From Leptogranulimonas caecicola (GTDB lineage Bacteria > Actinomycetota > Coriobacteriia > Coriobacteriales > Atopobiaceae), in the NCBI RefSeq assembly GCF_023168405.1, contig NZ_AP025285.1, positions 372,001 through 436,000 of the forward strand: 64,000 nucleotides of DNA. The letters are read 5' to 3'. The translations under genes and the position numbers were made by a program. Of this stretch, positions 1-64,000 are shown one piece after another. A model generated the notes under the pieces. That model was not told the origin of the DNA. It saw only the letters and a program-made list of their open reading frames with translations, and made no database searches. Position 1 is the first letter of the stretch. Each line of letters starts with the position of its first letter.

Positions 1-156
1 CCCCAAGGACAAAAGGTCGAAGCATCGGAGGCTTTGGGAGCAGCCCAGGCTGGAGCGGCTGCAGGCGACTCTGAGGCCCAAGAGGTCTCTCGGGTGGTCC
101 AGGAGCCTCTCTGCTCGCTTGCCACCGCACGCTTCGTGCCCAGGGAGGTGAGCTGA
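1..156 (+). CDS. C-terminal end of an upstream gene, probably pilus-associated
   Basis: An open frame enters from the left edge and ends with TGA at 154-156. The 51 visible residues are rich in Ala, Gln, Glu and Ser and contain no recognisable motif. The stop lies three bases before the ATG of the next gene, so the two are very probably co-transcribed. The downstream membrane protein and PilT-like ATPase suggest a pilus or secretion role, but that is inference from context only. Confidence 0.6.
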   Translation, partial: PQGQKVEASEALGAAQAGAAAGDSEAQEVSRVVQEPLCSLATARFVPREVS

Positions 157-159
157 TCT

Positions 160-624
160 ATGGCTCCACGTACGTCTGAGCCGGGTATTCGCCCGGGTCC
201 CATGAGCCTGTTGGTGCTCACCCTGGTGGTGTGTTTATCGGTACTTTGCTGCTTGGCATTGGCTACCGCTGCCGCCTCCAACCACAGGGCAGAGATGCAA
301 ACTTCTATCATGGTGGACTCCTACGCCAACGAGCTGGAGGCTCAAGAGCTTTTGAGCCATGCATCTGAGCTCTGTGCCAGCTCGGGTGCGCAAGGCCTTG
401 CGGCTTTGGCTCAACAGGCCTCGCAGCTTTGGCCGGATTGCACTGCCAGCTATGAGGAAGGCAGGTTTCAGGCCTATTTTGCGCAGCCTTCAGGGCGCTC
501 GCTGACCGTCCAGTTAAGCGTGAGTCCAGAAGGTCAGCTAAAAATCGAGAGCTGGTGCGCCGGCATGGAGTGGGAGGAGCCTTCCGGCCAATGGTGGCCT
601 GGGCCTTCCTCGGCCACGCCCTAA
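160..624 (+). CDS. Small single-pass membrane protein, pilin-like topology
   Basis: This is a 154-residue protein I cannot place in a named family. It has one clear hydrophobic segment at about residues 14-40, preceded by a short basic N-terminus and followed by a soluble domain with three Cys and a Trp-rich C-terminus. That topology is what minor pilins and other type IV pilus accessory proteins show, but no prepilin peptidase site is convincing. It starts three bases after the preceding stop and lies about 70 bp before a PilT-like ATPase, so a role in pilus assembly is inferred from neighbours. It could instead be a secretion or competence accessory protein. Confidence 0.6.
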   Translation: MAPRTSEPGIRPGPMSLLVLTLVVCLSVLCCLALATAAASNHRAEMQTSIMVDSYANELEAQELLSHASELCASSGAQGLAALAQQASQLWPDCTASYEEGRFQAYFAQPSGRSLTVQLSVSPEGQLKIESWCAGMEWEEPSGQWWPGPSSATP

Positions 625-695
625 AGGGGCGGCGGCGACTTTAGCTGCAACTTTTGTTCTGTTGTGCCCTTTGTTTAGACCTCAAGGAGGATCTG

Positions 696-1769
696 GTGGA
701 TATCTCAGCATTGCTTGCTTCTATGATCGAGAAGAACGCCTCGGACGTGTTCTTTGTGGCGGGCTTGCCTATCACCTGGGCCTCCGCAGGGCAGCAGCAC
801 AGGCTTGACGGCGGCCCCCTCATGCCCCAGGACACCCAGGAGGTCGTCGAGGCAATCTACGGGTTGGCGGGCCGCTCTATGGCGCCGTTTTTGGAGTCTC
901 GCAACCACGACGACGACTTCTCCTTTGCCGTGGGCGGCGTGGGGCGCTTCAGGGTGAACGTCTTTAGGCAGCGCGGCAGTTTAGGGGCAGTGATCCGCGT
1001 GATTCCCTTCGCTCTGCCGCGTCCCGAGGAGTTGGGCATCCCAGACCAGGTCATGGACTGCGCTTCTTTCAACAAGGGGTTGGTGCTGGTTACAGGCCCC
1101 GCTGGCGCAGGCAAGTCAACCACTTTGGCCTGCCTTATCGACCGCTTGAACCATAGCCGCTCTGGCCACATTGTGACCATGGAGGACCCCATCGAGTTCG
1201 TGCACAGGCACAACACCTGCATCGTGACGCAGCGCGAGATCCCCACCGATGTGGCTACCTATGGCGAGGCCCTTCGCAGCGCCATGCGCGAGAGCCCCGA
1301 CGTCATCCTGCTGGGCGAGATGCGCGACCGCGAGACGGTGTCTACCGCGGTCACCGCAGCAGAGACCGCTCAGCTGCTTTTCTCCACTCTGCATACCACT
1401 GGCGGCGCCTCTACCATCGATCGCATCGTTGACTTCTTCGATCCGGTCCAACAGCACCAGATCCGCCTGCAGCTGGCCATGGTGCTTCAGGCGGTGGTCT
1501 CCCAGCAACTGGTGCCCACAGTCGATGGGGGAGTGGCGGCAGCTTTCGAAGTCATGGTGGCCAACACCGCCATCCGCAACCTCATTCGCGAGCAAAAGAC
1601 CCACCAGATCGACTCGGTCATTGCTGCGAGCGCCCAGGAAGGCATGATCTCCATGGACGCCAGCCTCTTCGAGCTGGTGAAGTCGGGCCAGGTAAGCTCT
1701 GAGACTGCCCTGCGCTATGCCAACCACACCGAGTCGCTGGCGCGCCGCCTCAAGGCAGCCGGGGTCTAA
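696..1769 (+). CDS. PilT/PilU-like type IV pilus retraction ATPase
   Basis: This 357-residue protein belongs to the GspE/PilT secretion ATPase superfamily, hexameric motors that assemble or retract type IV pili at the inner face of the membrane. Visible motifs are the Walker A GPAGAGKST, the Asp box around VTMEDPIEF, the Walker B-like DVILLGEMRD and the His box FSTLHTTGG; the N-terminal PAS-like portion begins ISALLASMIEKNASD. Length fits PilT (about 350) rather than the longer PilB. I prefer the GTG at 696 because AAGGAGG sits five bases upstream; an earlier ATG at 654 has no good ribosome site. The C-terminal AIRNLI element also fits PilT. Retraction rather than assembly is inferred from size and architecture. 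Confidence 0.88.
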   Translation: MDISALLASMIEKNASDVFFVAGLPITWASAGQQHRLDGGPLMPQDTQEVVEAIYGLAGRSMAPFLESRNHDDDFSFAVGGVGRFRVNVFRQRGSLGAVIRVIPFALPRPEELGIPDQVMDCASFNKGLVLVTGPAGAGKSTTLACLIDRLNHSRSGHIVTMEDPIEFVHRHNTCIVTQREIPTDVATYGEALRSAMRESPDVILLGEMRDRETVSTAVTAAETAQLLFSTLHTTGGASTIDRIVDFFDPVQQHQIRLQLAMVLQAVVSQQLVPTVDGGVAAAFEVMVANTAIRNLIREQKTHQIDSVIAASAQEGMISMDASLFELVKSGQVSSETALRYANHTESLARRLKAAGV

Positions 1770-1871
1770 AACGCACAGGTGCGCGCCGGGCCAAAAAGCC
1801 TACAATTGTAAGCATATTTTATAGGGATCCAGGGACGCTCTGGGCATACTTGCGATAGTCAGGGATTAGCT

Positions 1872-2876
1872 ATGACCATCTTTCATGCTCCTGCCATAGG
1901 CTCCAATGGGGACATCGCCTGCCCTGTGGTTGGGGCTGAAGTCTCCCAAGAGTTTCTTGATCGTATTCCTGGCGGCATCTTTCGCTACTGCGCAGACGAC
2001 GAGGGGCGCCTGGATTTTGTCAATCGCGGGCTGCTGGAGATGTTTGGGTGCCAGACCTACGAGGAGTTCATGGCGTTCACCCATGGTAGCTTTTGGGGCA
2101 TGGTGCATCCCAGCGATCAGGAGCGGGTGCGCGCGGCCTGCGACCCCGCGGTGGTGCAAAAGGATCGGGTGCGCTACCGCATCGTGCGCAAGGATGGCCG
2201 GGTGCGCTGGGTGGACGACCATGGGCAGCATGTGGTGGATTCAGGGGGAAACTCCTGGTTCTATGTGACCCTGCTGGATGTGACCGAGATGGTCGAGCTG
2301 CAAGATCAGCTCAACCAGGCTGCCGAGCAGCTGGAAGCCATCGCCATGTTGGATACCTTCCAGCAGCGTGCCGAGGAAGACGAGCTTACCCGGGTCCTCA
2401 ATCGCTCGGGGGTCAAGCGCCATATCAACGAGCTGTTGGCTGAGGCCAATGGCCGTCCCTGCACCTTCTTCATCATGGACATCGACGACTTCAAGTACAT
2501 CAATGACACCTTTGGACACCCCGAGGGCGATGAGGTGCTGCGGTCGTTGGCTCGGCACCTGCGTAACACCGTGCGCCGCGACGACGTGGTGGGCCGCATG
2601 GGCGGAGATGAGTTTGTGGTCTTCTGCATGGGCCTTGGCGAAGGCCCCGCCAGGGAGTCTCTGTCTTCTCGCCTGCGCCAATGGAGCCAAGACATGCAGG
2701 AGCGCGAGTGCCCCTATGAAGCGCCAACCCTGTCCATGGGCGTCGCGAGCTCGCCGGACTCTTCTTTGGCCCTCCATGAGCTTTACTCCCAAGCCGACGC
2801 CGCGCTCTACAGGGCCAAGGATTCCGGCAAGAACCAGGTATGCTTCTCAGCCGAGAAGGACGAGCTAACAAATTAA
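1872..2876 (+). CDS. PAS-GGDEF diguanylate cyclase
   Basis: This 334-residue soluble protein would make cyclic di-GMP from two GTP. Residues about 25-145 form a PAS-like sensor (the WVDDHGQH and WFYVTLLDVTE segments are typical), followed by a coiled linker and a GGDEF domain at about 170-330. The active-site motif is intact as GRMGGDEF. An RxxD inhibitory site (RRDD) lies five residues upstream, so product feedback is expected. There is no membrane segment, so the sensed signal is probably cytoplasmic. It lies between pilT and a hybrid kinase and shares the locus with an HD-GYP phosphodiesterase, so the cluster holds both synthesis and breakdown of the messenger. About 100 bp separate it from pilT, so it may have its own promoter. 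Confidence 0.9.
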   Translation: MTIFHAPAIGSNGDIACPVVGAEVSQEFLDRIPGGIFRYCADDEGRLDFVNRGLLEMFGCQTYEEFMAFTHGSFWGMVHPSDQERVRAACDPAVVQKDRVRYRIVRKDGRVRWVDDHGQHVVDSGGNSWFYVTLLDVTEMVELQDQLNQAAEQLEAIAMLDTFQQRAEEDELTRVLNRSGVKRHINELLAEANGRPCTFFIMDIDDFKYINDTFGHPEGDEVLRSLARHLRNTVRRDDVVGRMGGDEFVVFCMGLGEGPARESLSSRLRQWSQDMQERECPYEAPTLSMGVASSPDSSLALHELYSQADAALYRAKDSGKNQVCFSAEKDELTN

Positions 2877-3318
2877 TAGGTATAGATGTGATTTCGCGGT
2901 AAGGTAGCGCTAATGCTGCCTTGGCTACTGATATGTGAAAATCTGAAATATAAGTAGTCGAACCTCGGGGAATGCGCCTTATTTTTGTTAATAAAGCAAT
3001 CAGTAAAGTAATGGTATCTGGTTGCCCTACGGCATCGCTGCATTGGAGTTCGTGAGGTAATAATAAAATATAGTTATTGAAATATATAGTTGAGGTTGGC
3101 AGACAGGGAAATTCTGTGCGCCGTTATCGAGAACGGCCATCGATATGTTATACGTGAACTGGTATTATAAGGGGACAATTTCCATCGCTCGGAATTCTCG
3201 ATAGATTGATTGGCTTAGGGATGGCTTTAGGGATGTCTTGCCAGGTTTGGCAGGCATCCTAAATCTGAGGGTAGTCCTTCTTGGCACATGCCTTTATGCC
3301 CTGGGCCGGGGAGGACCT
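2877..3318. other. 442-bp AT-rich intergenic region upstream of the hybrid kinase
   Basis: No gene is convincing here. The stretch is clearly more AT-rich than both neighbours, with runs such as AAATATAAGTAG and AATAATAAAATATAG, and contains a possible extended -10 element (TGGTATTAT near 3160-3168). I looked for a c-di-GMP riboswitch because of the flanking genes and saw no convincing match. It probably carries the kinase promoter and a long leader. Confidence 0.4.
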
Positions 3319-6300
3319 ATGGCACAAGAGAAGAAGTCTCTGCGTTTTTGGTCGCGCTCGCAAAAGAGCTCTCCCATCACCCGCACCTTGATCATGGGCA
3401 TCGTCTTTATGGTCGTGGTGTTTGGCGTCGGCATGGCCTATCTGGGGTTTATCGAGGACAGCCTTTGGAAGAACACCGTCGACGATGTGCTGGAGATCAC
3501 CGACCAAAGCGCCCATGCTTTCGAGGTGTACCTGGAAAAAGACCTCAAGAAGCTCGACATTTTGGTGTCCGTGCTGGAACCCATAAGCTCCGAGGACACC
3601 TCGGCCATCATCAACCACTGCGCCTACTTCAACAAGGCGCAGAACGTCTACGGAGTCATCAACCTCAATACCGGATACCTCTATACCGGCACTGAGACCG
3701 AGGGCATCAAGCTCCCTGAGGCCACCATCGAGGCCTATCGCAACTTCCCTGACCGCGGGGTGAGGGAGCCCTATAAGGGCGACTATACGGGCCTCAACAT
3801 GATCGGCTACTACCAGCGCATCGACTTTGCCGACGGGGTGCCGGCCATGGTCTATGAGAGCGCGCCGGTCTCGCGCATCTCTCAAGAGTTCACCATGTCG
3901 TTCTACGACGATTCGGGCTTTTCCTACATCGTGAACAGCAATGGGGATGTGTTGGTGCGCCCTGATGGCCGCTACTCGAACGATGTGCAGTCCAACATCA
4001 TCGAAGCGGTGCAGAAAGGCGACAACAGCAACGAGTCCATAGCGTCTTTGGCCGCGAGCCTCACAGAGGGCAAGTCCGGCGTGGTGCGCATGGAGCTGGA
4101 CGACCGCCCCTGCGTCATGGCGTTTGTGCCCATAGCCAACGCCGACGGCTGGTCCATGGTCTCCGTCATCCCCGACGCCGTCATCATGGAGCAAGGCAAC
4201 AACATCATCGGGACCTCGTCGCTGGTGCTGCTCTTGGTGGTCGCTGTTATCGGCAGCATGGCGTTTTTGGGCTATGCGGCGTCTAGGTTCAACCGCTCCA
4301 TTCTTGGTGGTCGCTGTTATCGGCAGCATGGCGTTTTTGGGCTATGCGGCGTCTAGGTTCAACCGCTCCATTAAGGCGCAGAGCGCAGAGACCCAAGCCC
4401 GGGAGGAGCTTTTCTCGGCATTGGCAAGCACCACCGACGAGATCTTCCTCATGCTGAGCACAGACCCTCTGAGGGTCGATTACGTGAGCCCCAATGTGGA
4501 CAAGCTTCTGGCCATCAGCCCCGAGGAGGTGCGCGAGGACTGCAGCGTGCTCGACCTTGAGGGAGACGCCGAGCCGCTGGATTCCCAGCTGCTCAGGCAG
4601 GGGCACACGGTCGTGCGCGAGGGAGAGCGTTCCAACCGCGCCACCGGCGAGCGCCGGTGGTTCACCGACAGCGTCTACGACATCGAGATCAACGGCGAGC
4701 GGCGCTGCATGGCGGTGCTGTCCGACCGCACCCGCGAGCGTCATAACGAGGAAGTGCTGAGGGACGCGCTCTCGGTGGCAGAGGTGGCCAACGACTCCAA
4801 GAGCACCTTCCTTTCCAATGTGAGCCACGACATCCGCACGCCCATGAACGCCATCGTGGGCTTGACCACCCTGTTGCAGAGAGACGCCGACAACCCCGAG
4901 CTGGTGCGCGAGCACACCCGCAAGATCTCGGCCTCGTCCCAGCATATGCTGGGCCTGCTCAACGACGTGCTGGACATGTCCAAGATCGAGAGCGGCAAGA
5001 CGACCCTCAACCTGTCTGAGTTCGACCTCTCCGAGCTGGCCGAGGAAGTGGTCACCATCGTGCGCCCCCAGGCCAAGGCCAAAGACCAGCATTTCACGGT
5101 CAACGTCACAGGAGTGCGCGACGACCTGGTGGTGGGCGACAAGCTGCGCATCAACCAGATATTAATCAATATTCTCACCAATGCGGTGAAGTACACCCCT
5201 CAGGGCGGGACCATCGCCTTCGAGCTCCGCCAAAAGCCCAGCCTCAATCAGAACTTCGTGCATCTGCAGTTCAGCGTTGCCGACAATGGCATGGGCATGT
5301 CGCCGGAGTTTTTGGAGACCCTGTTCGACCCCTTCACCCGTGAGGAGAACTCCGTCACCAACCGCATCCAGGGCACAGGGCTGGGCTTGGCCATCACCAA
5401 GAACCTGGTAGAGCTTATGGGCGGCGCCATCTCTGTGGAGAGCGAGCTTGGCAAAGGCAGCACCTTTGTGGTGAATCTTGAGCTCAAGGCCGCCGAGCAG
5501 CGGGACAACGCGGAGTTCTTCAAATCGCTGGGCATTGGGAGCGCCCTGATTGTCGACGATGACAGGAGCATCTGCGCCGAGGTGATGGCTACCATGGCAA
5601 ACACCGGTGTGGAGATGCAGTTCGCCCTGGACGGCGCCACTGCGGTGACCATGGTCGCAGACGCCCAGCGGGCAGGCGAGGGCTACGGGCTGGTCATCCT
5701 GGATTGGAAGATGCCGGGCATGGACGGCGCGCAGACGGCCCGGGCCATTCGCGCGGTGGTGCCAGAGAACGTGCCCATCATGGTGCTTACCGCCTTTGAC
5801 CGCGCGGACGCCGAGGAGGCCTGCGAAGGCATGGGAGTGGACGGCTTCCTTCAGAAGCCCTTCTTCCTTTCGAGTCTCACGCTGCTGTTAGAAGAGCTCT
5901 ATCTCAAGAAGGACCGCGAGCCGGCGCAGCCGGTGGCCTTGGAGGGCCGTCATTTCCTTGCGGCCGAGGACAACGAGCTCTCCGCCTCCATCTTGGAAGA
6001 GCTGCTTTCTATGGAAGGGGCCACTGTGGAGCTGGCTTCCAACGGCCAGGAGGCGGTGGAGAAGTTCGAAGCCTCCCAGCCGGGCTCCTTCGACGCCATC
6101 CTCATGGATGTGCAGATGCCGCTTATGGATGGCTATGAGGCGACTCGGGCCATCCGGGCCAGCAGCCATCCTGAGGCTGCAAAGATCCCCATCATCGCCA
6201 TGACTGCCAACGCCTTTGTGGACGACGTGGCTGACGCCTTGGAGGCAGGCATGGACATGCACATGGCCAAACCCGTGGACATCTCGACGCTGGGCAGCGT

Positions 6301-6349
6301 GCTGTCTGAGGCTGAGGCGAAGCGCGCCGCGGTGCAGGAGGACGCATGA
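3319..6349 (+). pseudogene. Hybrid sensor histidine kinase split by a 70-bp tandem duplication
   Basis: Two overlapping frames encode one kinase. Frame A (ATG 3319, GGGGAGGA upstream, stop 4354-4356) gives a membrane segment at about residues 21-46, an extracellular dCACHE-like sensor and a second membrane segment at about 296-320, then ends in 17 foreign residues. Frame B (first ATG 4274, stop 6347-6349) gives membrane helix 2, a PAS-like domain, HisKA with the phospho-His in FLSNVSHDIRTPMNA, an HATPase domain (DNGMGM, GTGLGLAI) and two receiver domains (LDWKMPGMDG; LMDVQMPLMDG). The switch is caused by an exact 70-bp direct duplication; removing one copy restores a single frame of about 986 residues. 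It is either inactive, phase-variable by repeat slippage, or an assembly or culture artefact. Partners are probably the Hpt and REC-HD-GYP proteins downstream. Confidence 0.88.
4232..4371 (+). repeat. Exact 70-bp tandem duplication inside the hybrid kinase gene
   Basis: Bases 4232-4301 are repeated without a mismatch at 4302-4371, and identity at a spacing of 70 runs for 71 positions. The unit covers the codons of the second membrane helix and the following SRFNRSI segment. Because 70 is not a multiple of three, it shifts the reading frame. Absence of any divergence between copies says the event is recent. Confidence 0.97.
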
Positions 6350-7305
6350 GGTGCTCCTGGAGTCGCACCCTGGGGGTCATGTGCTTGTCGGCAGCCTTGG
6401 CTTTGACGGGCTGTGGAGGCGGTGGGGCTTCCTCTGACCCCGCTCAAGCCCCAGGGGGCCAAGAGAGCCAAAACGGCCAAGAGACCTCAGGGCCTTCGTG
6501 GCAGGCGCCTTCCGAGGTGCGCGCCTATAGCTACAGCGCCCAAGACGCCCAGGGAGCCAATGGGGCCACGGTCGACGTCTCCCACGCCAACCAGGGAGTG
6601 GTGTTCGCCACTGCCCCAGGGGACGTGCGCTATAAGTTCCAAGTGCTCTGCGGAGACGGTTCCTACAACTACGACGTCCCTGCCGATGGGAGCCCCGTGG
6701 CCTGCCCCATCAACCTAGGGAACGGCAGCTACACCTTCAAGGTGATGCGCAACGTGCAAGGCAACTCCTATGTGGAGGTGCTTGCCGTGCCCCTTGAGGT
6801 GACCCTGGAAAGCGACGCGGACCCCTACCTCATCCCTACGGTCTTTTGCGACTACGAGCCTTCCAGCGAGGTGGTGGCCCGTGCCAAGGAGATCGCCGGC
6901 AAAAGCGAGAACCAAGGGGACGTGGTGCGCGACGTCTATGCCTGGGTGTGCGACAACGTGGCCTACGACGAGGCCAAGGCGGCCCAGTTGGCTACGGGCA
7001 CCGGCTATGTGCCCGATCCCGACGAGACGCTGGCTTCTGGCAAGGGCATCTGCCTGGACTACTCTGCGTTGGCCGGAGCCATGCTGCGTAGCCTGGGCAT
7101 TCCCTGCCAGGTGGTCACCGGCTACGTGGATCCCGGCGATCTCTACCATGCCTGGAACATGGTGCGCATCGACGGGATGTGGCACGGCGTCCTTGTGACC
7201 CTCGACCCCGATACCTGGGGACGCATGGACACCACCTTTGGGGCGGCCGGCGCCGGCAAGACTGTGGGCGACGGCACGGGGTATCGAGACCGATACATCT
7301 ACTGA
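6346..7305 (+). CDS. Lipoprotein with transglutaminase-like domain
   Basis: This 319-residue protein has a signal peptide ending in a lipobox (ALTGC, Cys at about residue 22), then a Gly/Ser/Gln-rich linker, so it should be lipid-anchored outside the membrane. The C-terminal half is a transglutaminase/papain-like fold with the Cys-His-Asp triad visible in GKGICLDYS, LYHAWNMV and LDPDTWG. Proteins of this fold act as proteases, peptide cross-linkers or amidases on wall or surface proteins; the substrate here is unknown. Its ATG overlaps the TGA of the kinase gene (ATGA), implying translational coupling, so it may supply or process the extracellular signal read by the kinase. That link is inference. 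Confidence 0.85.
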   Translation: MRCSWSRTLGVMCLSAALALTGCGGGGASSDPAQAPGGQESQNGQETSGPSWQAPSEVRAYSYSAQDAQGANGATVDVSHANQGVVFATAPGDVRYKFQVLCGDGSYNYDVPADGSPVACPINLGNGSYTFKVMRNVQGNSYVEVLAVPLEVTLESDADPYLIPTVFCDYEPSSEVVARAKEIAGKSENQGDVVRDVYAWVCDNVAYDEAKAAQLATGTGYVPDPDETLASGKGICLDYSALAGAMLRSLGIPCQVVTGYVDPGDLYHAWNMVRIDGMWHGVLVTLDPDTWGRMDTTFGAAGAGKTVGDGTGYRDRYIY

Positions 7306-7358
7306 ACGGTTGGCGGCGGACAGGCAATGGTACCTATGAGCAGCGATGAGGAGCGGCG

Positions 7359-8573
7359 ATGATCAACCAAATCTTGAGGGATATGGGTCGGCAGACCATC
7401 CTCGTGGTGGATGACTCCTATCTCAATCGCGAAATACTCAAAGACATCCTGTCGCCCGACTACCAGATCGTCGAGGCCGTGGACGGCGTCGAGGCGGTCA
7501 CGCTTTTGGAGGCTCGCTGCAAAGAGCTGTCGCTGGTGATCTTGGACATCAACATGCCGCGCCTCGACGGTTTTGGGGTGCTTCAAGAGATGAACGACCG
7601 CGGTTGGATCGACCGAGTGCCGGTGGTGACCATCTCGGCGGAGGACAGCTCCCAGTTCATCGAGCGCGCCTACTCGCTGGGCGTGACCGATTTCATCAGC
7701 CGCCCCTTTCATGAGATCGTGGTGCGCCAGCGTGTGAGCAACACCATCCAGCTCTACCAGAAGCAGCACGAGCTCTTAAGCCTGGTCACCTCCCAGATGC
7801 TCGAGCGGGAGCGCCAGAACAACCTCATGGTGTCGATCCTCGCGCACATCGTCGAGTTCCATAACGGCGAAAGCGGGTTGCACGTGGTGCATATCTCCAC
7901 CATGGCGAACATACTGTTGAAGCACATGAAGCGCCGCGACCCCAACCTGGTGCTGGAGCGCGGCGAAGTGGCTTGCATCACCATGGCCTCTGCCCTGCAC
8001 GACATAGGCAAGATCGCCATCCCTCCCGAGATCATCAACAAACCGGGCCGGCTTACCAACGAAGAGTTCGCCATCATGAAGACCCATAGCGAAAAGGGTG
8101 CGGAAATGCTGGAGAACCTCCCTATCTTCCAGGACGAGCCTCTGGTGCGCTGCGCCCATGACATCTGCCGCTGGCATCATGAGCGTTGGGACGGTCGAGG
8201 CTACCCCGACGGTCTGAAGGGCGACGAGATCCCCTTGAGCGCCCAGGTGGTGTCTTTGGCCGACGTGTATGACGCCCTCACCAGCGAGCGCGTCTACAAG
8301 CCCGCCTACGACCATCGCACCGCCATGCGCATGATTCTGGACGGCGAGTGCGGGCAGTTCAATCCCCAGCTCATGGCATGTTTGGAAGATGCGGCCGACG
8401 AGATCCAGCGAGACCTTGGCTCCAGCAGCTTGGAGACTGTAAGCCATGCGGGCGTCGTGGCGGTGATCTCGCAGATCGAGGAGATCGACGAGCTCTCAGA
8501 GGTAGACAAAGAGTCCATGCTCTCCGATGTGGCCTCGTTGGTGGAGTCGGAACTATTCGAGGCCCAAGCCTAA
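7359..8573 (+). CDS. Response regulator with HD-GYP c-di-GMP phosphodiesterase output
   Basis: This 404-residue protein has an N-terminal receiver domain (VVDDSY near residue 17, phospho-Asp in ILDINMPRLDG, Lys position replaced by Arg in ISRPFHE) and a C-terminal HD-GYP domain with ALHDIGKIAIP and HHERWDGRGYPDG. HD-GYP domains hydrolyse c-di-GMP to pGpG or GMP. All signature residues of both HD and GYP parts are present, so activity is likely. The receiver Lys-to-Arg change is a departure from canonical receivers and could alter the output coupling. It lies between the lipoprotein and Hpt genes and is the probable end point of the phosphorelay, countering the GGDEF enzyme at 1872-2876. Confidence 0.93.
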   Translation: MINQILRDMGRQTILVVDDSYLNREILKDILSPDYQIVEAVDGVEAVTLLEARCKELSLVILDINMPRLDGFGVLQEMNDRGWIDRVPVVTISAEDSSQFIERAYSLGVTDFISRPFHEIVVRQRVSNTIQLYQKQHELLSLVTSQMLERERQNNLMVSILAHIVEFHNGESGLHVVHISTMANILLKHMKRRDPNLVLERGEVACITMASALHDIGKIAIPPEIINKPGRLTNEEFAIMKTHSEKGAEMLENLPIFQDEPLVRCAHDICRWHHERWDGRGYPDGLKGDEIPLSAQVVSLADVYDALTSERVYKPAYDHRTAMRMILDGECGQFNPQLMACLEDAADEIQRDLGSSSLETVSHAGVVAVISQIEEIDELSEVDKESMLSDVASLVESELFEAQA

Positions 8574-8584
8574 AGGGGGATCCT

Positions 8585-8989
8585 ATGAGCCAGCAGCAAT
8601 CAGGCGCCTCTGCGTGCCGAGAAACCCCGCAGCCTTCTTTGGAAGAGTTCTACCAGGCCGCCGGCGGCTCCTATGAAGAGGTGTTGGGACGCCTTCGCAG
8701 CCCGGACCGCATCCTGCGCTTCCTGAAGCTTTTCGCCAAGGACCCGAGCTTTGCCACCCTCGAGGAGTCTATGGCCGCCCAGGATGAAGAGACAGCCTTC
8801 AGGGCATCCCACACCCTCAAAGGCTCCGCGGGCAATATGGGGCTCACGCAGCTGGCGCAGTCTGCCAGCGACCTATGCGAGGCCCTTCGTGCCCACCAAT
8901 GGGACGAGGCCTGCGCGTTGCTGCCAGACACCCAAGAGGCCTACCGGCGGTTTGGCGATGCCTTCCGCCAGTCTATCGGCGAGTTCTGA
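8585..8989 (+). CDS. Stand-alone histidine phosphotransfer (Hpt) protein
   Basis: This 134-residue protein consists of one Hpt four-helix bundle with the phospho-His in ASHTLKGSAGNMGL. It would shuttle phosphoryl groups between receiver domains. The ATG at 8585 is chosen because it lies just after the stop of the HD-GYP gene with AGGGGGA close upstream; the frame stays open further back but only inside the preceding gene. In context it links the double-receiver hybrid kinase to the REC-HD-GYP regulator. If the kinase is inactive it may lack an upstream donor. Confidence 0.9.
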   Translation: MSQQQSGASACRETPQPSLEEFYQAAGGSYEEVLGRLRSPDRILRFLKLFAKDPSFATLEESMAAQDEETAFRASHTLKGSAGNMGLTQLAQSASDLCEALRAHQWDEACALLPDTQEAYRRFGDAFRQSIGEF

Positions 8990-9028
8990 GGCAGCCCTTC
9001 TCGGCAGGCAATTCAAAGCCCCGCACAC

Positions 9029-9063
9029 AAAGGGCTTTGCTGGATGGAGCGAAGCCCTTTTTT
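9029..9063 (+). terminator. Rho-independent terminator after the Hpt gene
   Basis: AAAGGGCTT pairs with AAGCCCTTT across a 14-base loop and is followed by a run of T. It closes the signalling operon and lies just before the stop of the convergent purL gene. Confidence 0.8.
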
Positions 9064-9085
9064 GGTGCGCAGATGAAGCTAGGGT

Positions 9086-12000
9086 TTAGCCAAAGTAGGC
9101 GACCCCGCCCTCGATGATGGGCTGGTAGAGGTTGCCGCCCACGTTCTTGTAGAGGCCCTCGCCCGAACGCTCGCTGTGGCCCATCTTGCCAAAGACGCGG
9201 CCGTCGGGGCTGGTGATGCCTTCGATGGCCAAAAGCGAGCCGTTGGGGTTCACCGAGAGGTCCATGGAGGGGACGCCGGCCTCGTCCACATATTGGGTGG
9301 CTACCTGCCCTGCGGCTACCAAAGAATCCAGCAGCGCCGGGGGCGCCACAAAGCGGCCCTCGCCGTGGCTGATGGCCACCGTGTGGATGTCTCCCACCTC
9401 GCATTGGGAGAGCCAGGGCGACAGGTTGGAAGCCACTCGGGTGCGCACCAGCTGGCTCTGGTGGCGGCTGATGGTGTTGAAGGTGAGGGTGGCGCACCCA
9501 TCGTCCATGGGGCGAATGTCGCCAAAGGGTACGAGTCCCAGCTTGACCAACGCCTGGAAGCCGTTGCAAATGCCCAGCATGAGGCCGTCGCGCTCGTTGA
9601 GCAGGCGACGCACGGCCTGGGTGACCTCCGGGGCGCGGAAGAACGCGGTGATGAACTTGGCCGATCCGTCGGGCTCGTCGCCGCCGGAGAACCCGCCGGG
9701 GATCATGACGATCTGGCTGCGGTCGATGGCCTCGGCCAGGGCGCGCACGCTGTGGCCCACGGCCTCAGGGGAGAGGTTGTTGATGATGAGGGTCTCGGGC
9801 GCCGCTCCTGCGCGGCGGAACGCCTTGGCGGAGTCATATTCGCAGTTGTTGCCCGGGAACACCGGGATGATGACGCGAGGCTTGCCTGCGTTCTCGCCCA
9901 GAAGCTCCGGCCCGCAGTAGCGCGCCTTTGGGCCTTCAAGCCAGTTGAGCTGTGGGACTTGCGGCAGCGCGTCCTTCTTGGCATCAGGGGTGCGATAGGG
10001 AAAGACTCCCTCCAGCGCCCCTTCCCACTGCTCCTGCAGAGGGGCCAGCTCCACGCGCTCGCCCTGGCAGGTCCACGCATACTCGCTGACAGTGGTGCCC
10101 AGCTGGCGCAGGGCGACGCCTTGGGGCAGCGAGGAGAGGGCCTCTGCCAGCTCGCCGGCTGCCAGCTCCACCACAAAGGAGCCGTAGGCGGGGCCAAAGA
10201 GATCGTCTGCATAAATGTCCTCTGCCAGCTGGATGCCCAGCCCGTTGCCTACGCCCATCTTGAAGAGGGCCTCGGCCAGGCCGCCGTAGCCCGGGGTAGA
10301 GATGGCCAGCGCGTCGCCTGCGGCGGTGAGGGCTTCGATGGCGTTCGCAGTGCCGATAAGGGCCGCCGCCTCAGGGATGAGGCCGTCGGGGCGCTCCGGC
10401 TCGACGAGCACCAGCGGATGGCCGGCGCCCTTGAGCTCGGGGGAGACCACGCGGCTCACGTCGCCCAGGGCAGTGGCGAAGGAGACCAGCGTGGGCGGCA
10501 CGTCGAGCTCTTCGAAAGAGCCGCTCATGGAGTCCTTGCCGCCAATGGCGCCGATGCCTAAATCCACCTGGGCTTCCAGGGCCCCCAGCACGCTGGCCAC
10601 AGGCTTGCCCCAGCGTTTGGGATCGTCGCGCAGGCGTTCGAAGTACTCCTGGAAGGTGAGGTAGGTGCGGCTGCGCGTAAAACCTGCGGCCACCAGGCGG
10701 CAGAGGCTCTCGGCCACGGCCAGATAGGCGCCGGCGTAAGGGTCTGCCGACGAGATGAGCGGGTTGTAGCCCCAGGCCATGCCGGAGCAGGTGACAGTCT
10801 CGCCGTCCACCGGCAGCTTGGCCACCATGGCCATGGGTGCGGTGAGCTGGCGGGAGCCGCCAAAGGGCATGAGCACCGTGGCGGCGCCGATGGTGGAGTC
10901 GAAGCGCTCGGAGAGGCCCTTGTTGGAAGCCACGTTGAGGTTGGTGAGCACCGAGGCCAGGCGCTGGGCCAGGTTGTCGCCGCAGTCGATGCGTGCTGCG
11001 GCGGCTGCGTCGCCAGGGGCCTCTACATGGGCGTTCTGGTGCTTGGGCGCGCCGTTGGAGGCCAAGAATCCGCGGGCCACGTCGACGATGGCGTCGCCGC
11101 GCCACCTCATGGTGACCCGAGGCTCGGCGGTGACGGTGGCGATGGGCACTGCGCTCAGGTTCTCTTGGCGGGCCAGCTCGATGAAGGCATCCACGTCCTC
11201 GGGGGCCAGGGCTACCGCCATGCGCTCCTGGGACTCCGAGATGGCCAGCTCCGTGCCGTCCAGCCCCTCGTACTTCTTGGGCACGGCATCCAGGTCGATG
11301 TCCAGGCCGTCTGCCAGCTCGCCCACGGCCACGCTCACGCCGCCGGCGCCAAAGTCGTTGCAGCGCTTGATGAGCCTGCAGGCCTCGCCGTTGCGGAAGA
11401 GCCTTTGCAGCTTGCGCTCGATAGGCGCATTGCCCTTTTGCACCTCGGCGCCGCAGGTCTCGATGGACGACAGCGTATGGCTCTTGGAGGATCCGGTGGC
11501 GCCGCCAATGCCGTCGCGGCCGGTAGCCCCGCCCAAAAGCACCACCACGTCGCCGGGGGCAGGCTCTTCTCGGCGCACGTGGTCTTGGGGCGTGGCGCCC
11601 ACCACCGCGCCGATCTCCATGCGCTTGGCGGCATAGCCGGGATGGTAGAGCTCGGCCACCTGGCCGGTAGCCAGGCCGATCTGGTTGCCGTAGGACGAAT
11701 AGCCCTGAGCCGCCGTGGTCACCAGCTTGCGTTGGGGCAGCTTGCCCGACAGGGTCTGGTCCACCGGCACGGTGGGATCGGCGGCGCCGGTCACGCGCAT
11801 GGCCTGGTAGACATAGGAGCGGCCAGAGAGCGGGTCGCGAATGGCCCCGCCGATGCAGGTGGCTGCGCCGCCAAAGGGCTCGATCTCGGTGGGGTGGTTA
11901 TGAGTTTCATTCTTGAACAGGTAAAGCCAGTCTTCCTCATGGCCGTCCACGTCCACCTTGACCTTGACGGTGCAGGCATTGATCTCTTCGGACTCGTCCA

Positions 12001-12853
12001 GCCCCGTAAGGACTCCCTGGTCTTTGAGCCACTTGGCCCCGATGGTCCCCATGTCCATGAGGCACACCGGCTTGCCGACGCGGCCCAGCGCCTCGCGCAG
12101 GCCCAGGTAGCGCTCGAAGGCCTTCTGGACGCGCGGGTCATCCGAGGTCACCTCGTCCAGCTGCGTCCCAAAGGTGGTGTGGCGGCAATGATCGGACCAA
12201 TAGGTGTCGATCACGCGGATCTCGGTGATGGTGGGATCGCGTTCCTCGGCGCAGAAATACTCCTGGCAAAACTTGAGGTCGTCCAGGTCCATGGCCAAGC
12301 CCCTGGTTGCCGAGAAGCCCGCCAACTGCTCCTCGCCCCACTGCCTGAAGCCTTCGAGCACCTCGACGGCTGCAGGCTCGGGGAACTCCACATGCAGCGT
12401 CGCCGGCGTCTCCAGCGTCGCTTCGCGGGCCTCCACCGGGTTGATGACGTACTCTTTGATGCGCTCCACGTCCTTCTGGCTGAGAGATCCTTCCAGCGCA
12501 TAGACCGTCGCCGAACGCACCTGCGGACGCTCGCCCTGGCTTACCAGCTGCACGCACTCCGCCGCGGAGTCAGCCCGCTGGTCGAACTGCCCCGGCAGAT
12601 ACTCCACCGCAAAGACGGCCGCATCGCCCAGGTCCGGTAGCTCAGGAGTGGCAATGTCGGTCTGAGGTTCCGAGAAGACCGTAGGCACGCAGGCTTCGAA
12701 GAGCTCCGGGGTTATGCCTTCAACGTCGTAACGATTAAAGAGCCTGAGACCGGTGAGCGACTGGATCCCCAAGATGGATGAGAGCTCTTGGGCCAGAGCT
12801 TGCGCCTTACCGTCATAACCGGGCTTCTTCTCCACATAGACACGAGAGACCAT
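9086..12853 (-). CDS. purL: Phosphoribosylformylglycinamidine synthase, single-chain
   Basis: This 1255-residue enzyme converts FGAR, glutamine and ATP to FGAM in step four of purine synthesis. It is the large single-chain form: N-terminal PurS-like and linker region, two AIR-synthase-type halves (for example ETHNHPTEIEPFGGAATCIGG, and the DFGAGGVSVAVGELADG region), and a C-terminal glutamine amidotransferase domain with the nucleophile in LGICNGFQ and the conserved FPGNNCEYD start. The ATG follows AAGGA seven bases upstream. Many bacteria use separate PurS, PurQ and PurL; the fused form is typical of proteobacteria, eukaryotes and several Coriobacteriia and Firmicutes. It stands alone here and is not in a pur operon. 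Confidence 0.97.
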   Translation of the reverse strand: MVSRVYVEKKPGYDGKAQALAQELSSILGIQSLTGLRLFNRYDVEGITPELFEACVPTVFSEPQTDIATPELPDLGDAAVFAVEYLPGQFDQRADSAAECVQLVSQGERPQVRSATVYALEGSLSQKDVERIKEYVINPVEAREATLETPATLHVEFPEPAAVEVLEGFRQWGEEQLAGFSATRGLAMDLDDLKFCQEYFCAEERDPTITEIRVIDTYWSDHCRHTTFGTQLDEVTSDDPRVQKAFERYLGLREALGRVGKPVCLMDMGTIGAKWLKDQGVLTGLDESEEINACTVKVKVDVDGHEEDWLYLFKNETHNHPTEIEPFGGAATCIGGAIRDPLSGRSYVYQAMRVTGAADPTVPVDQTLSGKLPQRKLVTTAAQGYSSYGNQIGLATGQVAELYHPGYAAKRMEIGAVVGATPQDHVRREEPAPGDVVVLLGGATGRDGIGGATGSSKSHTLSSIETCGAEVQKGNAPIERKLQRLFRNGEACRLIKRCNDFGAGGVSVAVGELADGLDIDLDAVPKKYEGLDGTELAISESQERMAVALAPEDVDAFIELARQENLSAVPIATVTAEPRVTMRWRGDAIVDVARGFLASNGAPKHQNAHVEAPGDAAAAARIDCGDNLAQRLASVLTNLNVASNKGLSERFDSTIGAATVLMPFGGSRQLTAPMAMVAKLPVDGETVTCSGMAWGYNPLISSADPYAGAYLAVAESLCRLVAAGFTRSRTYLTFQEYFERLRDDPKRWGKPVASVLGALEAQVDLGIGAIGGKDSMSGSFEELDVPPTLVSFATALGDVSRVVSPELKGAGHPLVLVEPERPDGLIPEAAALIGTANAIEALTAAGDALAISTPGYGGLAEALFKMGVGNGLGIQLAEDIYADDLFGPAYGSFVVELAAGELAEALSSLPQGVALRQLGTTVSEYAWTCQGERVELAPLQEQWEGALEGVFPYRTPDAKKDALPQVPQLNWLEGPKARYCGPELLGENAGKPRVIIPVFPGNNCEYDSAKAFRRAGAAPETLIINNLSPEAVGHSVRALAEAIDRSQIVMIPGGFSGGDEPDGSAKFITAFFRAPEVTQAVRRLLNERDGLMLGICNGFQALVKLGLVPFGDIRPMDDGCATLTFNTISRHQSQLVRTRVASNLSPWLSQCEVGDIHTVAISHGEGRFVAPPALLDSLVAAGQVATQYVDEAGVPSMDLSVNPNGSLLAIEGITSPDGRVFGKMGHSERSGEGLYKNVGGNLYQPIIEGGVAYFG

Positions 12854-13241
12854 GAACGACTTCCTTAAGGATAGGCGGTGGACAGGACCTACGAAGACCT
12901 TTGAAAACCTTTGAAGACGTCCTTATTTTAAAGGTTCCTTGAGGCTTTGTTAGGCTGGCGCAAGCTCCCGTGAAACTTAGATAACAGTAAGGGGCGGTGC
13001 GCAGGGGCATGCTAGTGGGCGACACGTAGAGGCTCAATTGATAGGCGCTTTGGCACACTGGTTGGGTCTAGGGCCAAGAGGGGTAGATTCCGACAGGGTT
13101 GCCCTTTGGCTCCCTCTGGAAAGATGCTTCAATTGCAACATAAACAGGAAGCGAATGAAGCAAAATTACAAAATATATGTATCGATCCCAATGAATGCCT
13201 GAAAGGGTATGGCGTGGGTTCGCAAGGAAAGGTTGGATTCC
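12854..13241. other. Divergent intergenic region between purL and the ZIP transporter
   Basis: This 388-bp stretch should carry divergent promoters for purL and the metal transporter. A more AT-rich patch lies at about 13115-13195. I saw no convincing purine, PRPP or manganese riboswitch and no small gene. Confidence 0.4.
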
Positions 13242-14024
13242 ATGTGGCTGGCACTCGTGTTGTTACTGCCTTTTGCAGGCACCACATTAGGCTCTGCGTG
13301 CGTGTTCTTTCAAAAAGCTCAAACCAGCCCCTTTGTGGAGCGCTTGCTTAAGGGCTTTGCTGCCGGAGTGATGGTGGCAGCCTCTGTGTGGAGCCTACTC
13401 ATCCCTGCTATGGACGAGTCCCAGGATATGGGGCAGCTGGCCTGGGTTCCTGCGGCGGTGGGTTTCACGCTGGGCATTCTTTTCTTGCTGCTGCTTGACC
13501 ACATCATTCCTCATCTGCACTCCACTGGCGAGACAGAAGGCCTCAAAGTTGATCTTCCTAACTCTGTGATGCTGGCGCTGGCAGTCATCTTGCACAACAT
13601 CCCCGAGGGCATGGCGGTAGGTGCTCTCTGCGCCGGATGGATCTCTGGAGCGGCGGATATTTCCTTATCGGCAGCTTTGGCCCTTTCCATAGGCATTGCC
13701 ATTCAGAACTTCCCCGAGGGCGCCATCGTCTCCATGCCCCTCCGCAGCGATGGCATGGGACGCGGCAGATCCTTTTTGTGGGGCGTGTTCTCTGGCGCAG
13801 TGGAGCCTGTGGCTGCGGTGATAACCGTGCTGCTGGCAGACTTGATGATCCCCGTTCTACCTTATCTTTTGGGGTTCGCCGCAGGCGCTATGATGTATGT
13901 GGTGGTAGAAGAGCTCATCCCCGAGACTGCCGGCTCCAGCGAAGAAGGCCACTCCAACGGTGGAGTGCTGTTCTTTGCAGCGGGCTTTGTGCTCATGATG
14001 ATTTTGGACGTGGCCTTAGGCTAA
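13242..14024 (+). CDS. ZIP-family divalent metal transporter
   Basis: This 260-residue inner-membrane protein has about eight hydrophobic segments and the signature of bacterial ZIP/GufA/ZupT transporters: the metal-site helix ILHNIPEGMAVG and the second site IAIQNFPEGAIVSMP. Such proteins import zinc or related divalent cations. The ATG at 13242 has AGGAAAGG nine bases upstream and begins directly with a hydrophobic helix; an in-frame ATG at 13209 adds eleven charged residues but its purine run almost touches the start. A His-containing loop (HIIPHLHST) follows helix 3. Metal specificity cannot be told from sequence. Confidence 0.9.
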   Translation: MWLALVLLLPFAGTTLGSACVFFQKAQTSPFVERLLKGFAAGVMVAASVWSLLIPAMDESQDMGQLAWVPAAVGFTLGILFLLLLDHIIPHLHSTGETEGLKVDLPNSVMLALAVILHNIPEGMAVGALCAGWISGAADISLSAALALSIGIAIQNFPEGAIVSMPLRSDGMGRGRSFLWGVFSGAVEPVAAVITVLLADLMIPVLPYLLGFAAGAMMYVVVEELIPETAGSSEEGHSNGGVLFFAAGFVLMMILDVALG

Positions 14025-14213
14025 AGACCCTCTGGGTGCGAGCCGGTGGAACAAGCCGGTGGAAAGGGGAGGGTTTCTCGGCGGCCAGGAGGTGGCCGAT
14101 CCTTTTTGATACCGCAGCTCCTTTGTGAATTGTGCACCTGGTGATAGGGGAGTGGGCCCCTCGGCTACAAACCCCCCGGGGTATGCAAATATGCAAATGT
14201 GAGGGGCTTGGCT

Positions 14214-14834
14214 ATGAGCACGATGATCTCGAGGATTCTTCGCAAAGAGGAAATCGGGTGCTTTGCCCCCTTTACCTGGAAGTTCTGGCGTGCCCTTTTC
14301 ATCATGTTCTTCATCACGTGTCTGCTGGGGCACTGGCTTGAGATCCCTTACGTCAACTTTATGAGCCAGTTTGGCATCGTTTCTGACGATTATGCCGCCC
14401 TTATCGATCCCTGGTATGTGCCCTACTGGGTCTATGGCATCGGCGCTGTGGTGATGACTTGGATCATCGAGCCTATCAAAGAGAGCGTCATTGAGCACCG
14501 TAAAACCCCATGGGGTGCTCTGCTGGAGACCTTTTTGATCACAGTGGTGCTGGCGGCGATCTTGGAAACCGGCATTGGCTTGATAATCAACCAGCCCGAT
14601 GCTGCCGGCGAGTTTCCCTTTTGGGACAACTCTCAGTTGCCACTCAATATTTTGGGCCAAGGTTGGCTGGTAAACGACCTGGTCATTGGCGTGGTAGCCA
14701 TGGTGTATGTGTGGATCCTCTATCCTGTGGTCTATCGCTGGTTGGAAGCACGTAAGCCTTGGATGGCGAACCTAATCTTGGCCGCGTGCGCCATTGGCCT
14801 CATCGCCTGCTGTATCGCCTCCTATGCAATCTAG
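14214..14834 (+). CDS. Putative ABC-transporter type IV (CmpB-like) membrane protein
   Basis: This 206-residue protein has about five to six hydrophobic segments and a conserved Trp/Tyr-rich stretch (WYVPYWVYGIGAVV, then KTPWGALLETFLIT) that resembles the PF06541 putative ABC transporter family common in Firmicutes and Coriobacteriia. No ATPase gene adjoins it, so the ABC label is doubtful and the function is unknown. I chose the ATG at 14214, with GAGGGG seven bases upstream; a GTG at 14199 would add five residues. It follows the metal transporter by about 190 bp in the same direction but probably has its own promoter. Confidence 0.65.
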   Translation: MSTMISRILRKEEIGCFAPFTWKFWRALFIMFFITCLLGHWLEIPYVNFMSQFGIVSDDYAALIDPWYVPYWVYGIGAVVMTWIIEPIKESVIEHRKTPWGALLETFLITVVLAAILETGIGLIINQPDAAGEFPFWDNSQLPLNILGQGWLVNDLVIGVVAMVYVWILYPVVYRWLEARKPWMANLILAACAIGLIACCIASYAI

Positions 14835-15273
14835 GCGATAGGTGCTGCAAGGTTTGTCATCACGTGCAGACTGCAGCTTGCGAGGGCGATCGTGCAAGTG
14901 CGTGAAGGTGCCGCGAGCTGCTGAGTGCGCGAGCTGACGAGTGGGTACTCTTTTCATGCGAGAGGTAGTGGTGCGTCCCTGGAAATTTATACTTCGTTAG
15001 TTACTACTATATGTAACTAACGCAGTAGGATTTCTGAGGCACTGAGAAGCATGTTTCCAAGTGCGGTGGTATTCGGTATTGAGAAGCATGTTGTCCACGT
15101 GCAGCGATATTGAGAAGCATGTTGCTCGCGCGAAGATGCGCACAGAATCGTGCTCCTCGCGCTTCATGTCGTTCAAGTGTCGGCGATGCCTACAAGGCAG
15201 CGATGCCTACAAGCCAGCAATGCTTGCATGGCAGTGCACTGCGTCGCTCAACCAGCACTTGCGCCTGCGTGCG
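14835..15273. repeat. Gene-free region with degenerate short repeats
   Basis: This 439-bp gap between convergent genes has no convincing coding frame. GAGAAGCATGTT occurs three times (15044-15055, 15081-15092, 15112-15123), the last two within a longer TATTGAGAAGCATGTTG context. A second set near 15160-15215 repeats GCGATGCCTACAAG twice and a diverged GCAATGCTTGCATG once. Around 14875-14945 GCGAGCTG-type words recur. A similar repeat-plus-palindrome layout is seen at 58.0-58.5 kb. Confidence 0.65.
14995..15022. promoter_or_regulatory. Perfect 10-bp inverted repeat (operator or bidirectional hairpin)
   Basis: CGTTAGTTAC and GTAACTAACG are separated by eight bases (TACTATAT). It lies between two convergent genes, so it may be a terminator lacking a T run, but it could also be a binding site. 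Confidence 0.6.
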
Positions 15274-16485
15274 TCATCCCTCGCTTACCGTGGGATCCCC
15301 TCCGGCCACGTGGGAGGTAAAGTCCTGCGAGGCGTCAGAGTAGGGTGAAAGCCCCTGGTCCACACGCTCCATCATGGTGCGCCATGCAGGCTCGTTCACG
15401 GTTTCGTACCAGGTGCCGTTGACGTAGGAGGAGTTGGTGGGCTCCAAGCCAGAGTAGAGGTCCTGGGAGATGTTGAACCCGCGGAAGGCCATCATGAGGC
15501 GCAGTATGTCTACCACTGAGAAGTCCGTGGTGACAGAGCCTGCCAGGTCTCCCACCGAGGTCAGCATGGTCACAGGATTGGCGGCAAGCACCTTCTTCAA
15601 AATCGCGCCGATGACCATGCGCTGGTTGGCAGTGCGATAGTAGTCGCCACCGCCATAGGCGTCGTAGGCGTGGCGGCTGCGGCACAGGGCCAGCGCCTGG
15701 GCGCCATTGATGGTTTGCTTGCCGGCTTTGAGGTGGAGGTCGGCCATGTCGTCGTCTAGGTCGATCTTGATGTTGACGTCTATGCCGCCGATCTTGTCCA
15801 CTATGCCCACGAACTCGTCGAAGTTGATCTCTGCATAGTGCGAGATGGGCACGCCGGCAAATTTGGACACTGTCTCCACCGTGAGCGGGGCGCCGCCCAG
15901 CGAGTAGGCGGCGTTGATCTTTTGCTGGCCGTAGCTGCCAATGGTCACCAAGGTGTCGCGCTCGATGGAGACCAGGGTCACGTGCTTGGTGGCAGGATCG
16001 ATACGCGCCAAGATCATGGAGTCGGTGCGGTAGTTGGAGCTATCGGCGCCAAACTCTGCAGACTGGGCGCGCTCTGCAGACTTGTCGGTGCCCAAAAGCA
16101 GCATGTAAAACGGCTTGTCCAGCGGCGCAGGCGAGAGCACCTGCCGCAGCTCCGGAGAGACCCCCGAGCCCAGCTGGGCTTGGAGCGCGGCCACATAGAC
16201 CACCAGCGCCACCAGGGCAGCTGCAAGCACTAGCCCCACGCCGGTCAATGTGCGGAAGGCAAGCTTTTTTCGGCTGCGGGCCTTTCTTTGGCGCACGTAC
16301 CTGTTGGCCGAGCGCTCGCGGCTCAGCGAAGAGGCGTCCTCATAGCTCATTGGGAGTCGAGACTGGCTTGCATGGCCGCGCGCCGAGCGCGAGCTGCGAG
16401 ATTGCGGCGCGTAAGAGTCGCGGGCATAGGGATCGCGCGCATAGGGGTCGCGAGAGGGTTGGTTGGCGGGTCTGCGACGGGTCAC
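15274..16485 (-). CDS. LytR-CpsA-Psr (LCP) family wall-polymer ligase
   Basis: LCP proteins attach teichoic acids, capsule or other polymers to peptidoglycan on the outer face of the membrane. The 403-residue product has a basic cytoplasmic tail of about 75 residues with repeated RDPYA units, one membrane helix at about residues 83-105, and an LCP domain with LLGTDKS, NYRTDSMILARIDP, LVSIERDTLV and a late ALCRSRHAYDAYGG segment holding the conserved Arg residues. I favour the GTG at 16485, preceded by GGAAGGA; an ATG at 16542 would add 19 residues. It is divergent from guaA. The polymer attached cannot be told. Confidence 0.9.
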   Translation of the reverse strand: MTRRRPANQPSRDPYARDPYARDSYAPQSRSSRSARGHASQSRLPMSYEDASSLSRERSANRYVRQRKARSRKKLAFRTLTGVGLVLAAALVALVVYVAALQAQLGSGVSPELRQVLSPAPLDKPFYMLLLGTDKSAERAQSAEFGADSSNYRTDSMILARIDPATKHVTLVSIERDTLVTIGSYGQQKINAAYSLGGAPLTVETVSKFAGVPISHYAEINFDEFVGIVDKIGGIDVNIKIDLDDDMADLHLKAGKQTINGAQALALCRSRHAYDAYGGGDYYRTANQRMVIGAILKKVLAANPVTMLTSVGDLAGSVTTDFSVVDILRLMMAFRGFNISQDLYSGLEPTNSSYVNGTWYETVNEPAWRTMMERVDQGLSPYSDASQDFTSHVAGGDPTVSEG

Positions 16486-16811
16486 AGCGGTCCTTCCGGT
16501 GGGTTGGGCGCAAGAGCGCCGCGGTCGTTTAAGGAGCGTCATTCATTTTTACCCCGAGCCTCGCCCTGAGGCGTGCGACAGGGGCGCTCTCCCGGAGAAT
16601 CCCATGGTAGCGCTCGCCTCGGCTGCCGAGAAACCCTTCCATCGCTCCATGAAAGGGCTGCGGCATCGTAATTTTCGCGTAAGCGTCGTTGGGGTGGTTG
16701 TTTTGGGTCCGGCTGGCCTATCATCGAAGGGATCGAGACCAAGGTTGCTGCCGGCATACTCCTGTTGGCGCAGCCGTCTCTCTAACAACGTCGCTACTCC
16801 GGAGGTTGTCC

Positions 16812-18401
<1,590 letters not shown>

Positions 18402-18445
18402 AGGTTCATTCAAAAAAGCATCCCATTACGCTAAGTACTGGTGAC

Positions 18446-18485
18446 CAGAAAACCCCAGATAGACTAGTCTATCTGGGGTTTTCTG
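18446..18485. terminator. 40-bp perfect palindrome, terminator of guaA
   Basis: CAGAAAACCCCAGATAGACT is followed immediately by its exact reverse complement. The stem has A runs on one side and T runs on the other, so it can terminate in both directions. It marks the end of the core region and lies about 260 bp before the restriction island. Confidence 0.85.
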
Positions 18486-18613
18486 TTGGATTACCTACTA
18501 TGGCCTGGGCTTTGTAGCTAGGAAAGTATGGATACGCAGGAGTGGATGAACAGAAAGATCCCGCGATTGCAGAATGTTCGCTTTGAATATTTGCAGCATC
18601 TAGGAAACTACGC

Positions 18614-18631
18614 GTTCAAATTATTTTGAAC
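18614..18631. promoter_or_regulatory. Inverted repeat GTTCAAA-TTAT-TTTGAAC
   Basis: Seven-base perfect arms with a four-base spacer, about 120 bp before the first gene of the type I operon. A second GTTC/GAAC repeat lies 50 bp further on, so the pair looks like a regulator binding region. Confidence 0.5.
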
Positions 18632-18663
18632 AAGATTATTGACGGACTCCTAAGATGTATGTA

Positions 18664-18689
18664 GTCTGTTCAAAGTAGTTGGAACAGAC
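18664..18689. promoter_or_regulatory. Inverted repeat GTCTGTTC-N10-GAACAGAC
   Basis: Eight-base perfect arms spaced by ten bases, 61 bp before the half-S gene. It shares the GTTC...GAAC core with the repeat at 18614-18631. Operator function is inferred. Confidence 0.5.
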
Positions 18690-18750
18690 CCTGCACCTTG
18701 GATTGCATAATTGAAGTCAAGTAAACCGCTATCTAGAAAGGAGTCTATGC

Positions 18751-19344
18751 ATGCCCGTTGAATATATGCCACTCGGATCGTTTGTTGACATCATGACAGG
18801 TGCCCCGTTGAGCCGAGCAAAGAAACTTGCTGAAGGCGATGAGCTGGTCAAAGCCAAGGTATTAATTCCCGCAGCGATGGCAGCTGGCAGAATCGATGAC
18901 TCTCTAATAGCAACTGAAACAGTATCTAAAGTTAAAGAAGATCTTTTCACGAAAAAGGGTGACATCGTGGTCAAGGCGTCCACTCCCTACGATTGCTCCT
19001 TTATCGATGAGGACCATGAAGGATTGCTCGTTACTTCATTCGGATTCATTCTTCGATCAAATTCTCAATCATTGGTCGATATGCGCTACCTTGCCACATT
19101 CCTTGGACTCGATCAAACAAACAAAGCACTCCAAGAGATGAGCAAGGGTATGACCATAAGGCTCATTAAGAAGAGAGACATCGGGGATCTCATGGTGCCA
19201 ATCCCTTCAGCAGAAGAGCAAGCTAGGCTTGCCGCCATTTTCATAGAAACTCAGAAACACAAGGAAGTCTGTCGCGCCATCGTAGAGAAGAGCGAGCTAT
19301 TACTACAAAGCGAGTTTGCACGCTTAGTGATTGATAGCGACTAG
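18751..19344 (+). CDS. Half-size type I restriction specificity (HsdS-like) protein
   Basis: This 197-residue protein resembles a single target-recognition half of HsdS: an N-terminal recognition region (MPLGSFVDIMTGAPLSR), a central KKGDIVVKASTPYDC segment and a C-terminal helical dimerisation part after VPIPSAEEQARLAAIF, a motif shared with S subunits. Full HsdS proteins have two such halves, and the one at 20901 is complete, so this extra half is unusual. It has AAAGGAG eight bases upstream of the ATG and lies 36 bp before hsdM, so it is probably co-transcribed. It might dimerise to form a second specificity, pair with HsdM alone, or modulate the system. It is not a copy of either full hsdS. 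Confidence 0.75.
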   Translation: MPVEYMPLGSFVDIMTGAPLSRAKKLAEGDELVKAKVLIPAAMAAGRIDDSLIATETVSKVKEDLFTKKGDIVVKASTPYDCSFIDEDHEGLLVTSFGFILRSNSQSLVDMRYLATFLGLDQTNKALQEMSKGMTIRLIKKRDIGDLMVPIPSAEEQARLAAIFIETQKHKEVCRAIVEKSELLLQSEFARLVIDSD

Positions 19345-19380
19345 TCGATAATATCAATCGTAAAAAGAAAGGAAGTCTTT

Positions 19381-20901
19381 ATGATTACTGGTGCTACCAA
19401 AAATAAAGTAGACGCTATTTGGCAGAAGATGTGGGAAGGCGGCATTACCAACCCGCTGGACGTCATTACCAACATTACCTACCTTATGTTCATGCGCCAG
19501 CTTGACGAAAAGGAACTCGCTGCCGAACGCATGGAGGACATGGTCGGCGAACCACAAGAGCGTATCTTTCCTGAATCCTATACAAACGATCGCAATGAGG
19601 TAATCCCAGGATGCGACATGCGCTGGAGTAGCTTCAAGGACAAGCGTGCGGAGGACATGTACCGTATCGTGGATCGCTTTGCATTCCCCTTTATCAAGAC
19701 TCTGGGCAATGAGAACGCTTACTCTCGCGCCATGGCGAATGCGACCTTCGGCTTTCCGGCGGGTAAGCCTATACTCCTGGAGAAGGCTGTTACTGGCGTC
19801 GACGAGTTGCTACGCGATTTCGACGATCATATTGGTGATTTGGGTGACCTTTACGAGTACATGCTTTCCAAGCTCTCTACAGCAGGTACTAACGGGCAGT
19901 TTCGTACCCCGCAGCACATCCGCTCTATGATGGTTGAGATGGTGGACCCCAAGCCTGATGAGCTCGTCTGCGATCCAGCCTGTGGCACCGCCGGTTTTCT
20001 CATCTCGGCAGCCGAGCACATTCGCACCAAGTACGAGAACAGCATGACGACCGAGCAGTGGGATGCCTTCTCTGGCATTAACGGCGCAGCACCTCAATTT
20101 AGCGGCTTCGAGATGGATCAGACCATGCTTCGTATTAGTGCCATGAATCTCATGCTCCATGAGGTATCCTCGCCCGATGTACGCTACCTTGACAGCGTCT
20201 CTCAGAAGAATGACATCTCTAGCAAATTCGATGTGATTCTAGCAAATCCACCCTTCACTGGATCTGTGGACGTGGAAGGTATCGACAAAGGCCTGCGTGC
20301 CATTGTCGATACCAAACAGACCGAATTGCTCTTCATAGCGCTGTTCCTGCGCATGCTTAAGGCGGGCGGGCGCTGTGCGTGTATTGTGCCCAACGGTGTG
20401 CTATTCCGAAGTAACTCTAAGGCTTATCGGAAGCTGCGTCGCGAGCTGGTGGAAAATCAGAAGCTTGAGGCCATTATCTACATGCCAAGCGGCGTATTTA
20501 AGCCCTATTCGGGTGTGAGTACGGCTGTACTCGTGTTCACCAAAACTGATGCGGGTGGCACTGATGACGTATGGCTCTACAACATGGAAGGTGACGGATT
20601 CACGCTCGACGACAAGCGCAACCCTGATGAGAAGCACGACGATATCCCCGATATTCTTTCGCGTTGGCGCGATCTTGATACCGAGGCTGGCCGAGAGCGC
20701 ACCGAGAAGAGCTTCCTAGTATCCAAAGCCGAGATTGTGGAGAACGACTACGACTTTAGCTTCAACAAGTACACCAAAACCGAGTATGAACACATAGAGT
20801 ATCCACCTACTAGCGAGATACTAGCTGAGCTGGACGACTTGAATGCCCAGCTGACTGCCGGTTTGACCGAGCTCAAGCAAATGTTGGGCGGTGAGCTCTA
20901 A
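19381..20901 (+). CDS. hsdM: Type I restriction-modification adenine methyltransferase subunit
   Basis: This 506-residue subunit transfers a methyl group from S-adenosylmethionine to adenine N6 in the target site. It has an N-terminal helical HsdM domain (DVITNITYLMFMRQLDEKE), the QFRTPQHI segment, AdoMet motif I DPACGTAGFL and catalytic motif IV NPPF in VILANPPFTGS. All key residues are intact. The ribosome site is AAAGGAAG. The stop overlaps the hsdS start (TAATG), so M and S should be made in a coupled way. Base composition is lower in GC than the core genes at both sides, which supports acquisition by transfer. Confidence 0.96.
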   Translation: MITGATKNKVDAIWQKMWEGGITNPLDVITNITYLMFMRQLDEKELAAERMEDMVGEPQERIFPESYTNDRNEVIPGCDMRWSSFKDKRAEDMYRIVDRFAFPFIKTLGNENAYSRAMANATFGFPAGKPILLEKAVTGVDELLRDFDDHIGDLGDLYEYMLSKLSTAGTNGQFRTPQHIRSMMVEMVDPKPDELVCDPACGTAGFLISAAEHIRTKYENSMTTEQWDAFSGINGAAPQFSGFEMDQTMLRISAMNLMLHEVSSPDVRYLDSVSQKNDISSKFDVILANPPFTGSVDVEGIDKGLRAIVDTKQTELLFIALFLRMLKAGGRCACIVPNGVLFRSNSKAYRKLRRELVENQKLEAIIYMPSGVFKPYSGVSTAVLVFTKTDAGGTDDVWLYNMEGDGFTLDDKRNPDEKHDDIPDILSRWRDLDTEAGRERTEKSFLVSKAEIVENDYDFSFNKYTKTEYEHIEYPPTSEILAELDDLNAQLTAGLTELKQMLGGEL

Positions 20902-22073
20902 TGGCAAACAAACCCCGATTTGAGGGGGAGCGGGTGCGACTGTCAGATGTCTGCATTTTGGTTATGGGCCAGTCGCCATCGTCAGCAAGCTATAACTCTG
21001 ATGGCATGGGTCTACCCTTCTATCAAGGCAACGCAGACTTTGGAGATACTCATCCTATTGCCAAGACATGGTGCACGGATCCCAAGAAAATAGCAGAGCC
21101 AGGGGATGTTCTCATATCGGTCCGAGCTCCTATTGGATCTATTAATGTAGCAAATGAAAAATGTTGTATCGGACGAGGTGTTGCAGCTATGCGACCTCAT
21201 AATGAATTGGTGTCAGGACCTTATCTCGTTCACCTACTGCGTTCCAATCGTAAAACGCTTGAGGCGATTGGAACGGGCAGTACTTTTAAGGCTATCGGGA
21301 AAAAGGCCCTTTCAAATTTCAAGGTCAACCTATACAGCCTTGCTGAGCAACTAAGCATTAGCAAGAAGCTTGAGCAGACATTGGTTTGTATCAAGCTAGG
21401 AGAACTACAGCTCTCTCATCTTGACAACCTCGTCAAATCACGGTTTGTCGAGATGTTTGGAGGCGCTTCGAGTATCAAAAAGAAATGGAGATCATCCATT
21501 CTGAAAGACTGTGTTGAGTCACTAGAGTCAGGCAAAAGCCCAAGTTGCAAGAGTATTCCTCGCAAGGAGCTGGGCCCTGGTGTATTGAAGCTGAGTGCCC
21601 TCTCTTCGGGGAGGTTCATCTCAAGTGAGAACAAGGCAATGCTTGATGGTGAGTTAATCGTTCCCGCTAAAGAGGTCAGGCGTGGCGATATTTTGATTGC
21701 GCGGAAGAATACCCCAGAACTTGTCGGTTCATGTGTACTTGTTCATGAGGATGTGAAAAACCTGATGTTTCCCGACATTGTCTTTCGCATGCGTCCAAAC
21801 GTTAATGTTAACGGAGAGTACCTCGCTATGCTGCTTTCAGGTCCTTCCTATTCGGGCGAGGTCAAAGGTCTTGCTCATGGATCTAACAAGTCGATGTCGA
21901 ATATTCCGAAGTCAGAGCTTGCCAAACTACCTATTCCGCTACCTCCTCTCGCTCTCCAAGAGGAGTTCGCCGACTTTGTCGCGGCCGTCGACAAATCGAG
22001 GTTTGTGATCCAGCAACAGATTGACAAGCTAAAGACTCTCTATGACAGTCTCGCACAGGAGTATTTCTCTTAA
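20901..22073 (+). CDS. hsdS: Type I specificity subunit, expressed copy
   Basis: This 390-residue protein has two target-recognition domains. Domain 1 begins VRLSDVCILVMGQSPSS, is followed by the central conserved helix DNLVKSRFVEMFGG, then domain 2 and the second conserved helix LPPLALQEEFADFVAAVDKS, ending LYDSLAQEYFS. It would set the DNA sequence methylated by HsdM and cut with HsdR. Its ATG overlaps the hsdM stop by one base. Three segments (20910-20942, 21420-21460, 21933-22006) are repeated in the same direction in the second copy at 23.1-24.2 kb, so exchange of recognition domains is possible. Confidence 0.93.
   Translation: MANKPRFEGERVRLSDVCILVMGQSPSSASYNSDGMGLPFYQGNADFGDTHPIAKTWCTDPKKIAEPGDVLISVRAPIGSINVANEKCCIGRGVAAMRPHNELVSGPYLVHLLRSNRKTLEAIGTGSTFKAIGKKALSNFKVNLYSLAEQLSISKKLEQTLVCIKLGELQLSHLDNLVKSRFVEMFGGASSIKKKWRSSILKDCVESLESGKSPSCKSIPRKELGPGVLKLSALSSGRFISSENKAMLDGELIVPAKEVRRGDILIARKNTPELVGSCVLVHEDVKNLMFPDIVFRMRPNVNVNGEYLAMLLSGPSYSGEVKGLAHGSNKSMSNIPKSELAKLPIPLPPLALQEEFADFVAAVDKSRFVIQQQIDKLKTLYDSLAQEYFS
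20910..20942 (+). repeat. Direct repeat R1, copy 1 (5' end of hsdS)
   Basis: A 33-bp segment beginning AAACCCCGATTTGAGG is identical to 23103-23135. Identity stops at once on the upstream side. It covers codons 4-14 of hsdS. Confidence 0.95.
21420..21460 (+). repeat. Direct repeat R2, copy 1 (central helix of hsdS)
   Basis: A 41-bp segment encoding LDNLVKSRFVEMFG matches 23634-23674 with one synonymous difference. It lies between the two recognition domains, so exchange here would reassort them. Confidence 0.93.
21933..22006 (+). repeat. Direct repeat R3, copy 1 (3' helix of hsdS)
   Basis: A 74-bp segment encoding PLPPLALQEEFADFVAAVDK and flanking residues is identical to 24129-24202. The two genes diverge completely after it. 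Confidence 0.95.
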
Positions 22074-22095
22074 AAACTAAGTTAGGTAAATCTAT

Positions 22096-22132
22096 GGGAA
22101 CCTTCTGACAATGCAAACGACAGGAGGTTCCC
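22096..22132 (+). promoter_or_regulatory. Hairpin covering the ribosome site of the recombinase gene
   Basis: GGGAACCTTCTG pairs with CAGGAGGTTCCC (one T-G position, all others Watson-Crick) around a 13-base loop. The second arm contains the GGAGG ribosome site and ends at the base before the ATG at 22133. In RNA it should block translation; in DNA it could be a recombinase binding site. It also separates hsdS from the recombinase. Confidence 0.75.
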
Positions 22133-23104
22133 ATGCTCTATGAAAGCCAGTCTGCACGCATGATCGAGCGCGAGATGTCTGCGCACTTGGATGGTGCTCA
22201 GATGAAAAAGCTACATGAATGTCTTGTCCGAGTTATGGGCGAGCCCGTATCCGAACCGCCTAGCAACGAGACACTTCTAAAAAACTTTCTGAGTGCAAAG
22301 GCGGTCGAGGGGTGTTCGCCGCGCACTATCCAGTACTACACGGTTACGCTTGAACATTTCATTGAGTCCATTACGTCGCCGCTTCATGTAGTCGATACTG
22401 CCGAGGTCAGGGGATATCTCGCCTCTCGTGCAGCTGCGGGCAAAGTGACAAATGTTACACTCGACAACATCCGTCGCATCATTTCGAGCTTTTTCTCCTG
22501 GCTTGAGGAAGAAGAGGTCATCTACAAGAGCCCGGTCAAACGTATCAAAAAAATCCGCTCAGTTGCAGCGGTTAAGCCTGTCATCACTGACGAGGAAATG
22601 GAAGTCATTAGGGACTCGTGCGGAAGTCTTCGTGACAGGGCGATTATTGACCTCTTGGCCTCGACAGGGATGCGTGTCGGCGAGCTCGTGCGACTTGGCC
22701 GGGAGGATATCGACTTCGAATCGCGCGAGTGTATTGTGCATGGCAAGGGAAATAAGCAGCGCAAAGTGTACTTTGATGCCAAGACCAAGATTCACCTGCA
22801 GAGCTATCTCAAGCAGCGCAGCGATGATAGCCCATCACTATTCGTCTCACTTAAGGCTCCATATAAGCCACTCAACATCAACGGTGTTGAATTGAGGCTT
22901 CGCGAGATTGGCCGCCAATCATTGGGTATCAGACTCCACCCGCATAAGTTTCGTCGCACTATGGCAACTCGAGCTATAGACAAAGGTATGCCCATCGAGC
23001 AGGTCCAAGTATTGCTGGGGCACAGTAAGATAGACACTACTTTGTGTTACGCCATGGTTGACCAGCAAAACGTGAAGCGCTCGCATTGCAAATACATAAG
23101 CTAA
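22133..23104 (+). CDS. Tyrosine recombinase within the hsdS locus
   Basis: This 323-residue XerC/D-type recombinase has an N-terminal SAM-like core-binding domain (about 45-130, RTIQYYTVTLEHFI) and a catalytic domain with the Arg in STGMRVGELVR, the HPHKFRRTMATR box, LLGHSKIDTT and a nucleophile Tyr in TLCYAMVD. All catalytic residues are present. Recombinases placed between hsdS genes are known to shuffle recognition domains in streptococci, lactobacilli and Bacteroides. Here both hsdS copies face the same way. Its TAA overlaps the first bases of repeat R1 copy 2, so the gene and repeat are tightly packed. Expression is probably limited by the hairpin just upstream. Confidence 0.92.
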   Translation: MLYESQSARMIEREMSAHLDGAQMKKLHECLVRVMGEPVSEPPSNETLLKNFLSAKAVEGCSPRTIQYYTVTLEHFIESITSPLHVVDTAEVRGYLASRAAAGKVTNVTLDNIRRIISSFFSWLEEEEVIYKSPVKRIKKIRSVAAVKPVITDEEMEVIRDSCGSLRDRAIIDLLASTGMRVGELVRLGREDIDFESRECIVHGKGNKQRKVYFDAKTKIHLQSYLKQRSDDSPSLFVSLKAPYKPLNINGVELRLREIGRQSLGIRLHPHKFRRTMATRAIDKGMPIEQVQVLLGHSKIDTTLCYAMVDQQNVKRSHCKYIS

Positions 23105-23135
23105 ACCCCGATTTGAGGGGGAGCGGGTGCGACTG
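23103..23135 (+). repeat. Direct repeat R1, copy 2
   Basis: Identical over 33 bp to 20910-20942, 2193 bp away, same orientation. It overlaps the stop codon of the recombinase gene. An in-frame TAA at 23097-23099 blocks read-in to the second hsdS. Confidence 0.95.
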
Positions 23136-24227
23136 GGCGACGTATGCAAGGTGGTTTCTGGAGCAACGCCGAAATCAAAGAATCCAGACTATTGGGGTGG
23201 CAATATAAAGTGGGTTACGCCGGCTGAGCTAGATGATGGAAGCCATTACATAGCGGATACGGCGAAGCACATAACGGAAGCCGGGTTTTCGAGTGCGAAT
23301 CTGCATATGCTCCCAGCCGGCACTGTTCTCCTTACAACACGTGCACCCATTGGAAAAGTTGCCATTACACAGGCAGAAATGTGCTGCAATCAGGGATTTA
23401 AGAACCTAATTTGTTCCGATGTGATAAACAACGAGTTCCTATACAGAGTACTCAGATTTCATTCCTCTGCACTTCAGGCAATGGGTCACGGTGCGACTTT
23501 CAAGGAGCTTTCGAAGAAAAACATTGAATCTTTTGAGCTACAGATTCCTTCTTTAGTTGCTCAGAAGAATGTCGTTGCGGCACTTGAGGCCGTTGAGCGG
23601 CTGATACTTCTCGTCAGCAAGCAGCTTTCCCTCCTTGACAACCTTGTCAAATCACGGTTTGTCGAGATGTTTGGGGACCTATGCGAGGGTGAGACTATAT
23701 ATCCGCCACGTTCAATTGAGGACCTTTGCAGCGATTTCTTGGGCGGAGGGACGCCTTCCATGAAACATCCTGAATATTTCGGTGGTGAGATTCCATTTAT
23801 CAAATCCGGGGATGTCAAAAATCGAATTGTGTGCGAAGGGGATCTTTCGATTACAAAAGAGGGTCTCTTAAATAGTTCAGCAAAGCTTATTCCTACAGGG
23901 GCAGTAATTGTTGTAATTCGTAGCGGAATTCTTAAGCATACGCTGCCCGTCGCTTTGGTTGGATGTGAAGTAGCAATTAATCAAGATATAAAGGCATTAA
24001 TTCCAGCTAGTGGAGTAAACTCGTTATACCTGCAGTGGGCGCTACTTGTTTCCGAACCACTGATTCTCTCTAGGGTTAGAGCGACAACTGCAGACAATAT
24101 CGAAACAAAACAACTAAGAAAATATATGATTCCGCTACCTCCTCTCGCTCTCCAAGAGGAGTTCGCCGACTTTGTCGCGGCCGTCGACAAATCGAGGTTT
24201 GTTGCTGAATACAATAGAAAAGTATAA
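23127..24227 (+). CDS. hsdS: Second hsdS copy, apparently silent donor
   Basis: This frame encodes two different recognition domains (VRLGDVCKVVSGATPKS, and a second beginning after DNLVKSRFVEMFGD), joined by the same central and C-terminal helices as the first hsdS. It lacks the ATGGCAAAC start of the first copy: a TAA sits just before the shared repeat, and only an internal GTG at 23127 with no clear ribosome site could start it. It also ends about ten residues earlier, as VAEYNRKV. Recombination at R1 would place it behind the hsdM-linked ATG. It is therefore most likely a silent recognition-domain reservoir, though weak expression from GTG cannot be excluded. Confidence 0.82.
   Translation: MRLGDVCKVVSGATPKSKNPDYWGGNIKWVTPAELDDGSHYIADTAKHITEAGFSSANLHMLPAGTVLLTTRAPIGKVAITQAEMCCNQGFKNLICSDVINNEFLYRVLRFHSSALQAMGHGATFKELSKKNIESFELQIPSLVAQKNVVAALEAVERLILLVSKQLSLLDNLVKSRFVEMFGDLCEGETIYPPRSIEDLCSDFLGGGTPSMKHPEYFGGEIPFIKSGDVKNRIVCEGDLSITKEGLLNSSAKLIPTGAVIVVIRSGILKHTLPVALVGCEVAINQDIKALIPASGVNSLYLQWALLVSEPLILSRVRATTADNIETKQLRKYMIPLPPLALQEEFADFVAAVDKSRFVAEYNRKV
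23634..23674 (+). repeat. Direct repeat R2, copy 2
   Basis: Matches 21420-21460 with one C/T difference; encodes the central helix between recognition domains of the second hsdS. Confidence 0.93.
24129..24202 (+). repeat. Direct repeat R3, copy 2
   Basis: Identical over 74 bp to 21933-22006; encodes the C-terminal conserved helix of the second hsdS. Confidence 0.95.
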
Positions 24228-24281
24228 TAACGAGTTAAAAGCAAACGAAGTGTTAGCCAGTAAGTAAGGCAGGTGCTGGTC

Positions 24282-27200
24282 GTGAACTTTGATTTCCTCA
24301 AGCGGGACGACGGCTACTACAGCTTATTTGCCGATGCCTGCATCGAGGCAGAGAAAGTCTTTCCCGCATCGGCCGCCATGTGTGCTGTAGGTTGCCGAAA
24401 GGCACTTGAGCTCGCTGTGAAGTGGGTCTATGCCATCGATGAGTCTATCAGTATGCCTTACCGTGACAATTTGGCTTCACTCCTCCATGAGCGTTCGTTT
24501 ATGGAAGCAGTTGACGAGCGCGTGTGGCGCAAGCTTATTGGCATTAATAAACTAGGGAATCTGTCGGTCCATACTGATCGCTCCGTAGCACCACAGGATG
24601 CTGTTCTTGCACTGCGCAGTCTTTTCGAGTTCACCGACTGGATTGACTACTGCTATGGTCCTGATTATGTCGAGCGCACCTTTGATGAGCGAAAGATTCC
24701 TGCTCATGGCATACAACTTACCGCGTCTCAGATAAAGGCCATCAAGAAACGTGAGTCCCTCCTTAACGAGAGGGATGAGGAAATCAAGTACCTTGAGGCT
24801 GAATTAGCTAAGCTCTCTGCACAAGTAAGCCAAGCAAAAGAACAAAACAAGCGCCAACGTGACTTCAATCCTGAAGATATTTCCGAGTTCGAGACGCGCA
24901 AGCGCTACATCGATTGGGATCTGGCGCTTGCCGGCTGGAAGCTAGGTGAAAATGCGCTTGAAGAGCGCGAAGTACATGGAATGCCCGCGGAGCTAGGAAA
25001 CAATGCTGGCACTGGATATGTGGACTACCTGCTTGTCGGAAAAGACGGTCGTCCACTAGCCGTGGTGGAGGCGAAGCGTACTTCGCACTCTGAGCAGAAG
25101 GGCCTGAAACAAGCCCGACTATACGCTGCCTGCCTGGAGAAGGAATTCGGCTACAAGCCACCAATCTTTCTCACCAACGGTTTTACCACATTGTTCGCCG
25201 ACGACGAAGTCGGCGCACCCCGTCCTGTAAGCGGTGTCTTCTCGCAAGACGATTTGCAGAGGCTCCTCAATCGGCGCACATCGTCCATCAGGCCGTCGAC
25301 GATTTCGGTGAACAAGACCATAGCCGGCGGAGGCAGGCGCTACTACCAGGATGAGGCTATTCAGCGCGTCTGCGCCAACATAGAGGCAGCTCATCGTAAG
25401 AGCTTACTGGTTATGGCTACAGGCACAGGTAAGACTCGCGTCTCGGCAGCCCTTGTCGACGTGCTCATGCGTGCGGGTCTGGTGAAGAATGTGCTATTCT
25501 TGGCCGATCGCGTGGCTCTTGTGCGGCAGGCGAAGCATGGTTACCAAGACTACTTGCCCAACGTGTCACTGTGCAACCTGTGCTCTAACAAGGATGACCG
25601 CAATGCCCGTGTTGTCTTCTCCACATATCCCACCATTATGAATGCCATTGACAACGAGCGAAATGAGGACGGTGACCGCATGTTCACGCCGGCTCACTTC
25701 GACCTCATTATCGTTGACGAAGCACATCGCTCTATTTTTAAGAAGTATCGCGCCATTTTCGAATACTTCGATTCGCTCGTGGTGGGCCTTACCGCCACGC
25801 CTGCTAATGAGGTGGATCGCAATACGTACGACTTCTTCGATGTGGAGCGTGGTGTGCCTACTTATGTCTACGAGTATAAGACGGCAACCGAGGTGGATCA
25901 TGTATTAGTGCCGTACTTGGGAATAGAGACGCACACGGGCTTTCTCGACGAAGGCATAACCTATGATGATCTTTCTCCTGAAGAGCGTGAACAATTTGAG
26001 GACGACTTCGAGGAAACCGGCCAGGAAGTACCCGACAAGGTGGATGCCGCTGAGATTAACCGCTGGGTGTTCAATGAAGCGACAGTCGACAGCGTACTGG
26101 TGACATTGATGGAGAAAGGTATTCACACACAAGGTGGCCAGGAGCTGGGCAAGAGTGTTATTTTTGCGCAAAGCCAGAAGCACGCACGCTACATTGTAGA
26201 GCGGTTTGGCAAGCTCTACCCCGGTCTTCCTGGGGACTACATTCAGGCTGTGGTGCATTCCGACGACTATTCTCACGCTGTTATAGACGACTTCGAACTC
26301 AAGACACGTCCCGTCATTGCTGTTTCGGTGGACATGATGGATACCGGCGTTGACGTACCCGAGATCGTAAACTTAGTTTTCTTTAAAAAGGTGCGCTCCA
26401 AAATCAAGTTCTGGCAGATGATCGGTCGCGGCACGCGTTTGTGTGAGGGGCTTGAAGTTGTGGACCCAATCGATGGAAGGACGCATGAGAACAAGGAGCG
26501 GTTCTTCATCTTCGACTGGTGTCGCAATTTCGAGTTCTTCCGTGAGAATTCCAAGCCTGTAGAAGGTAAGCTTGCGGTCACGGTGGCCGAGCGGGTATTT
26601 AGCCGTCAGGCGGAGCTTGCGGCTGCATTGCAGGAGAGTGCATTCGCGGGCGAGGAATATCAATCATGGAGGGCGCGACTGGTGGAAACCATGCGTGGCC
26701 AGGTAGTCGCGCTCAACGATGAAATTTTCACCGTGCGTGCTCACAGACGCGAGGTAGAGAAATACCGGCGCGTGGAATCCTACATGCTGCTCTCCTCAGT
26801 GGCGCTTTCCGAGCTGAAGAATCCAATTTCCATGCTTGTTGTTAACAACGAACCCGATCTCTATGCATTGCGTTTTGACAGCCTTATGTACGGCTATATG
26901 GTGGCCAAGTGCCGGGAACAAAATGTTGATTCTTATAAGACGCGTGTCGTCTGGATGGCGAGACACTTGTCTTCTTTGGCGACAGTTCCGCAAGTCAAAG
27001 AGCAGCTCCCCCTTATCGAGCGCGTGGCGGACAGTCAGATGCTTGACGAGGCTGGTCTGCTTGAATTGGAAGACGTGCGCATGAAACTGCGCTCGCTCAT
27101 CAAGTTCATTATCGGTGGCTCGCAACGCCGTGACGTGGTGACGCACTTGGATGATCCAGTTAGCCGGATAACCTACGGTGTGACTGCAGACATTGGCGAC

Positions 27201-27668
27201 GATTTCGAGGACTACAAGCTCAAGGTGGAACGGTACCTTAAGGATTATGGTAATAGCCTTGTTATCAACAAACTACGTACTAATAAGCCCATGACGGAGT
27301 ACGAGTTCGGCTTGTTGGAACGCATATTCACCCACGACCTGGGAAACGCTGAGGACTACACTCGCGCATACGGCGACACACCGTTCGGTTTACTGGTGCG
27401 TAAGATAGCGCATCTTGACCGAGATGCTGCCATGGAGGCGTTTGCGAGCTTTTTGAATGACCAGAGTCTGAACGAGCAGCAGATATCGTTCATCAAGCGT
27501 GTGGTGGACTACGTGGTGGAGAATGGTTACATGGAGCCTAAGACGCTCAATAAACCGCCGTTTGACCGACCAAGGTCATTCATGCAGATATTCAGCGCAC
27601 AACAGCAGATGGATTTGGTAGGAGTAATCAAATCTATTAAGGAAAACGCCGTTGAGCCCGTGGCATAG
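24282..27668 (+). CDS. hsdR: Type I restriction endonuclease subunit
   Basis: This 1128-residue motor and nuclease translocates DNA and cuts unmethylated DNA with HsdM and HsdS. It begins with a DUF4145-like domain (about 1-130), then a coiled linker, a PD-(D/E)XK nuclease (VDYLLVGKDGRPLAVVEAKR), and a superfamily 2 helicase with Walker A MATGTGKTRVSAAL, DEAH box IIVDEAHRS and motif III GLTATP. The C-terminal part is the helical HsdM-interacting region. I favour the GTG at 24282, with AAGGCAGG eight bases upstream; GTG 24273 would add three residues. It lies 54 bp after the silent hsdS and closes the operon. Confidence 0.96.
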   Translation: MNFDFLKRDDGYYSLFADACIEAEKVFPASAAMCAVGCRKALELAVKWVYAIDESISMPYRDNLASLLHERSFMEAVDERVWRKLIGINKLGNLSVHTDRSVAPQDAVLALRSLFEFTDWIDYCYGPDYVERTFDERKIPAHGIQLTASQIKAIKKRESLLNERDEEIKYLEAELAKLSAQVSQAKEQNKRQRDFNPEDISEFETRKRYIDWDLALAGWKLGENALEEREVHGMPAELGNNAGTGYVDYLLVGKDGRPLAVVEAKRTSHSEQKGLKQARLYAACLEKEFGYKPPIFLTNGFTTLFADDEVGAPRPVSGVFSQDDLQRLLNRRTSSIRPSTISVNKTIAGGGRRYYQDEAIQRVCANIEAAHRKSLLVMATGTGKTRVSAALVDVLMRAGLVKNVLFLADRVALVRQAKHGYQDYLPNVSLCNLCSNKDDRNARVVFSTYPTIMNAIDNERNEDGDRMFTPAHFDLIIVDEAHRSIFKKYRAIFEYFDSLVVGLTATPANEVDRNTYDFFDVERGVPTYVYEYKTATEVDHVLVPYLGIETHTGFLDEGITYDDLSPEEREQFEDDFEETGQEVPDKVDAAEINRWVFNEATVDSVLVTLMEKGIHTQGGQELGKSVIFAQSQKHARYIVERFGKLYPGLPGDYIQAVVHSDDYSHAVIDDFELKTRPVIAVSVDMMDTGVDVPEIVNLVFFKKVRSKIKFWQMIGRGTRLCEGLEVVDPIDGRTHENKERFFIFDWCRNFEFFRENSKPVEGKLAVTVAERVFSRQAELAAALQESAFAGEEYQSWRARLVETMRGQVVALNDEIFTVRAHRREVEKYRRVESYMLLSSVALSELKNPISMLVVNNEPDLYALRFDSLMYGYMVAKCREQNVDSYKTRVVWMARHLSSLATVPQVKEQLPLIERVADSQMLDEAGLLELEDVRMKLRSLIKFIIGGSQRRDVVTHLDDPVSRITYGVTADIGDDFEDYKLKVERYLKDYGNSLVINKLRTNKPMTEYEFGLLERIFTHDLGNAEDYTRAYGDTPFGLLVRKIAHLDRDAAMEAFASFLNDQSLNEQQISFIKRVVDYVVENGYMEPKTLNKPPFDRPRSFMQIFSAQQQMDLVGVIKSIKENAVEPVA

Positions 27669-27690
27669 TAACTGTGTGGCAGGAGTTTAC

Positions 27691-27795
27691 ATGAAGGCAA
27701 ATGAGGCTAACCTTTTTGATCTCATGGGCGTGATGAAGATGCAGTTCACCACTTCTATGTGCCAGTGTGTCTATGCGTGGGGCGAAATGGCTTAG
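27691..27795 (+). pseudogene. N-terminal remnant of a DUF262 (GmrSD-type) restriction gene
   Basis: The ATG at 27691 has AGGAG upstream and opens a 34-residue frame beginning MKANEANLFDLMGV and containing QFTTSMCQCVYAWGE. DUF262 proteins typically start MKA.E.NLL.LL and carry a QF.IP.YQR.Y.W motif at this distance, so this looks like the first 30 or so residues of such a gene with decayed motif residues (YQR changed to CQC), cut by a TAG. DUF262 proteins are nucleotide-dependent restriction enzymes. It directly follows hsdR. The assignment rests on motif resemblance only. Confidence 0.55.
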
Positions 27796-27869
27796 GTTTG
27801 CTAGCCAATAAAACTTGAACCAGAATTGATGGCTGCTTTCGTAATCTTTCGTAGTGAAGGAGAGGAAGA

Positions 27870-28073
27870 ATGCTTAATGTAGGAGATATCATTAAATTGA
27901 GGAGGGCTTTCGAAGATGACGTCTTACCGGTGGGTGCTGAGGGTGCGATTATCATGCGTTTCGATGAGCCGTCCGAGGGTTATGAGGTGGAATTCTTTGA
28001 TGAAGAGGGCCACATAAAGGCCATTCTTACACTTGAACCGAGCGATTTTGACCTAGTTCGGCAGGAGAAGTAA
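27870..28073 (+). CDS. DUF4926-like small protein
   Basis: This 67-residue protein matches the pattern of DUF4926: a short beta-rich fold with VGDIIKLRRAF, VGAEGAIIMRF and YEVEFFDEEGHIKAILTL. Members are often found near toxins, restriction systems or contact-dependent inhibition loci, sometimes as putative immunity proteins, but no biochemical role is established to my knowledge. The ATG has GAAGGAGAGGAAG upstream. It stands alone, after the DUF262 remnant. Confidence 0.75.
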   Translation: MLNVGDIIKLRRAFEDDVLPVGAEGAIIMRFDEPSEGYEVEFFDEEGHIKAILTLEPSDFDLVRQEK

Positions 28074-28562
28074 AAAAACTGAACACCAAAAGTTGAACCA
28101 AACCAGATAGAAGGGTGCGGTATGTACAAGTTGGGAGTCATGAGAGCTTATACAGAGGCTGAAAAGCGAATAGCTGTGATCATCTACTTAATGCCGGGGG
28201 CTCTGTGCCTGGGCTGTTAAGTTAGTGGTATACGCTTCCGTGATCACCCTTATGGCCTATGCCAAGAGAGACTCCTCGATGGAGCAAGCTGGAGCGCTGT
28301 TTCAAGGTGTTTTCTTGCGAGATCCGACAAGCCACAATAGGATCCGCTGTAATCTTAGGGGCTTATTTCTCGTAGGCTATAGGGAGAATCATCAGAATGC
28401 TCAGGCGTAGGCGGCTCACAAAATGGACTCACTTCATCTATCGATGAGTCGACTCTATGTATGAACGTCTAGGCAGCAGGTTGTTAAAATGGCGCTTAGA
28501 GTCGAATGCTTATAAAACGAGCGCGGCTGACTTCGGGCCAGTACTCATAAGGCAGGTATTGG
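28074..28562. other. 489-bp stretch with short, doubtful frames
   Basis: A 32-residue frame at 28122-28220 (MYKLGVMRAYTEAEKR...) has AAGGGTG upstream and could be a small gene or the start of a broken one. A 61-residue frame at 28225-28410 has no ribosome site and unconvincing composition. No RNA gene or repeat was recognised. The stretch looks like decayed mobile or defence DNA. Confidence 0.35.
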
Positions 28563-29633
28563 ATGTTCTACTGGAATAAGCACGTCTCTGTTGATCAATT
28601 CGATTCAGTGAATGACTACGTCAAACGTAGTGAAGCGGACAGACAGGATATATGTCTGAGCGTTCCAGAGATCATTAGATATTCGATTGCAAATGCGAGC
28701 TTCAAAGGGCGCGTCGGAAAGTCCTTGAGAGGGGTTCTATTTTACGCGGCTCCGGTTTTGGCTGCTTTGAAACCCGCATATGACCATTTTGGCATGTCGG
28801 GCATCTATGAGTTCGCAGAAAGCTCTTTTAAATCATCTATTTCGTTCCAGATAGGCATGCTTGCAGCACATGCTGTCTTCGAGAAGATTCTGAATAGAGA
28901 CCAGCGTGGTTGTCTGCTGCTGCATGGCAAAGACAGTAATAGCGTCACGATTGATTCTGACTCAAAAGAAAGCCCAGATTTTGTTGGTGTTGATTGTCAG
29001 GGTCCATATGTTCTGTTGGAGGCGAAAGGCAGTAGCAAGAGCCGTGTTGATTGCAACAAAGTTGATCACGCTAAAGAGCAGCTCGATATTAAGGGGATAG
29101 AATACACCTTTGGCATGAATAGGCAATATGTTCCATCTGCACAGCTTTCGAAACATGTGGTTACATCCGCGTTTGAATTATGCGCCGGAATGCAAGATAA
29201 AGCTCTCTATTTCTCTGATATTGACCCTGAAGGTGAAAGTGACACAGTAATTTATCTGAATATGCCAAGAGCGATAGCCAATTATTACGCGACTGTCATG
29301 AACGCTTTGGGCTCAGATGAATATGTAGTTAGCTCTAAAGAATTCCATGGGCATAAATTTAAAATCACACGAATCGGTCCATATATGACAGTCGGGTTGA
29401 TGGAAAAACTCTATCAACCTCTCTCGGACATCACCAATAGTCTTGATGACCACGTGAGAGAGTCCTCAATAAAAGGGCTGTTCAACCTCTTGCGAGAATA
29501 CGAACCGAGAACAAGTGAAGTACGTAGTGACGAGGCTGAAGAACAAAATCTATCGTTGGGTCCAGATGGGCTTCTGGTTGAAGTTAACGATGAGAGCCTT
29601 CTTCACTATTTATGTGAATACGAGCATTTTTAA
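28563..29633 (+). CDS. Unrecognised protein with PD-(D/E)XK-like motif
   Basis: This 356-residue soluble protein is not a family I know. The helical N-terminal part (about 1-130) is followed by SPDFVGVDCQGPYVLLEAKG at about 139-158, which has the spacing of a PD-(D/E)XK nuclease core: Pro-Asp, a beta strand, then Glu-Ala-Lys. Such cores occur in restriction enzymes and related DNA-cleaving proteins. The rest is mixed, with an acidic C-terminus. The ATG at 28563 has only a weak GGCAGG upstream. Codon use is AT-rich compared with the core genome. Its place beside a type I system suggests a stand-alone restriction or defence factor. That role is inference. Confidence 0.65.
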   Translation: MFYWNKHVSVDQFDSVNDYVKRSEADRQDICLSVPEIIRYSIANASFKGRVGKSLRGVLFYAAPVLAALKPAYDHFGMSGIYEFAESSFKSSISFQIGMLAAHAVFEKILNRDQRGCLLLHGKDSNSVTIDSDSKESPDFVGVDCQGPYVLLEAKGSSKSRVDCNKVDHAKEQLDIKGIEYTFGMNRQYVPSAQLSKHVVTSAFELCAGMQDKALYFSDIDPEGESDTVIYLNMPRAIANYYATVMNALGSDEYVVSSKEFHGHKFKITRIGPYMTVGLMEKLYQPLSDITNSLDDHVRESSIKGLFNLLREYEPRTSEVRSDEAEEQNLSLGPDGLLVEVNDESLLHYLCEYEHF

Positions 29634-30070
29634 AGATATATATAGTCATATCTTGAGTTGAGAATCGCATTTTCCCAACGCAGCACTGTCACTCTTTGAT
29701 CGGGGGGGCGCTCCATCCCGTTGGAGCCGTTTCCGTCCATGTGGCCAGTCAGGCGCAATCGAACTGCGTTTCCGCAGGTCAAATATGCCACTCTTTGGTC
29801 GAGTAAAAAATCCTCAAGTGGTTACAGGGCATATAGTCAGTGCTGACTATATGGTGACTACACGGTTTTCGCTACAGGAGAGTGGAATAAGTTCCAGGTC
29901 GCTCATCCTGCGGACTACATAAAACAGGCCATGCAACGATTGAGCGGGAGTGAGAAGACTTCGCACTTAACGAATAACTTGCAGTCGCTTAGTTGGCGGT
30001 CGCAACACATAAACATGGCATTACAGATATACAATATTTGACAAAATGAGACTATGTGCTAGGGGTTACT
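29634..30070. other. 437-bp gap with a decayed coding frame
   Basis: From 29847 to 30041 one frame is open for 64 codons (containing EWNKFQVAHPADYIKQAM) but has no start codon near its beginning, so it looks like the tail of a lost gene. CACTCTTTG(A/G)TCG occurs twice (29690-29702, 29789-29801). A small stem-loop (AAGATAT/ATATCTT) follows the upstream gene at 29633-29654. Confidence 0.4.
29830..29853. promoter_or_regulatory. 11-bp perfect inverted repeat
   Basis: CATATAGTCAG and CTGACTATATG are separated by two bases. It could be an operator, a recombination site or a hairpin; no gene start is close by. Confidence 0.45.
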
Positions 30071-30355
30071 ATGGCTACCGTAGTAGCTACCGAGTCTATT
30101 TCCGCCAAGCTCCGCCAGGACGAGAAGGACCGTTTCTCTGCCGTTTGCGATGAGATTGGCGCTTCCCCGGGCAATGCCATCCGTATGTGCATCCCCGCAT
30201 TCAATCGCCGAGGTGGCTTCCCCATTCGACCCCTCGAACCCCATGGGTTTAGTCCTGAGACGCTCGTCGCGATGGACGACGCTGCTAGGGGCAGGAACCT
30301 CTCTGACCCTTACCATACTGCCAAGGGGGCCATGACTGCGCTCGATGAGGAGTAG
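30071..30355 (+). CDS. RelB/DinJ-family antitoxin
   Basis: This 94-residue protein has the ribbon-helix-helix start typical of RelB/DinJ antitoxins (ISAKLRQDEKDRFSAVCDEIG, SPGNAIRMCIPAFNRRGGFP) and an acidic C-terminus that would bind the toxin. It would neutralise a RelE/YafQ RNase and repress its own promoter. The ATG has AGGGG six bases upstream. The toxin gene expected just downstream is broken, so this is now an orphan antitoxin. Confidence 0.85.
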   Translation: MATVVATESISAKLRQDEKDRFSAVCDEIGASPGNAIRMCIPAFNRRGGFPIRPLEPHGFSPETLVAMDDAARGRNLSDPYHTAKGAMTALDEE

Positions 30356-30358
30356 CCC

Positions 30359-30490
30359 ACGTTAGAGCTAAAGTTTACGGCGAAGTTTAAGAAAGACTAT
30401 AAGCGCATCAAGAAGCAGGGTTAGAACCTTGCAAAGCTCAAGCCTGTTTGGGGCTATAGTTCTATCGGGCTTGCTTGGATTGGAAACTAG
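30359..30490 (+). pseudogene. Broken YafQ/RelE-type toxin gene
   Basis: Three bases after the antitoxin stop, the frame ACG-TTA-GAG... reads (T)LELKFTAKFKKDYKRIKKQG, the characteristic start of YafQ-type ribosome-dependent RNases. The start codon position is ACG instead of ATG, a TAG follows at 30422-30424, and the frame continues NLAKLKPVWG before a further stop at 30488-30490. The rest, including catalytic His residues, is missing. The toxin cannot be made. Confidence 0.8.
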
Positions 30491-30673
30491 CGGATGTAGT
30501 GGCTGAAATCGAATGGAAGACGACGCGAGATGAAAAAAGCATCTTTGAAAGAGCTTAGCTTTTGTCTACCAATAGATCTGAGTTCGTCTTCGTCTGGCTG
30601 ATTCGCGCCGTTTTCAAGGAGCTATGAGAGAAGGTGTGGTCAATTGTTCTATTCCTTCTCATTTCAACACGGA

Positions 30674-32611
30674 TTAGAGCAAAGCCTTTACCCTCTTGTC
30701 GTAGATCTTGTCGAGTTCCGACTGCACGTACTCCTCTTTGAGCTTGGCAACGAAGCGCGTGTCCGAGAACAGTCGGTAGACGAGCACTGCTGCTCCTCCC
30801 AGGTCGAGGCACTTGGGATTCTTCGTGATTGATGTCTGTACGATACTGCTCGAAGCTGCGATGGTGTCGGAAATGAGAATGATCTTCTTGGTACGCACCT
30901 GGTACATCTCGGTGCAGTAATCCGTCTCACCGTTCTTGAATATCAGCGAGCAGCCGTGAAGCGCCGCTATCAACCAATTGATAAGTATCGTCATGCCTGC
31001 CTGCATGCCAACTTTTAATATGTCACCAGTGCTGACGTATTTGGTAAGAGCCTCGGTGTGTGCTTTGTCGAGAACGAGATTGGCGAACGGGATCTGTATC
31101 CCGCACGGTGTGTAGAGGTCTGTGCCGATGTGGATCAGCTGCTTGATCAGGGCCGCCGTGGCGGCATCCGGCTCGCTCACGACGCGCCTTCCCGCCGCGA
31201 CCAGCATCTCCACGGTCCCGGTGGGCGCCCCGATCAGCGGGTTCTTCCCGAAGGCGTCATAGGAGACCGAGTAGGTCGCGGGGATCCGCGCACCGATTCC
31301 GAAGACGTTGGCGTCCTTCACGCAGGTGATGCTGTTGGTCATGATGTTCGAGGTTCCGAACACGAGGCCGAGCACCGGGTCGTGGCCGAGGGTCGCGAAC
31401 CGATGGTTGGCACCTTTGAAAATCTTGAGGTTCTCCGCCTCGTAGCGGGTCGCGTCGTAGGGAACGCCCCGCGCCGTGAGAATGTGGTGCTTCGATGCAT
31501 GCAGGCGACGTGATTCACTGGTCCCGGTGTCATCAAAACCCGAGAAAACGCGGTCCTGGAAGCTGTGCAGGGCGTCTTCCTTGGCGTTGCCCGCTCCCGC
31601 CCGCTCGACCTCCGTCAGGGAGTTGATGATAAGCATGCGGGCGACCTGGAGCATGGTCGCGGCGACGACGAAGGCCGCGTCGGCGTCCTGCAGCTTCGTC
31701 CGCTCCTTGAACTCGCGGTCGATGCGCTCGAGGTTCTCGCCGTACTCGCGGACGGATTTCTTGACCGCCTGCTCGGCCCAGCTCTCGTCGACCGCCACGC
31801 AGGCCGCCCTTGCCGCCATGTAGTCAGCGAAGAGCCTGCAGGCGTGCTCCTCTTCCTCCGTCACCTGACCGTCCGAGGCCGCGGCGACCTGCAGCTGCTC
31901 GGCGATGGAGCCCAGCGACACGATGCTCACGTTGTCCAGGCAGTCCTTGACCCGGTCGAAGGACAAGCCCTCGTCGTCCGCGATTGCCTGCACCTTCGCC
32001 TTCACGTCGTCCGGGAGGCCGCCGTCCAGCTTGAGGTAGTCGAGGCCGTCTTCGAGCCACTCCTGCTCCTCTTGGGAGAAATCGCCGTCGCAGCGCATCA
32101 GGAAGCAGAGCGTCGCCACGTAGGCGTAGATGAAGTTGTGTCGCTTCTCGCCCGCAAGGTAGGCTCCTTGTTTGATTCCATCGCGGAACCCCTTGATGCG
32201 TGCTGTGCGGAGGCGTGTGGAGAACGAGTTTTCCTTGATGGCGTTAATGCTGCCTTCAACAGTCGACGCGGCGCCGGATTCAAGGGAAGATGCACCCTGG
32301 GCAACGCCTATGGCGGCGCCGACGGTGATCCCGCCTACCGCGCTCGCTGCCCCCGCAACTGCTTTGCCCATATCGGATGATGCGATCTGTTCACCTGCAT
32401 TCGATGCGCCTTCTATAACCGAGCGCATGGCGCTGCCGACGGCTTCGGATACCGAGGCAGACACATCAACGATGGCGCTTCCCGCGCCTTCGGCCACGCT
32501 TGTGGCACCTTTGGCGGCGGACTCAATGGCGGCCGACGCGCCTTTTGTCAGCTCTCCGGCAGCTTGAGTGGCTTGGGATAAGGCTTCTCTGAGATCGAAT
32601 CTGAACGCCAT
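30674..32611 (-). CDS. Large protein with hydrophobic repeat N-terminus and TerB-like middle
   Basis: This 645-residue protein has three visible parts. Residues 1-130 are rich in Ala, Gly and Ser with amphipathic glycine-zipper-like helices (VGGITVGAAIGVAQGAS), suggesting membrane insertion or oligomerisation. Residues about 150-300 hold two acidic TerB-like motifs (CDGDFSQEEQEW and SDGQVTEEEEHA). The C-terminal 300 residues contain a conserved-looking block (GHDPVLGLVFGTSNIMTNS) of unknown function plus a hydrophobic stretch near 555-575. The ATG has GGAG upstream. I do not know the family. TerB modules occur in stress and phage-defence proteins, and the position inside the island fits that, but the role is inferred. 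Confidence 0.75.
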   Translation of the reverse strand: MAFRFDLREALSQATQAAGELTKGASAAIESAAKGATSVAEGAGSAIVDVSASVSEAVGSAMRSVIEGASNAGEQIASSDMGKAVAGAASAVGGITVGAAIGVAQGASSLESGAASTVEGSINAIKENSFSTRLRTARIKGFRDGIKQGAYLAGEKRHNFIYAYVATLCFLMRCDGDFSQEEQEWLEDGLDYLKLDGGLPDDVKAKVQAIADDEGLSFDRVKDCLDNVSIVSLGSIAEQLQVAAASDGQVTEEEEHACRLFADYMAARAACVAVDESWAEQAVKKSVREYGENLERIDREFKERTKLQDADAAFVVAATMLQVARMLIINSLTEVERAGAGNAKEDALHSFQDRVFSGFDDTGTSESRRLHASKHHILTARGVPYDATRYEAENLKIFKGANHRFATLGHDPVLGLVFGTSNIMTNSITCVKDANVFGIGARIPATYSVSYDAFGKNPLIGAPTGTVEMLVAAGRRVVSEPDAATAALIKQLIHIGTDLYTPCGIQIPFANLVLDKAHTEALTKYVSTGDILKVGMQAGMTILINWLIAALHGCSLIFKNGETDYCTEMYQVRTKKIILISDTIAASSSIVQTSITKNPKCLDLGGAAVLVYRLFSDTRFVAKLKEEYVQSELDKIYDKRVKALL

Positions 32612-32863
32612 TCAGCATCTCCTGACATGAGCGGATCTTGCGTGAGATGTACTTGCGCAATTGATGCAACACAGCACACAAGATGTATCTCTCGTATTCT
32701 TAATTATCTCACTGTGCGCAAGCTCCTTGCCCGACTGTCGGAGCGAGGGTCTTGGCTATTCTGTTCGACTGTGATTTCGATTTTCCGTTGTTAACTCCAC
32801 TCAACATCACTAACTGCGCAATGGGCGTAGGATGTGAGCGTGAGAGTCTTATTCCAAAAAGCG

Positions 32864-33073
32864 CTAGGAAAGCAGGCCATACTCCTTGTACATCGACAGC
32901 ATTCGTTGGTACATCAACTTATTGGACATGTGCTGCTTAAACGTCACGGATTTCTCTCGCCCCTGCGCCTTTAATTTATCCCTCTCGGCCTGGGCAAACT
33001 CCATCTGGTTCTTGACGTCCTCAAGCATGGACTCGAAGGCTTTGAGGCGATCCTCATCTGACATGTTGTTCAT
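32864..33073 (-). CDS. Small charged helical protein, unknown
   Basis: This 69-residue protein is almost entirely helical and highly charged (EDRLKAFESMLEDVKNQ, AERDKLKAQGREKS), with a Met/Tyr-rich C-terminus. No family recognised. It lies upstream of the 645-residue gene on the same strand, 250 bp apart, and downstream of a strong hairpin. The ribosome site is weak, so confidence is moderate. Confidence 0.5.
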   Translation of the reverse strand: MNNMSDEDRLKAFESMLEDVKNQMEFAQAERDKLKAQGREKSVTFKQHMSNKLMYQRMLSMYKEYGLLS

Positions 33074-33110
33074 GGTGGTGGCCTACGACTCCTACATCTG
33101 ATTCGTTAAA

Positions 33111-33142
33111 GAGAAGACTCTCCGTTACTGGAGAGTCTTCTC
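33111..33142. terminator. 13-bp stem hairpin between DUF4177 gene and small helical gene
   Basis: GAGAAGACTCTCC and GGAGAGTCTTCTC are perfect complements around a six-base loop. It should separate transcription of the DUF4177 gene from the next gene on the minus strand. Confidence 0.75.
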
Positions 33143-33157
33143 CCGCTAATTCCAGTT

Positions 33158-33424
33158 CTAGGCGATCTTCTCGAACACCATTGTAGCTTGGATGCGATCT
33201 CCGCCACCAAGCCCCTTGCTGCCTCCGTTGGCGGTGCTGATAGTGTGCAAGCGATAGCCTTTCTGCGCCTGTTGGTTGATGACTGTCTCAAGCTCAGTGA
33301 GGTTTCCTGATCCGGTGCCCAAGAACTTTTCCTTAAGTGTCACTTGGAGCACGACATATTGATACGAGCCGCCCGATGCAGTGGAGTAAGACGATTCTTG
33401 CTGCAATGTGTCGAACAATCCCAT
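33158..33424 (-). CDS. DUF4177 domain protein
   Basis: This 88-residue protein starts MGLFDTLQQ and shows the DUF4177 pattern YQYVVLQV...LETVINQQAQKGYRLHTIS...ATMVFEK. Function of this family is unknown. The ATG at 33424 has AAAAGAG upstream; a TTG at 33451 would add nine residues. It lies between two hairpins, so it is probably a single-gene transcript. Confidence 0.75.
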   Translation of the reverse strand: MGLFDTLQQESSYSTASGGSYQYVVLQVTLKEKFLGTGSGNLTELETVINQQAQKGYRLHTISTANGGSKGLGGGDRIQATMVFEKIA

Positions 33425-33463
33425 GGCAATCACTCTTTTCTGTAGAGCCAATAACGGCGGGGA

Positions 33464-33504
33464 TACCGAGAAGTCTCAGCTGTGGTACCTGGAGTTTCTC
33501 GGTA
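33464..33504. terminator. 9-bp stem hairpin after the Ltp-like lipoprotein gene
   Basis: TACCGAGAA and TTCTCGGTA pair around a 23-base loop, just past the lipoprotein stop on the minus strand. Confidence 0.55.
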
Positions 33505-33514
33505 GCGCGAATCG

Positions 33515-34186
33515 CTAGTCGTTTAGGTGGTCGACTGCGTATTGAGCCTCTTCAGGTGTGAATCGCTCGCCGTAATCAGAGGTGAGTTGGTCGTAGATGT
33601 TGTTGGGCGACATCGACATCATGTCTTGGTAGTCCTTGGCTTTGGCCAGCGCGTTGGCAGACCAGTCGCAGGAAATGTTATCGACAGCGTACTGGGCTTC
33701 TTCGGGAGTGAACTGCTCGCCATATTCAGAGATGAGCTGGTCGTAGACGCCCAGCTTGGACATATGCATGGAGTCTGCGTAGTTTTGACCCTTTGCCAGT
33801 GCGTTGGCGTTCCAGTCTGCCGTCAGGTTGTCGATGGCATACTGAGCGGCTTCTGCCGAGAAGTTCTCGCCGTACTCAGAAGTGAGTTGGTCATAGACGC
33901 CCTTTTTGGACATATGCATGCGGTCGCTATAGGTTTGTGCTTTTGAAAGGGCCGAGCGATATTCTGCGGGGACTGACGTGTCTTCTTTGGGAGCTTCTTC
34001 TTTAGGGGCTTCTTCTGCGGGTTTTTCGTCCTGTGTAGGAGCTTTGGTGGTGGGAGCCTGTTCCTGGGTGGTTTCCGCTTGGGCTTCAGGCGTCTTGGAA
34101 GGGGTCCCGCCACATCCAGCCAAGGCGAGGACAAGACAGAGGGCGAGACCAGGAGCGACCAGCATGTGCGACAGAGTGCGTTTCAT
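33515..34186 (-). CDS. Lipoprotein with three Ltp-type repeats
   Basis: This 223-residue protein has a signal peptide with lipobox (LALAGC, Cys about residue 25), a low-complexity Pro/Glu/Lys linker, and three repeats of about 48 residues, each with the pattern (M)HMSK.GVYDQLTSEYGE.F..E.AQYAIDN. This is the Ltp (host cell surface-exposed lipoprotein) repeat family. The Ltp protein of streptococcal phage TP-J34 blocks DNA injection by related phages, so superinfection exclusion is possible; many actinobacterial homologues have no tested role. It would sit on the outer face of the membrane. Its place in a defence-rich island fits. Confidence 0.85.
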   Translation of the reverse strand: MKRTLSHMLVAPGLALCLVLALAGCGGTPSKTPEAQAETTQEQAPTTKAPTQDEKPAEEAPKEEAPKEDTSVPAEYRSALSKAQTYSDRMHMSKKGVYDQLTSEYGENFSAEAAQYAIDNLTADWNANALAKGQNYADSMHMSKLGVYDQLISEYGEQFTPEEAQYAVDNISCDWSANALAKAKDYQDMMSMSPNNIYDQLTSDYGERFTPEEAQYAVDHLND

Positions 34187-34458
34187 AGCGTGAGTCCTTT
34201 CGATAGAACTGAGCCTGTGAGCAGCGCCTAGAGGGCAATGCCTTCAGGCGAAGCCGTTAATTTGCAGAGTATATTAAGATTTAAGCTTGGGGTGTCCATG
34301 GCATGGGACTCAAAGAGGTTTATCTATGTGCACATACGAAAGCTGAGGATGCGCGCAAATCTGTCAGGCCATCTGCCCTGGCTTTTCTGGGTGCTCCTCA
34401 ATTGTTCGAGTGCGATTCTCTGCCATAGAGCAGTTCAACTTCCAGACAGTGATTGCGT

Positions 34459-34490
34459 AATAGGCCCGCTGACGCTTCAGCAGGCCTATT
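34459..34490 (-). terminator. Terminator of the relB/yafQ remnant operon
   Basis: AATAGGCC...GCTG pairs with CAGC...GGCCTATT with one bulge per arm, just after the toxin stop on the minus strand. Confidence 0.65.
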
Positions 34491-34499
34491 CCAAATGAC

Positions 34500-34778
34500 T
34501 CATTCGTCGAAGAGGTCGCTATGGGTTCCAGTGCGCACGAGCGTGAGGACCATGATGTTATCGGTAATTTTGTATATGAGCAGCCAGTCGGCTCGGATAT
34601 GGCATTCCCAGTGCCCGGACCAATTCCCGGAGAGCATGTGAGGCCGTCAGCGGCTGGGTAGAGGCTCGTCATTGGCAAGCGTCTCGATGATTGTACGAAG
34701 CTCGTCTTTGGGAAGCCCACGTTTGATTGCAGCCTTGTAGTCTTTCTTGAATCGAGATGTTTGGCGGATCTCCCTCAT
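34500..34778 (-). pseudogene. YafQ-type toxin gene with premature stop
   Basis: The ATG at 34778 overlaps the antitoxin stop (TGATG). The frame reads MREIRQTSRFKKDYKAAIKR, then DELRTIIETLAND...LPSR, then a TGA (34649-34647), then continues in frame as RPHMLSGNWSGHWECHIRAD, WLLIYKI and ends LFDE at 34500. This is a complete YafQ except for the one nonsense codon; the usual residue there is an aromatic or other sense codon before RDH-like RPH. The catalytic His region lies after the stop, so the toxin is inactive unless the stop is read through. Confidence 0.88.
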
Positions 34779-35053
34779 CACTCAGCATCCAAATCAGCAA
34801 ATAACTCGTCAATACTTGAGTAACCTTTGGCATTAGGATCCGTTGCGATGTGGTCGGCCTCATGCATCGCAGCAAGCGTCTCGGCGTTGGGAACATCGCG
34901 CGTGGGGCGGAACGGGAGGCCCTGCTCGCGTACGGCCTGGCGTAGGAATGTATTGACAGCCGTGGAGAAGTTCATTCCAAGGTCGGCGAAGAGACGGTCA
35001 GCTTCCTTTTTCAGCTGGGCATCTGTGCGTATGCTAGTGGTTATTGTATTCAT
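34778..35053 (-). CDS. RelB/DinJ-family antitoxin
   Basis: This 91-residue antitoxin has the N-terminal ribbon-helix-helix (ITTSIRTDAQLKKEADRLF, NFSTAVNTFLRQAVREQGLP) and an acidic C-terminal toxin-binding tail ending DELFADLDAE. AAGGAGG precedes the ATG by six bases. It is coupled by a one-base overlap to a YafQ toxin gene that carries a premature stop, so it is now without a working partner. It could still act as a repressor or counter related toxins in trans. Confidence 0.92.
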   Translation of the reverse strand: MNTITTSIRTDAQLKKEADRLFADLGMNFSTAVNTFLRQAVREQGLPFRPTRDVPNAETLAAMHEADHIATDPNAKGYSSIDELFADLDAE

Positions 35054-35166
35054 GGTTACCTCCTTGTATTGCATGATACATCTATTGCAATACAAGTGAC
35101 AATCGCTTAACTGCCAATGGCGACATTTATCTAACGGTTAATAAAAACAGCTGCTTTCACGGTAAA

Positions 35167-35793
35167 TTAGATTGTTGTCCCATTGATAGGGGAGTCGGGC
35201 TCTCCCTCATGCAATTCGCGTCGCAGCTGCTCCCACTTTCGAACCGCGACAGCTTTGAGTTTGCCGGTGTGGGCCATCTTGTAGCTGATGATCCAGACAT
35301 ACACTAGGGCGGCAATCCCCAGAATGATGCCAACTACTAGAGGTGCGATATCAAAACTGGATTCGATGGCGTAGTAGAAATACAGCATTATGCAGATAAG
35401 AGCCTCAAATAAGTACTCGTAGTTTCTAAACACGGTGAATCTTGAGTGGCTCTTGTCTTCCTTGTACAACTCGTTCAGCGTCTCCCACTTGTAGCCTTTG
35501 ATCTCTGATTCAAGCATCACGATCATGTATGCGCTAATTTTTGCAATGTTCTTGCGGTAATAAAGGCTTTTAGATGAGAGGGGGATGATGAGGACAAAGG
35601 GAATCAGGAAGAGAAAGGGGTTGTTCGACGAGAAGGCAAATGCCAAAACCGCAGCCAATGCGGTCATCGAGAAGGTTGAGAAATCGTTGGACAGACGCGT
35701 GCAATTCCCAATTTCTTCCCGCAACGTTTCGTATTGCATCTCGTATTGAGCTACGAGCTCGTCAGATCTCTCGATTCTAGAAAAATCTTCCAC
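35167..35793 (-). CDS. Four-helix membrane protein, unknown
   Basis: This 208-residue protein starts at GTG (AGGAAAA upstream) with a charged helical N-terminus (about 1-40), two hydrophobic helices at about 43-75, a cytoplasmic-like linker with Tyr and Lys, two more helices at about 130-170, and a charged tail. The pattern of short N-terminal helices and paired membrane segments resembles membrane effectors of defence or signalling systems, but no family was recognised. It lies at the right end of the accessory island and stands alone. Confidence 0.65.
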   Translation of the reverse strand: MEDFSRIERSDELVAQYEMQYETLREEIGNCTRLSNDFSTFSMTALAAVLAFAFSSNNPFLFLIPFVLIIPLSSKSLYYRKNIAKISAYMIVMLESEIKGYKWETLNELYKEDKSHSRFTVFRNYEYLFEALICIMLYFYYAIESSFDIAPLVVGIILGIAALVYVWIISYKMAHTGKLKAVAVRKWEQLRRELHEGEPDSPINGTTI

Positions 35794-35935
35794 TGGCTTT
35801 TCCTGTCCGGCTCATACGGTGGCAATACTTAGTCCCTTATATTCGTCATTATAGAAGAACAGTACACTTTACTAGGGGCGTGCAAAGGTATGCGCCCTAC
35901 GCCACTACAAGGGCATCGACGGGGGCGATGGGATA

Positions 35936-36430
35936 ATGAGCACTATTGAGCCTGTGATCTGGAGCGATGAGAACTTCGAGATAAGGTTGCCAGCTCGTCC
36001 TCATGTGGATCGTGATGATGGAGGCCACCTCGTCGTGTATCCAAAACGAGACGTCAGCTTCAGAAGCGAACTCCCCGTTCAAGAGGCCCAAGCTCTCGCA
36101 GTCCTTCTCCAAGCATTGGAAGAAGCCTACATCTCTGCAATGAGGGCGCGCGGACTAGATATGGTCTGGCTCAACATACAAGACAACGGCAATTGGTCGC
36201 TCCTTGCCGATAAGCCCAGGCATTTCCATGTGCACCTCTATGGCAGATGCAGGACAGAGCATGGGCAGACGCCGGGCCAAGCGCTTGTGTTCCCAGATCC
36301 CCACTCAACGGTCTACGACGAGAACAAGCAGCTCGATGAAGGGGATCTCGCTGCCATCATCGATAGGCTAAAGACCAATATTCAAAAGATTGCTTCACGA
36401 GAAAAGGACCAACCATATCCTTTGAGATAG
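35936..36430 (+). CDS. HIT-superfamily protein
   Basis: This 164-residue protein carries the histidine-triad motif HFHVHLYGR near residue 96 and an upstream strand LNIQDNGNW, as in HIT-family nucleotide hydrolases and transferases that act on dinucleoside polyphosphates or nucleoside phosphoramidates. The motif is HxHxH with the final His position not visible as in canonical HIT (HVHLY), so activity may be altered. It ends back to back with the convergent carbamate kinase gene, with no base between the two stop codons. Confidence 0.7.
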   Translation: MSTIEPVIWSDENFEIRLPARPHVDRDDGGHLVVYPKRDVSFRSELPVQEAQALAVLLQALEEAYISAMRARGLDMVWLNIQDNGNWSLLADKPRHFHVHLYGRCRTEHGQTPGQALVFPDPHSTVYDENKQLDEGDLAAIIDRLKTNIQKIASREKDQPYPLR

Positions 36431-37387
36431 CTACAGAGTGATGAGGGTTCCCGTCTCTCCGCGAAGGCCCTCGGCAGCATGGCCTAGCGAGGTGATGATC
36501 GCTTTTCCTTGAGGATGCGCTTCTACGAATTTGACGCAGGCCTCTACTTTGGGAAGCATGCTGCCAGGGGCAAATTGCCCCTGTGCAATATAGGTGCGGG
36601 CCTCCTCTGCGGTCATGCTGTCGATGCCTTTTTGATCTGGTTGGTTAAAGTTGATATATACCTTATCTACCGCTGTGAGAATTACCAAAATGTCGGCATG
36701 GATCTTCCAGGCCAGGATGGAGCTCACAAGGTCCTTGTCGATGATGGCATCCACTGCTTTGTAGCGGTCATCCTCTAGGATGACGGGAATGCCGCCACCG
36801 CCCGCGGCCACCACGATGCAGCCGTTGTCCACCAAGGTAGAAATAACCCCTAGCTCGAGAATGTCCTGTGGAGCAGGGCTTGGAACTACGCGTCTCCATC
36901 CGCGTCCAGAGTCTTCCTTGACCTGGCAGCCAGTGGCTTTGGCAAAGGCTTGGGCGTCCTTCTCGGTCATAAATGCGCCGATGGGCTTCTCGTAGTCCTT
37001 AAAGGCTTCATCGGAGGCATCTACCAGGACATGGGTAGGCACATCCACCACTGCGCGCATGATATCTTGCGAGCGAAACTGGTTGATGAGCGTACGGGTC
37101 AGCTGCGCGCCAATGTAGCCTTGGCTCATGGCATTGCAATCAGTCAGGGGCATGAAGGGAACTTGGTTTGCAGGGTCTTTGCTTGCAGCCACAAAGGCCT
37201 CGTCGATGACGCCAACTTGAGGCCCATTTCCATGGGTGATTACCACATCGATACCCTCTTGGATCATGGAAGCCAAATGCTTTGCAGTCTCTTGCAATAG
37301 GGTGAGCTGCTCTTGAGGATTATCTCCAAGGGCATTGCCACCCAGGGCCACAACCACGCGTTTGCCAACAAGTTGATTTGTGTCCAT
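36431..37387 (-). CDS. arcC: Carbamate kinase
   Basis: This 318-residue enzyme makes ATP from carbamoyl phosphate and ADP, usually the last step of arginine or agmatine fermentation. Family motifs are VVALGGNALG, VITHGNGPQVG, VVAAGGGGIPV and the C-terminal SLGHAAEGLRGETGT. The ATG has GAGG upstream. No arginine deiminase or ornithine transcarbamylase lies in the window, so it may serve purine-ring, citrulline or other carbamoyl phosphate catabolism, or work with genes elsewhere. Confidence 0.96.
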   Translation of the reverse strand: MDTNQLVGKRVVVALGGNALGDNPQEQLTLLQETAKHLASMIQEGIDVVITHGNGPQVGVIDEAFVAASKDPANQVPFMPLTDCNAMSQGYIGAQLTRTLINQFRSQDIMRAVVDVPTHVLVDASDEAFKDYEKPIGAFMTEKDAQAFAKATGCQVKEDSGRGWRRVVPSPAPQDILELGVISTLVDNGCIVVAAGGGGIPVILEDDRYKAVDAIIDKDLVSSILAWKIHADILVILTAVDKVYINFNQPDQKGIDSMTAEEARTYIAQGQFAPGSMLPKVEACVKFVEAHPQGKAIITSLGHAAEGLRGETGTLITL

Positions 37388-37545
37388 AGGTCTACCTCTT
37401 TACGGGCTCTGCAGTTCTGTGCCGTTAAGGCGGTATGTGCCCTGATAGCCACGGCATCATCGCGAGAGGCCCTCCATGTCTTCTAGAAGGATGTGCACCC
37501 TCTGGAAGAGCGCACTTTTCTCATTGGCTGGAGCTTGGGGAAGAG

Positions 37546-38379
37546 CTAACTATGCTCGTGCTCCTCGCAGCCTTTAACGAGCTCTTCTATCAAATGGTTG
37601 ATCTTATCGGGAGCATCGGTGTTGGAGTTGTGGCCTGCGTCCTGGATCCATTGGAGGGGGATGCCTGTCTTTTTGTGCCAAGCCTTGTTGTATCTAATGC
37701 AGGAGCCGGCATGGTCCTTCTCTCCGCAGATCAATAGGGCGGGGCAGGTAATCTCATAGGGAAGATCGGCCTCCATGGCGTCAGCGAGCATTTTAAACCC
37801 GTGCCCTGCGAGGGCCGCATAGCGTTCTTGATCGCCTTCGTAGACCATCATCATGGTGTGCATAAGCTTTTTCCCATAGGAAGAAGCGGCCACACCCTCT
37901 GTGCCGGATTTCAAGAGCCATTTCCACGGATAGTGCTTGTACACGGGCTCCATTCGTTTTAATAGCCACAGTTCTGCGCCAGTTACGTAGCTGCGTTGCA
38001 GCGGTGCCGAATCAATGGACACAAAGCCCTTTAGTTTTTTAGGAAAGCGCTGCGCGTAGGCTTGCCCAACGTAGCCGCCCATGGATTGCCCAACGATGAC
38101 GGGGCTGTCGAATCCCTCCTGCTCCAAGATCCCGTCGAGCCATTGAGCTTTGTCCGCTAAATCAAAGGTGAGATCAAAGGGATAGGAAGCCGAGTGTCCA
38201 GGCGCATCCCATACGAGCACTGGGTATGTTCCCTCAAAGTATTCGATTTGTTTGTCAAACAACCTGTGGTCTGCCGTGAGCCCTGGTAAAAAGACCAACT
38301 GAATACTCTGCTGGCGTGCAGTTGGCTGCGTCCAATAATGGATAGTTCCCTGTTTGGTTTCGTAAGTCTTCTCAATCAT
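37546..38379 (-). CDS. Alpha/beta-fold hydrolase
   Basis: This 277-residue cytoplasmic hydrolase has the oxyanion-hole region VFLPGLTADHRLF, the nucleophile elbow VGQSMGGYVG, an acid residue in ICGEKDHAGS and the His in DAGHNSNTDAP. Substrate unknown. The ATG at 38379 has GAGGA eight bases upstream; an earlier ATG at 38430 lacks a ribosome site. It is divergent from the acetyltransferase gene and lies 158 bp from arcC on the same strand. Confidence 0.88.
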   Translation of the reverse strand: MIEKTYETKQGTIHYWTQPTARQQSIQLVFLPGLTADHRLFDKQIEYFEGTYPVLVWDAPGHSASYPFDLTFDLADKAQWLDGILEQEGFDSPVIVGQSMGGYVGQAYAQRFPKKLKGFVSIDSAPLQRSYVTGAELWLLKRMEPVYKHYPWKWLLKSGTEGVAASSYGKKLMHTMMMVYEGDQERYAALAGHGFKMLADAMEADLPYEITCPALLICGEKDHAGSCIRYNKAWHKKTGIPLQWIQDAGHNSNTDAPDKINHLIEELVKGCEEHEHS

Positions 38380-38462
38380 CGTGGGTATCCTCGGCTCCCC
38401 CAAAGGAAGTATCTTTATAAACATAGGCACATTGGTATCTCCACATTCTAATGGGAGGCTAT

Positions 38463-39107
38463 ATGAACATCGACGGGATCACCCTGCGTGCGGCTGTGAC
38501 CGATGACCTCGACGCCATCGCCCTCATCTACAACTCCCTTTGGTGCAACTGGATCCGCAAGGCGGGCGCATGGGAAGATTGGGCTCTCTGCGGAAGGTTC
38601 AACGCCGCGATGCAACTCCAACGCTCTCCCATCACGTTGGTGGCCGAGCGCAACGGCGCCGTCATAGGCGCTTGTCTTGTGGGCATTTTCAAAGATGGCG
38701 TTCCCGAGAAGAACCCCCACTGGCAGCCGATCTATGAAGAGCTTCTTGCCGCGGCTACTGAGCGAGCTAAAACCGCTGACGAGGACCTTGAAGGGTCGCT
38801 CTTTGGCGACTCGCGAGAGAAGGCTACGGCTGACCGCTTCGCCGCCACCGGCAACAAATACGCCCAAGCGCAGATCAACCTGATCATCCTCAAGCCGGAA
38901 TGGCAAGGCTTTGGCCTTGGGCGGCGCCTTATCGAAGAGGCGCGTCATCGCATGCGCCAGGAGGGCTGCACCAAGTTCTTCCTCATGAGCGACAACCGCT
39001 CCAACTACCAGTTCTACGATCATTTGGGAATGACCCGCATCGCCGAGGACCACAGCCAAGACACTGGCGACAACTTCATCGTCTATGTCTACGGAGGAGA
39101 GGCCTAA
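38463..39107 (+). CDS. GNAT-family N-acetyltransferase
   Basis: This 214-residue protein shows the GNAT fold: N-terminal strand ITLRAAVTDDLDAI, a strand ITLVAERNGAVIGACLVG, the acetyl-CoA loop QGFGLGRRLIEEA and the C-terminal YQFYDHLGMTRI. An insertion of about 50 residues between the second and third parts (around 80-125) is longer than usual. Substrate unknown. The ATG at 38463 follows GGGAGG by four bases. Confidence 0.85.
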   Translation: MNIDGITLRAAVTDDLDAIALIYNSLWCNWIRKAGAWEDWALCGRFNAAMQLQRSPITLVAERNGAVIGACLVGIFKDGVPEKNPHWQPIYEELLAAATERAKTADEDLEGSLFGDSREKATADRFAATGNKYAQAQINLIILKPEWQGFGLGRRLIEEARHRMRQEGCTKFFLMSDNRSNYQFYDHLGMTRIAEDHSQDTGDNFIVYVYGGEA

Positions 39108-39343
39108 ACCAAAGCGCCCTTTCTCTGAGATGATTGAGAATATAAATATATATTAACTGAGTCGGGAAGCAGGCTTTTCTCGGCTTCACTTGAGGTCTCT
39201 AGTAAAACTCTGATGACTAGAGGGCAATCAAGACGCCGTTTTGCTGCACAATTCTGGGAGGGAGCGGCTTCAGCGTGCTTTCGTTGCGCTAGTGGCCAAG
39301 AGAAGTGACGCTGCTGTTCAGGCCGATGGTAAGGGGATCATCA

Positions 39344-40222
39344 ATGTATGAGCTGGTGCAGGTATCCGAGCATGACTATTACCTCCAAAGCCCTGCCAAG
39401 ATCGGCCTGGTGGGGCTTAATAATCAGGACGTCTGCCTTATCGACAGCGGCAACGACAGAGATGCCGGGCGAAAAATCAGAAAGCTCTTAGACGAGCGTG
39501 GCTGGAAGCTCACTGCCATCTACAACACTCACTCCAATGCCGACCACATCGGTGGCAACCGCTACCTCCAAGCCCAGACGGGCTGCCAGATCTATGCTCC
39601 AGGCATCGAGCGGGGTTTCACCTGTCACCCTATCCTTGAGCCGGCGTTTCTCTATGGCGGCTACCCCTTTAAAGACCTGCGTCACAAGTTCTTGCTGGCT
39701 CAGTCAAGCGAGGCCCAAGAGCTCACCCCAGATAGGCTGCCCACAGGCTTTGAGATGATCCCTCTGCCCGGGCATTTCTTTGACATGGTGGGCTTTCGCA
39801 CGCCCGACGACACGGTATATCTGGCCGATTGCCTTTCCAGCCAAGAGACCCTGGAGAAGTACCAGATCGGCTTCATTTACGATGTGGCCGCCTATCTCGA
39901 AACCCTCGAGATGGTAAAAGGCCTTAAGGCAAACATGTTCGTTCCTGCCCATGCCCCAGCAACCTCGGAGATCGCCCCGCTGGCTCAGCTCAATATCGAC
40001 AAGGTCCACCAAGTGGCCGAGAAAATCCTCAACCTCTGCCAGGAACCCATGAGCTTCGAGAGGATCCTCCAAAGGCTTTTTTGCGACTATGGATTGACGA
40101 TGACCTATGAACAGTACGTCCTTGTGGGCAGCACGGTGCGCTCTTACCTGGCATGGCTAAAGGACACCGGCAGGCTCGACGCACTCATTCAAGACAACCA
40201 GCTACTGTGGAAGCGGGGATAG
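39344..40222 (+). CDS. Metallo-beta-lactamase-fold hydrolase with altered metal motif
   Basis: This 292-residue protein has the metallo-beta-lactamase fold: an Asp strand VCLIDSGNDRDAG, the motif THSNADHIGG in place of canonical HxHxDH (the second His is Asn), a further His in PLPGHFFDMV, and VYLADCLSS with a metal-bridging Asp. The C-terminal winged-helix-like part ends near residue 290. The Asn substitution occurs in some subfamilies and may change metal binding. The ATG at 39344 has AAGGGG upstream. The next gene starts two bases after its stop. Confidence 0.85.
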   Translation: MYELVQVSEHDYYLQSPAKIGLVGLNNQDVCLIDSGNDRDAGRKIRKLLDERGWKLTAIYNTHSNADHIGGNRYLQAQTGCQIYAPGIERGFTCHPILEPAFLYGGYPFKDLRHKFLLAQSSEAQELTPDRLPTGFEMIPLPGHFFDMVGFRTPDDTVYLADCLSSQETLEKYQIGFIYDVAAYLETLEMVKGLKANMFVPAHAPATSEIAPLAQLNIDKVHQVAEKILNLCQEPMSFERILQRLFCDYGLTMTYEQYVLVGSTVRSYLAWLKDTGRLDALIQDNQLLWKRG

Positions 40223-40223
40223 G

Positions 40224-40745
40224 ATGGTCAAATACTCCTGCGAAATGGGGCCGCAAGAACAGGGTGTATTGGTTGAGCTGGCCCTTGCCAATCCAAAAAA
40301 CGTGAGAAGGCGCAAGATCGCAAAGATTCTCGCAGGGGTGATGATCCCCCTGATGCTCCTCTATCTTGTGGTTTTAGCCCACCGTATGAGCGAGCAGATA
40401 ATGGGCCTTCTCTTCCTGGTGTTCTTCGTAGGTGTGGTGTTTCGAGTTCCCTATGAGCTCCAAAAGAGGATTCTTACACAGGTCCAATCAAAGGCAGACA
40501 ACAGATTGGTCTCTGGGTGGCGTGAGTATGCCTTTGATGAGGACGGTATCAAGATTAGCTCTGATTTGGGCACCGGAGAGCACCGATGGAACGGCTTTAG
40601 CTGCTGGGGCGTATTTAACAATTACGTCTATGTGAGAGAGATCAACAATGAGATGATCCTCGTCAGCAGAGATCACCTTTCAAAGGCAGAAGACGGAGAG
40701 CTTCTGCGACTTCTTCGCGAGCATCTGCCCGAAGAGGTTTTGTAA
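40224..40745 (+). CDS. YcxB-like membrane protein
   Basis: This 173-residue protein has two hydrophobic helices at about 35-80 and a C-terminal soluble domain with the pattern YAFDEDGIKISS...HRWNGFSCWGVFNNYVYV, as in the YcxB-like family. The role of these proteins is unknown. Its start lies directly after the stop of the MBL-fold gene, so the two are co-transcribed. Confidence 0.75.
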   Translation: MVKYSCEMGPQEQGVLVELALANPKNVRRRKIAKILAGVMIPLMLLYLVVLAHRMSEQIMGLLFLVFFVGVVFRVPYELQKRILTQVQSKADNRLVSGWREYAFDEDGIKISSDLGTGEHRWNGFSCWGVFNNYVYVREINNEMILVSRDHLSKAEDGELLRLLREHLPEEVL

Positions 40746-40851
40746 GCCCCTAGTAGATGCTCATATATAAGCACATATTATCACGTGCAAATAACTGGAT
40801 ATTACAGTAGAAGTACCCATAGTAATCACTTATTTTTTGGTTGGTGAGGAA

Positions 40852-41103
40852 ATGGCGACTACCAACGTTACGATTCGAATGGATGAAGATTTAAAGCGTC
40901 AGGCCGACGAGCTCTTCGCTGAGATGGGCATGAGCTTCACAACGGCAGTCAATGTGTTCACTCGTCAGGCAATAAGGGAAAGGCGCATTCCTTTCGATAT
41001 ATTCGTGGGGTCTCCGTCAGCTTCAGTAGATAGGGACGCTGTGGAAGCTGCTCTTAGCTTTTCCTCTGATTACCTTGAGGATTTCAAACGGATGGCGAAA
41101 TGA
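40852..41103 (+). CDS. RelB/DinJ-type antitoxin of a Doc-toxin pair
   Basis: This 83-residue antitoxin has a ribbon-helix-helix start (TNVTIRMDEDLKRQADELFAEMG, FTTAVNVFTRQAIRERRIPF) and a short C-terminus. It overlaps the downstream Fic/Doc toxin by four bases (ATGA), so the two form one operon. Doc toxins are usually paired with Phd-type antitoxins; a RelB/DinJ-type partner is a less common exchange. The ATG at 40852 has GGTGAGG upstream. Confidence 0.88.
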   Translation: MATTNVTIRMDEDLKRQADELFAEMGMSFTTAVNVFTRQAIRERRIPFDIFVGSPSASVDRDAVEAALSFSSDYLEDFKRMAK

Positions 41104-41498
41104 CGTTTGAAATCAAGTACATCAATATTGATACAGCATTAGCCATTCATGAGGCGATGATCCAACGATTTGGCGGCAGTATGGGCTTACGTGATATAAG
41201 ACTGTTGGAATCTGCGTTGGCTCAACCTGCACAACCGTTCCTGGGGAAGGACTTTTATCCCACGATTTCAGAAAAGGCTGCCCGTCTTGCGTTCGAAATT
41301 GCTAGGAATCATCCTTTTATTGATGGGAACAAGCGCACGGCTGCCGCATGCATGGCTGCTTTTTTGTCTATCAACTCAGTCGGGTTTTCTCCTAGGAAAG
41401 GAGAAGTTGCTGACAAGATCATCGCTTTGGCTGCCGGGGAGATTGATTATTGGCGATGGCCTGCGCGAAATCCATGTGGGGGCCTCCAAGCAATCTGA
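41100..41498 (+). CDS. doc: Doc-type Fic-domain toxin
   Basis: This 132-residue protein matches Doc toxins: N-terminal INIDTALAIHEAMIQRFGGS, GLRDIRLLESALAQP, and the intact Fic motif HPFIDGNKRTA. Doc of phage P1 phosphorylates elongation factor Tu and stops translation. The length and all motif residues fit an active toxin. It is co-transcribed with the RelB-type antitoxin at 40852-41103, the only module of this kind in the window whose toxin is intact. Confidence 0.92.
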   Translation: MTFEIKYINIDTALAIHEAMIQRFGGSMGLRDIRLLESALAQPAQPFLGKDFYPTISEKAARLAFEIARNHPFIDGNKRTAAACMAAFLSINSVGFSPRKGEVADKIIALAAGEIDYWRWPARNPCGGLQAI

Positions 41499-41517
41499 CG
41501 ATTCTAGAGCATTGGTT

Positions 41518-42162
41518 CTACAGCAGCGTATACCTAGTCCCCCGGTAGTCGATGACGCCCTCTTTGCGCAGGCGTCCCAGCTCGGCCGAGAGGGTAGAGC
41601 GATCGACACCCAGATAGGCAGCGAGTTTGGTTTGGCTATAGGGAATCTCGAAGCTTTGAGTGCCAGCAGTTTTTTGCACCTGGGAGAGATAGGCCAAAAT
41701 CTTGCCGCGGACGGTCTTTGGCGTGGTGACCATAGCGCGTCGATTCATCTCTAAATTATGTCTGGCTAATACACGCATCAAATTGCTTGCAATAGTGATA
41801 TGACACGCGCATTGGTGCGGGCAGGGATGGATGATTTTCTCGGCTTCAAGGAATACGACTCTAGCGTTCGTATCTGCCACGACATCGATGTCTAGCGTCT
41901 CTCCGGGCATGCAGGCGTATCCAGGCGCAAAGATCTCACCCGACTCGCAGGTTTGAAGGATGTTCACGTTGCCCCAGGCGTCAGCGACTTCCACGCGCAG
42001 GCGCCCCTCCAAAACCACGCCCAGCGCGTTGGTGGTTTGGCCTGCGTGCAGTAAATACTGGCCGCGCTGGTAGGTTTTCTCCCGTGCGTTGAGGCAGGGG
42101 AGCATGCGCTCCAGGTCACCGGGCGCGATACCTGAGAAAAGCGCAGATGTGCCAATGGCCAT
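41518..42162 (-). CDS. Crp/Fnr-family regulator, likely HcpR-like
   Basis: This 214-residue regulator has an N-terminal cyclic-nucleotide-type sensor domain (LLHAGQTTNALGVVLEGRL) and a C-terminal winged helix-turn-helix (SQTKLAAYLGVDRSTLSAELGRLRKEG). Three Cys lie in a cluster at CPHQCAC, which might bind a metal, heme or cluster, but this is inference. It is divergent from hcp, as HcpR-type nitrosative-stress regulators are in anaerobes, so it probably controls hcp. GAGGAG precedes the ATG and an inverted repeat touches that ribosome site, suggesting autoregulation. Confidence 0.88.
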   Translation of the reverse strand: MAIGTSALFSGIAPGDLERMLPCLNAREKTYQRGQYLLHAGQTTNALGVVLEGRLRVEVADAWGNVNILQTCESGEIFAPGYACMPGETLDIDVVADTNARVVFLEAEKIIHPCPHQCACHITIASNLMRVLARHNLEMNRRAMVTTPKTVRGKILAYLSQVQKTAGTQSFEIPYSQTKLAAYLGVDRSTLSAELGRLRKEGVIDYRGTRYTLL

Positions 42163-42170
42163 AAATCTCC

Positions 42171-42189
42171 TCTAATTGTTGGAATTAGA
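42171..42189. promoter_or_regulatory. Likely operator between the Crp/Fnr regulator and hcp
   Basis: TCTAATT and AATTAGA are perfect complements with a five-base spacer. It lies 9 bp from the regulator start, touching its GGAG site, and 85 bp from hcp. A binding site for the divergent regulator is the simplest reading. Confidence 0.6.
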
Positions 42190-42273
42190 ACAGACATGTT
42201 ATCTCAAGAACAGAATACTTCAGCTATACCCGCGAGCGCAAAGGCGCGCTCAGCTAGGCGATAGGAGAGAGCG

Positions 42274-43869
42274 ATGGGTGCCGATAACAAGATGTTCTGC
42301 TTCCAATGCGAGCAGACCGCAGGTTGTACCGCATGCACGGGCCTTGCGGGAGTGTGCGGCAAGAGCGTCGAGGTGGCCCTGCTTCAAGACGAGCTTACCG
42401 GTGCTTTGATCGCGCTGGCTCGGGCTGCCGAGAATAACCCCCTCAAAGATGCAGGTACTGACGATCTGATGCTCGAGGGCATGTTTACCTGTGTGACCAA
42501 TGTGAGCTTTGACGGGGATGCCATCAAGGCGCTTATCGGTCGCGTGCGCGACGAAGTGAGTCGCTTAGATCCCCAGTGTGCTGACGGTGCCTGCGAGTAC
42601 GACATGCATGAGCTTTGGAGCTCGGCAGAAGACATGCGAAGCCTTAAAAGCCTGCTGCTTTTTGGCATGCGCGGCATGGCTGCCTATGGCTACCATGCGG
42701 CTTCGCTGGGCGAGCGCGACGATCAAGTGACCGACTTCCTCTATGAGGGGCTGCGTGCGGTAGGGAGCGATCTTGGCGCCGATGAGCTGCTGGCTCTGGT
42801 GCTTAAATGCGGCGAGGCAAACTTGGCTGCTATGGCGGCGCTGGAGCGCGCCAATGTTGGAGCCTATGGCAAGCCTGAGCCCGCTACCTGCAACCTTACT
42901 GTTGAGGCAGGCCCCTTTATCGTGGTGACTGGCCATGATCTTCATGATTTGGAGCAGCTGCTGGAGCAAGCCGAGGGTCGCGGTGTCAACGTGTACACCC
43001 ATGGCGAGATGCTTCCTGCCAACGCTTATCCTGAGCTGCGCAGATACCCGCATCTCAAGGGCAACTACGGCACGGCCTGGCATAATCAGCGTCGCGAGTT
43101 CAAGGATCTGCCCGCGCCTATCCTGTGGACTACCAACTGTCTGATGAGGCCAGACGCCTCCTATGCAGACCGCGTGTTTGTCACCGGTCCCGTGACGTTT
43201 CCTGGCGCCCACAACGTACCTGTGAATGAGGACGGCACTAAGGACTTCTCTGCCCTCATCGACAAGGCCTTGGAGCTTGGCGGCTGGTCTGAAGACAAGC
43301 AGTTCACCGGAATCAATGGCGGCACTTCTGTGACCACTGGCTTTGGCTATGACACGGTGATGGGCGTGGCGCCTGCGGTGATCGATGCGGTGAAGAGCGG
43401 CGACATCAACCACTTTGTGCTGCTGGCAGGCTGCGACGGACAACGTAGCGAGCGCAGCTACTACACCGAATTCACCAAGCAGGCTCCTGTAGACACGGTG
43501 ATTCTCACTTTGGCTTGCGGCAAGTATCGCTTCAATGACCTGGACTTGGGCGAGATCGACGGCATTCCTCGCTTGCTAGATGTGGGCCAGTGCAACGATG
43601 CCTACGGCGCCATAAGGATTGCGCTGGCGCTGGCCAAGGCCTTCGAGTGTGAAGTCAACGATCTACCGCTGTCCATGGTGCTCTCTTGGTACGAGCAGAA
43701 GGCCGTATGCATCCTGCTGACCCTGCTCTATCTGGGCATTCAGGGCATCTATCTGGGTCCCACGCTGCCGGCATTCATCAGCCCCGGCGTCTTCCAGGTG
43801 CTGCAGGAGCGCTTTGGCATTCGCCCCATCTCCACTCCGGAGGCCGACCTGGCTGAGATTATGGCTTAG
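42274..43869 (+). CDS. hcp: Hydroxylamine reductase / hybrid-cluster protein
   Basis: This 531-residue enzyme carries a [4Fe-4S] cluster bound by the N-terminal Cys group (CFQCEQTAGCTACTG...C) and a hybrid iron-sulfur-oxygen cluster; later conserved parts are LWTTNCLM, AGCDGQRSERSYYTEF and the C-terminal SWYEQKAVCILL. Hcp reduces hydroxylamine and nitric oxide and protects anaerobes from nitrosative stress. The ATG has AGGAGAG upstream. It is divergent from the Crp/Fnr gene. No hcr reductase gene adjoins it. Confidence 0.96.
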   Translation: MGADNKMFCFQCEQTAGCTACTGLAGVCGKSVEVALLQDELTGALIALARAAENNPLKDAGTDDLMLEGMFTCVTNVSFDGDAIKALIGRVRDEVSRLDPQCADGACEYDMHELWSSAEDMRSLKSLLLFGMRGMAAYGYHAASLGERDDQVTDFLYEGLRAVGSDLGADELLALVLKCGEANLAAMAALERANVGAYGKPEPATCNLTVEAGPFIVVTGHDLHDLEQLLEQAEGRGVNVYTHGEMLPANAYPELRRYPHLKGNYGTAWHNQRREFKDLPAPILWTTNCLMRPDASYADRVFVTGPVTFPGAHNVPVNEDGTKDFSALIDKALELGGWSEDKQFTGINGGTSVTTGFGYDTVMGVAPAVIDAVKSGDINHFVLLAGCDGQRSERSYYTEFTKQAPVDTVILTLACGKYRFNDLDLGEIDGIPRLLDVGQCNDAYGAIRIALALAKAFECEVNDLPLSMVLSWYEQKAVCILLTLLYLGIQGIYLGPTLPAFISPGVFQVLQERFGIRPISTPEADLAEIMA

Positions 43870-43951
43870 GGCGCCTCGTACATTTCTTCTCTCCCAGGCG
43901 CTCCGGTTCCCTATAGGAGCCGGGGCGCCGTTGTTTGACGACAGCGCTCGC

Positions 43952-44123
43952 GCCTACTAAGTACATTTCCTTCGGCATGTGCCTACTAAGTACAATTGAA
44001 TATGAAACCAACTCTGTGAGCTTAGGTGATGTGATACTTAAATATAAAGTGACGCAGATTTTGGGCAAAATTGGCCTACTAAGTACTTAGTAGGCGCGAA
44101 TGCATAGAATGTACTTAGTAGGC
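43952..44123. repeat. Five copies of a 13-bp motif, two forming a palindrome
   Basis: GCCTACTAAGTAC occurs forward at 43952-43964, 43981-43993 and 44074-44086, and reversed at 44083-44095 and 44111-44123. The third and fourth overlap as a perfect 22-bp palindrome. Spacing is irregular. No gene overlaps. Confidence 0.9.
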
Positions 44124-44216
44124 ATGGAATGGAGCTCAGTCCAAACCTCATCTGCCCTGCGTCCCCATCTCATAGGTAGGTCTTCTTTTGACCTTCCAGA
44201 ATTTATCTGGGGGTTT

Positions 44217-44248
44217 GCAGCTTGAAAGTAGTTCTACTTTCAAGCTGC
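44217..44248. terminator. 15-bp stem hairpin, two-base loop
   Basis: GCAGCTTGAAAGTAG pairs perfectly with CTACTTTCAAGCTGC. Flanked by GGGGG and CCCCCC, which lengthen the stem imperfectly. No T run follows, so terminator function is uncertain. Confidence 0.55.
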
Positions 44249-44290
44249 CCCCCTCTGAGCGCAAAGAGTACTTGTAAACAATGAAGGTAG

Positions 44291-44318
44291 ATTTGGCCTA
44301 TAGATATTTGGCCTATAG
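44291..44318. repeat. Tandem 13-bp repeat ATTTGGCCTATAG
   Basis: Two exact copies at 44291-44303 and 44306-44318, period 15. Confidence 0.85.
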
Positions 44319-44323
44319 GTTAG

Positions 44324-44371
44324 GGGGTGTTGACGCAGGTCTGACGCAGGTTTGACACAGGTCAACACCCC
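44324..44371. promoter_or_regulatory. 11-bp inverted repeat enclosing three short direct repeats
   Basis: GGGGTGTTGAC and GTCAACACCCC are perfect complements. Between and overlapping them TGACGCAGGT occurs twice and TGACACAGGT once, period 12-13. This might be a regulator binding array. Confidence 0.6.
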
Positions 44372-44407
44372 TTATCACAGCACACGTTTTGTCCTATAAG
44401 CCAAGCC

Positions 44408-44443
44408 AAGCGGAGGCACTCTATAAAAGCGCCTCCGCTTTTG
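44408..44443 (-). terminator. Rho-independent terminator of the Sel1-repeat gene
   Basis: AAGCGGAGGC pairs with GCCTCCGCTT; T and A runs flank both sides, so it may act in both directions. It lies 36 bp after the stop of the minus-strand gene. Confidence 0.8.
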
Positions 44444-44478
44444 TGTTACGAGTATAAATAAGTTAAAAAACTTTCATC

Positions 44479-45456
44479 CTATACGATGATGAAGTCGCCG
44501 CCGTCACCCTCATCTTCCACCATGGCACGGGCGATCTCTTGACCCTCGATAGCCTCCTGCAGACGCTTCTTGTAGTAGACCTGGCCGTCGGCAATGTCTA
44601 GGCGAAGGCCGATCTCTGCGCGCTGGAACAGGGCAAGCGCCCTTAAGGGGTCAGGGTTGATGTTGTACTCGAAGCAGTCAGGATCGATAAGAATCTGAGC
44701 GATGCGAATGGCGGGCTGTGCGTACTCCTCGTCACTCTGAGCCATCTGCAGGCTGCGCTCGTAGAGGGCAAAGGCCTTCTTCATATCGCGCTTTACTGCT
44801 CTGCCGCGGCTAAACATGTCACCCAATTTGTAGATAGCCTCGCAGGAAGGTGCCAGTGCTGCGGCCAGGGAGTAAAACTCGTAGGCTTTGGCATGGTCAG
44901 GTTTGCCAATGCGCCCATACTCGTAGATGTATCCAAGATTGATGATGCTTTGGTAGCAGCCATTCGCCATAGCCAGCTCGTAGAGCTCGGCTGCCTTCGC
45001 ATAATCCTGTTTCACCACGTCGCCCATATAGTAGAGTGCACCCAGGCAGTTCGCCGAGGCGGCGCTGCCCACAGAGATTGCCATCCTAAAGCCCAAAACC
45101 AGCATCTCTTTAATGGCAGGACTCAATTGGGCAGCATCGCGGATACTCTCTTTATTCTCTTGCCAGTAGTCGTAAAAGCTGTCGATATCGTGCATGGTTG
45201 AAAGCGCGGCATCCGCCAGTTGCCCCTGGACCCGTTTGAGCAGCAAGACGCCATACATTTGATTGGGATCGGCAGGAAACTCTCCCTCGTTAAGGTCAAA
45301 GTCTTTGAATAGCTCGTCAAAGATCTCTTCTTCGCTGAGCGCATGGAGATCCTCGGTGCCAAAGTCCATCTCTGCAAGCTCTGCCATGCGTTTCACATCG
45401 TCTTCGGTCACTTGGTATTTGTTGAATATCGCTTCATTCCTCTCATAAGGCTTCAT
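44479..45456 (-). CDS. Sel1-like repeat protein
   Basis: This 325-residue soluble protein has an acidic N-terminal half without known domain and at least three Sel1/TPR-type helical repeats at about 130-240 (CLGALYYMGDVVKQDYAKAA, LGYIYEYGRIGKPDHAKA, LGDMFSRGRAVKRDMKKA). Such repeats bind partner proteins. The C-terminus is acidic. The ATG at 45456 follows GGGAG by six bases; an ATG two codons earlier overlaps that site. No operon partner; the role is unknown. Confidence 0.82.
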   Translation of the reverse strand: MKPYERNEAIFNKYQVTEDDVKRMAELAEMDFGTEDLHALSEEEIFDELFKDFDLNEGEFPADPNQMYGVLLLKRVQGQLADAALSTMHDIDSFYDYWQENKESIRDAAQLSPAIKEMLVLGFRMAISVGSAASANCLGALYYMGDVVKQDYAKAAELYELAMANGCYQSIINLGYIYEYGRIGKPDHAKAYEFYSLAAALAPSCEAIYKLGDMFSRGRAVKRDMKKAFALYERSLQMAQSDEEYAQPAIRIAQILIDPDCFEYNINPDPLRALALFQRAEIGLRLDIADGQVYYKKRLQEAIEGQEIARAMVEDEGDGGDFIIV

Positions 45457-45486
45457 AACCATCTCCCTCTCTTGAGCGCTTGATCC

Positions 45487-45628
45487 CTACGACGGCTCGA
45501 TCTCTCCGGACTTCACTTTCTCCTGATAGGCGGTTCCCCAGTCCCATAGCGCATTCAACACGCTCTTCAAAGTAAGTCCTAGCTCAGTTAAAGAGTACTC
45601 GACTCGAGGGGGAACCTCTGCATAGATT
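45487..45628 (-). pseudogene. C-terminal remnant of an HxlR-family regulator
   Basis: On the minus strand the frame reads IYAEVPPRVEYSLTELGLTL, then SVLNALWDWG and ends EIEPS at a TAG (45489-45487). This is the signature end of the winged-helix HxlR family. The N-terminal half, including most of the recognition helix, is absent and a TGA precedes the fragment. It abuts the truncated SnoaL-like frame on the other strand. Confidence 0.85.
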
Positions 45629-45988
45629 CAACAGGCACTGGGTCTCATCAACACTTTTGCTACTGGCGACATTCAGAAGGCGCACGACCTTCTAGCCGAG
45701 AACTACATCCAGCACAACCTGGCTTATGGCACCGGCCGCGGTGCCTTTGTGTCCAGCGTCGAGTACCTGGCCTCTGCTCCCGTGCCCACTACCGTGAAAA
45801 ACATCCGCGCCTTCGAGGATGGCGATAAGGTCTTCCTGCATGGCATTTATAACTTCGCAGGCGCTGGCGAACAAGTGGCCTTCGATATCTTACGCTTCGA
45901 TGAGGACGGCAATATCGCCGAGCACTGGGATGTCATGGCAACCATCCCTTCCAAGCGCGATTGGAAGAACGACAACGGCAAGTTCTAA
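45626..45988 (+). pseudogene. N-terminally truncated SnoaL-like (NTF2-fold) protein
   Basis: The frame reads QQALGLINTFATGD...ENYIQHNLAYGTGRGAF and continues to WKNDNGKF at the stop. This is the SnoaL-like polyketide-cyclase fold common in small stress proteins. There is no start codon: a TAG lies just upstream and the first possible start is GTG 45749, far inside the fold. The first few residues, promoter and ribosome site were lost at the junction with the hxlR remnant. Confidence 0.8.
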
Positions 45989-46011
45989 GCCATTCAGGCG
46001 TTGCCGGTACC

Positions 46012-47391
46012 TCAGCGCTGGCGCTTGGCGCGCCGGGAGTAGCGAAGAGCTAGCAAGAGGCCGCAGAGCACGATGACACAAGAGACTATCATGGCGACAC
46101 CAAAGCCTTGGGAAGAGGCGGTCTGCGGGGTGGCGCCTGCATGCTCGGCTGCCTGTGAGACCGCGCTCATGATGCCAATGTAGAGCGCCGGCCCCAGACA
46201 GGCAGCTAACTGCAGCGACGTGCTCATCAAGGCCACGCCGTGGGAGTGAAGATCTGCGGGAAGCACCTTGAGCCCTGAGGTTTGAGAGGATGAAAGCACG
46301 GCGCCTGTGCCAAGGTAGCCAAAGAAAATGCCTGCGGTGGTGGTTATGGGGCAAAGCAAGAACGAGCCCGCCACCGCGAGCGCCAACCCTGCACACGCAA
46401 TGAAAAAACCTATAGGCAAGAGCGGCCACGGGCCGCGTCGGTCGAACACCTTCCCGGAGATGGCGGCTGCAGACGCGTTGCCAAGGACGGGGAAGATCAA
46501 AATAGTACCTACCATCGAGGCGTCGAGCCCTACGCCCTCCTCGAAGTAAAGCGGCGAAACCACCGAGAGCGAGAAATAGGTCATCATGGTGATCATTACC
46601 AGGACGACAGCGGGCCAGAACAGGCTGGACCGCATGGGCTTGAGCGATATGAGCGGCTGCTCCAGGGAGTTTTGGCGCCGCACGAATAGCGCCAGCAAGA
46701 CGATGGCGCCGGCAAGTTCTAGGATTCCTGCCAGCAGGTTTGCTGAGATCTCTGAAAGCCCTGTTGGAAGCGCTGTCACGGCGATCGCCAAGAGGGCAAC
46801 CGACAAAAGATCAAAGCCTCCACAGGCGATCTTTTTCTCTTTGGGGATTACGAAGAATCCTAGGGCCATGAAGAGTGTCCCAAAGACGAGCGGTACCAAA
46901 AAGACGCTGTGCCATCCAAGGTAGCTCACCATATAACCTGTCAAAATAGGGGCGGTAGCAGGCCCTAGGGTGATCATTGCCGAGCCCAAAGAGAGAAACA
47001 TCCCCATTTTCTTATGCGGGGCATAGTCGACGATGACATTCATCATGAGGGGGATAAAGACGCCAGTGCCCACTGCTTGGACAAGCCGTGAGGCCAATAA
47101 CATGATGAAGCTATTGGCGCAAAAACCGCCTAACGAGCCAAGGCTATTCAGGCCTGCAGCTATAAAAAGGAGCTTGCGTAAAGAGAACCGCTGGTAGAGA
47201 AAGGCCATGCAGGCCACGGTGACAGTTACGATTATCATGTAACCGGTAATGAGCCACTGGGCCGTTACCGTGTCGATGGTGAAATCGGCAATGATCGAAA
47301 CCAGCGCCACGTTCATAAGGTTTTCGTTGAAGCCCGACATGAACGAGCATCCGTAGAGGATAAAGAGCAACGCATTCAAAGACGTTTCCAT
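46012..47391 (-). CDS. MFS drug exporter, DHA2 (14-helix) type
   Basis: This 459-residue inner-membrane protein has about 14 hydrophobic segments and the DHA2 motifs MNVALVSIIADF and QWLITGYMI near the N-terminus, then RLVQAVGTGVFIPL. DHA2 proteins export drugs, dyes or other toxic compounds by proton antiport. The ATG has AGGAG upstream. A broken HxlR regulator lies downstream; no intact regulator adjoins it. Substrate unknown. Confidence 0.92.
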   Translation of the reverse strand: METSLNALLFILYGCSFMSGFNENLMNVALVSIIADFTIDTVTAQWLITGYMIIVTVTVACMAFLYQRFSLRKLLFIAAGLNSLGSLGGFCANSFIMLLASRLVQAVGTGVFIPLMMNVIVDYAPHKKMGMFLSLGSAMITLGPATAPILTGYMVSYLGWHSVFLVPLVFGTLFMALGFFVIPKEKKIACGGFDLLSVALLAIAVTALPTGLSEISANLLAGILELAGAIVLLALFVRRQNSLEQPLISLKPMRSSLFWPAVVLVMITMMTYFSLSVVSPLYFEEGVGLDASMVGTILIFPVLGNASAAAISGKVFDRRGPWPLLPIGFFIACAGLALAVAGSFLLCPITTTAGIFFGYLGTGAVLSSSQTSGLKVLPADLHSHGVALMSTSLQLAACLGPALYIGIMSAVSQAAEHAGATPQTASSQGFGVAMIVSCVIVLCGLLLALRYSRRAKRQR

Positions 47392-47544
47392 CGAGGCTCC
47401 TGTTCAAATGCTGTCAACCACAGGGTGGGCGACAGACAATTTGGTGGCAGCCCTCGCGTGCACATCGCACGGTAGGTTGAGCTCACAAGAGAAAAGTCTA
47501 ACAGAGGCGCATTATCCAGCGTTTTAAGCCTGCATTTGGGAAAT

Positions 47545-47581
47545 AGCTGCGATCTTGCCCCTTGGGAGCAAGATCGCAGCT
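47545..47581. terminator. 14-bp stem hairpin upstream of the MFS gene, after the XRE gene
   Basis: AGCTGCGATCTTGC pairs perfectly with GCAAGATCGCAGCT across nine bases. It lies past the stop of the XRE regulator gene on the minus strand. Confidence 0.7.
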
Positions 47582-47626
47582 TGAAGGTGAGGCCGTGTCA
47601 AGCAGAAGCGACAGTGGGCTTGGTGT

Positions 47627-48142
47627 CTATGCGGCTTTCCTAGAGAAGATAGCTGCAATGCCGGCGGCTGCGGCGACAAGCACGATGGGGGCTCCTCGCA
47701 CAAAGACCCATTCGAAGCCGTGAAGGAGCGTGGCTGCCACCGCAGTCTCTGGATCAGAAAAGTCCCAGCTTAAATAGGAGCTTCCCAAGGCTATGAGGCT
47801 CATATAGGTGACGACGATGACGCCGCAAAGCGCCACAAGCGCCCAAAACAACATCTTTCTCCGGCGTTCCTGCTGTTGCGCCAGCTGAAGGTTGATGATC
47901 TCCAGCTTCTCTGCAGGGACTGCGAGCTCGTCAAGATCCTGCGTTGCCACAGGCTCACCTAAAAGCACGCTTACCGGGGTGTCGAGTTTCTCGGCAAGGA
48001 CGATAAGCATAGACGCATCGGGTACCGAGAGCCCCTGCTCCCACTTGGAAACCGTCTGCCTTACCATGTTGAGCTTTATGGCCAGCTCTTCCTGGGTAAG
48101 GCCTTTGGACTTTCTTAATTCCTTGATAGTGTTGCCTAGCAT
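47627..48142 (-). CDS. XRE-family regulator with C-terminal membrane helices
   Basis: This 171-residue protein has an N-terminal helix-turn-helix (IKELRKSKGLTQEELAIKL, RQTVSKWEQGLSVPD) and two hydrophobic helices at about 97-115 and 148-165 joined by a short extracytoplasmic loop. It would be a membrane-tethered DNA-binding regulator. The ATG at 48142 has GGAGGT just upstream; the frame is open 19 codons further back without a better start. Target genes unknown. Confidence 0.88.
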   Translation of the reverse strand: MLGNTIKELRKSKGLTQEELAIKLNMVRQTVSKWEQGLSVPDASMLIVLAEKLDTPVSVLLGEPVATQDLDELAVPAEKLEIINLQLAQQQERRRKMLFWALVALCGVIVVTYMSLIALGSSYLSWDFSDPETAVAATLLHGFEWVFVRGAPIVLVAAAAGIAAIFSRKAA

Positions 48143-48199
48143 GGGACCTCCAAACCTCCCGCCATCACTATCTAGGCAGAAGTAGCATGGATAGTGCAA

Positions 48200-48558
48200 G
48201 CAACGCTTGTTAACATTTGCGTTGCGCGAGGTAGATGAGGGCGCTCTTTACTAGTTATGCTCCTAGTGTGCGGAGCGGGATGACAAATAAACCTTCGTCG
48301 GCTTGATATGCATATTCGCCTGTACCGGTAAGGACCGCCATACACTCTGGGGGTCTGGTGCGTCTCTCAAGTTTTTGGACGCCTGGATTCTTACCCTGAT
48401 AAGATTCTGTCCGCAAAAACTGCGACATTTTCCGGGAAGAGAAATATGGAGGACCATTATCAACCATGTAAATAGCAAAGTGGACACTTGGCCTCTAAAA
48501 ACGAAGTTTGTCACCTCTGTGAGCATGGGTAACAGACTTGGGCTTTGGTTGATGACGA
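48200..48558. other. Intergenic region with a possible structured element
   Basis: No convincing gene in about 360 bp. TGTCCGCA and TGCGACA near 48407-48426 form a seven-pair stem with one bulged C. A 70-codon minus-strand frame at 48255-48467 has no ribosome site and is probably not a protein. The region may hold an RNA or a repeated element. Confidence 0.35.
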
Positions 48559-48897
48559 CTAGGCTTCCTCATGAGAGAGATCAACAAAGTAGAGGCCTAC
48601 ATGGATTTGCTCCCAGGTATCTGCCTTAGGGTCTACCTTCAAGATGCGGCACTCCAGCACATTGGTGTGCCCAAAACGCAGGAGCTGAGCGGGGATCTCG
48701 TTGAGTGCACGAGGTATATAGCCCAGCTTGGTGTCGTGCCATACCAGCGCTACCGCATTGGGGTCATGAGGATTATCTGGCTCTGCCATTAGCTGAACGC
48801 CGTCACCCACTTCTAAGTCGTGGACCACCAGGGAGGCATCCCAAAAACGAGTGCCTGCAATGTCGAAGTCTGCAAAGTGCTTTGAAAAGACGCCCAT
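48559..48897 (-). CDS. HIRAN-domain protein
   Basis: This 112-residue protein is a stand-alone HIRAN domain: VGDGVQLMAEPDNPHDPNAVAL and LGYIPRALNEIPAQLL are the family signature. HIRAN domains in larger proteins bind DNA 3' ends at stalled forks or damage; the bacterial stand-alone forms are not well studied. GAGGAGG precedes the ATG. It stands alone. Confidence 0.85.
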   Translation of the reverse strand: MGVFSKHFADFDIAGTRFWDASLVVHDLEVGDGVQLMAEPDNPHDPNAVALVWHDTKLGYIPRALNEIPAQLLRFGHTNVLECRILKVDPKADTWEQIHVGLYFVDLSHEEA

Positions 48898-49041
48898 GAT
48901 TCCTCCTCGAGTACGGCTGTGCTTTTACTGCCATTATCACAAGGAGATACGAGGATGGGTGACCCTCTTATGGGACAGCGAAAGACATTTTTTAGGCTGC
49001 TAGCGGATTGATTCAAAGCACTCCAAGGATCTTCTGGATGC

Positions 49042-50119
49042 ATGACGCAGGGCTGCCATCCCGTGCCGGAGGGTTATCAGAGCCTTCATGAGGGCGCCAC
49101 CTACTGTGCCGCACTGCATGAAGGCAGAAGCACTCTGCAAGCAGACGTCGTGATCGTGGGCTGTGGTGTGGCAGGGCTCTATGCTGTGCTCTATCTGCCT
49201 ACCGGCATGAGCATCGTACTATTATCCAAAGGCGCTATCGATGAGTGCGACTCGATGCTCGCTCAAGGAGGAATCTGCGTGTTGCCCGAAGAGGGGGGAC
49301 TATGAGACCTTCTTCGCAGATACGCTCGCAGCTGGCCACTACGAGAACCGCCGTGAGAGCGTGGACATCATGATCCGCTCCAGCCGGTCAGCCATTAACG
49401 ATCTTGTGGCCTTGGGCTGCGATTTTGAGCGAGATTGGAAGGGTATGCTTGCGTTTACGCGAGAAGGCGCACATAGCCGCCCGCGTATTTGCTATCACGC
49501 AGACACAACTGGCAAAGAGATCACTACCACGCTGCTTGCCGCCGTCCGCCGACTGCCCAATGTGCGCATCTTAGACCACGTGGCAATGGTCGACATCCTT
49601 ACAAAAGAACCGGGCTGTCAGGAGGACCATGCACAAGGCTGTCAGGAGGATTGCACACAACGCGCCTTTGAGAAGGCTGCAGTGGCGATTGGCGGAGGGC
49701 GCAACCATCGCTACAACCTTTCGACAGCCGTGATGCTAAAGGATAATCACATCGACGCTGCTGGCGGCGTAGCCGCTGCGGTGGCTGCGGCTCGAGCCCA
49801 TGCGCCGTTCACCTGCACTGTCGAAGTCGAGTGCGAGGATCTTGCCATGGTGCGCGAAGCGGTGGAAGCCGGTGCCGACATCATCATGCTTGATAATATG
49901 ACCCATGACGAGATGGCTGCGGCGATCTCGCTGATCGACGGCCGTGCTAAGACCGAGTGCTCAGGCAACGTTGACGCAGGCAACATCCGCGCACTGGCAG
50001 ATTTGGGCGTTGACTACATATCGTCAGGCGCTCTCACCCATTCTGCTCCTATCCTCGATCTATCCCTCAAGCATCTGCGCTTGCTTGACGATGCGCGTAC
50101 TAGCGGGGTGGCGCAATGA
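49042..50119 (+). pseudogene. Fused, frameshifted remnant of nadB and nadC
   Basis: The first part is L-aspartate oxidase: ADVVIVGCGVAGLYAVLYLP, MLAQGGICVLPEE, then after a frameshift DYETFFADTLAAGHYENRRE and SRPRICYHADTTGKEI. The shift comes from an extra G in a six-G run at 49293-49298. At about 49610 NadB is cut and the frame joins NadC (quinolinate phosphoribosyltransferase) at RAFEKAAVAIGGGRNHRYNL, AVMLKDNHIDAAGG and VDYISSGALTHS. NadB lacks most of its length and NadC its N-terminal half. De novo NAD synthesis by this locus is therefore impossible. The end overlaps the intact regulator gene. Confidence 0.93.
49613..49660 (+). repeat. 24-bp tandem repeat at the nadB/nadC junction
   Basis: Two copies (49613-49636 and 49637-49660) beginning GGCTGTCAGGAGGA differ at a few positions in their second half. 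They encode the CQEDHAQG/CQEDCTQ linker, which belongs to neither enzyme. Confidence 0.85.
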
Positions 50120-50661
50120 AAGGCAGCGAGCGCAGATCGCAAATCTTAGAGGCACTGAGTGCATCCGAGGTTGCTGTCTCAGGCAGCTCGCTCGCACAGG
50201 CTGTGGGGGTGAGTCGGCAGGTGGTAGTGCAGGACATTGCGCTGCTTAGAGCCAACGGCCACGACATTATCGCTACCAACAAGGGTTATGTGCTGCGCGA
50301 TGGGGCAGATGCGCCGCAGATCCCCACCCGCCTTATCAAGGTATGCCATGGTCTTGACGAGGTGGCAGACGAGCTCACGACGATCGTCGATCTAGGCGGA
50401 ACCGTTCTCAACGTTATGGTGAACCATCGTGTGTACGGGACCATCACAGGTGTCCTCGATATTAAAAATCGCAAGGACGTCGAGCGCTACCTCGAGAACA
50501 TTCACTCAGGGAAGAGCTCTCCGCTGCTTATGGTGACCAGCGGGTATCACTTCCATCGCATTGCGGCAGATACCGAGGCCGAGCTTGATGAGATAGAGCA
50601 CACATTGTGCCAGAAAGGCTACCTTGCCGAGGTCTTGCCCTATGAGGGGGACCTTCAGTAG
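50116..50661 (+). CDS. niaR: NiaR-type NAD biosynthesis repressor (HTH + 3H domain)
   Basis: This 181-residue regulator has an N-terminal winged helix-turn-helix (ERRSQILEALSASE, SLAQAVGVSRQVVVQDIALL) and a C-terminal 3H domain with its His residues in VNHRVYG, ENIHSGKSSPL and GYHFHRI. NiaR senses nicotinate and represses niacin uptake or NAD synthesis genes. It overlaps the end of the nadBC remnant by four bases. With those genes broken it may still control niacin uptake genes elsewhere. Confidence 0.93.
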   Translation: MKGSERRSQILEALSASEVAVSGSSLAQAVGVSRQVVVQDIALLRANGHDIIATNKGYVLRDGADAPQIPTRLIKVCHGLDEVADELTTIVDLGGTVLNVMVNHRVYGTITGVLDIKNRKDVERYLENIHSGKSSPLLMVTSGYHFHRIAADTEAELDEIEHTLCQKGYLAEVLPYEGDLQ

Positions 50662-50746
50662 CGTGGCGCCTTTCTTGGGGCATTTTGCGTAGGCGGGCTC
50701 GATTCCGCCAAGCCGGTCTCAGAGATAGTGTGTCTGCCCCCCAGGC

Positions 50747-51538
50747 CTAAGGCTGCAGGGGAGTGTCCGTGGCAGGCAACCCAGGATTGAACCCCTGCAT
50801 CTCGAGCATCTGGGGAACGCTCAGGTGGTTTTTGAAAGGCACCTGGTAGAAAGAGGCCACCGTCTCTGACCAGCTTTCATTGTCTTGCCCTTCGGTCCGT
50901 TGGCTCCGATAGGCACGGTAGCGCTGGTCATAGCCATCGATAAGGGACTTGAGGTCCGGGTTGTACCGGTCGGTGAAGTAGACTGCCTCGTGGGGGAGAC
51001 GGGGTTTGAGTGCCGGATCTTGTGCGGGATAGCCAATGCAGAGGCCGGCGATGGGGATGACATAGCGAGGTAATCCCAGGGCCTTCGCCATCTCGGGGCC
51101 GTGAGCTCGGGCGTCGCCGATAACGCAGGTGCCGAGTCCCAAAGACTCGGCTGCGGCCACGGCCCAGCCCAGGGCGATGCCTGCGTCAGTGACTCCAACC
51201 ATAAGGTTGTCCTGCACTTTGGACACTTGGTCAAAGGTGTCCTGGTCCTCATGGCAGGCCAGCCAGGTGCGGTAGAAGTCTGCGCAAAAGACTAGGAACA
51301 CCGGCGCTTCCAGCACGTAGGGCTGCTGGTTGCAGAACTCGAACACTTGCTTGCGGAGGTCCTTATCGGCAACGTTTACTACAGAGACATGCTGGCAGTT
51401 GACCCAGTTGGGCATGGATTGCACCGCATCCATGATGCTGCGGAGGACGGCTTCGTCCACTGGCTTGGACGAGTAGGCGCGGATGGATCTGTGGGCGCGC
51501 ATCCCCTCGATGGTGGGGGAGGTTATAGGATCGTTCAT
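50747..51538 (-). CDS. NfsA/FRP-type NADPH-dependent nitroreductase
   Basis: This 263-residue flavoprotein matches the NfsA/FRP class: N-terminal RAHRSIRAYSSKPVDE, the central QVSKVQDNLMVGVTDAGIALG, VIPIAGLCIGYPAQDPALKPRLP and the C-terminal long helix region. These FMN enzymes reduce nitroaromatics, quinones or FMN with NADPH. It lies opposite msrAB and convergent with the NiaR gene. The natural substrate is unknown. Confidence 0.92.
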   Translation of the reverse strand: MNDPITSPTIEGMRAHRSIRAYSSKPVDEAVLRSIMDAVQSMPNWVNCQHVSVVNVADKDLRKQVFEFCNQQPYVLEAPVFLVFCADFYRTWLACHEDQDTFDQVSKVQDNLMVGVTDAGIALGWAVAAAESLGLGTCVIGDARAHGPEMAKALGLPRYVIPIAGLCIGYPAQDPALKPRLPHEAVYFTDRYNPDLKSLIDGYDQRYRAYRSQRTEGQDNESWSETVASFYQVPFKNHLSVPQMLEMQGFNPGLPATDTPLQP

Positions 51539-51729
51539 GGGAGACTCGCTTTCTTGGAGCAGGGGCGTATCGGTTAGATATTTGTACCCCTTATGCGGGC
51601 AATTCCATGCGCGCGCGTTTCTCGCAATGGAGCCTATCTGGGGCTATCGTGGGGGTATCATTATGGCTTATCCTCTGGCGGCTGCGGTAGGAAAAGGCAA
51701 ATGCAAACGCTACCAAGAAGGGGGCGCCT

Positions 51730-52701
51730 ATGAAAACGCAAAACATCGTGCTGGCTGGAGGGTGCTTCTGGGGCACCGAGGCCTATATGAAAAAGCTCCC
51801 CGGCGTGCTGGGCACCCAAGTGGGCTACGCCAATAGTCAGGTAGAAAACCCAAGCTACCAGCAGGTATGTACAGGGACTACCCATGCAGCAGAGGCTGTG
51901 AAGGTGACCTACGATCCTCAAGTCATCTCGCTGCCGTTGCTGCTAGAAGCCTACTTTCAAACCATCGATCCCACCTCGCTCAATCAACAAGGAAATGATC
52001 GCGGCACCCAGTATCGCACGGGCATCTACTGGACCGATCCTCAGGACGAGGCCGTCGTAACCTCGGAGCTCCTCAAGCTCTGGCGCCGTATCGGCAAGCC
52101 TTTGCGCGTCGAAGCGCAACCATTAATAAACTTCTATCCGGCCGAAGACTACCACCAAGACTATCTGGCCGCTAATCCCCAAGGCTATTGTCACGTAAAC
52201 CTCTCTGATGCCGAGAAGTTCGTAGCCTCCCATGCTGCAGACTTTGTGCTGGTGGCCCAACACTATCAAAAGCCGGAGCAGGCTCAGCTAGAAGCCGCCC
52301 TGGATCCTGCTACCTATCAGGTAACCCAGCAAGCTGCCACAGAGCCCGCATTCTCCCATCCTTATGATCACTTGTTTGATGAGGGTATCTACGTTGATGC
52401 CGTGACTGGCGAACCCCTCTTCTCTTCCCGCGACAAGTTTGACTCCGGGTGTGGATGGCCGGCTTTTTCTCGGCCTATTGCTCAGAGCGCCCTGGCAGAG
52501 CAGGTAGATACTTCGCTGAGGGGGATCCCGCGAGTAGAAGTGCGCAGCAGCGTCGGCTCCAGCCATCTGGGGCATGTCTTTGATGACGGCCCGCAAGAGC
52601 TGGGAGGGCAGCGCTACTGCATCAATGGGGCAGCGCTGCGCTTTGTGCCCAGGGACCAAATGGAAGCAGAAGGGTACGGATACCTGCTCTCAGAGCTTTA
52701 A
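51730..52701 (+). CDS. msrAB: Fused peptide methionine sulfoxide reductase MsrA/MsrB
   Basis: This 323-residue protein joins MsrA (about 1-155; catalytic Cys in [11 protein letters not shown]) to MsrB (about 195-320; catalytic Cys in [11 protein letters not shown], with SGCGWPAF). It reduces both S- and R-methionine sulfoxide in proteins. There is no signal peptide, so it acts in the cytoplasm. MsrB keeps only one of the usual CxxC zinc pairs in visible form. AAGGGGG precedes the ATG. A strong hairpin follows at 52933. Confidence 0.95.
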
Positions 52702-52932
52702 GGGCGCCTATGACTGGCGGGAGGTGCCTTTTGGCTGCACGGGCTGGATTTCTATGAGAGGATCATCCTGACAACAAGTTCCCTAAACCAAGGGAAACGG
52801 CGAGAGCCGTGCCGGCCATGAACGTCCGCCGTGAAAAGGGTGTGCTGTCCATGGTTCGCTGACTTCCTTGATGCGCCGATAAGAAACGGAATGTCTCTTA
52901 GAGTTTCTGATATTTGGTCAAAGGCCACAAGT
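52702..52932. other. Gene-free stretch between msrAB and the next hairpin
   Basis: No coding frame is convincing. A short stem (GTTCCCT/AGGGAAC-like, about 52780-52800) lies near the start. No known RNA recognised. Confidence 0.35.
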
Positions 52933-52976
52933 TGAGGGATGTAGGCTCCACGTTTTTGTAGAGCCTACATCCCTCA
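52933..52976. terminator. 16-bp perfect stem, bidirectional terminator
   Basis: TGAGGGATGTAGGCTC pairs with GAGCCTACATCCCTCA over a 12-base loop. It lies between the convergent msrAB and C69 dipeptidase genes. Confidence 0.75.
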
Positions 52977-53013
52977 CGCTCGAGACGTCGCAAAAGGATT
53001 CGAAGCAAAAGGC

Positions 53014-54579
53014 TTAGTGGTCGTTCATGTTGAAGGCGTTCTTCATGCCCACCGTGCGCTGGTCGAGCACGGTACCCAAAAGGTCGCGGGTCTGGTGTTG
53101 GATCTTATCGGTAAGGGCTTGATTTGCTGTCTCGAGAAGCTGGTGAACCTGAGGATCGTCGGTGGAGTCCAGGTCCACCTTGCCTTCTTGGGCAAGTGCT
53201 TGCAGCTGGGCATCGGTCTCGCGAAGCGATTGGTAGCCTTGGGCCATGGTGTTCAGGCGATAGGCCTGGATGGACTCGTAGCTCTCAAAGAACTGGGGAT
53301 CTGCAAGGCCGGCGACTAGGCGGTTGTTCCAATAGAGGCTGTCGGTGGTCACCTGGGCCGGGGTGTCCAAGTAGGCAGGGGTCTTTTCTACGTTGGCATA
53401 GACGGCCACTGCGGTATTGAAGGGGCCAGAGGCGGGAGCGAACCAATGGATGCCCTGGAGGGCTTTGGGCGCCCGGGAGCGGATGCACAGGATGGAGCAC
53501 TCAGAAGTGCGGTCGATGCCCACATAGCGATACTGATGGCGGGTAGCTGGGGTTCCTTTGGTGCCATAAGGATCGTATTGGGTGCCGTCATAGGTGGTGG
53601 CCAAGAGGTCCTTGACGTCTGAGGCGGAGAGCTTCTTGTCGGGGCGCATCGCCCAGGGGATGTCCAGGCTCTCAGGCCCAAAGGCGGGATCGGTTCCGTG
53701 GAACCGCTGGTCAGAAGGGGTCAGGCGACTGCAGAGATACCATTTGCGAGGGGCGTTGTAGAGCTGGTCGAGCCAGGTGTAGGTAGAAAACGCGATGCGA
53801 GCGTCGAAAAAGCGGGGAAGCCCATCGACGGTCTCTTCAGAGGCCACTTCGGGCATGTCCATGAGCAGGTCGTTCTCGCGGATCCAAGTGGCCAGGTCTG
53901 CGCTGCACATGTAGTCTTTCTGGTCGCCTAGGGCGTCCGCCAGGTCAAAGGTGTCGATGCCTTGGCGGTTGGGCTGCACCACGTAGCAGTCGTCAGGCAC
54001 GCGGCGGGCGATCCAGTGATGGCCGCCAATGTTCTCCCAGTACCACACTTCGTCGGCATCGCCAAAGGCCACGCCGTTGGTCTCGTAGGTGCCGTACTTC
54101 TCTACCAGCATGCCTAAGCGCTGGACGCCCTCACGGGCGCTTTGGATGTAGGGAAGGGTGATGGTGGGCAGGTTCTCCTCGCCGATGCCCCCTGGGACCT
54201 CGGGACGATAGTCAGGATCGCCCGGGGTGCCCTGAGCGGGTTGATAGCACACCAGAGGATCTGCCCCCAGCACGCGGGCATTGGCCGAGATGGTCTCGGT
54301 GGCGCTCATGGAGACGTTGGCGGCGTTGATGCCGGTCTCTGCCCAGATGCCGTTGGACTTGTCTGCATTGGGGGTGCAGGTATAGCGCAGCGGGTTGTCT
54401 GGCAGCTCGATGGTGAGGTGGTTGGCTACTCCGGTATAGGTGCGGGGCTGGTCCTCAGGGTTCACTACGACGAGCTGTTTGGGATCGAAGGAAAAGTCCT
54501 CGCCGTCCTCGTTGCGGGCGACGATGGTCGATCCGTCGTTGGTGGCGTGTTTGCCAACGAGCAATGTGGTGCATGCCAT
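53014..54579 (-). CDS. C69-family dipeptidase
   Basis: This 521-residue peptidase begins MACTTLLVGKHATNDGSTIVARNEDGE, in which Cys3 becomes the N-terminal nucleophile after processing, as in the PepD/C69 family; these split dipeptides. Further family blocks are EVPGGIGEENLPTITLPYI and GDADEVWYWENIGGHHW. I choose the ATG at 54579 because AAAGGAG lies six bases upstream and because the nucleophile must be near the N-terminus; a start 24 codons earlier would bury it. It is followed upstream by the SDR gene, about 50 bp away. Confidence 0.94.
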   Translation of the reverse strand: MACTTLLVGKHATNDGSTIVARNEDGEDFSFDPKQLVVVNPEDQPRTYTGVANHLTIELPDNPLRYTCTPNADKSNGIWAETGINAANVSMSATETISANARVLGADPLVCYQPAQGTPGDPDYRPEVPGGIGEENLPTITLPYIQSAREGVQRLGMLVEKYGTYETNGVAFGDADEVWYWENIGGHHWIARRVPDDCYVVQPNRQGIDTFDLADALGDQKDYMCSADLATWIRENDLLMDMPEVASEETVDGLPRFFDARIAFSTYTWLDQLYNAPRKWYLCSRLTPSDQRFHGTDPAFGPESLDIPWAMRPDKKLSASDVKDLLATTYDGTQYDPYGTKGTPATRHQYRYVGIDRTSECSILCIRSRAPKALQGIHWFAPASGPFNTAVAVYANVEKTPAYLDTPAQVTTDSLYWNNRLVAGLADPQFFESYESIQAYRLNTMAQGYQSLRETDAQLQALAQEGKVDLDSTDDPQVHQLLETANQALTDKIQHQTRDLLGTVLDQRTVGMKNAFNMNDH

Positions 54580-54625
54580 GGAAAACTCCTTTGCTTTCCT
54601 GGATTGAAAACACTCGATATATTCC

Positions 54626-55258
54626 CTAAACGGCCGCCAAGGCATCGGCAATGGGAGTCTCGCCGTTTTTGACCCTGATCACCTGTCGATAGGTAGTGGG
54701 CATGGGAAGGGCGGCAGCCAAAGTGGATGCGATGTCAGGAATGGCAACGGGACCTTCGTGGTCAGGATTTATCACAATCTTGCCGGTGGGATCTTCCTCT
54801 CGAAGGAGGCCGGATTGGACGATGGTCCAATCCAAGTCGGTTTGGGTGAGCCAATGGTCTGCGAACATCTTGGCGATGTTGTAATCGGTGATGTCTGCTA
54901 TGCCCGGCTCCTGAGCCCATTTCTCTGGCTCTAGGGTAAACATGGAGCTAAGCATGATAAAGCGGTTGATGCTTTGCGCGTCGGCGGCTTTCATGAGTTT
55001 GACGGCGCCGAAGGCGTCCGTTTGCAAAAGGTCCTTCCCTCGGGAACCTGCCACAAAAAACACCGCATCGCAGCCCTCGAGCTTGGGCATCATGGCTACC
55101 ACATCGTCATGGAAGTCGAACTCGACGGGGATGACATTGTCCTGTGTAGCAGGGAGAGGGTGCCTGCTTGCTGCCACCACCTCGTGGCCTTCTTTTGCAA
55201 GGGTCTCTGTGAGCTTTTGGCCTACGCGTCCAGTTGCGCCGCCAACGAATACTTTCAT
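54626..55258 (-). CDS. SDR-family NAD(P)-binding protein
   Basis: This 210-residue protein has a Rossmann start KVFVGGATGRVGQKLTETLA and belongs to the atypical SDR group with NmrA/YhfK-like members. VFFVAGSRGKDLLQTDAFG and RFIMLSSMFTLEP fit. It could be an NAD(P)H-sensing or reductase protein. AAAGGCGG precedes the ATG. It lies 46 bp upstream of the dipeptidase gene, so they may share a transcript. Confidence 0.88.
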   Translation of the reverse strand: MKVFVGGATGRVGQKLTETLAKEGHEVVAASRHPLPATQDNVIPVEFDFHDDVVAMMPKLEGCDAVFFVAGSRGKDLLQTDAFGAVKLMKAADAQSINRFIMLSSMFTLEPEKWAQEPGIADITDYNIAKMFADHWLTQTDLDWTIVQSGLLREEDPTGKIVINPDHEGPVAIPDIASTLAAALPMPTTYRQVIRVKNGETPIADALAAV

Positions 55259-55452
55259 GAATGCCGCCTTTCCAAGCCTTTACGGAGCGGCTTGTACCCT
55301 CAGGCCCCAAGAGAAAGGGCGATAGGTAAAAAGCCTACAAGTAATAGGGGAGTCTGAAGAAGAAGCCAAGTCGGTCCCTCTTGGGGAGCTGGTTTTGAGA
55401 AAATGAAACTGTCTGTAAGATAAAAATCAGCCATCGCCCACAGGGAAATGCC

Positions 55453-55935
55453 ATGGACTATACCGTGCGAGAAATAGCCGCGAAGGACAACGCCGCCGTA
55501 GAGGAGATCATCCGTTACTGCCTCAAGGAGTATGGCGGAGATCATGAGGGCACTGCCTGGGAAGACCCGGGGCTTGGAAGCTTCTCTGAGGTCTACGCTC
55601 CCGATAACTGCTGTTACTGGGTGGCAGAAGACGCAACTGGAAAGGTAGTGGGCGGCGTAGGGGTTGGCCCGCTGCCGGGCGTGCCAGGGGTCTGTGAGCT
55701 TCAAAAAATGTACTGTTATCCAGAAGCGCGAGGTACAGGCGCGGCACACAGGCTGATGGATGTAGCCCTTACCTTCGCTGCCGAGAATTACGACTCCTGC
55801 TACCTGGAAACCTTTGGAAACATGGTGCCTGCGCAGCGGTTTTATGAGAAGCGAGGTTTCCATAGGATCGAAGGGCCGTTGGGTCAAACGGGCCATTACG
55901 CCTGCGACGTGCTCTATCTCAAAGAGCTGCGTTAA
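55453..55935 (+). CDS. GNAT-family N-acetyltransferase
   Basis: This 160-residue protein shows the GNAT pattern: TVREIAAKDNAAVEEIIRYC, VGGVGVGPLPG, ELQKMYCYPEARGTGAAHRLMD (acetyl-CoA loop) and RFYEKRGFHRIEGPLGQTGHYACD. The final segment is like MarR-linked GNATs of the GLQTGHY type. Substrate unknown. A small frame starts immediately after its stop codon. Confidence 0.9.
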   Translation: MDYTVREIAAKDNAAVEEIIRYCLKEYGGDHEGTAWEDPGLGSFSEVYAPDNCCYWVAEDATGKVVGGVGVGPLPGVPGVCELQKMYCYPEARGTGAAHRLMDVALTFAAENYDSCYLETFGNMVPAQRFYEKRGFHRIEGPLGQTGHYACDVLYLKELR

Positions 55936-56103
55936 ATGCGAGGCCAAGGGCAACCAAAGGTCTTTGGGTGGCTCTCGAACGATGGCACTCGTCCTGTGAT
56001 CTTCAAGATCGAGCGCATAGACATTCCAGAAAACGATAAAGAAGCAGCCTGGCTTAGCTCCCAAGACTTTTCCAATAGCGCCAGCGATGCCTATACGGGA
56101 TAA
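55936..56103 (+). CDS. Small uncharacterised frame directly after the GNAT gene
   Basis: The ATG follows the GNAT stop with no base between. The 55-residue product (VFGWLSNDGTRPVIFKIERI...) has protein-like composition but no known motif. It might be a small gene, or the tail of a gene lost by deletion. No own ribosome site, so coupling to the GNAT gene would be needed. Confidence 0.4.
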   Translation: MRGQGQPKVFGWLSNDGTRPVIFKIERIDIPENDKEAAWLSSQDFSNSASDAYTG

Positions 56104-56132
56104 GTCGCCAAGCCTTGGAGATGATTAAATTA

Positions 56133-56837
56133 CTACCCAAAGTCGCTGTACAGGAAGCACCCCGGCTGATGGCCGTTGATGAGTCCGGCTGACTGCATGA
56201 AGGCATAGACGGTAGTGGGGCCCACAAAACTCATGCCGCGAGCTTTGAGATCCTTGGCCAGGGCTGCCGATAAGGGCGATGAGGTGTGGCCAGTCTCATG
56301 CATCGGCTCGAAATCTACCCAACTCCAGAAGTAGCGATCCAGCGAACCAATCTCTTGCTGAATCGCTTTTGCCACCTGGGCATTCTTTACCACGGCACGA
56401 ATCTTAGGCTTGCTGCGGATGATGGATGGGTCGCAAGCGAGAAGATCGATTTTCTCGGCATCGAAAACGCTTACTTGATCGATGTCAAAATCGCAGAAGG
56501 CTTGGCGAAACGCTTCTCGTTTGTTGAGGATGCATTCCCAAGAAAGGCCGGCTTGGAAGCAACTGAGGGCAAAAAGCTCGAAGAGGCGCCGGTCGTCGTG
56601 ACAGGGTACACCCCACTCATGATCGTGGTAGTCCAGATAGGAAGGGTTTTGGGGGTTGGCCCAGGAACAGCGGGGCGTGTTGTCGGGCCAGAGGGCTGCG
56701 TAGTGTGCGCCCCGGGTTTGGCAGCGCTGGCAGCGTGGACTATGTGGGTTGAAAGTGCAAAAACCCGAGCATCCGGGAGCCTGAGGGGCAGGCAGTGGAT
56801 ACTCGGGTTGTAGTGTGCGCGGGCGAGCTTTGGTCAA
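56133..56837 (-). CDS. tag: DNA-3-methyladenine glycosylase I
   Basis: This 234-residue enzyme removes 3-methyladenine from alkylated DNA. Signature parts are CSWANPQNPSYLDYHDHEWGVP, SCFQAGLSWECILNKREAFRQAF, and the zinc ligands in the C-terminal NGHQPGCF. It carries an N-terminal extension of about 50 residues with four Cys (CSGFC, CQRCQ) not present in E. coli Tag. This could be a small metal site or an incorrect upstream start. Confidence 0.94.
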   Translation of the reverse strand: MTKARPRTLQPEYPLPAPQAPGCSGFCTFNPHSPRCQRCQTRGAHYAALWPDNTPRCSWANPQNPSYLDYHDHEWGVPCHDDRRLFELFALSCFQAGLSWECILNKREAFRQAFCDFDIDQVSVFDAEKIDLLACDPSIIRSKPKIRAVVKNAQVAKAIQQEIGSLDRYFWSWVDFEPMHETGHTSSPLSAALAKDLKARGMSFVGPTTVYAFMQSAGLINGHQPGCFLYSDFG

Positions 56838-56856
56838 AGAGCGCTCCTAGGTACTG

Positions 56857-57003
56857 TTATTGGCGGTGATGTCTCCAAGCCAAATCTACGATACCGAAGG
56901 TCACGAGCATGGCAAGGGCGAAGAATACAGGCCAGAGGCCATCGTCGTCGCCCAGCTTGGGCGCCTCCTGCTTGGGAGCGGCTTGTTTTACCTGTGAAGT
57001 CTT
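56857..57003 (-). pseudogene. C-terminal remnant of a sortase-anchored surface protein
   Basis: The minus-strand frame ends with APKLGDDDGLWPVFFALAML, a hydrophobic stretch and the basic tail WRHHRQ before a TAA. This is a cell-wall sorting signal in layout, with PKLGD in place of LPxTG. A TAG lies just upstream, so only about 48 codons remain. Confidence 0.7.
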
Positions 57004-57190
57004 CTACGTAAAGAACGAGACCAGCTGAAATACTGATGAAATTCGAAATGTGAAAGGGCTCGCAGCGTAGGCCCATAGCTGCGCATTTATAGGGGATAAG
57101 CCCTTGTTACTTGACCCTACGTCGGTTTTAGGGCGTGTACTATTAAGGGAGACGAGATCCCATGCCAAAGGCGTGGGAAGAGGAGAGGAT

Positions 57191-57568
57191 ATGCTTGTGA
57201 GCCCAACATCTTTTGTAGCAGGGATTTTGGGCCCCGTCGCCAGTTTTGCGCTTTCTGGTGTGCCGGGGGCGGTCATGCTTTCCTTTATGATGGTCGAGCT
57301 GGCGGGCTATGGATTGGCTGCCGGCTTTGCGCGTTCTTGGAACACCTCGCTTATCGTGAAGCTCTTGGCTGCCCAGCTAGCGGGCAGGTTCCTCAGGGCC
57401 GCAGCTCTTGCGGCTGCTGGCGTGGTAACAACAGGCGTGCCCCCGGTGGTCTCCGTGCTCTCTGCCACAGGGGCGGGCCTGCCTGGCCTTTGCCTCCAGT
57501 GGCTGTTGATTCCTGCAATCCTGCTTGCGGTAAAGGCGCAGTCTGTCCGCGGAGCCGCCCGTGACTAG
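57191..57568 (+). CDS. Short ECF-transporter S-component-like membrane protein
   Basis: This 125-residue protein has four hydrophobic segments and the motif GPVASFALSGVPGAVMLSFMMVELAGYGLAAGF, which resembles the middle of S components of ECF vitamin transporters. Typical S components are 170-200 residues, so the N-terminal part seems to be missing. AGGAGAGG lies just before the ATG at 57191. It overlaps the next gene by eight bases. Whether it is a working short protein or a truncated one is unclear. Confidence 0.6.
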   Translation: MLVSPTSFVAGILGPVASFALSGVPGAVMLSFMMVELAGYGLAAGFARSWNTSLIVKLLAAQLAGRFLRAAALAAAGVVTTGVPPVVSVLSATGAGLPGLCLQWLLIPAILLAVKAQSVRGAARD

Positions 57569-57998
57569 CGACACTGCCCATGCCAAGGAGCTTTTGGAAA
57601 CCCACGATCTCACTCTGGCTCTTTGCTGCGGCGAGACGATTGCGACGAGCCATGAGCGGGGAGTGGCCCCGCTGCTGGCTCTGCTTGAGGGCGATGTGTC
57701 CTGGGAAGGTGCCAGTGCTGCCGATAAGGTCGTAGGCGCCGGCGCTGCATTTCTCTACTGCCTGCTAGGGGTGCGCGAGGTGTGGGCTCCCATCATGAGC
57801 CGCCGCGCCGTCGAAGTGCTGAGGCGGGGCTCCATCAATCCCATTGCCGAGCAGGAGGTCGACGCCATCGTGAATCGTGCAGGCGATGGACCATGCCCTA
57901 TAGAATCGGCCGTGACAGACATCGATGACCCTCAAGAAGCTCTGGTGGCTGTTCGTCAAAAGTTGGCAGACTTGCGGCGGAGCACAAGGACTCAATAG
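57561..57998 (+). CDS. DUF1893 protein
   Basis: This 145-residue protein fits DUF1893: LTLALCCGETIATSHERGVAPLLALLEG, ASAADKVVGAGAAFLYCLLGV and the NPIAEQEVDAIVNRAGDG end. A deaminase-like fold has been suggested for the family; activity is not established to my knowledge. It overlaps the S-component-like gene, so the two are co-expressed. Confidence 0.85.
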   Translation: MTSDTAHAKELLETHDLTLALCCGETIATSHERGVAPLLALLEGDVSWEGASAADKVVGAGAAFLYCLLGVREVWAPIMSRRAVEVLRRGSINPIAEQEVDAIVNRAGDGPCPIESAVTDIDDPQEALVAVRQKLADLRRSTRTQ

Positions 57999-58198
57999 TG
58001 CTTGAGCTAGTTAATAAATGCATTAATGGGGGAATGATAGAGATCCCATTGATACATCTATGCCAAGAGTATGCAATGCGCCAAGAGCTCACATTGCGTC
58101 GAAAGCGTACATTGCGTCGAAGATGTACACTGCAGCGAAAACTTCCGCTGCGTCGAAGACGTACACTGCAAGTTTATTAGTCGTGCACTCTGAAAAAG

Positions 58199-58236
58199 TA
58201 CTACTTAAGCTACATTAATATGTAGCTTAAGTAGTA
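58199..58236. terminator. 17-bp perfect inverted repeat
   Basis: TACTACTTAAGCTACAT and ATGTAGCTTAAGTAGTA are separated by four bases. It lies in the gap between convergent genes and could terminate both. Confidence 0.6.
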
Positions 58237-58259
58237 AATAGAAATTTTACTAAAATAAA

Positions 58260-58299
58260 ATGCTGCTATCGCTTCATTAGAATGTAGCGATAGCAGCAT
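58260..58299. terminator. 40-base hairpin with one mismatch
   Basis: ATGCTGCTATCGCT pairs with AGCGATAGCAGCAT; the stem continues past one T-T mismatch with CATT/AATG around a two-base loop. ATTTT follows, which fits a terminator on the plus strand. Confidence 0.7.
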
Positions 58300-58472
58300 A
58301 TTTTCCGAGGGATACATGACCTCATGTGCTCCGTAGCTTCGTCATGTGCTTTATAACATCATGTGTTTCGTAGCTACGCACAATGGCTCGCCTCATACAG
58401 CAGCTCACCTCGTACAGCAGCTCGCAACGATAACCTCGTACAGCTGCTTCGTAGCGCGTCGTATTCTCTCTC

Positions 58473-59897
58473 CTAGTGGTCTACCGACATAGCGGCGTTA
58501 AGGCTGTCGTAGGAAGGATCGGGATGCATGGTGGTGGGAGTGCAACCTACGTATTTACCGCTTTCATCAAAGTAGGCGATGAGGCTAATGGCTCCGTCTT
58601 CATTAAGAGGGGGATTGCCCTTAAATCCCTGGAGGTACCAGTAGCCATCGCTCAGGTACATGGCGTCAAACTCTGTGAGATCGGCCAGCTTGTCAATGCC
58701 GCTCATAGACAGGTCAAAGACCACGTCGCCGGAGGCGTTGATGAGGCAGGCATAGCCGTCGTCGTCAGAGTCAGCATTGCTATAGGTGCCTTCAAGGACA
58801 TCCTTGGATTTGGCGCTCACGTAGACGAGGCCGTTGTAGGAAGGCCTGGCATTCATTAAACCGCAGCTAGGCTCCACTGCCCAGCTGCTGGTAGCCAGGT
58901 TGTAGATGCCTTTTACTGTGCGGGAGCTGCCTCCATGGGGGTTTTGTTCTTGGCCCTCAAGCAACAGCAGGTTGTCTCCAAGCACTGCGTCGATGGCACG
59001 GAAGCCGTAGGCGATCTTATCGTCAGAGAGGGTAGTGACATCGAGCGCCAGCGAGCCGTCATAGTTAAAGATCTGCCCCACCTTGTGGCCCAGGCCGGCG
59101 TAGTGTCCCTCGCCGCAAAGGCGTATATCACCGTCGGTATCCACGGTCGCAAGGGTTTTGCCCGAGGTGTCCACGATGGTCTTATTGCCGTAAACGAAGT
59201 GGGCGCCGTTGTAGAAGCGCAGGTCTGTGTCGCTGTCGCTAGATTGAATGGTGCACGCAGGCAGGTCGCCCACAGAGAACAGTTCCTTGCCGTCGCGGTC
59301 GATGACCACATTGACGGAGTGTCGCTGCTCTTGCTCGTCGAGCACAGTGAGGGGAAGGATGAAGCAGTCATTGGTGAAGGCCAGGGTGCTGGAGCCACCA
59401 CGGGTATTGAGCTCATAGGCCGTGCCGTACTTGGAAAGCGCGTCATCTAAGCTGGCAACGGTCTTGCCTTCGCCGTCGATCACCGAGAAGCTGGACTTCT
59501 TGTCGTAGGCGGTATCCCACTCCTTGTCGTACTCAGAGCTGGTGGTAAGCACCACATAGCGATCTTGGGTGGCGAGGCCAATGAGTTGTGTCTCGCCTTC
59601 GCTTTCGTTCTGGCCGGGGTCAATCATGTTGGCGACAGGGTTTTCCATAGGCTTGCCGGTGACGTCCACCAACTCGTGGCCGGAGTCCGTAAAGGTGCAG
59701 TTGGGGATAGCGAGCTTGGCCTCCTGAGGCTCGGCTTCCTCCTTTGGCGCCTCCTGGGTGGCTGCTGAAGCCTCAGGCGCCGGCTCTGGCTGTTGAGGCT
59801 GACCGCAGCCCGCCAGCGTGAGCGCCAGGGCGCCGCAGGCAACGGTAGTGCCAATGACCTTGGGATTAAGGGCGATGCCCCGATGCAAAGCAGTCAT
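58473..59897 (-). CDS. Large secreted lipoprotein, unknown
   Basis: This 474-residue protein has a signal peptide with lipobox (LTLAGC, Cys about residue 31), a Pro/Glu/Ala linker (about 32-60) and a soluble part with several strand-like repeats rich in Asp, Gly and Tyr (for example FSVIDGEGKTVASLDDAL and DTSGKTLATVDTDGDI). The pattern of short DGEGK-type turns resembles WG-repeat or propeller-like surface proteins, without a firm family match. It would sit on the outer membrane face. GGAGTG precedes the ATG. Confidence 0.75.
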   Translation of the reverse strand: MTALHRGIALNPKVIGTTVACGALALTLAGCGQPQQPEPAPEASAATQEAPKEEAEPQEAKLAIPNCTFTDSGHELVDVTGKPMENPVANMIDPGQNESEGETQLIGLATQDRYVVLTTSSEYDKEWDTAYDKKSSFSVIDGEGKTVASLDDALSKYGTAYELNTRGGSSTLAFTNDCFILPLTVLDEQEQRHSVNVVIDRDGKELFSVGDLPACTIQSSDSDTDLRFYNGAHFVYGNKTIVDTSGKTLATVDTDGDIRLCGEGHYAGLGHKVGQIFNYDGSLALDVTTLSDDKIAYGFRAIDAVLGDNLLLLEGQEQNPHGGSSRTVKGIYNLATSSWAVEPSCGLMNARPSYNGLVYVSAKSKDVLEGTYSNADSDDDGYACLINASGDVVFDLSMSGIDKLADLTEFDAMYLSDGYWYLQGFKGNPPLNEDGAISLIAYFDESGKYVGCTPTTMHPDPSYDSLNAAMSVDH

Positions 59898-60020
59898 ATC
59901 ACTCCATTCCTTACAAGTTCCTGATAAGAAGGTATCACAGGAACTTTTAAGGAAGTGCTAGGACCATCGATGAGTGCACTATAGAAACCGTCAGTTCTCC
60001 CAGGCATTCGTTTTCTTCTA

Positions 60021-60968
60021 TTACTTGATAAGACGGCGTCCCTTGAGAATTGCTATAGCCAGCGCCGAGATAGCCAAGGAAATGAGGAGTGCAGGTACCC
60101 AAGAGTCCACAAAAGGGAGTCGCGCCACGTTCATGCCATAAAAACCAAATACTGCTGCAGGTATTGAGAGAATCAGGGTGAGCACGGTAAGCGTCTGCAT
60201 CGTCTTGTTGAGGTTATTGGACATCACATTTGAGAAGGTGTCGCTTACGCCATTTAAAACCCTGGTGCAGATGTCGCACATGGCCACTGCCTGGTGCACC
60301 TCGATGAGCAGATCGTCTAACAGACCGCTTTCGCTGTGGAGGGGAATCACGCGGCCAGTGCCAATGAGTTTCACTGTGGCTTCCAGCTCTTGAAGAGACA
60401 TGGAAAAATGAATCAATGACTTTTCTGCGCCCAGCATGGAGATGAGTACGTCGTTGTCCATGGTGTGTCGTAAGACATCTTCGTTCTTGCGAATCTGGCT
60501 GCTGATGGAACGAAGGTCTGCGAGGTAGCGGTTGGTTACTGTGAGGAGCATTCGGAGGAGAAGATCAGCTGGCAAATGTGTTCTGGCATCCGTGATGGCT
60601 GTATGTCTGAAGCTAGCAACCGTATCGTCAGCGGTGAGCGAGAACGTGACAAAGCACCCCTTGTCAGGCAAAAAGATGAATGCGAGCGGATGGGTGCTGT
60701 ATTGGCTGCGGGTGAGCTCAGATGAGTCGCTCTCTTTGAAAGGGCAGTCCACCACCACGAGGACTTGCCCTGTAGCGTCGTCATAATCTATGTGAGAGGC
60801 CTCTTTGTCATCGCAGGCTTTCTTGATGAACTCATCTGCGATGCCCAGATCAAGAATAAGGAAAGCCAAGTCACAGACCCTTGGCTCTTGAACTTCAATC
60901 CAGCAATCTGGCGCAAGGCCAGAGACTTTTTCAATACGCCCCTCGTTTGGTTTATAGAAAGATATCAT
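60021..60968 (-). CDS. corA: CorA-family magnesium/divalent cation channel
   Basis: This 315-residue protein has the CorA layout: a soluble N-terminal funnel domain, a long stalk helix (EATVKLIGTGRVIPL region) and two C-terminal membrane helices with the GMN filter in FGFYGMNVARLP. It would import Mg2+, Co2+ or related ions. The ATG at 60968 begins MISFYKPNEGRIEKV; the frame is open 43 codons further back but this covers a terminator hairpin. The ribosome site is weak. Confidence 0.9.
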   Translation of the reverse strand: MISFYKPNEGRIEKVSGLAPDCWIEVQEPRVCDLAFLILDLGIADEFIKKACDDKEASHIDYDDATGQVLVVVDCPFKESDSSELTRSQYSTHPLAFIFLPDKGCFVTFSLTADDTVASFRHTAITDARTHLPADLLLRMLLTVTNRYLADLRSISSQIRKNEDVLRHTMDNDVLISMLGAEKSLIHFSMSLQELEATVKLIGTGRVIPLHSESGLLDDLLIEVHQAVAMCDICTRVLNGVSDTFSNVMSNNLNKTMQTLTVLTLILSIPAAVFGFYGMNVARLPFVDSWVPALLISLAISALAIAILKGRRLIK

Positions 60969-61005
60969 GGGCGCCCCGCCAGCGATGATTCTTAAAGACG
61001 GTAAC

Positions 61006-61053
61006 CTCCTACCCGGCATTCCAAAGCTGCATGCATGGAATGCCGGATAGGAG
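61006..61053. terminator. Hairpin between oleate hydratase and corA
   Basis: CTCCTACCCGGCATTCCA and TGGAATGCCGGATAGGAG pair with one mismatch over a 12-base loop. It lies past the oleate hydratase stop on the minus strand and before corA. Confidence 0.75.
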
Positions 61054-61078
61054 AGGCGACTCAGATCAACAAAGAGGA

Positions 61079-62992
61079 TCAGTGAATGCCGGGCCACACG
61101 GCGCCGGTGGCAGGCTTGGGGTCGTCGGTGTTCTTCTCGGTAGAGGGAATGACGCCGTATTCCAGCAGCAAATCGTAGATGTCGGTGCCCTCGATTGCTT
61201 TGAGGCCACGGGAGAGCATGAGCTTTTCCAAGAGGCTCATGTTCATGTCGGTGGCGGGCTTGCCGTCGCGCAGCATCACGGTGGCGTTGAGCAGGCAGCG
61301 TAGGTCAAAGGCGCTACCCCAGACCTCGGGGACGCCTCGGTCGATGTCCAGCAGGGTGTAGACGGCCTCCATGCCGGTGCGCATGGAGTACTCGGTGGTG
61401 AAGATGGTGTCTCGCGGAGTCTCTGCAAACTGACCTATGAAGGCGAAGTTCTTGGCGCCTTCCGGCACCACCAGCGGGCGGTCGCCGGCGGCGCGAGGCA
61501 TGAAGAATGCCGTGATATAGGGCATCATGCAGGGCACGGTGTTGGCGCTCTTCTCGGCAAGGTCCTCGATCTGGTCCTCGGGCACGCCCAGGTGATAGAG
61601 CCACTCCTCGCAGATCTCCTTGCCGGTGCACTGGCGCATGGGCTTCTGGATGTAGTTGCCGGGCTTATCGGTAAAGAGAGAGTAGACCCACACGCACACA
61701 GTGCCGGGCTTTTGCTCCTTGAACTGGGGCTGGCGGTTGATGGTCCAGGAGAGCAGCCAGTTGGAGTCCTCCACGCTCACGATGCCGCCGGTGACCACGC
61801 CGCCGGAGAGCGGGTCGCGCTTGCAGATCTTCTCGATATAGGGCAGGATGCGCTCGTCCAAGGTGGTGATGGTAGCGCTCTCCCAGTTGGAGAGCTCGGG
61901 GGTTGAGCAGAACTTCTCGGGATGGCCAAAGTCGGGGCTTTGGGCGGCGATGCGCTTCCAAAGGTCCCAGCCGTCGCCGTCGCAGAGCTCGGGGGCGAAG
62001 GCAGCGGGGGTGTCCTGGTCGCCAAAGGTGGAGTGGGCCACACAGCTGCCAGGGGTGATGAAGACCAGGTCGTTTTCAGAGAGTTCGATGGTCTCCTCAG
62101 CGCCCGGCTCTACCTGGCCGCCGCCTGGCACCCCGGTGGCGGCGTCTTGGGCTGCCTGGCTCTCGTTGCGGCGCAGCTTGATTTGGGTGGCCAGCTTGCG
62201 GTTGTCGCTCTTGGCCTCGTCAACCGAGAAGCGCACGTCGGTCACATGGGTGTTGTACTGGAAGTCCACACCGGCCTTCTCCAGATAGCGCACCATGGGA
62301 AGGATCATGGACTCGTACTGGTTGTAGCGGGTGAAACGCAGGGCGCTGAAGTCGGGCAGCCCGCCCACATGGTGGATGAAGCGGGTGATGTAGCGCTTCA
62401 TCTCCAGGGCGCTATGCCAGTTCTCGAAGGCGAACATGGTGCGCCAATAGAGCCAGAAATTGCTGTTCAGAACCTCGTCAGAGAAATACTCGGTGATCTT
62501 TTTGTCCTGAAGTTCTTCTTCGGGGGTGAAGAAGAGCTTCATGATCTCCATGCAGCCCTTGTCGGACAGGTTGAACTTGTTGTTGGTATGGGCGTCTTGG
62601 CCGCGATCCTTGGTGGCGCGGCAGAGCGAGTAGTTGGGGTCGCGCTTGTTGAGCCAGTAGTAGTAGTCGAGCACGCTCACATTCTCGTCTTCAAACGAGG
62701 GGATGTCGCGGAAGAGATCCCACATGACCTCGAAGTGGTTGTCCATCTCGCGACCGCCGCGCATGGTGTAGCCCAGCTGCGCATAGTCCCAGCCGTCGCA
62801 GGCGCCGCCGGCCCTGGGGTCGCGCTCCAGAACATGGATGTTCTTGCCAGGCATCTGGCCGTCGCGCACCAAAAAGCACGCTGCCGATAAGCCCGCCAAG
62901 CCGCTGCCTACGATATAGGCGTGCTTGGATTCCACTCCTTCCGGCTTCAAAGGATGGGCGAAGGCTTCGTAGTTGCCGCTGGAATAGTACAT
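61079..62992 (-). CDS. ohyA: Oleate hydratase (FAD-dependent)
   Basis: This 637-residue enzyme adds water to the cis-9 double bond of oleate and related fatty acids to give hydroxy fatty acids, a detoxifying step in gut bacteria and lactobacilli. It was long called myosin-cross-reactive antigen. The start is MYYSSGNYEAFAHP; the FAD motif is IVGSGLAGLSAACFLVRDG, followed by RDPRAGGACDGWDY. Length matches the family (about 570-650). GAGGAGG precedes the ATG at 62992. The gene is bounded by hairpins on both sides. Confidence 0.96.
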   Translation of the reverse strand: MYYSSGNYEAFAHPLKPEGVESKHAYIVGSGLAGLSAACFLVRDGQMPGKNIHVLERDPRAGGACDGWDYAQLGYTMRGGREMDNHFEVMWDLFRDIPSFEDENVSVLDYYYWLNKRDPNYSLCRATKDRGQDAHTNNKFNLSDKGCMEIMKLFFTPEEELQDKKITEYFSDEVLNSNFWLYWRTMFAFENWHSALEMKRYITRFIHHVGGLPDFSALRFTRYNQYESMILPMVRYLEKAGVDFQYNTHVTDVRFSVDEAKSDNRKLATQIKLRRNESQAAQDAATGVPGGGQVEPGAEETIELSENDLVFITPGSCVAHSTFGDQDTPAAFAPELCDGDGWDLWKRIAAQSPDFGHPEKFCSTPELSNWESATITTLDERILPYIEKICKRDPLSGGVVTGGIVSVEDSNWLLSWTINRQPQFKEQKPGTVCVWVYSLFTDKPGNYIQKPMRQCTGKEICEEWLYHLGVPEDQIEDLAEKSANTVPCMMPYITAFFMPRAAGDRPLVVPEGAKNFAFIGQFAETPRDTIFTTEYSMRTGMEAVYTLLDIDRGVPEVWGSAFDLRCLLNATVMLRDGKPATDMNMSLLEKLMLSRGLKAIEGTDIYDLLLEYGVIPSTEKNTDDPKPATGAVWPGIH

Positions 62993-63014
62993 GCATCCTC
63001 CTCTGAGGTAAGAA

Positions 63015-63055
63015 AGGTGCCCCAACCCTCTCTTAGATAAAGGGCTAGGGCACCT
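63015..63055. terminator. Terminator of the serine carboxypeptidase gene
   Basis: AGGTGCCC...CCCT pairs with AGGG...GGGCACCT with a small internal loop. It lies just past the peptidase stop on the minus strand. Confidence 0.65.
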
Positions 63056-63073
63056 GGTTATGGGCGAGAACGG

Positions 63074-64000
63074 TTAGTTTTGGTGGCGAAGCTCGTAGAA
63101 CTTTTGGAGCACTGGCGTGGTGTCTTCGAGGGCAGGGGTGTCGGCATAGAGCATGTGGCCGTTGGAAGACTCATGCCAGAGGATCTGGCGGGAGAGGTCC
63201 TCGGGCAGGTACATCTTGGCCATGTCGTGGATGACGTTCCAATAGGGGGTGGCGCCGTCGTGGCGTCCGCCCAAGAAGATGACGTGGCTGGTGGGGTTGC
63301 GGCGGAGAGCCGTAGCGATGTCGAAGGCCACGTTGGGCATGGGGGCGCTGCCGACGCCGGGCATGTTGTGATTCCAATTCCAGGACTCGTTGACCTCGAT
63401 GTTCAGGCCGCAGTAGTTGGGGTAGCCCTTAAAGCCCATATCGCGCAGGAGCTTTTGGTAGACCTCGTTGTAGACCACCTGGATTGCGTCGTAAGAGGGG
63501 TCTTCCATCTGGAAGAAGCCCAGGTCGCCCTGGATGGGCTGGTAGACCTGCTCGGTGAAGCGGGTGTCGTAGCGACCGTGGGAGAGACCCTTGTCCTGAG
63601 AGAAGTGGGCACGGAACTCGAAGAGGTCGATGCGCAGCTTGCGGGCCATGATGAAGTCCACAGGCAGGCCGCAGAACTCATGCATCTGCTCGGCGACCTC
63701 CTGCATCTTGTCTTGAGGCAGGTTGCCGGCGATGGTGAGGGCGTTGATATAGGTGTTGTTGACAAAGTCCATGGCCTGGCCAAACCAGGTCTCAGGGTCG
63801 ACGCCCTGGCCAACGACACCGGCCGACTGGGCGGTGGCGGCCATGACCGGGAACATGCCGGCGTAGTAGTCGTCGTTGCCCGGCAGCATCACGGCGTAGT
63901 CCAAGATGGAGGACTGCTCCACCACGCCGTCCACGCCTACGCCGCGCTCGCCCAGCAGGCGATAGACCACCGCTGCGCGGGTGGTGCCGTAGGACTCGCC
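63074..64000 (-). CDS. S10-like serine carboxypeptidase, 3' part
   Basis: The gene runs off the right edge; 308 residues are visible. The nucleophile motif GESYGTTRAAV is at the very edge, the Asp in LGGRHDGATPYWN and the His in SSNGHMLYAD complete the triad. The family removes C-terminal residues from peptides; bacterial members are little studied. The N-terminal half, including any signal peptide, is outside the window. Confidence 0.9.
   Translation of the reverse strand, partial: GESYGTTRAAVVYRLLGERGVGVDGVVEQSSILDYAVMLPGNDDYYAGMFPVMAATAQSAGVVGQGVDPETWFGQAMDFVNNTYINALTIAGNLPQDKMQEVAEQMHEFCGLPVDFIMARKLRIDLFEFRAHFSQDKGLSHGRYDTRFTEQVYQPIQGDLGFFQMEDPSYDAIQVVYNEVYQKLLRDMGFKGYPNYCGLNIEVNESWNWNHNMPGVGSAPMPNVAFDIATALRRNPTSHVIFLGGRHDGATPYWNVIHDMAKMYLPEDLSRQILWHESSNGHMLYADTPALEDTTPVLQKFYELRHQN

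Follow-up and report, generated by a model that had tools for sequence, protein, structure and literature searches.

According to the part of its description on which we draw, the SpnIV (tvr) locus of Streptococcus pneumoniae is rearranged by recombinase-mediated excision and reintegration, with direct repeats and circular intermediates, and a hairpin attenuates transcription of its recombinase gene (PMC6265443). An earlier note on the DNA analyzed here had stated that known recombinase-driven hsdS switching is by inversion; this statement is contradicted by SpnIV (tvr), for which the available text describes excision-reintegration at direct repeats (PMC6265443). In the literature we searched, PMC6265443 was the sole precedent for hsdS excision-reintegration with a circular intermediate, and among the matches listed no title concerned hsdS of Eggerthella or its kin. 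For an inverting pneumococcal locus, excised forms have also been reported in the sections available (PMC4948785). Within the accessible portions of the respective papers, SpnIII/cod (PsrA) and other inverting loci resemble the locus described below in their spare hsdS copies and tyrosine recombinase, and in that recombinase-dependent exchange needs a short site, with IR1-like sequences lying inside longer repeats (PMC4948785, PMC7096588, PMC7394358). A REBASE survey looked for inverted repeats, and the term "direct repeat" is absent from the text of it that was available (PMC7394358).

We analyzed a 64,000-nucleotide stretch of the Leptogranulimonas caecicola genome (NZ_AP025285.1, positions 372,001 to 436,000; hereafter the window). 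It contains a Type I restriction-modification operon in the order hsdM, hsdS, tyrosine recombinase, second hsdS (hsdS') and hsdR (Table 1). As in the tvr-type layout, the recombinase and a spare hsdS lie between hsdM and hsdR, and direct repeats share a common core. HsdM, the two-domain HsdS and HsdR each pass Pfam cut-offs; the HSDR_N match of HsdR is slightly under its own cut-off, and HsdM and HsdR fall short of the NCBIfam equivalog cut-offs. The Methylase_S profile has four matches in the 2.0-Mb one-contig genome, all within hsdS and hsdS'. The ATG of hsdS is located immediately 3' of the hsdM stop codon. The four recognition domains have a GC content of 43-48%, compared with 56% for the window. 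A half-length HsdS-like ORF (window 18751-19344) directly precedes hsdM; it has weak NCBIfam matches under cut-off and is also matched by our home-made hsdS profile. ORFs of similar size, annotated as restriction endonuclease subunit S, precede methylase genes in Ligilactobacillus (L129-L132). Up to window 18400, where guaA ends, the sister genome G001 is 96% identical; beyond this point it is dissimilar, and similarity picks up again at window 32864 on a different contig, which places the hsd locus within a variable island (window 18400 to about 32864). Both hsdM and the window recombinase are absent from G001, and this genome thus shows no alternative state of the locus. A perfect 40-bp palindrome near the island edge (window 18446-18485, immediately 3' of guaA) is probably the guaA terminator.

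Table 1. Positions of the hsd genes, direct repeats and predicted hairpin in the window.
Feature	Position	Strand	Remarks
hsdM, methyltransferase subunit, 506 aa	19381..20901	+	N6_Mtase and HsdM_N above Pfam cut-off
hsdS, expressed specificity subunit, 390 aa, domains a (N) and b (C)	20901..22073	+	Methylase_S
R1 copy 1 (head repeat)	20910..20942	+	core AAACCCCGATTT at 20910-20921
R2 copy 1 (middle repeat)	21420..21460	+	core AAATCACGGTTT at 21435-21446
R3 copy 1 (tail repeat)	21933..22006	+	core AAATCGAGGTTT at 21993-22004
Predicted RNA hairpin, 15-bp stem	22093..22135	+	covers recombinase Shine-Dalgarno and start codon
XerA-like tyrosine recombinase, 323 aa	22133..23104	+	model matches, alignment
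hsdS', donor copy, domains c (N) and d (C)	frame open ~23100..24227	+	Methylase_S
R1 copy 2	23103..23135	+	overlaps recombinase stop codon
R2 copy 2	23634..23674	+	core 23649-23660
R3 copy 2	24129..24202	+	core 24189-24200
hsdR, restriction subunit, 1131 aa	24273..27668	+	ResIII, EcoEI_R_C and others above Pfam cut-off

The earlier note had described two hsdS copies that share three direct repeats, with the recombinase between them, and the coordinates bear this out. R1 (33 bp) and R3 (74 bp) are exact, R2 is 41 bp long with one change (29 bp of it exact), and all three are in direct orientation between hsdS and hsdS'. By our own estimate, a stretch of this size would be very unlikely to contain exact repeats of 29-74 bp by chance, and R1 and R3 are exact although the intervening domains are unrelated. 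Within 8 kb, no inverted exact repeat of at least 16 bp was found to link the sequences left and right of the recombinase, and inversion as the mechanism at this locus was ruled out on these grounds. The locus differs in this respect from the SpnIII/PsrA inverting loci, and with direct and no inverted repeats, excision rather than inversion is to be expected.

Each repeat holds a 12-bp core of the form AAA-N6-TTT, which is in frame and encodes K(S/P)RF. On the left, identity between hsdS and hsdS' ends where the head core begins; at the tail, it ends 5 bp past the spacer. AAA-N6-TTT is present in 102 of 142 exact repeats of at least 15 bp between hsdS parts in loci that carry a member of this recombinase family (seven strain or genome duplicates dropped: L123, L130, L131, L132, L134, L135 and L136), against a background of 4.9% in random stretches matched for length and territory; we give no P value because the repeats are not independent, and the 40 repeats without a core count against the mechanism favored below. 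In the K-x-x-F/V motifs of nine high-GC loci (the window, L005-L009 and L114-L116; counted by eye, the two hsdS copies of one locus not being independent), Phe is encoded by TTT in 36/36 and Lys by AAA in 40/41 cases, whereas the remaining long frames of these loci use 16-47% TTT and 18-52% AAA. The core of Lactococcus loci lies in a different reading frame from that of the window. This codon bias against genome habit, together with the other frame in Lactococcus, indicates that the core is conserved as DNA and not as protein alone.

At each place (head, middle and tail), the six spacer bases of hsdS match those of hsdS', in 24/24 pairs from eight direct loci (the window, L005, L006, L008, L009, L114, L115 and L116), where for 21 pairs the pairing itself used this agreement and the other three, all heads, were read directly from the locus sequences. 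Within each of these loci, the spacers of head, middle and tail differ from one another. Since spacers agree between copies at each place and differ between places, it is likely that only like sites recombine. In the tail pairs of L006, L114, L115 and L116, the copies agree across the spacer and diverge in the right arm, as would be expected from exchange at the spacer.

The donor copy hsdS' stops seven codons past R3; the C-terminal helix found in hsdS is missing. The C-terminal motif is present in the hsdM-following copy of 16/16 direct loci and missing from the other copy in 15/16 (exception L026), or in 14 of 15 informative loci, as L018 runs off its contig; the 16 loci were hand-chosen, with L060 and L018 in and L020, L029, L032, L034 and L043 (direct on the tree) out. 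The second copy had been said to lack a start codon. Its first 60 codons indeed contain no in-frame ATG, but GTG 23127, preceded by GAGGGGGAGCGG with a ribosome-binding-like GAGGGGG, could serve as a translation start, and the start codon thus leaves the silent status of hsdS' unproven. A missing start codon is also less general than the C-terminal truncation, with the second copies of L009, L010 and L017 having an early ATG of their own.

We estimate the probability at about 75% that the locus is a tvr-like excision-reintegration cassette exchanger with head, middle and tail site classes, excision-reintegration by site-specific recombination being the most likely mechanism. The tyrosine recombinase would act at the AAA-N6-TTT cores in the K(S/P)RF codons at the head, middle and tail of hsdS, with AAA/TTT arms common to all sites and a six-base spacer that differs by place. 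Because the cassettes are in direct orientation, one exchange would excise a circle of 2.19-2.21 kb carrying the recombinase. The segments between like sites measure 2193 (R1), 2214 (R2) and 2196 bp (R3), in agreement with the 2.19-kb circle previously suggested. Reintegration at another site class would then swap N- or C-terminal recognition domains of the expressed hsdS, and four specificity combinations would be possible. Cutting and rejoining at like sites in silico, followed by reintegration, yielded hsdS genes ab, cb, cd and ad, all in frame and with a full C-terminus. The anticipated maximum of four domain combinations is thereby reproduced, and so is the supply of the hsdM-linked ATG by an exchange at R1. 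Every excised chromosome generated in silico keeps an hsdS with a truncated C-terminus, and the enzyme would thus probably be off or altered during excision.

The recombinase passes the XerA model cut-off and aligns with the solved Xer structures 4a8e, 5hxy and 1a0p. Its frame is intact, and so are Arg-181, Lys-205, His-271, Arg-274, His-297 and Tyr-306, which we take to be the usual catalytic places of tyrosine recombinases. That it is the likely engine of exchange, as had been proposed, is supported by its presence together with direct repeats and by the recurrence of the core in recombinase-linked loci. As dS is saturated for the recombinase and hsdR, no dN/dS is given.

The predicted hairpin that spans the Shine-Dalgarno sequence and initiation codon of the recombinase has a folding energy of -25.5 kcal/mol (z -2.54 versus dinucleotide shuffles, 3/200 as good). 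In the Slackia faecicanis locus L005, the stem is kept and the loop is not. Screening for a perfect arm across the start codon proved too restrictive, many loci being passed over because they offered no motif; a folding test with controls took its place. After removal of 12/64 starts as duplicates, 52 recombinase starts (picked by rule, minimum ribosome-binding score 4; relatives not independent) had a mean z of -2.23, with 29/52 at P <=0.05 (single-base shuffles) and 23/52 missing this threshold. The 229 control starts from the same loci (stricter minimum score of 5.5) had a mean z of -0.14, with 26/229 at P <=0.05 (Mann-Whitney 5.5e-13), and mean pairing at -14 to +3 was 0.62 for recombinase starts versus 0.43 for controls. 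The start hairpin thus recurs in part of the recombinase family. By covering the ribosome-binding site and start codon, it would limit the switching rate, and it probably keeps switching rare. Among the papers that our literature search listed, no title pointed to a precedent for start-occluding hairpins. Four points go beyond what the earlier note had noticed: the hairpin, the 12-bp core common to the repeats, the C-terminal truncation of hsdS' and recurrence among relatives.

Recombinase matches at E 1e-60 or better occur in 15/140 genomes of the host's family (window genome included). Our genome collection contains 114 relatives, of which 80 were kept; their hosts include Coriobacteria-type genera, clostridia, Saccharibacteria, Methanobrevibacter, bacilli and others, and some are on plasmids. 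A search of viral contigs returned nine distant recombinases (25-34% identity), none of them the window locus. With our home-made profile, no hsdS part was detected beside the recombinase in 29/63 re-examined relatives, some of which lie at contig ends, and the family is thus not tied to hsdS alone. Close recombinase relatives without adjoining hsdS (L023, L025, L027, L028, L031, L039, L059, L037 and L140) include L037, where long direct repeats flank the recombinase on both sides, and the Methanosphaera plasmid locus L140, which adjoins DUF2207 genes; these relatives may shuffle other genes. A decayed locus in Collinsella stercoris (L084, 8001-8360) retains a recombinase remnant with residues 1-69 (64%) and 268-322 (91%), the middle missing, and also carries hsdR-like fragments.

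Among 42 loci with at least two hsdS parts, 20 have these in a single orientation and 22 in both. On the recombinase tree of these 42 loci (six duplicates and loci with fewer than two hsdS parts excluded), the orientation label is clustered and needs seven changes, at least five by starred branches. Direct and mixed loci share one tree, and hence one recombinase family serves both geometries. The window falls in a clade of eight, all direct (support 97/89), whose loci, among them Slackia faecicanis L005 and Berryella L009, share the three core classes, the direct layout and a truncated hsdS'. Gene order varies: unlike in the window, hsdR lies between hsdS and the recombinase in L009, L115 and L116, and the recombinase and hsdS' precede hsdM in L008.

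Past exchanges can be traced in relatives. The Lactococcus plasmid loci pJM1A, pJM2A, pUC073A and pUCCL627F, with a recombinase 53% identical to that of the window, resemble our locus in having the AAA-N6-TTT core and show natural rearrangements. Their shared flanks are 99.7-100% alike and occur with three arrangements (pJM2A equals pUC073A). The rearrangements are inversions and not excisions, with break points inside copies of TAAATCATCATTTAG; one core class is present in both polarities, so that the half-genes flip by inversion. In Gordonibacter An230 (L007, at a contig end and outside the recombinase tree), the N-terminal domain of the silent slot shares 99.2% identity over 517 bp with that of the active slot in Rubneribacter (L008, within the window clade, support 100/97). 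This match extends from 2 bp upstream of the head core to a point 14-17 bp downstream of the middle core, where it breaks up; the recombinase regions are 90.6% identical. The middle spacers of the two loci are one base apart, and the exchange may thus be old, indirect or an intergeneric transfer. In L008, the stretch from the middle core to the tail core is identical in the two hsdS copies, with exact runs of 544 and 550 bp. Domains a and b have relatives in Berryella (60% and 64%, respectively), which are found in different hsdS copies.

We considered whether homologous recombination or gene conversion between the hsdS copies could account for these features, with the recombinase a bystander and the repeats the conserved coding of an old duplication. 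Two like-site pairs do sit in longer identical DNA (33 and 74 bp), and R3 and R1 would suffice for some recA-type or slippage events; the longer tvr repeats, too, use a recombinase-independent route in the part of the tvr study available (PMC6265443). This explanation is nevertheless unlikely, given that the core is conserved as DNA even in the other reading frame of Lactococcus, that copy identity ends at the cores, and that a recombinase of this family adjoins hsdS in many phyla.

A static locus without present-day rearrangement, where hsdS and hsdS' are both expressed or hsdS' is a remnant in decay, appears more improbable still. The missing C-terminal helix of hsdS', the intact recombinase, the exactness of R1 and R3 around unrelated domains and the exchanges in relatives all argue against it, even though GTG 23127 has a ribosome-binding-like sequence, the second copies of L009, L010 and L017 have early ATGs, and the locus of this strain is known in one arrangement. 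Least probable of all, and very improbable in our view, is a mobile cassette that would mainly serve the spread of specificity domains from genome to genome and not their switching inside one genome. Such a role would fit the occurrence of one cassette at 99.2% identity in two genera, next to a recombinase region with 90.6% identity, as well as the relatives on plasmids and the low GC content of the domains; yet the recombinase adjoins hsdM, hsdS and hsdR in the direct loci listed, and the 2.2-kb segment showed no transfer gene.

More tentatively, at slightly less than even odds, we propose that this widespread recombinase family uses an address code within hsdS, formed by constant AAA/TTT arms and a slot-naming spacer. 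The direct layout would be a four-state exchanger that carries a functional C-terminus and the recombinase on the circle, with excision as the off state, reintegration picking the specificity and the start hairpin setting the rate. The 12-bp core with its slot-specific spacers provides a testable rule for swappable hsdS parts, and the start-codon hairpin a testable account of a low switching rate. If excision-reintegration operates here, this kind of epigenetic switching would be no pneumococcal oddity but would extend to other gut bacteria, and cells within one culture would differ in methylome and in barriers to DNA uptake. Direct-layout loci would then escape searches for inverted repeats such as the REBASE survey, as far as its available text describes it (PMC7394358).

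We finally compared the locus with the published description of SpnIV (tvr) in gene order, repeat layout, accessory genes and type of hairpin. As far as the available text goes, both loci have the order hsdM-hsdS-recombinase-hsdS'-hsdR, N- and C-terminal domains keep their places, and several types of direct repeat share a short core, of about 11 bp in tvr and 12 bp here (PMC6265443). Two contigs with a pair of tandem N-terminal hsdS parts 3' of hsdM (L151, 4444-5654; L152, 5493-6640) resemble the 3+1 layout of tvr; their first N-terminal part ends at a KSRF core plus SWEVAA, and both contigs end before any recombinase. Unlike tvr as described in the portion available, our locus has no tvrAT toxin-antitoxin pair in the 59-bp gap between hsdS and the recombinase. 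Its hairpin lies over the recombinase start codon and is without a T run, whereas that of tvr is, in the same text, a terminator-like attenuator; by analogy, the start hairpin may have a similar purpose achieved by different means. The main structural addition over SpnIV (tvr) is the head site, an extra repeat at the start of hsdS, by which the N-terminal domain next to hsdM would become movable as well. The principle is already known from pneumococcus, and the three-site layout looks new.
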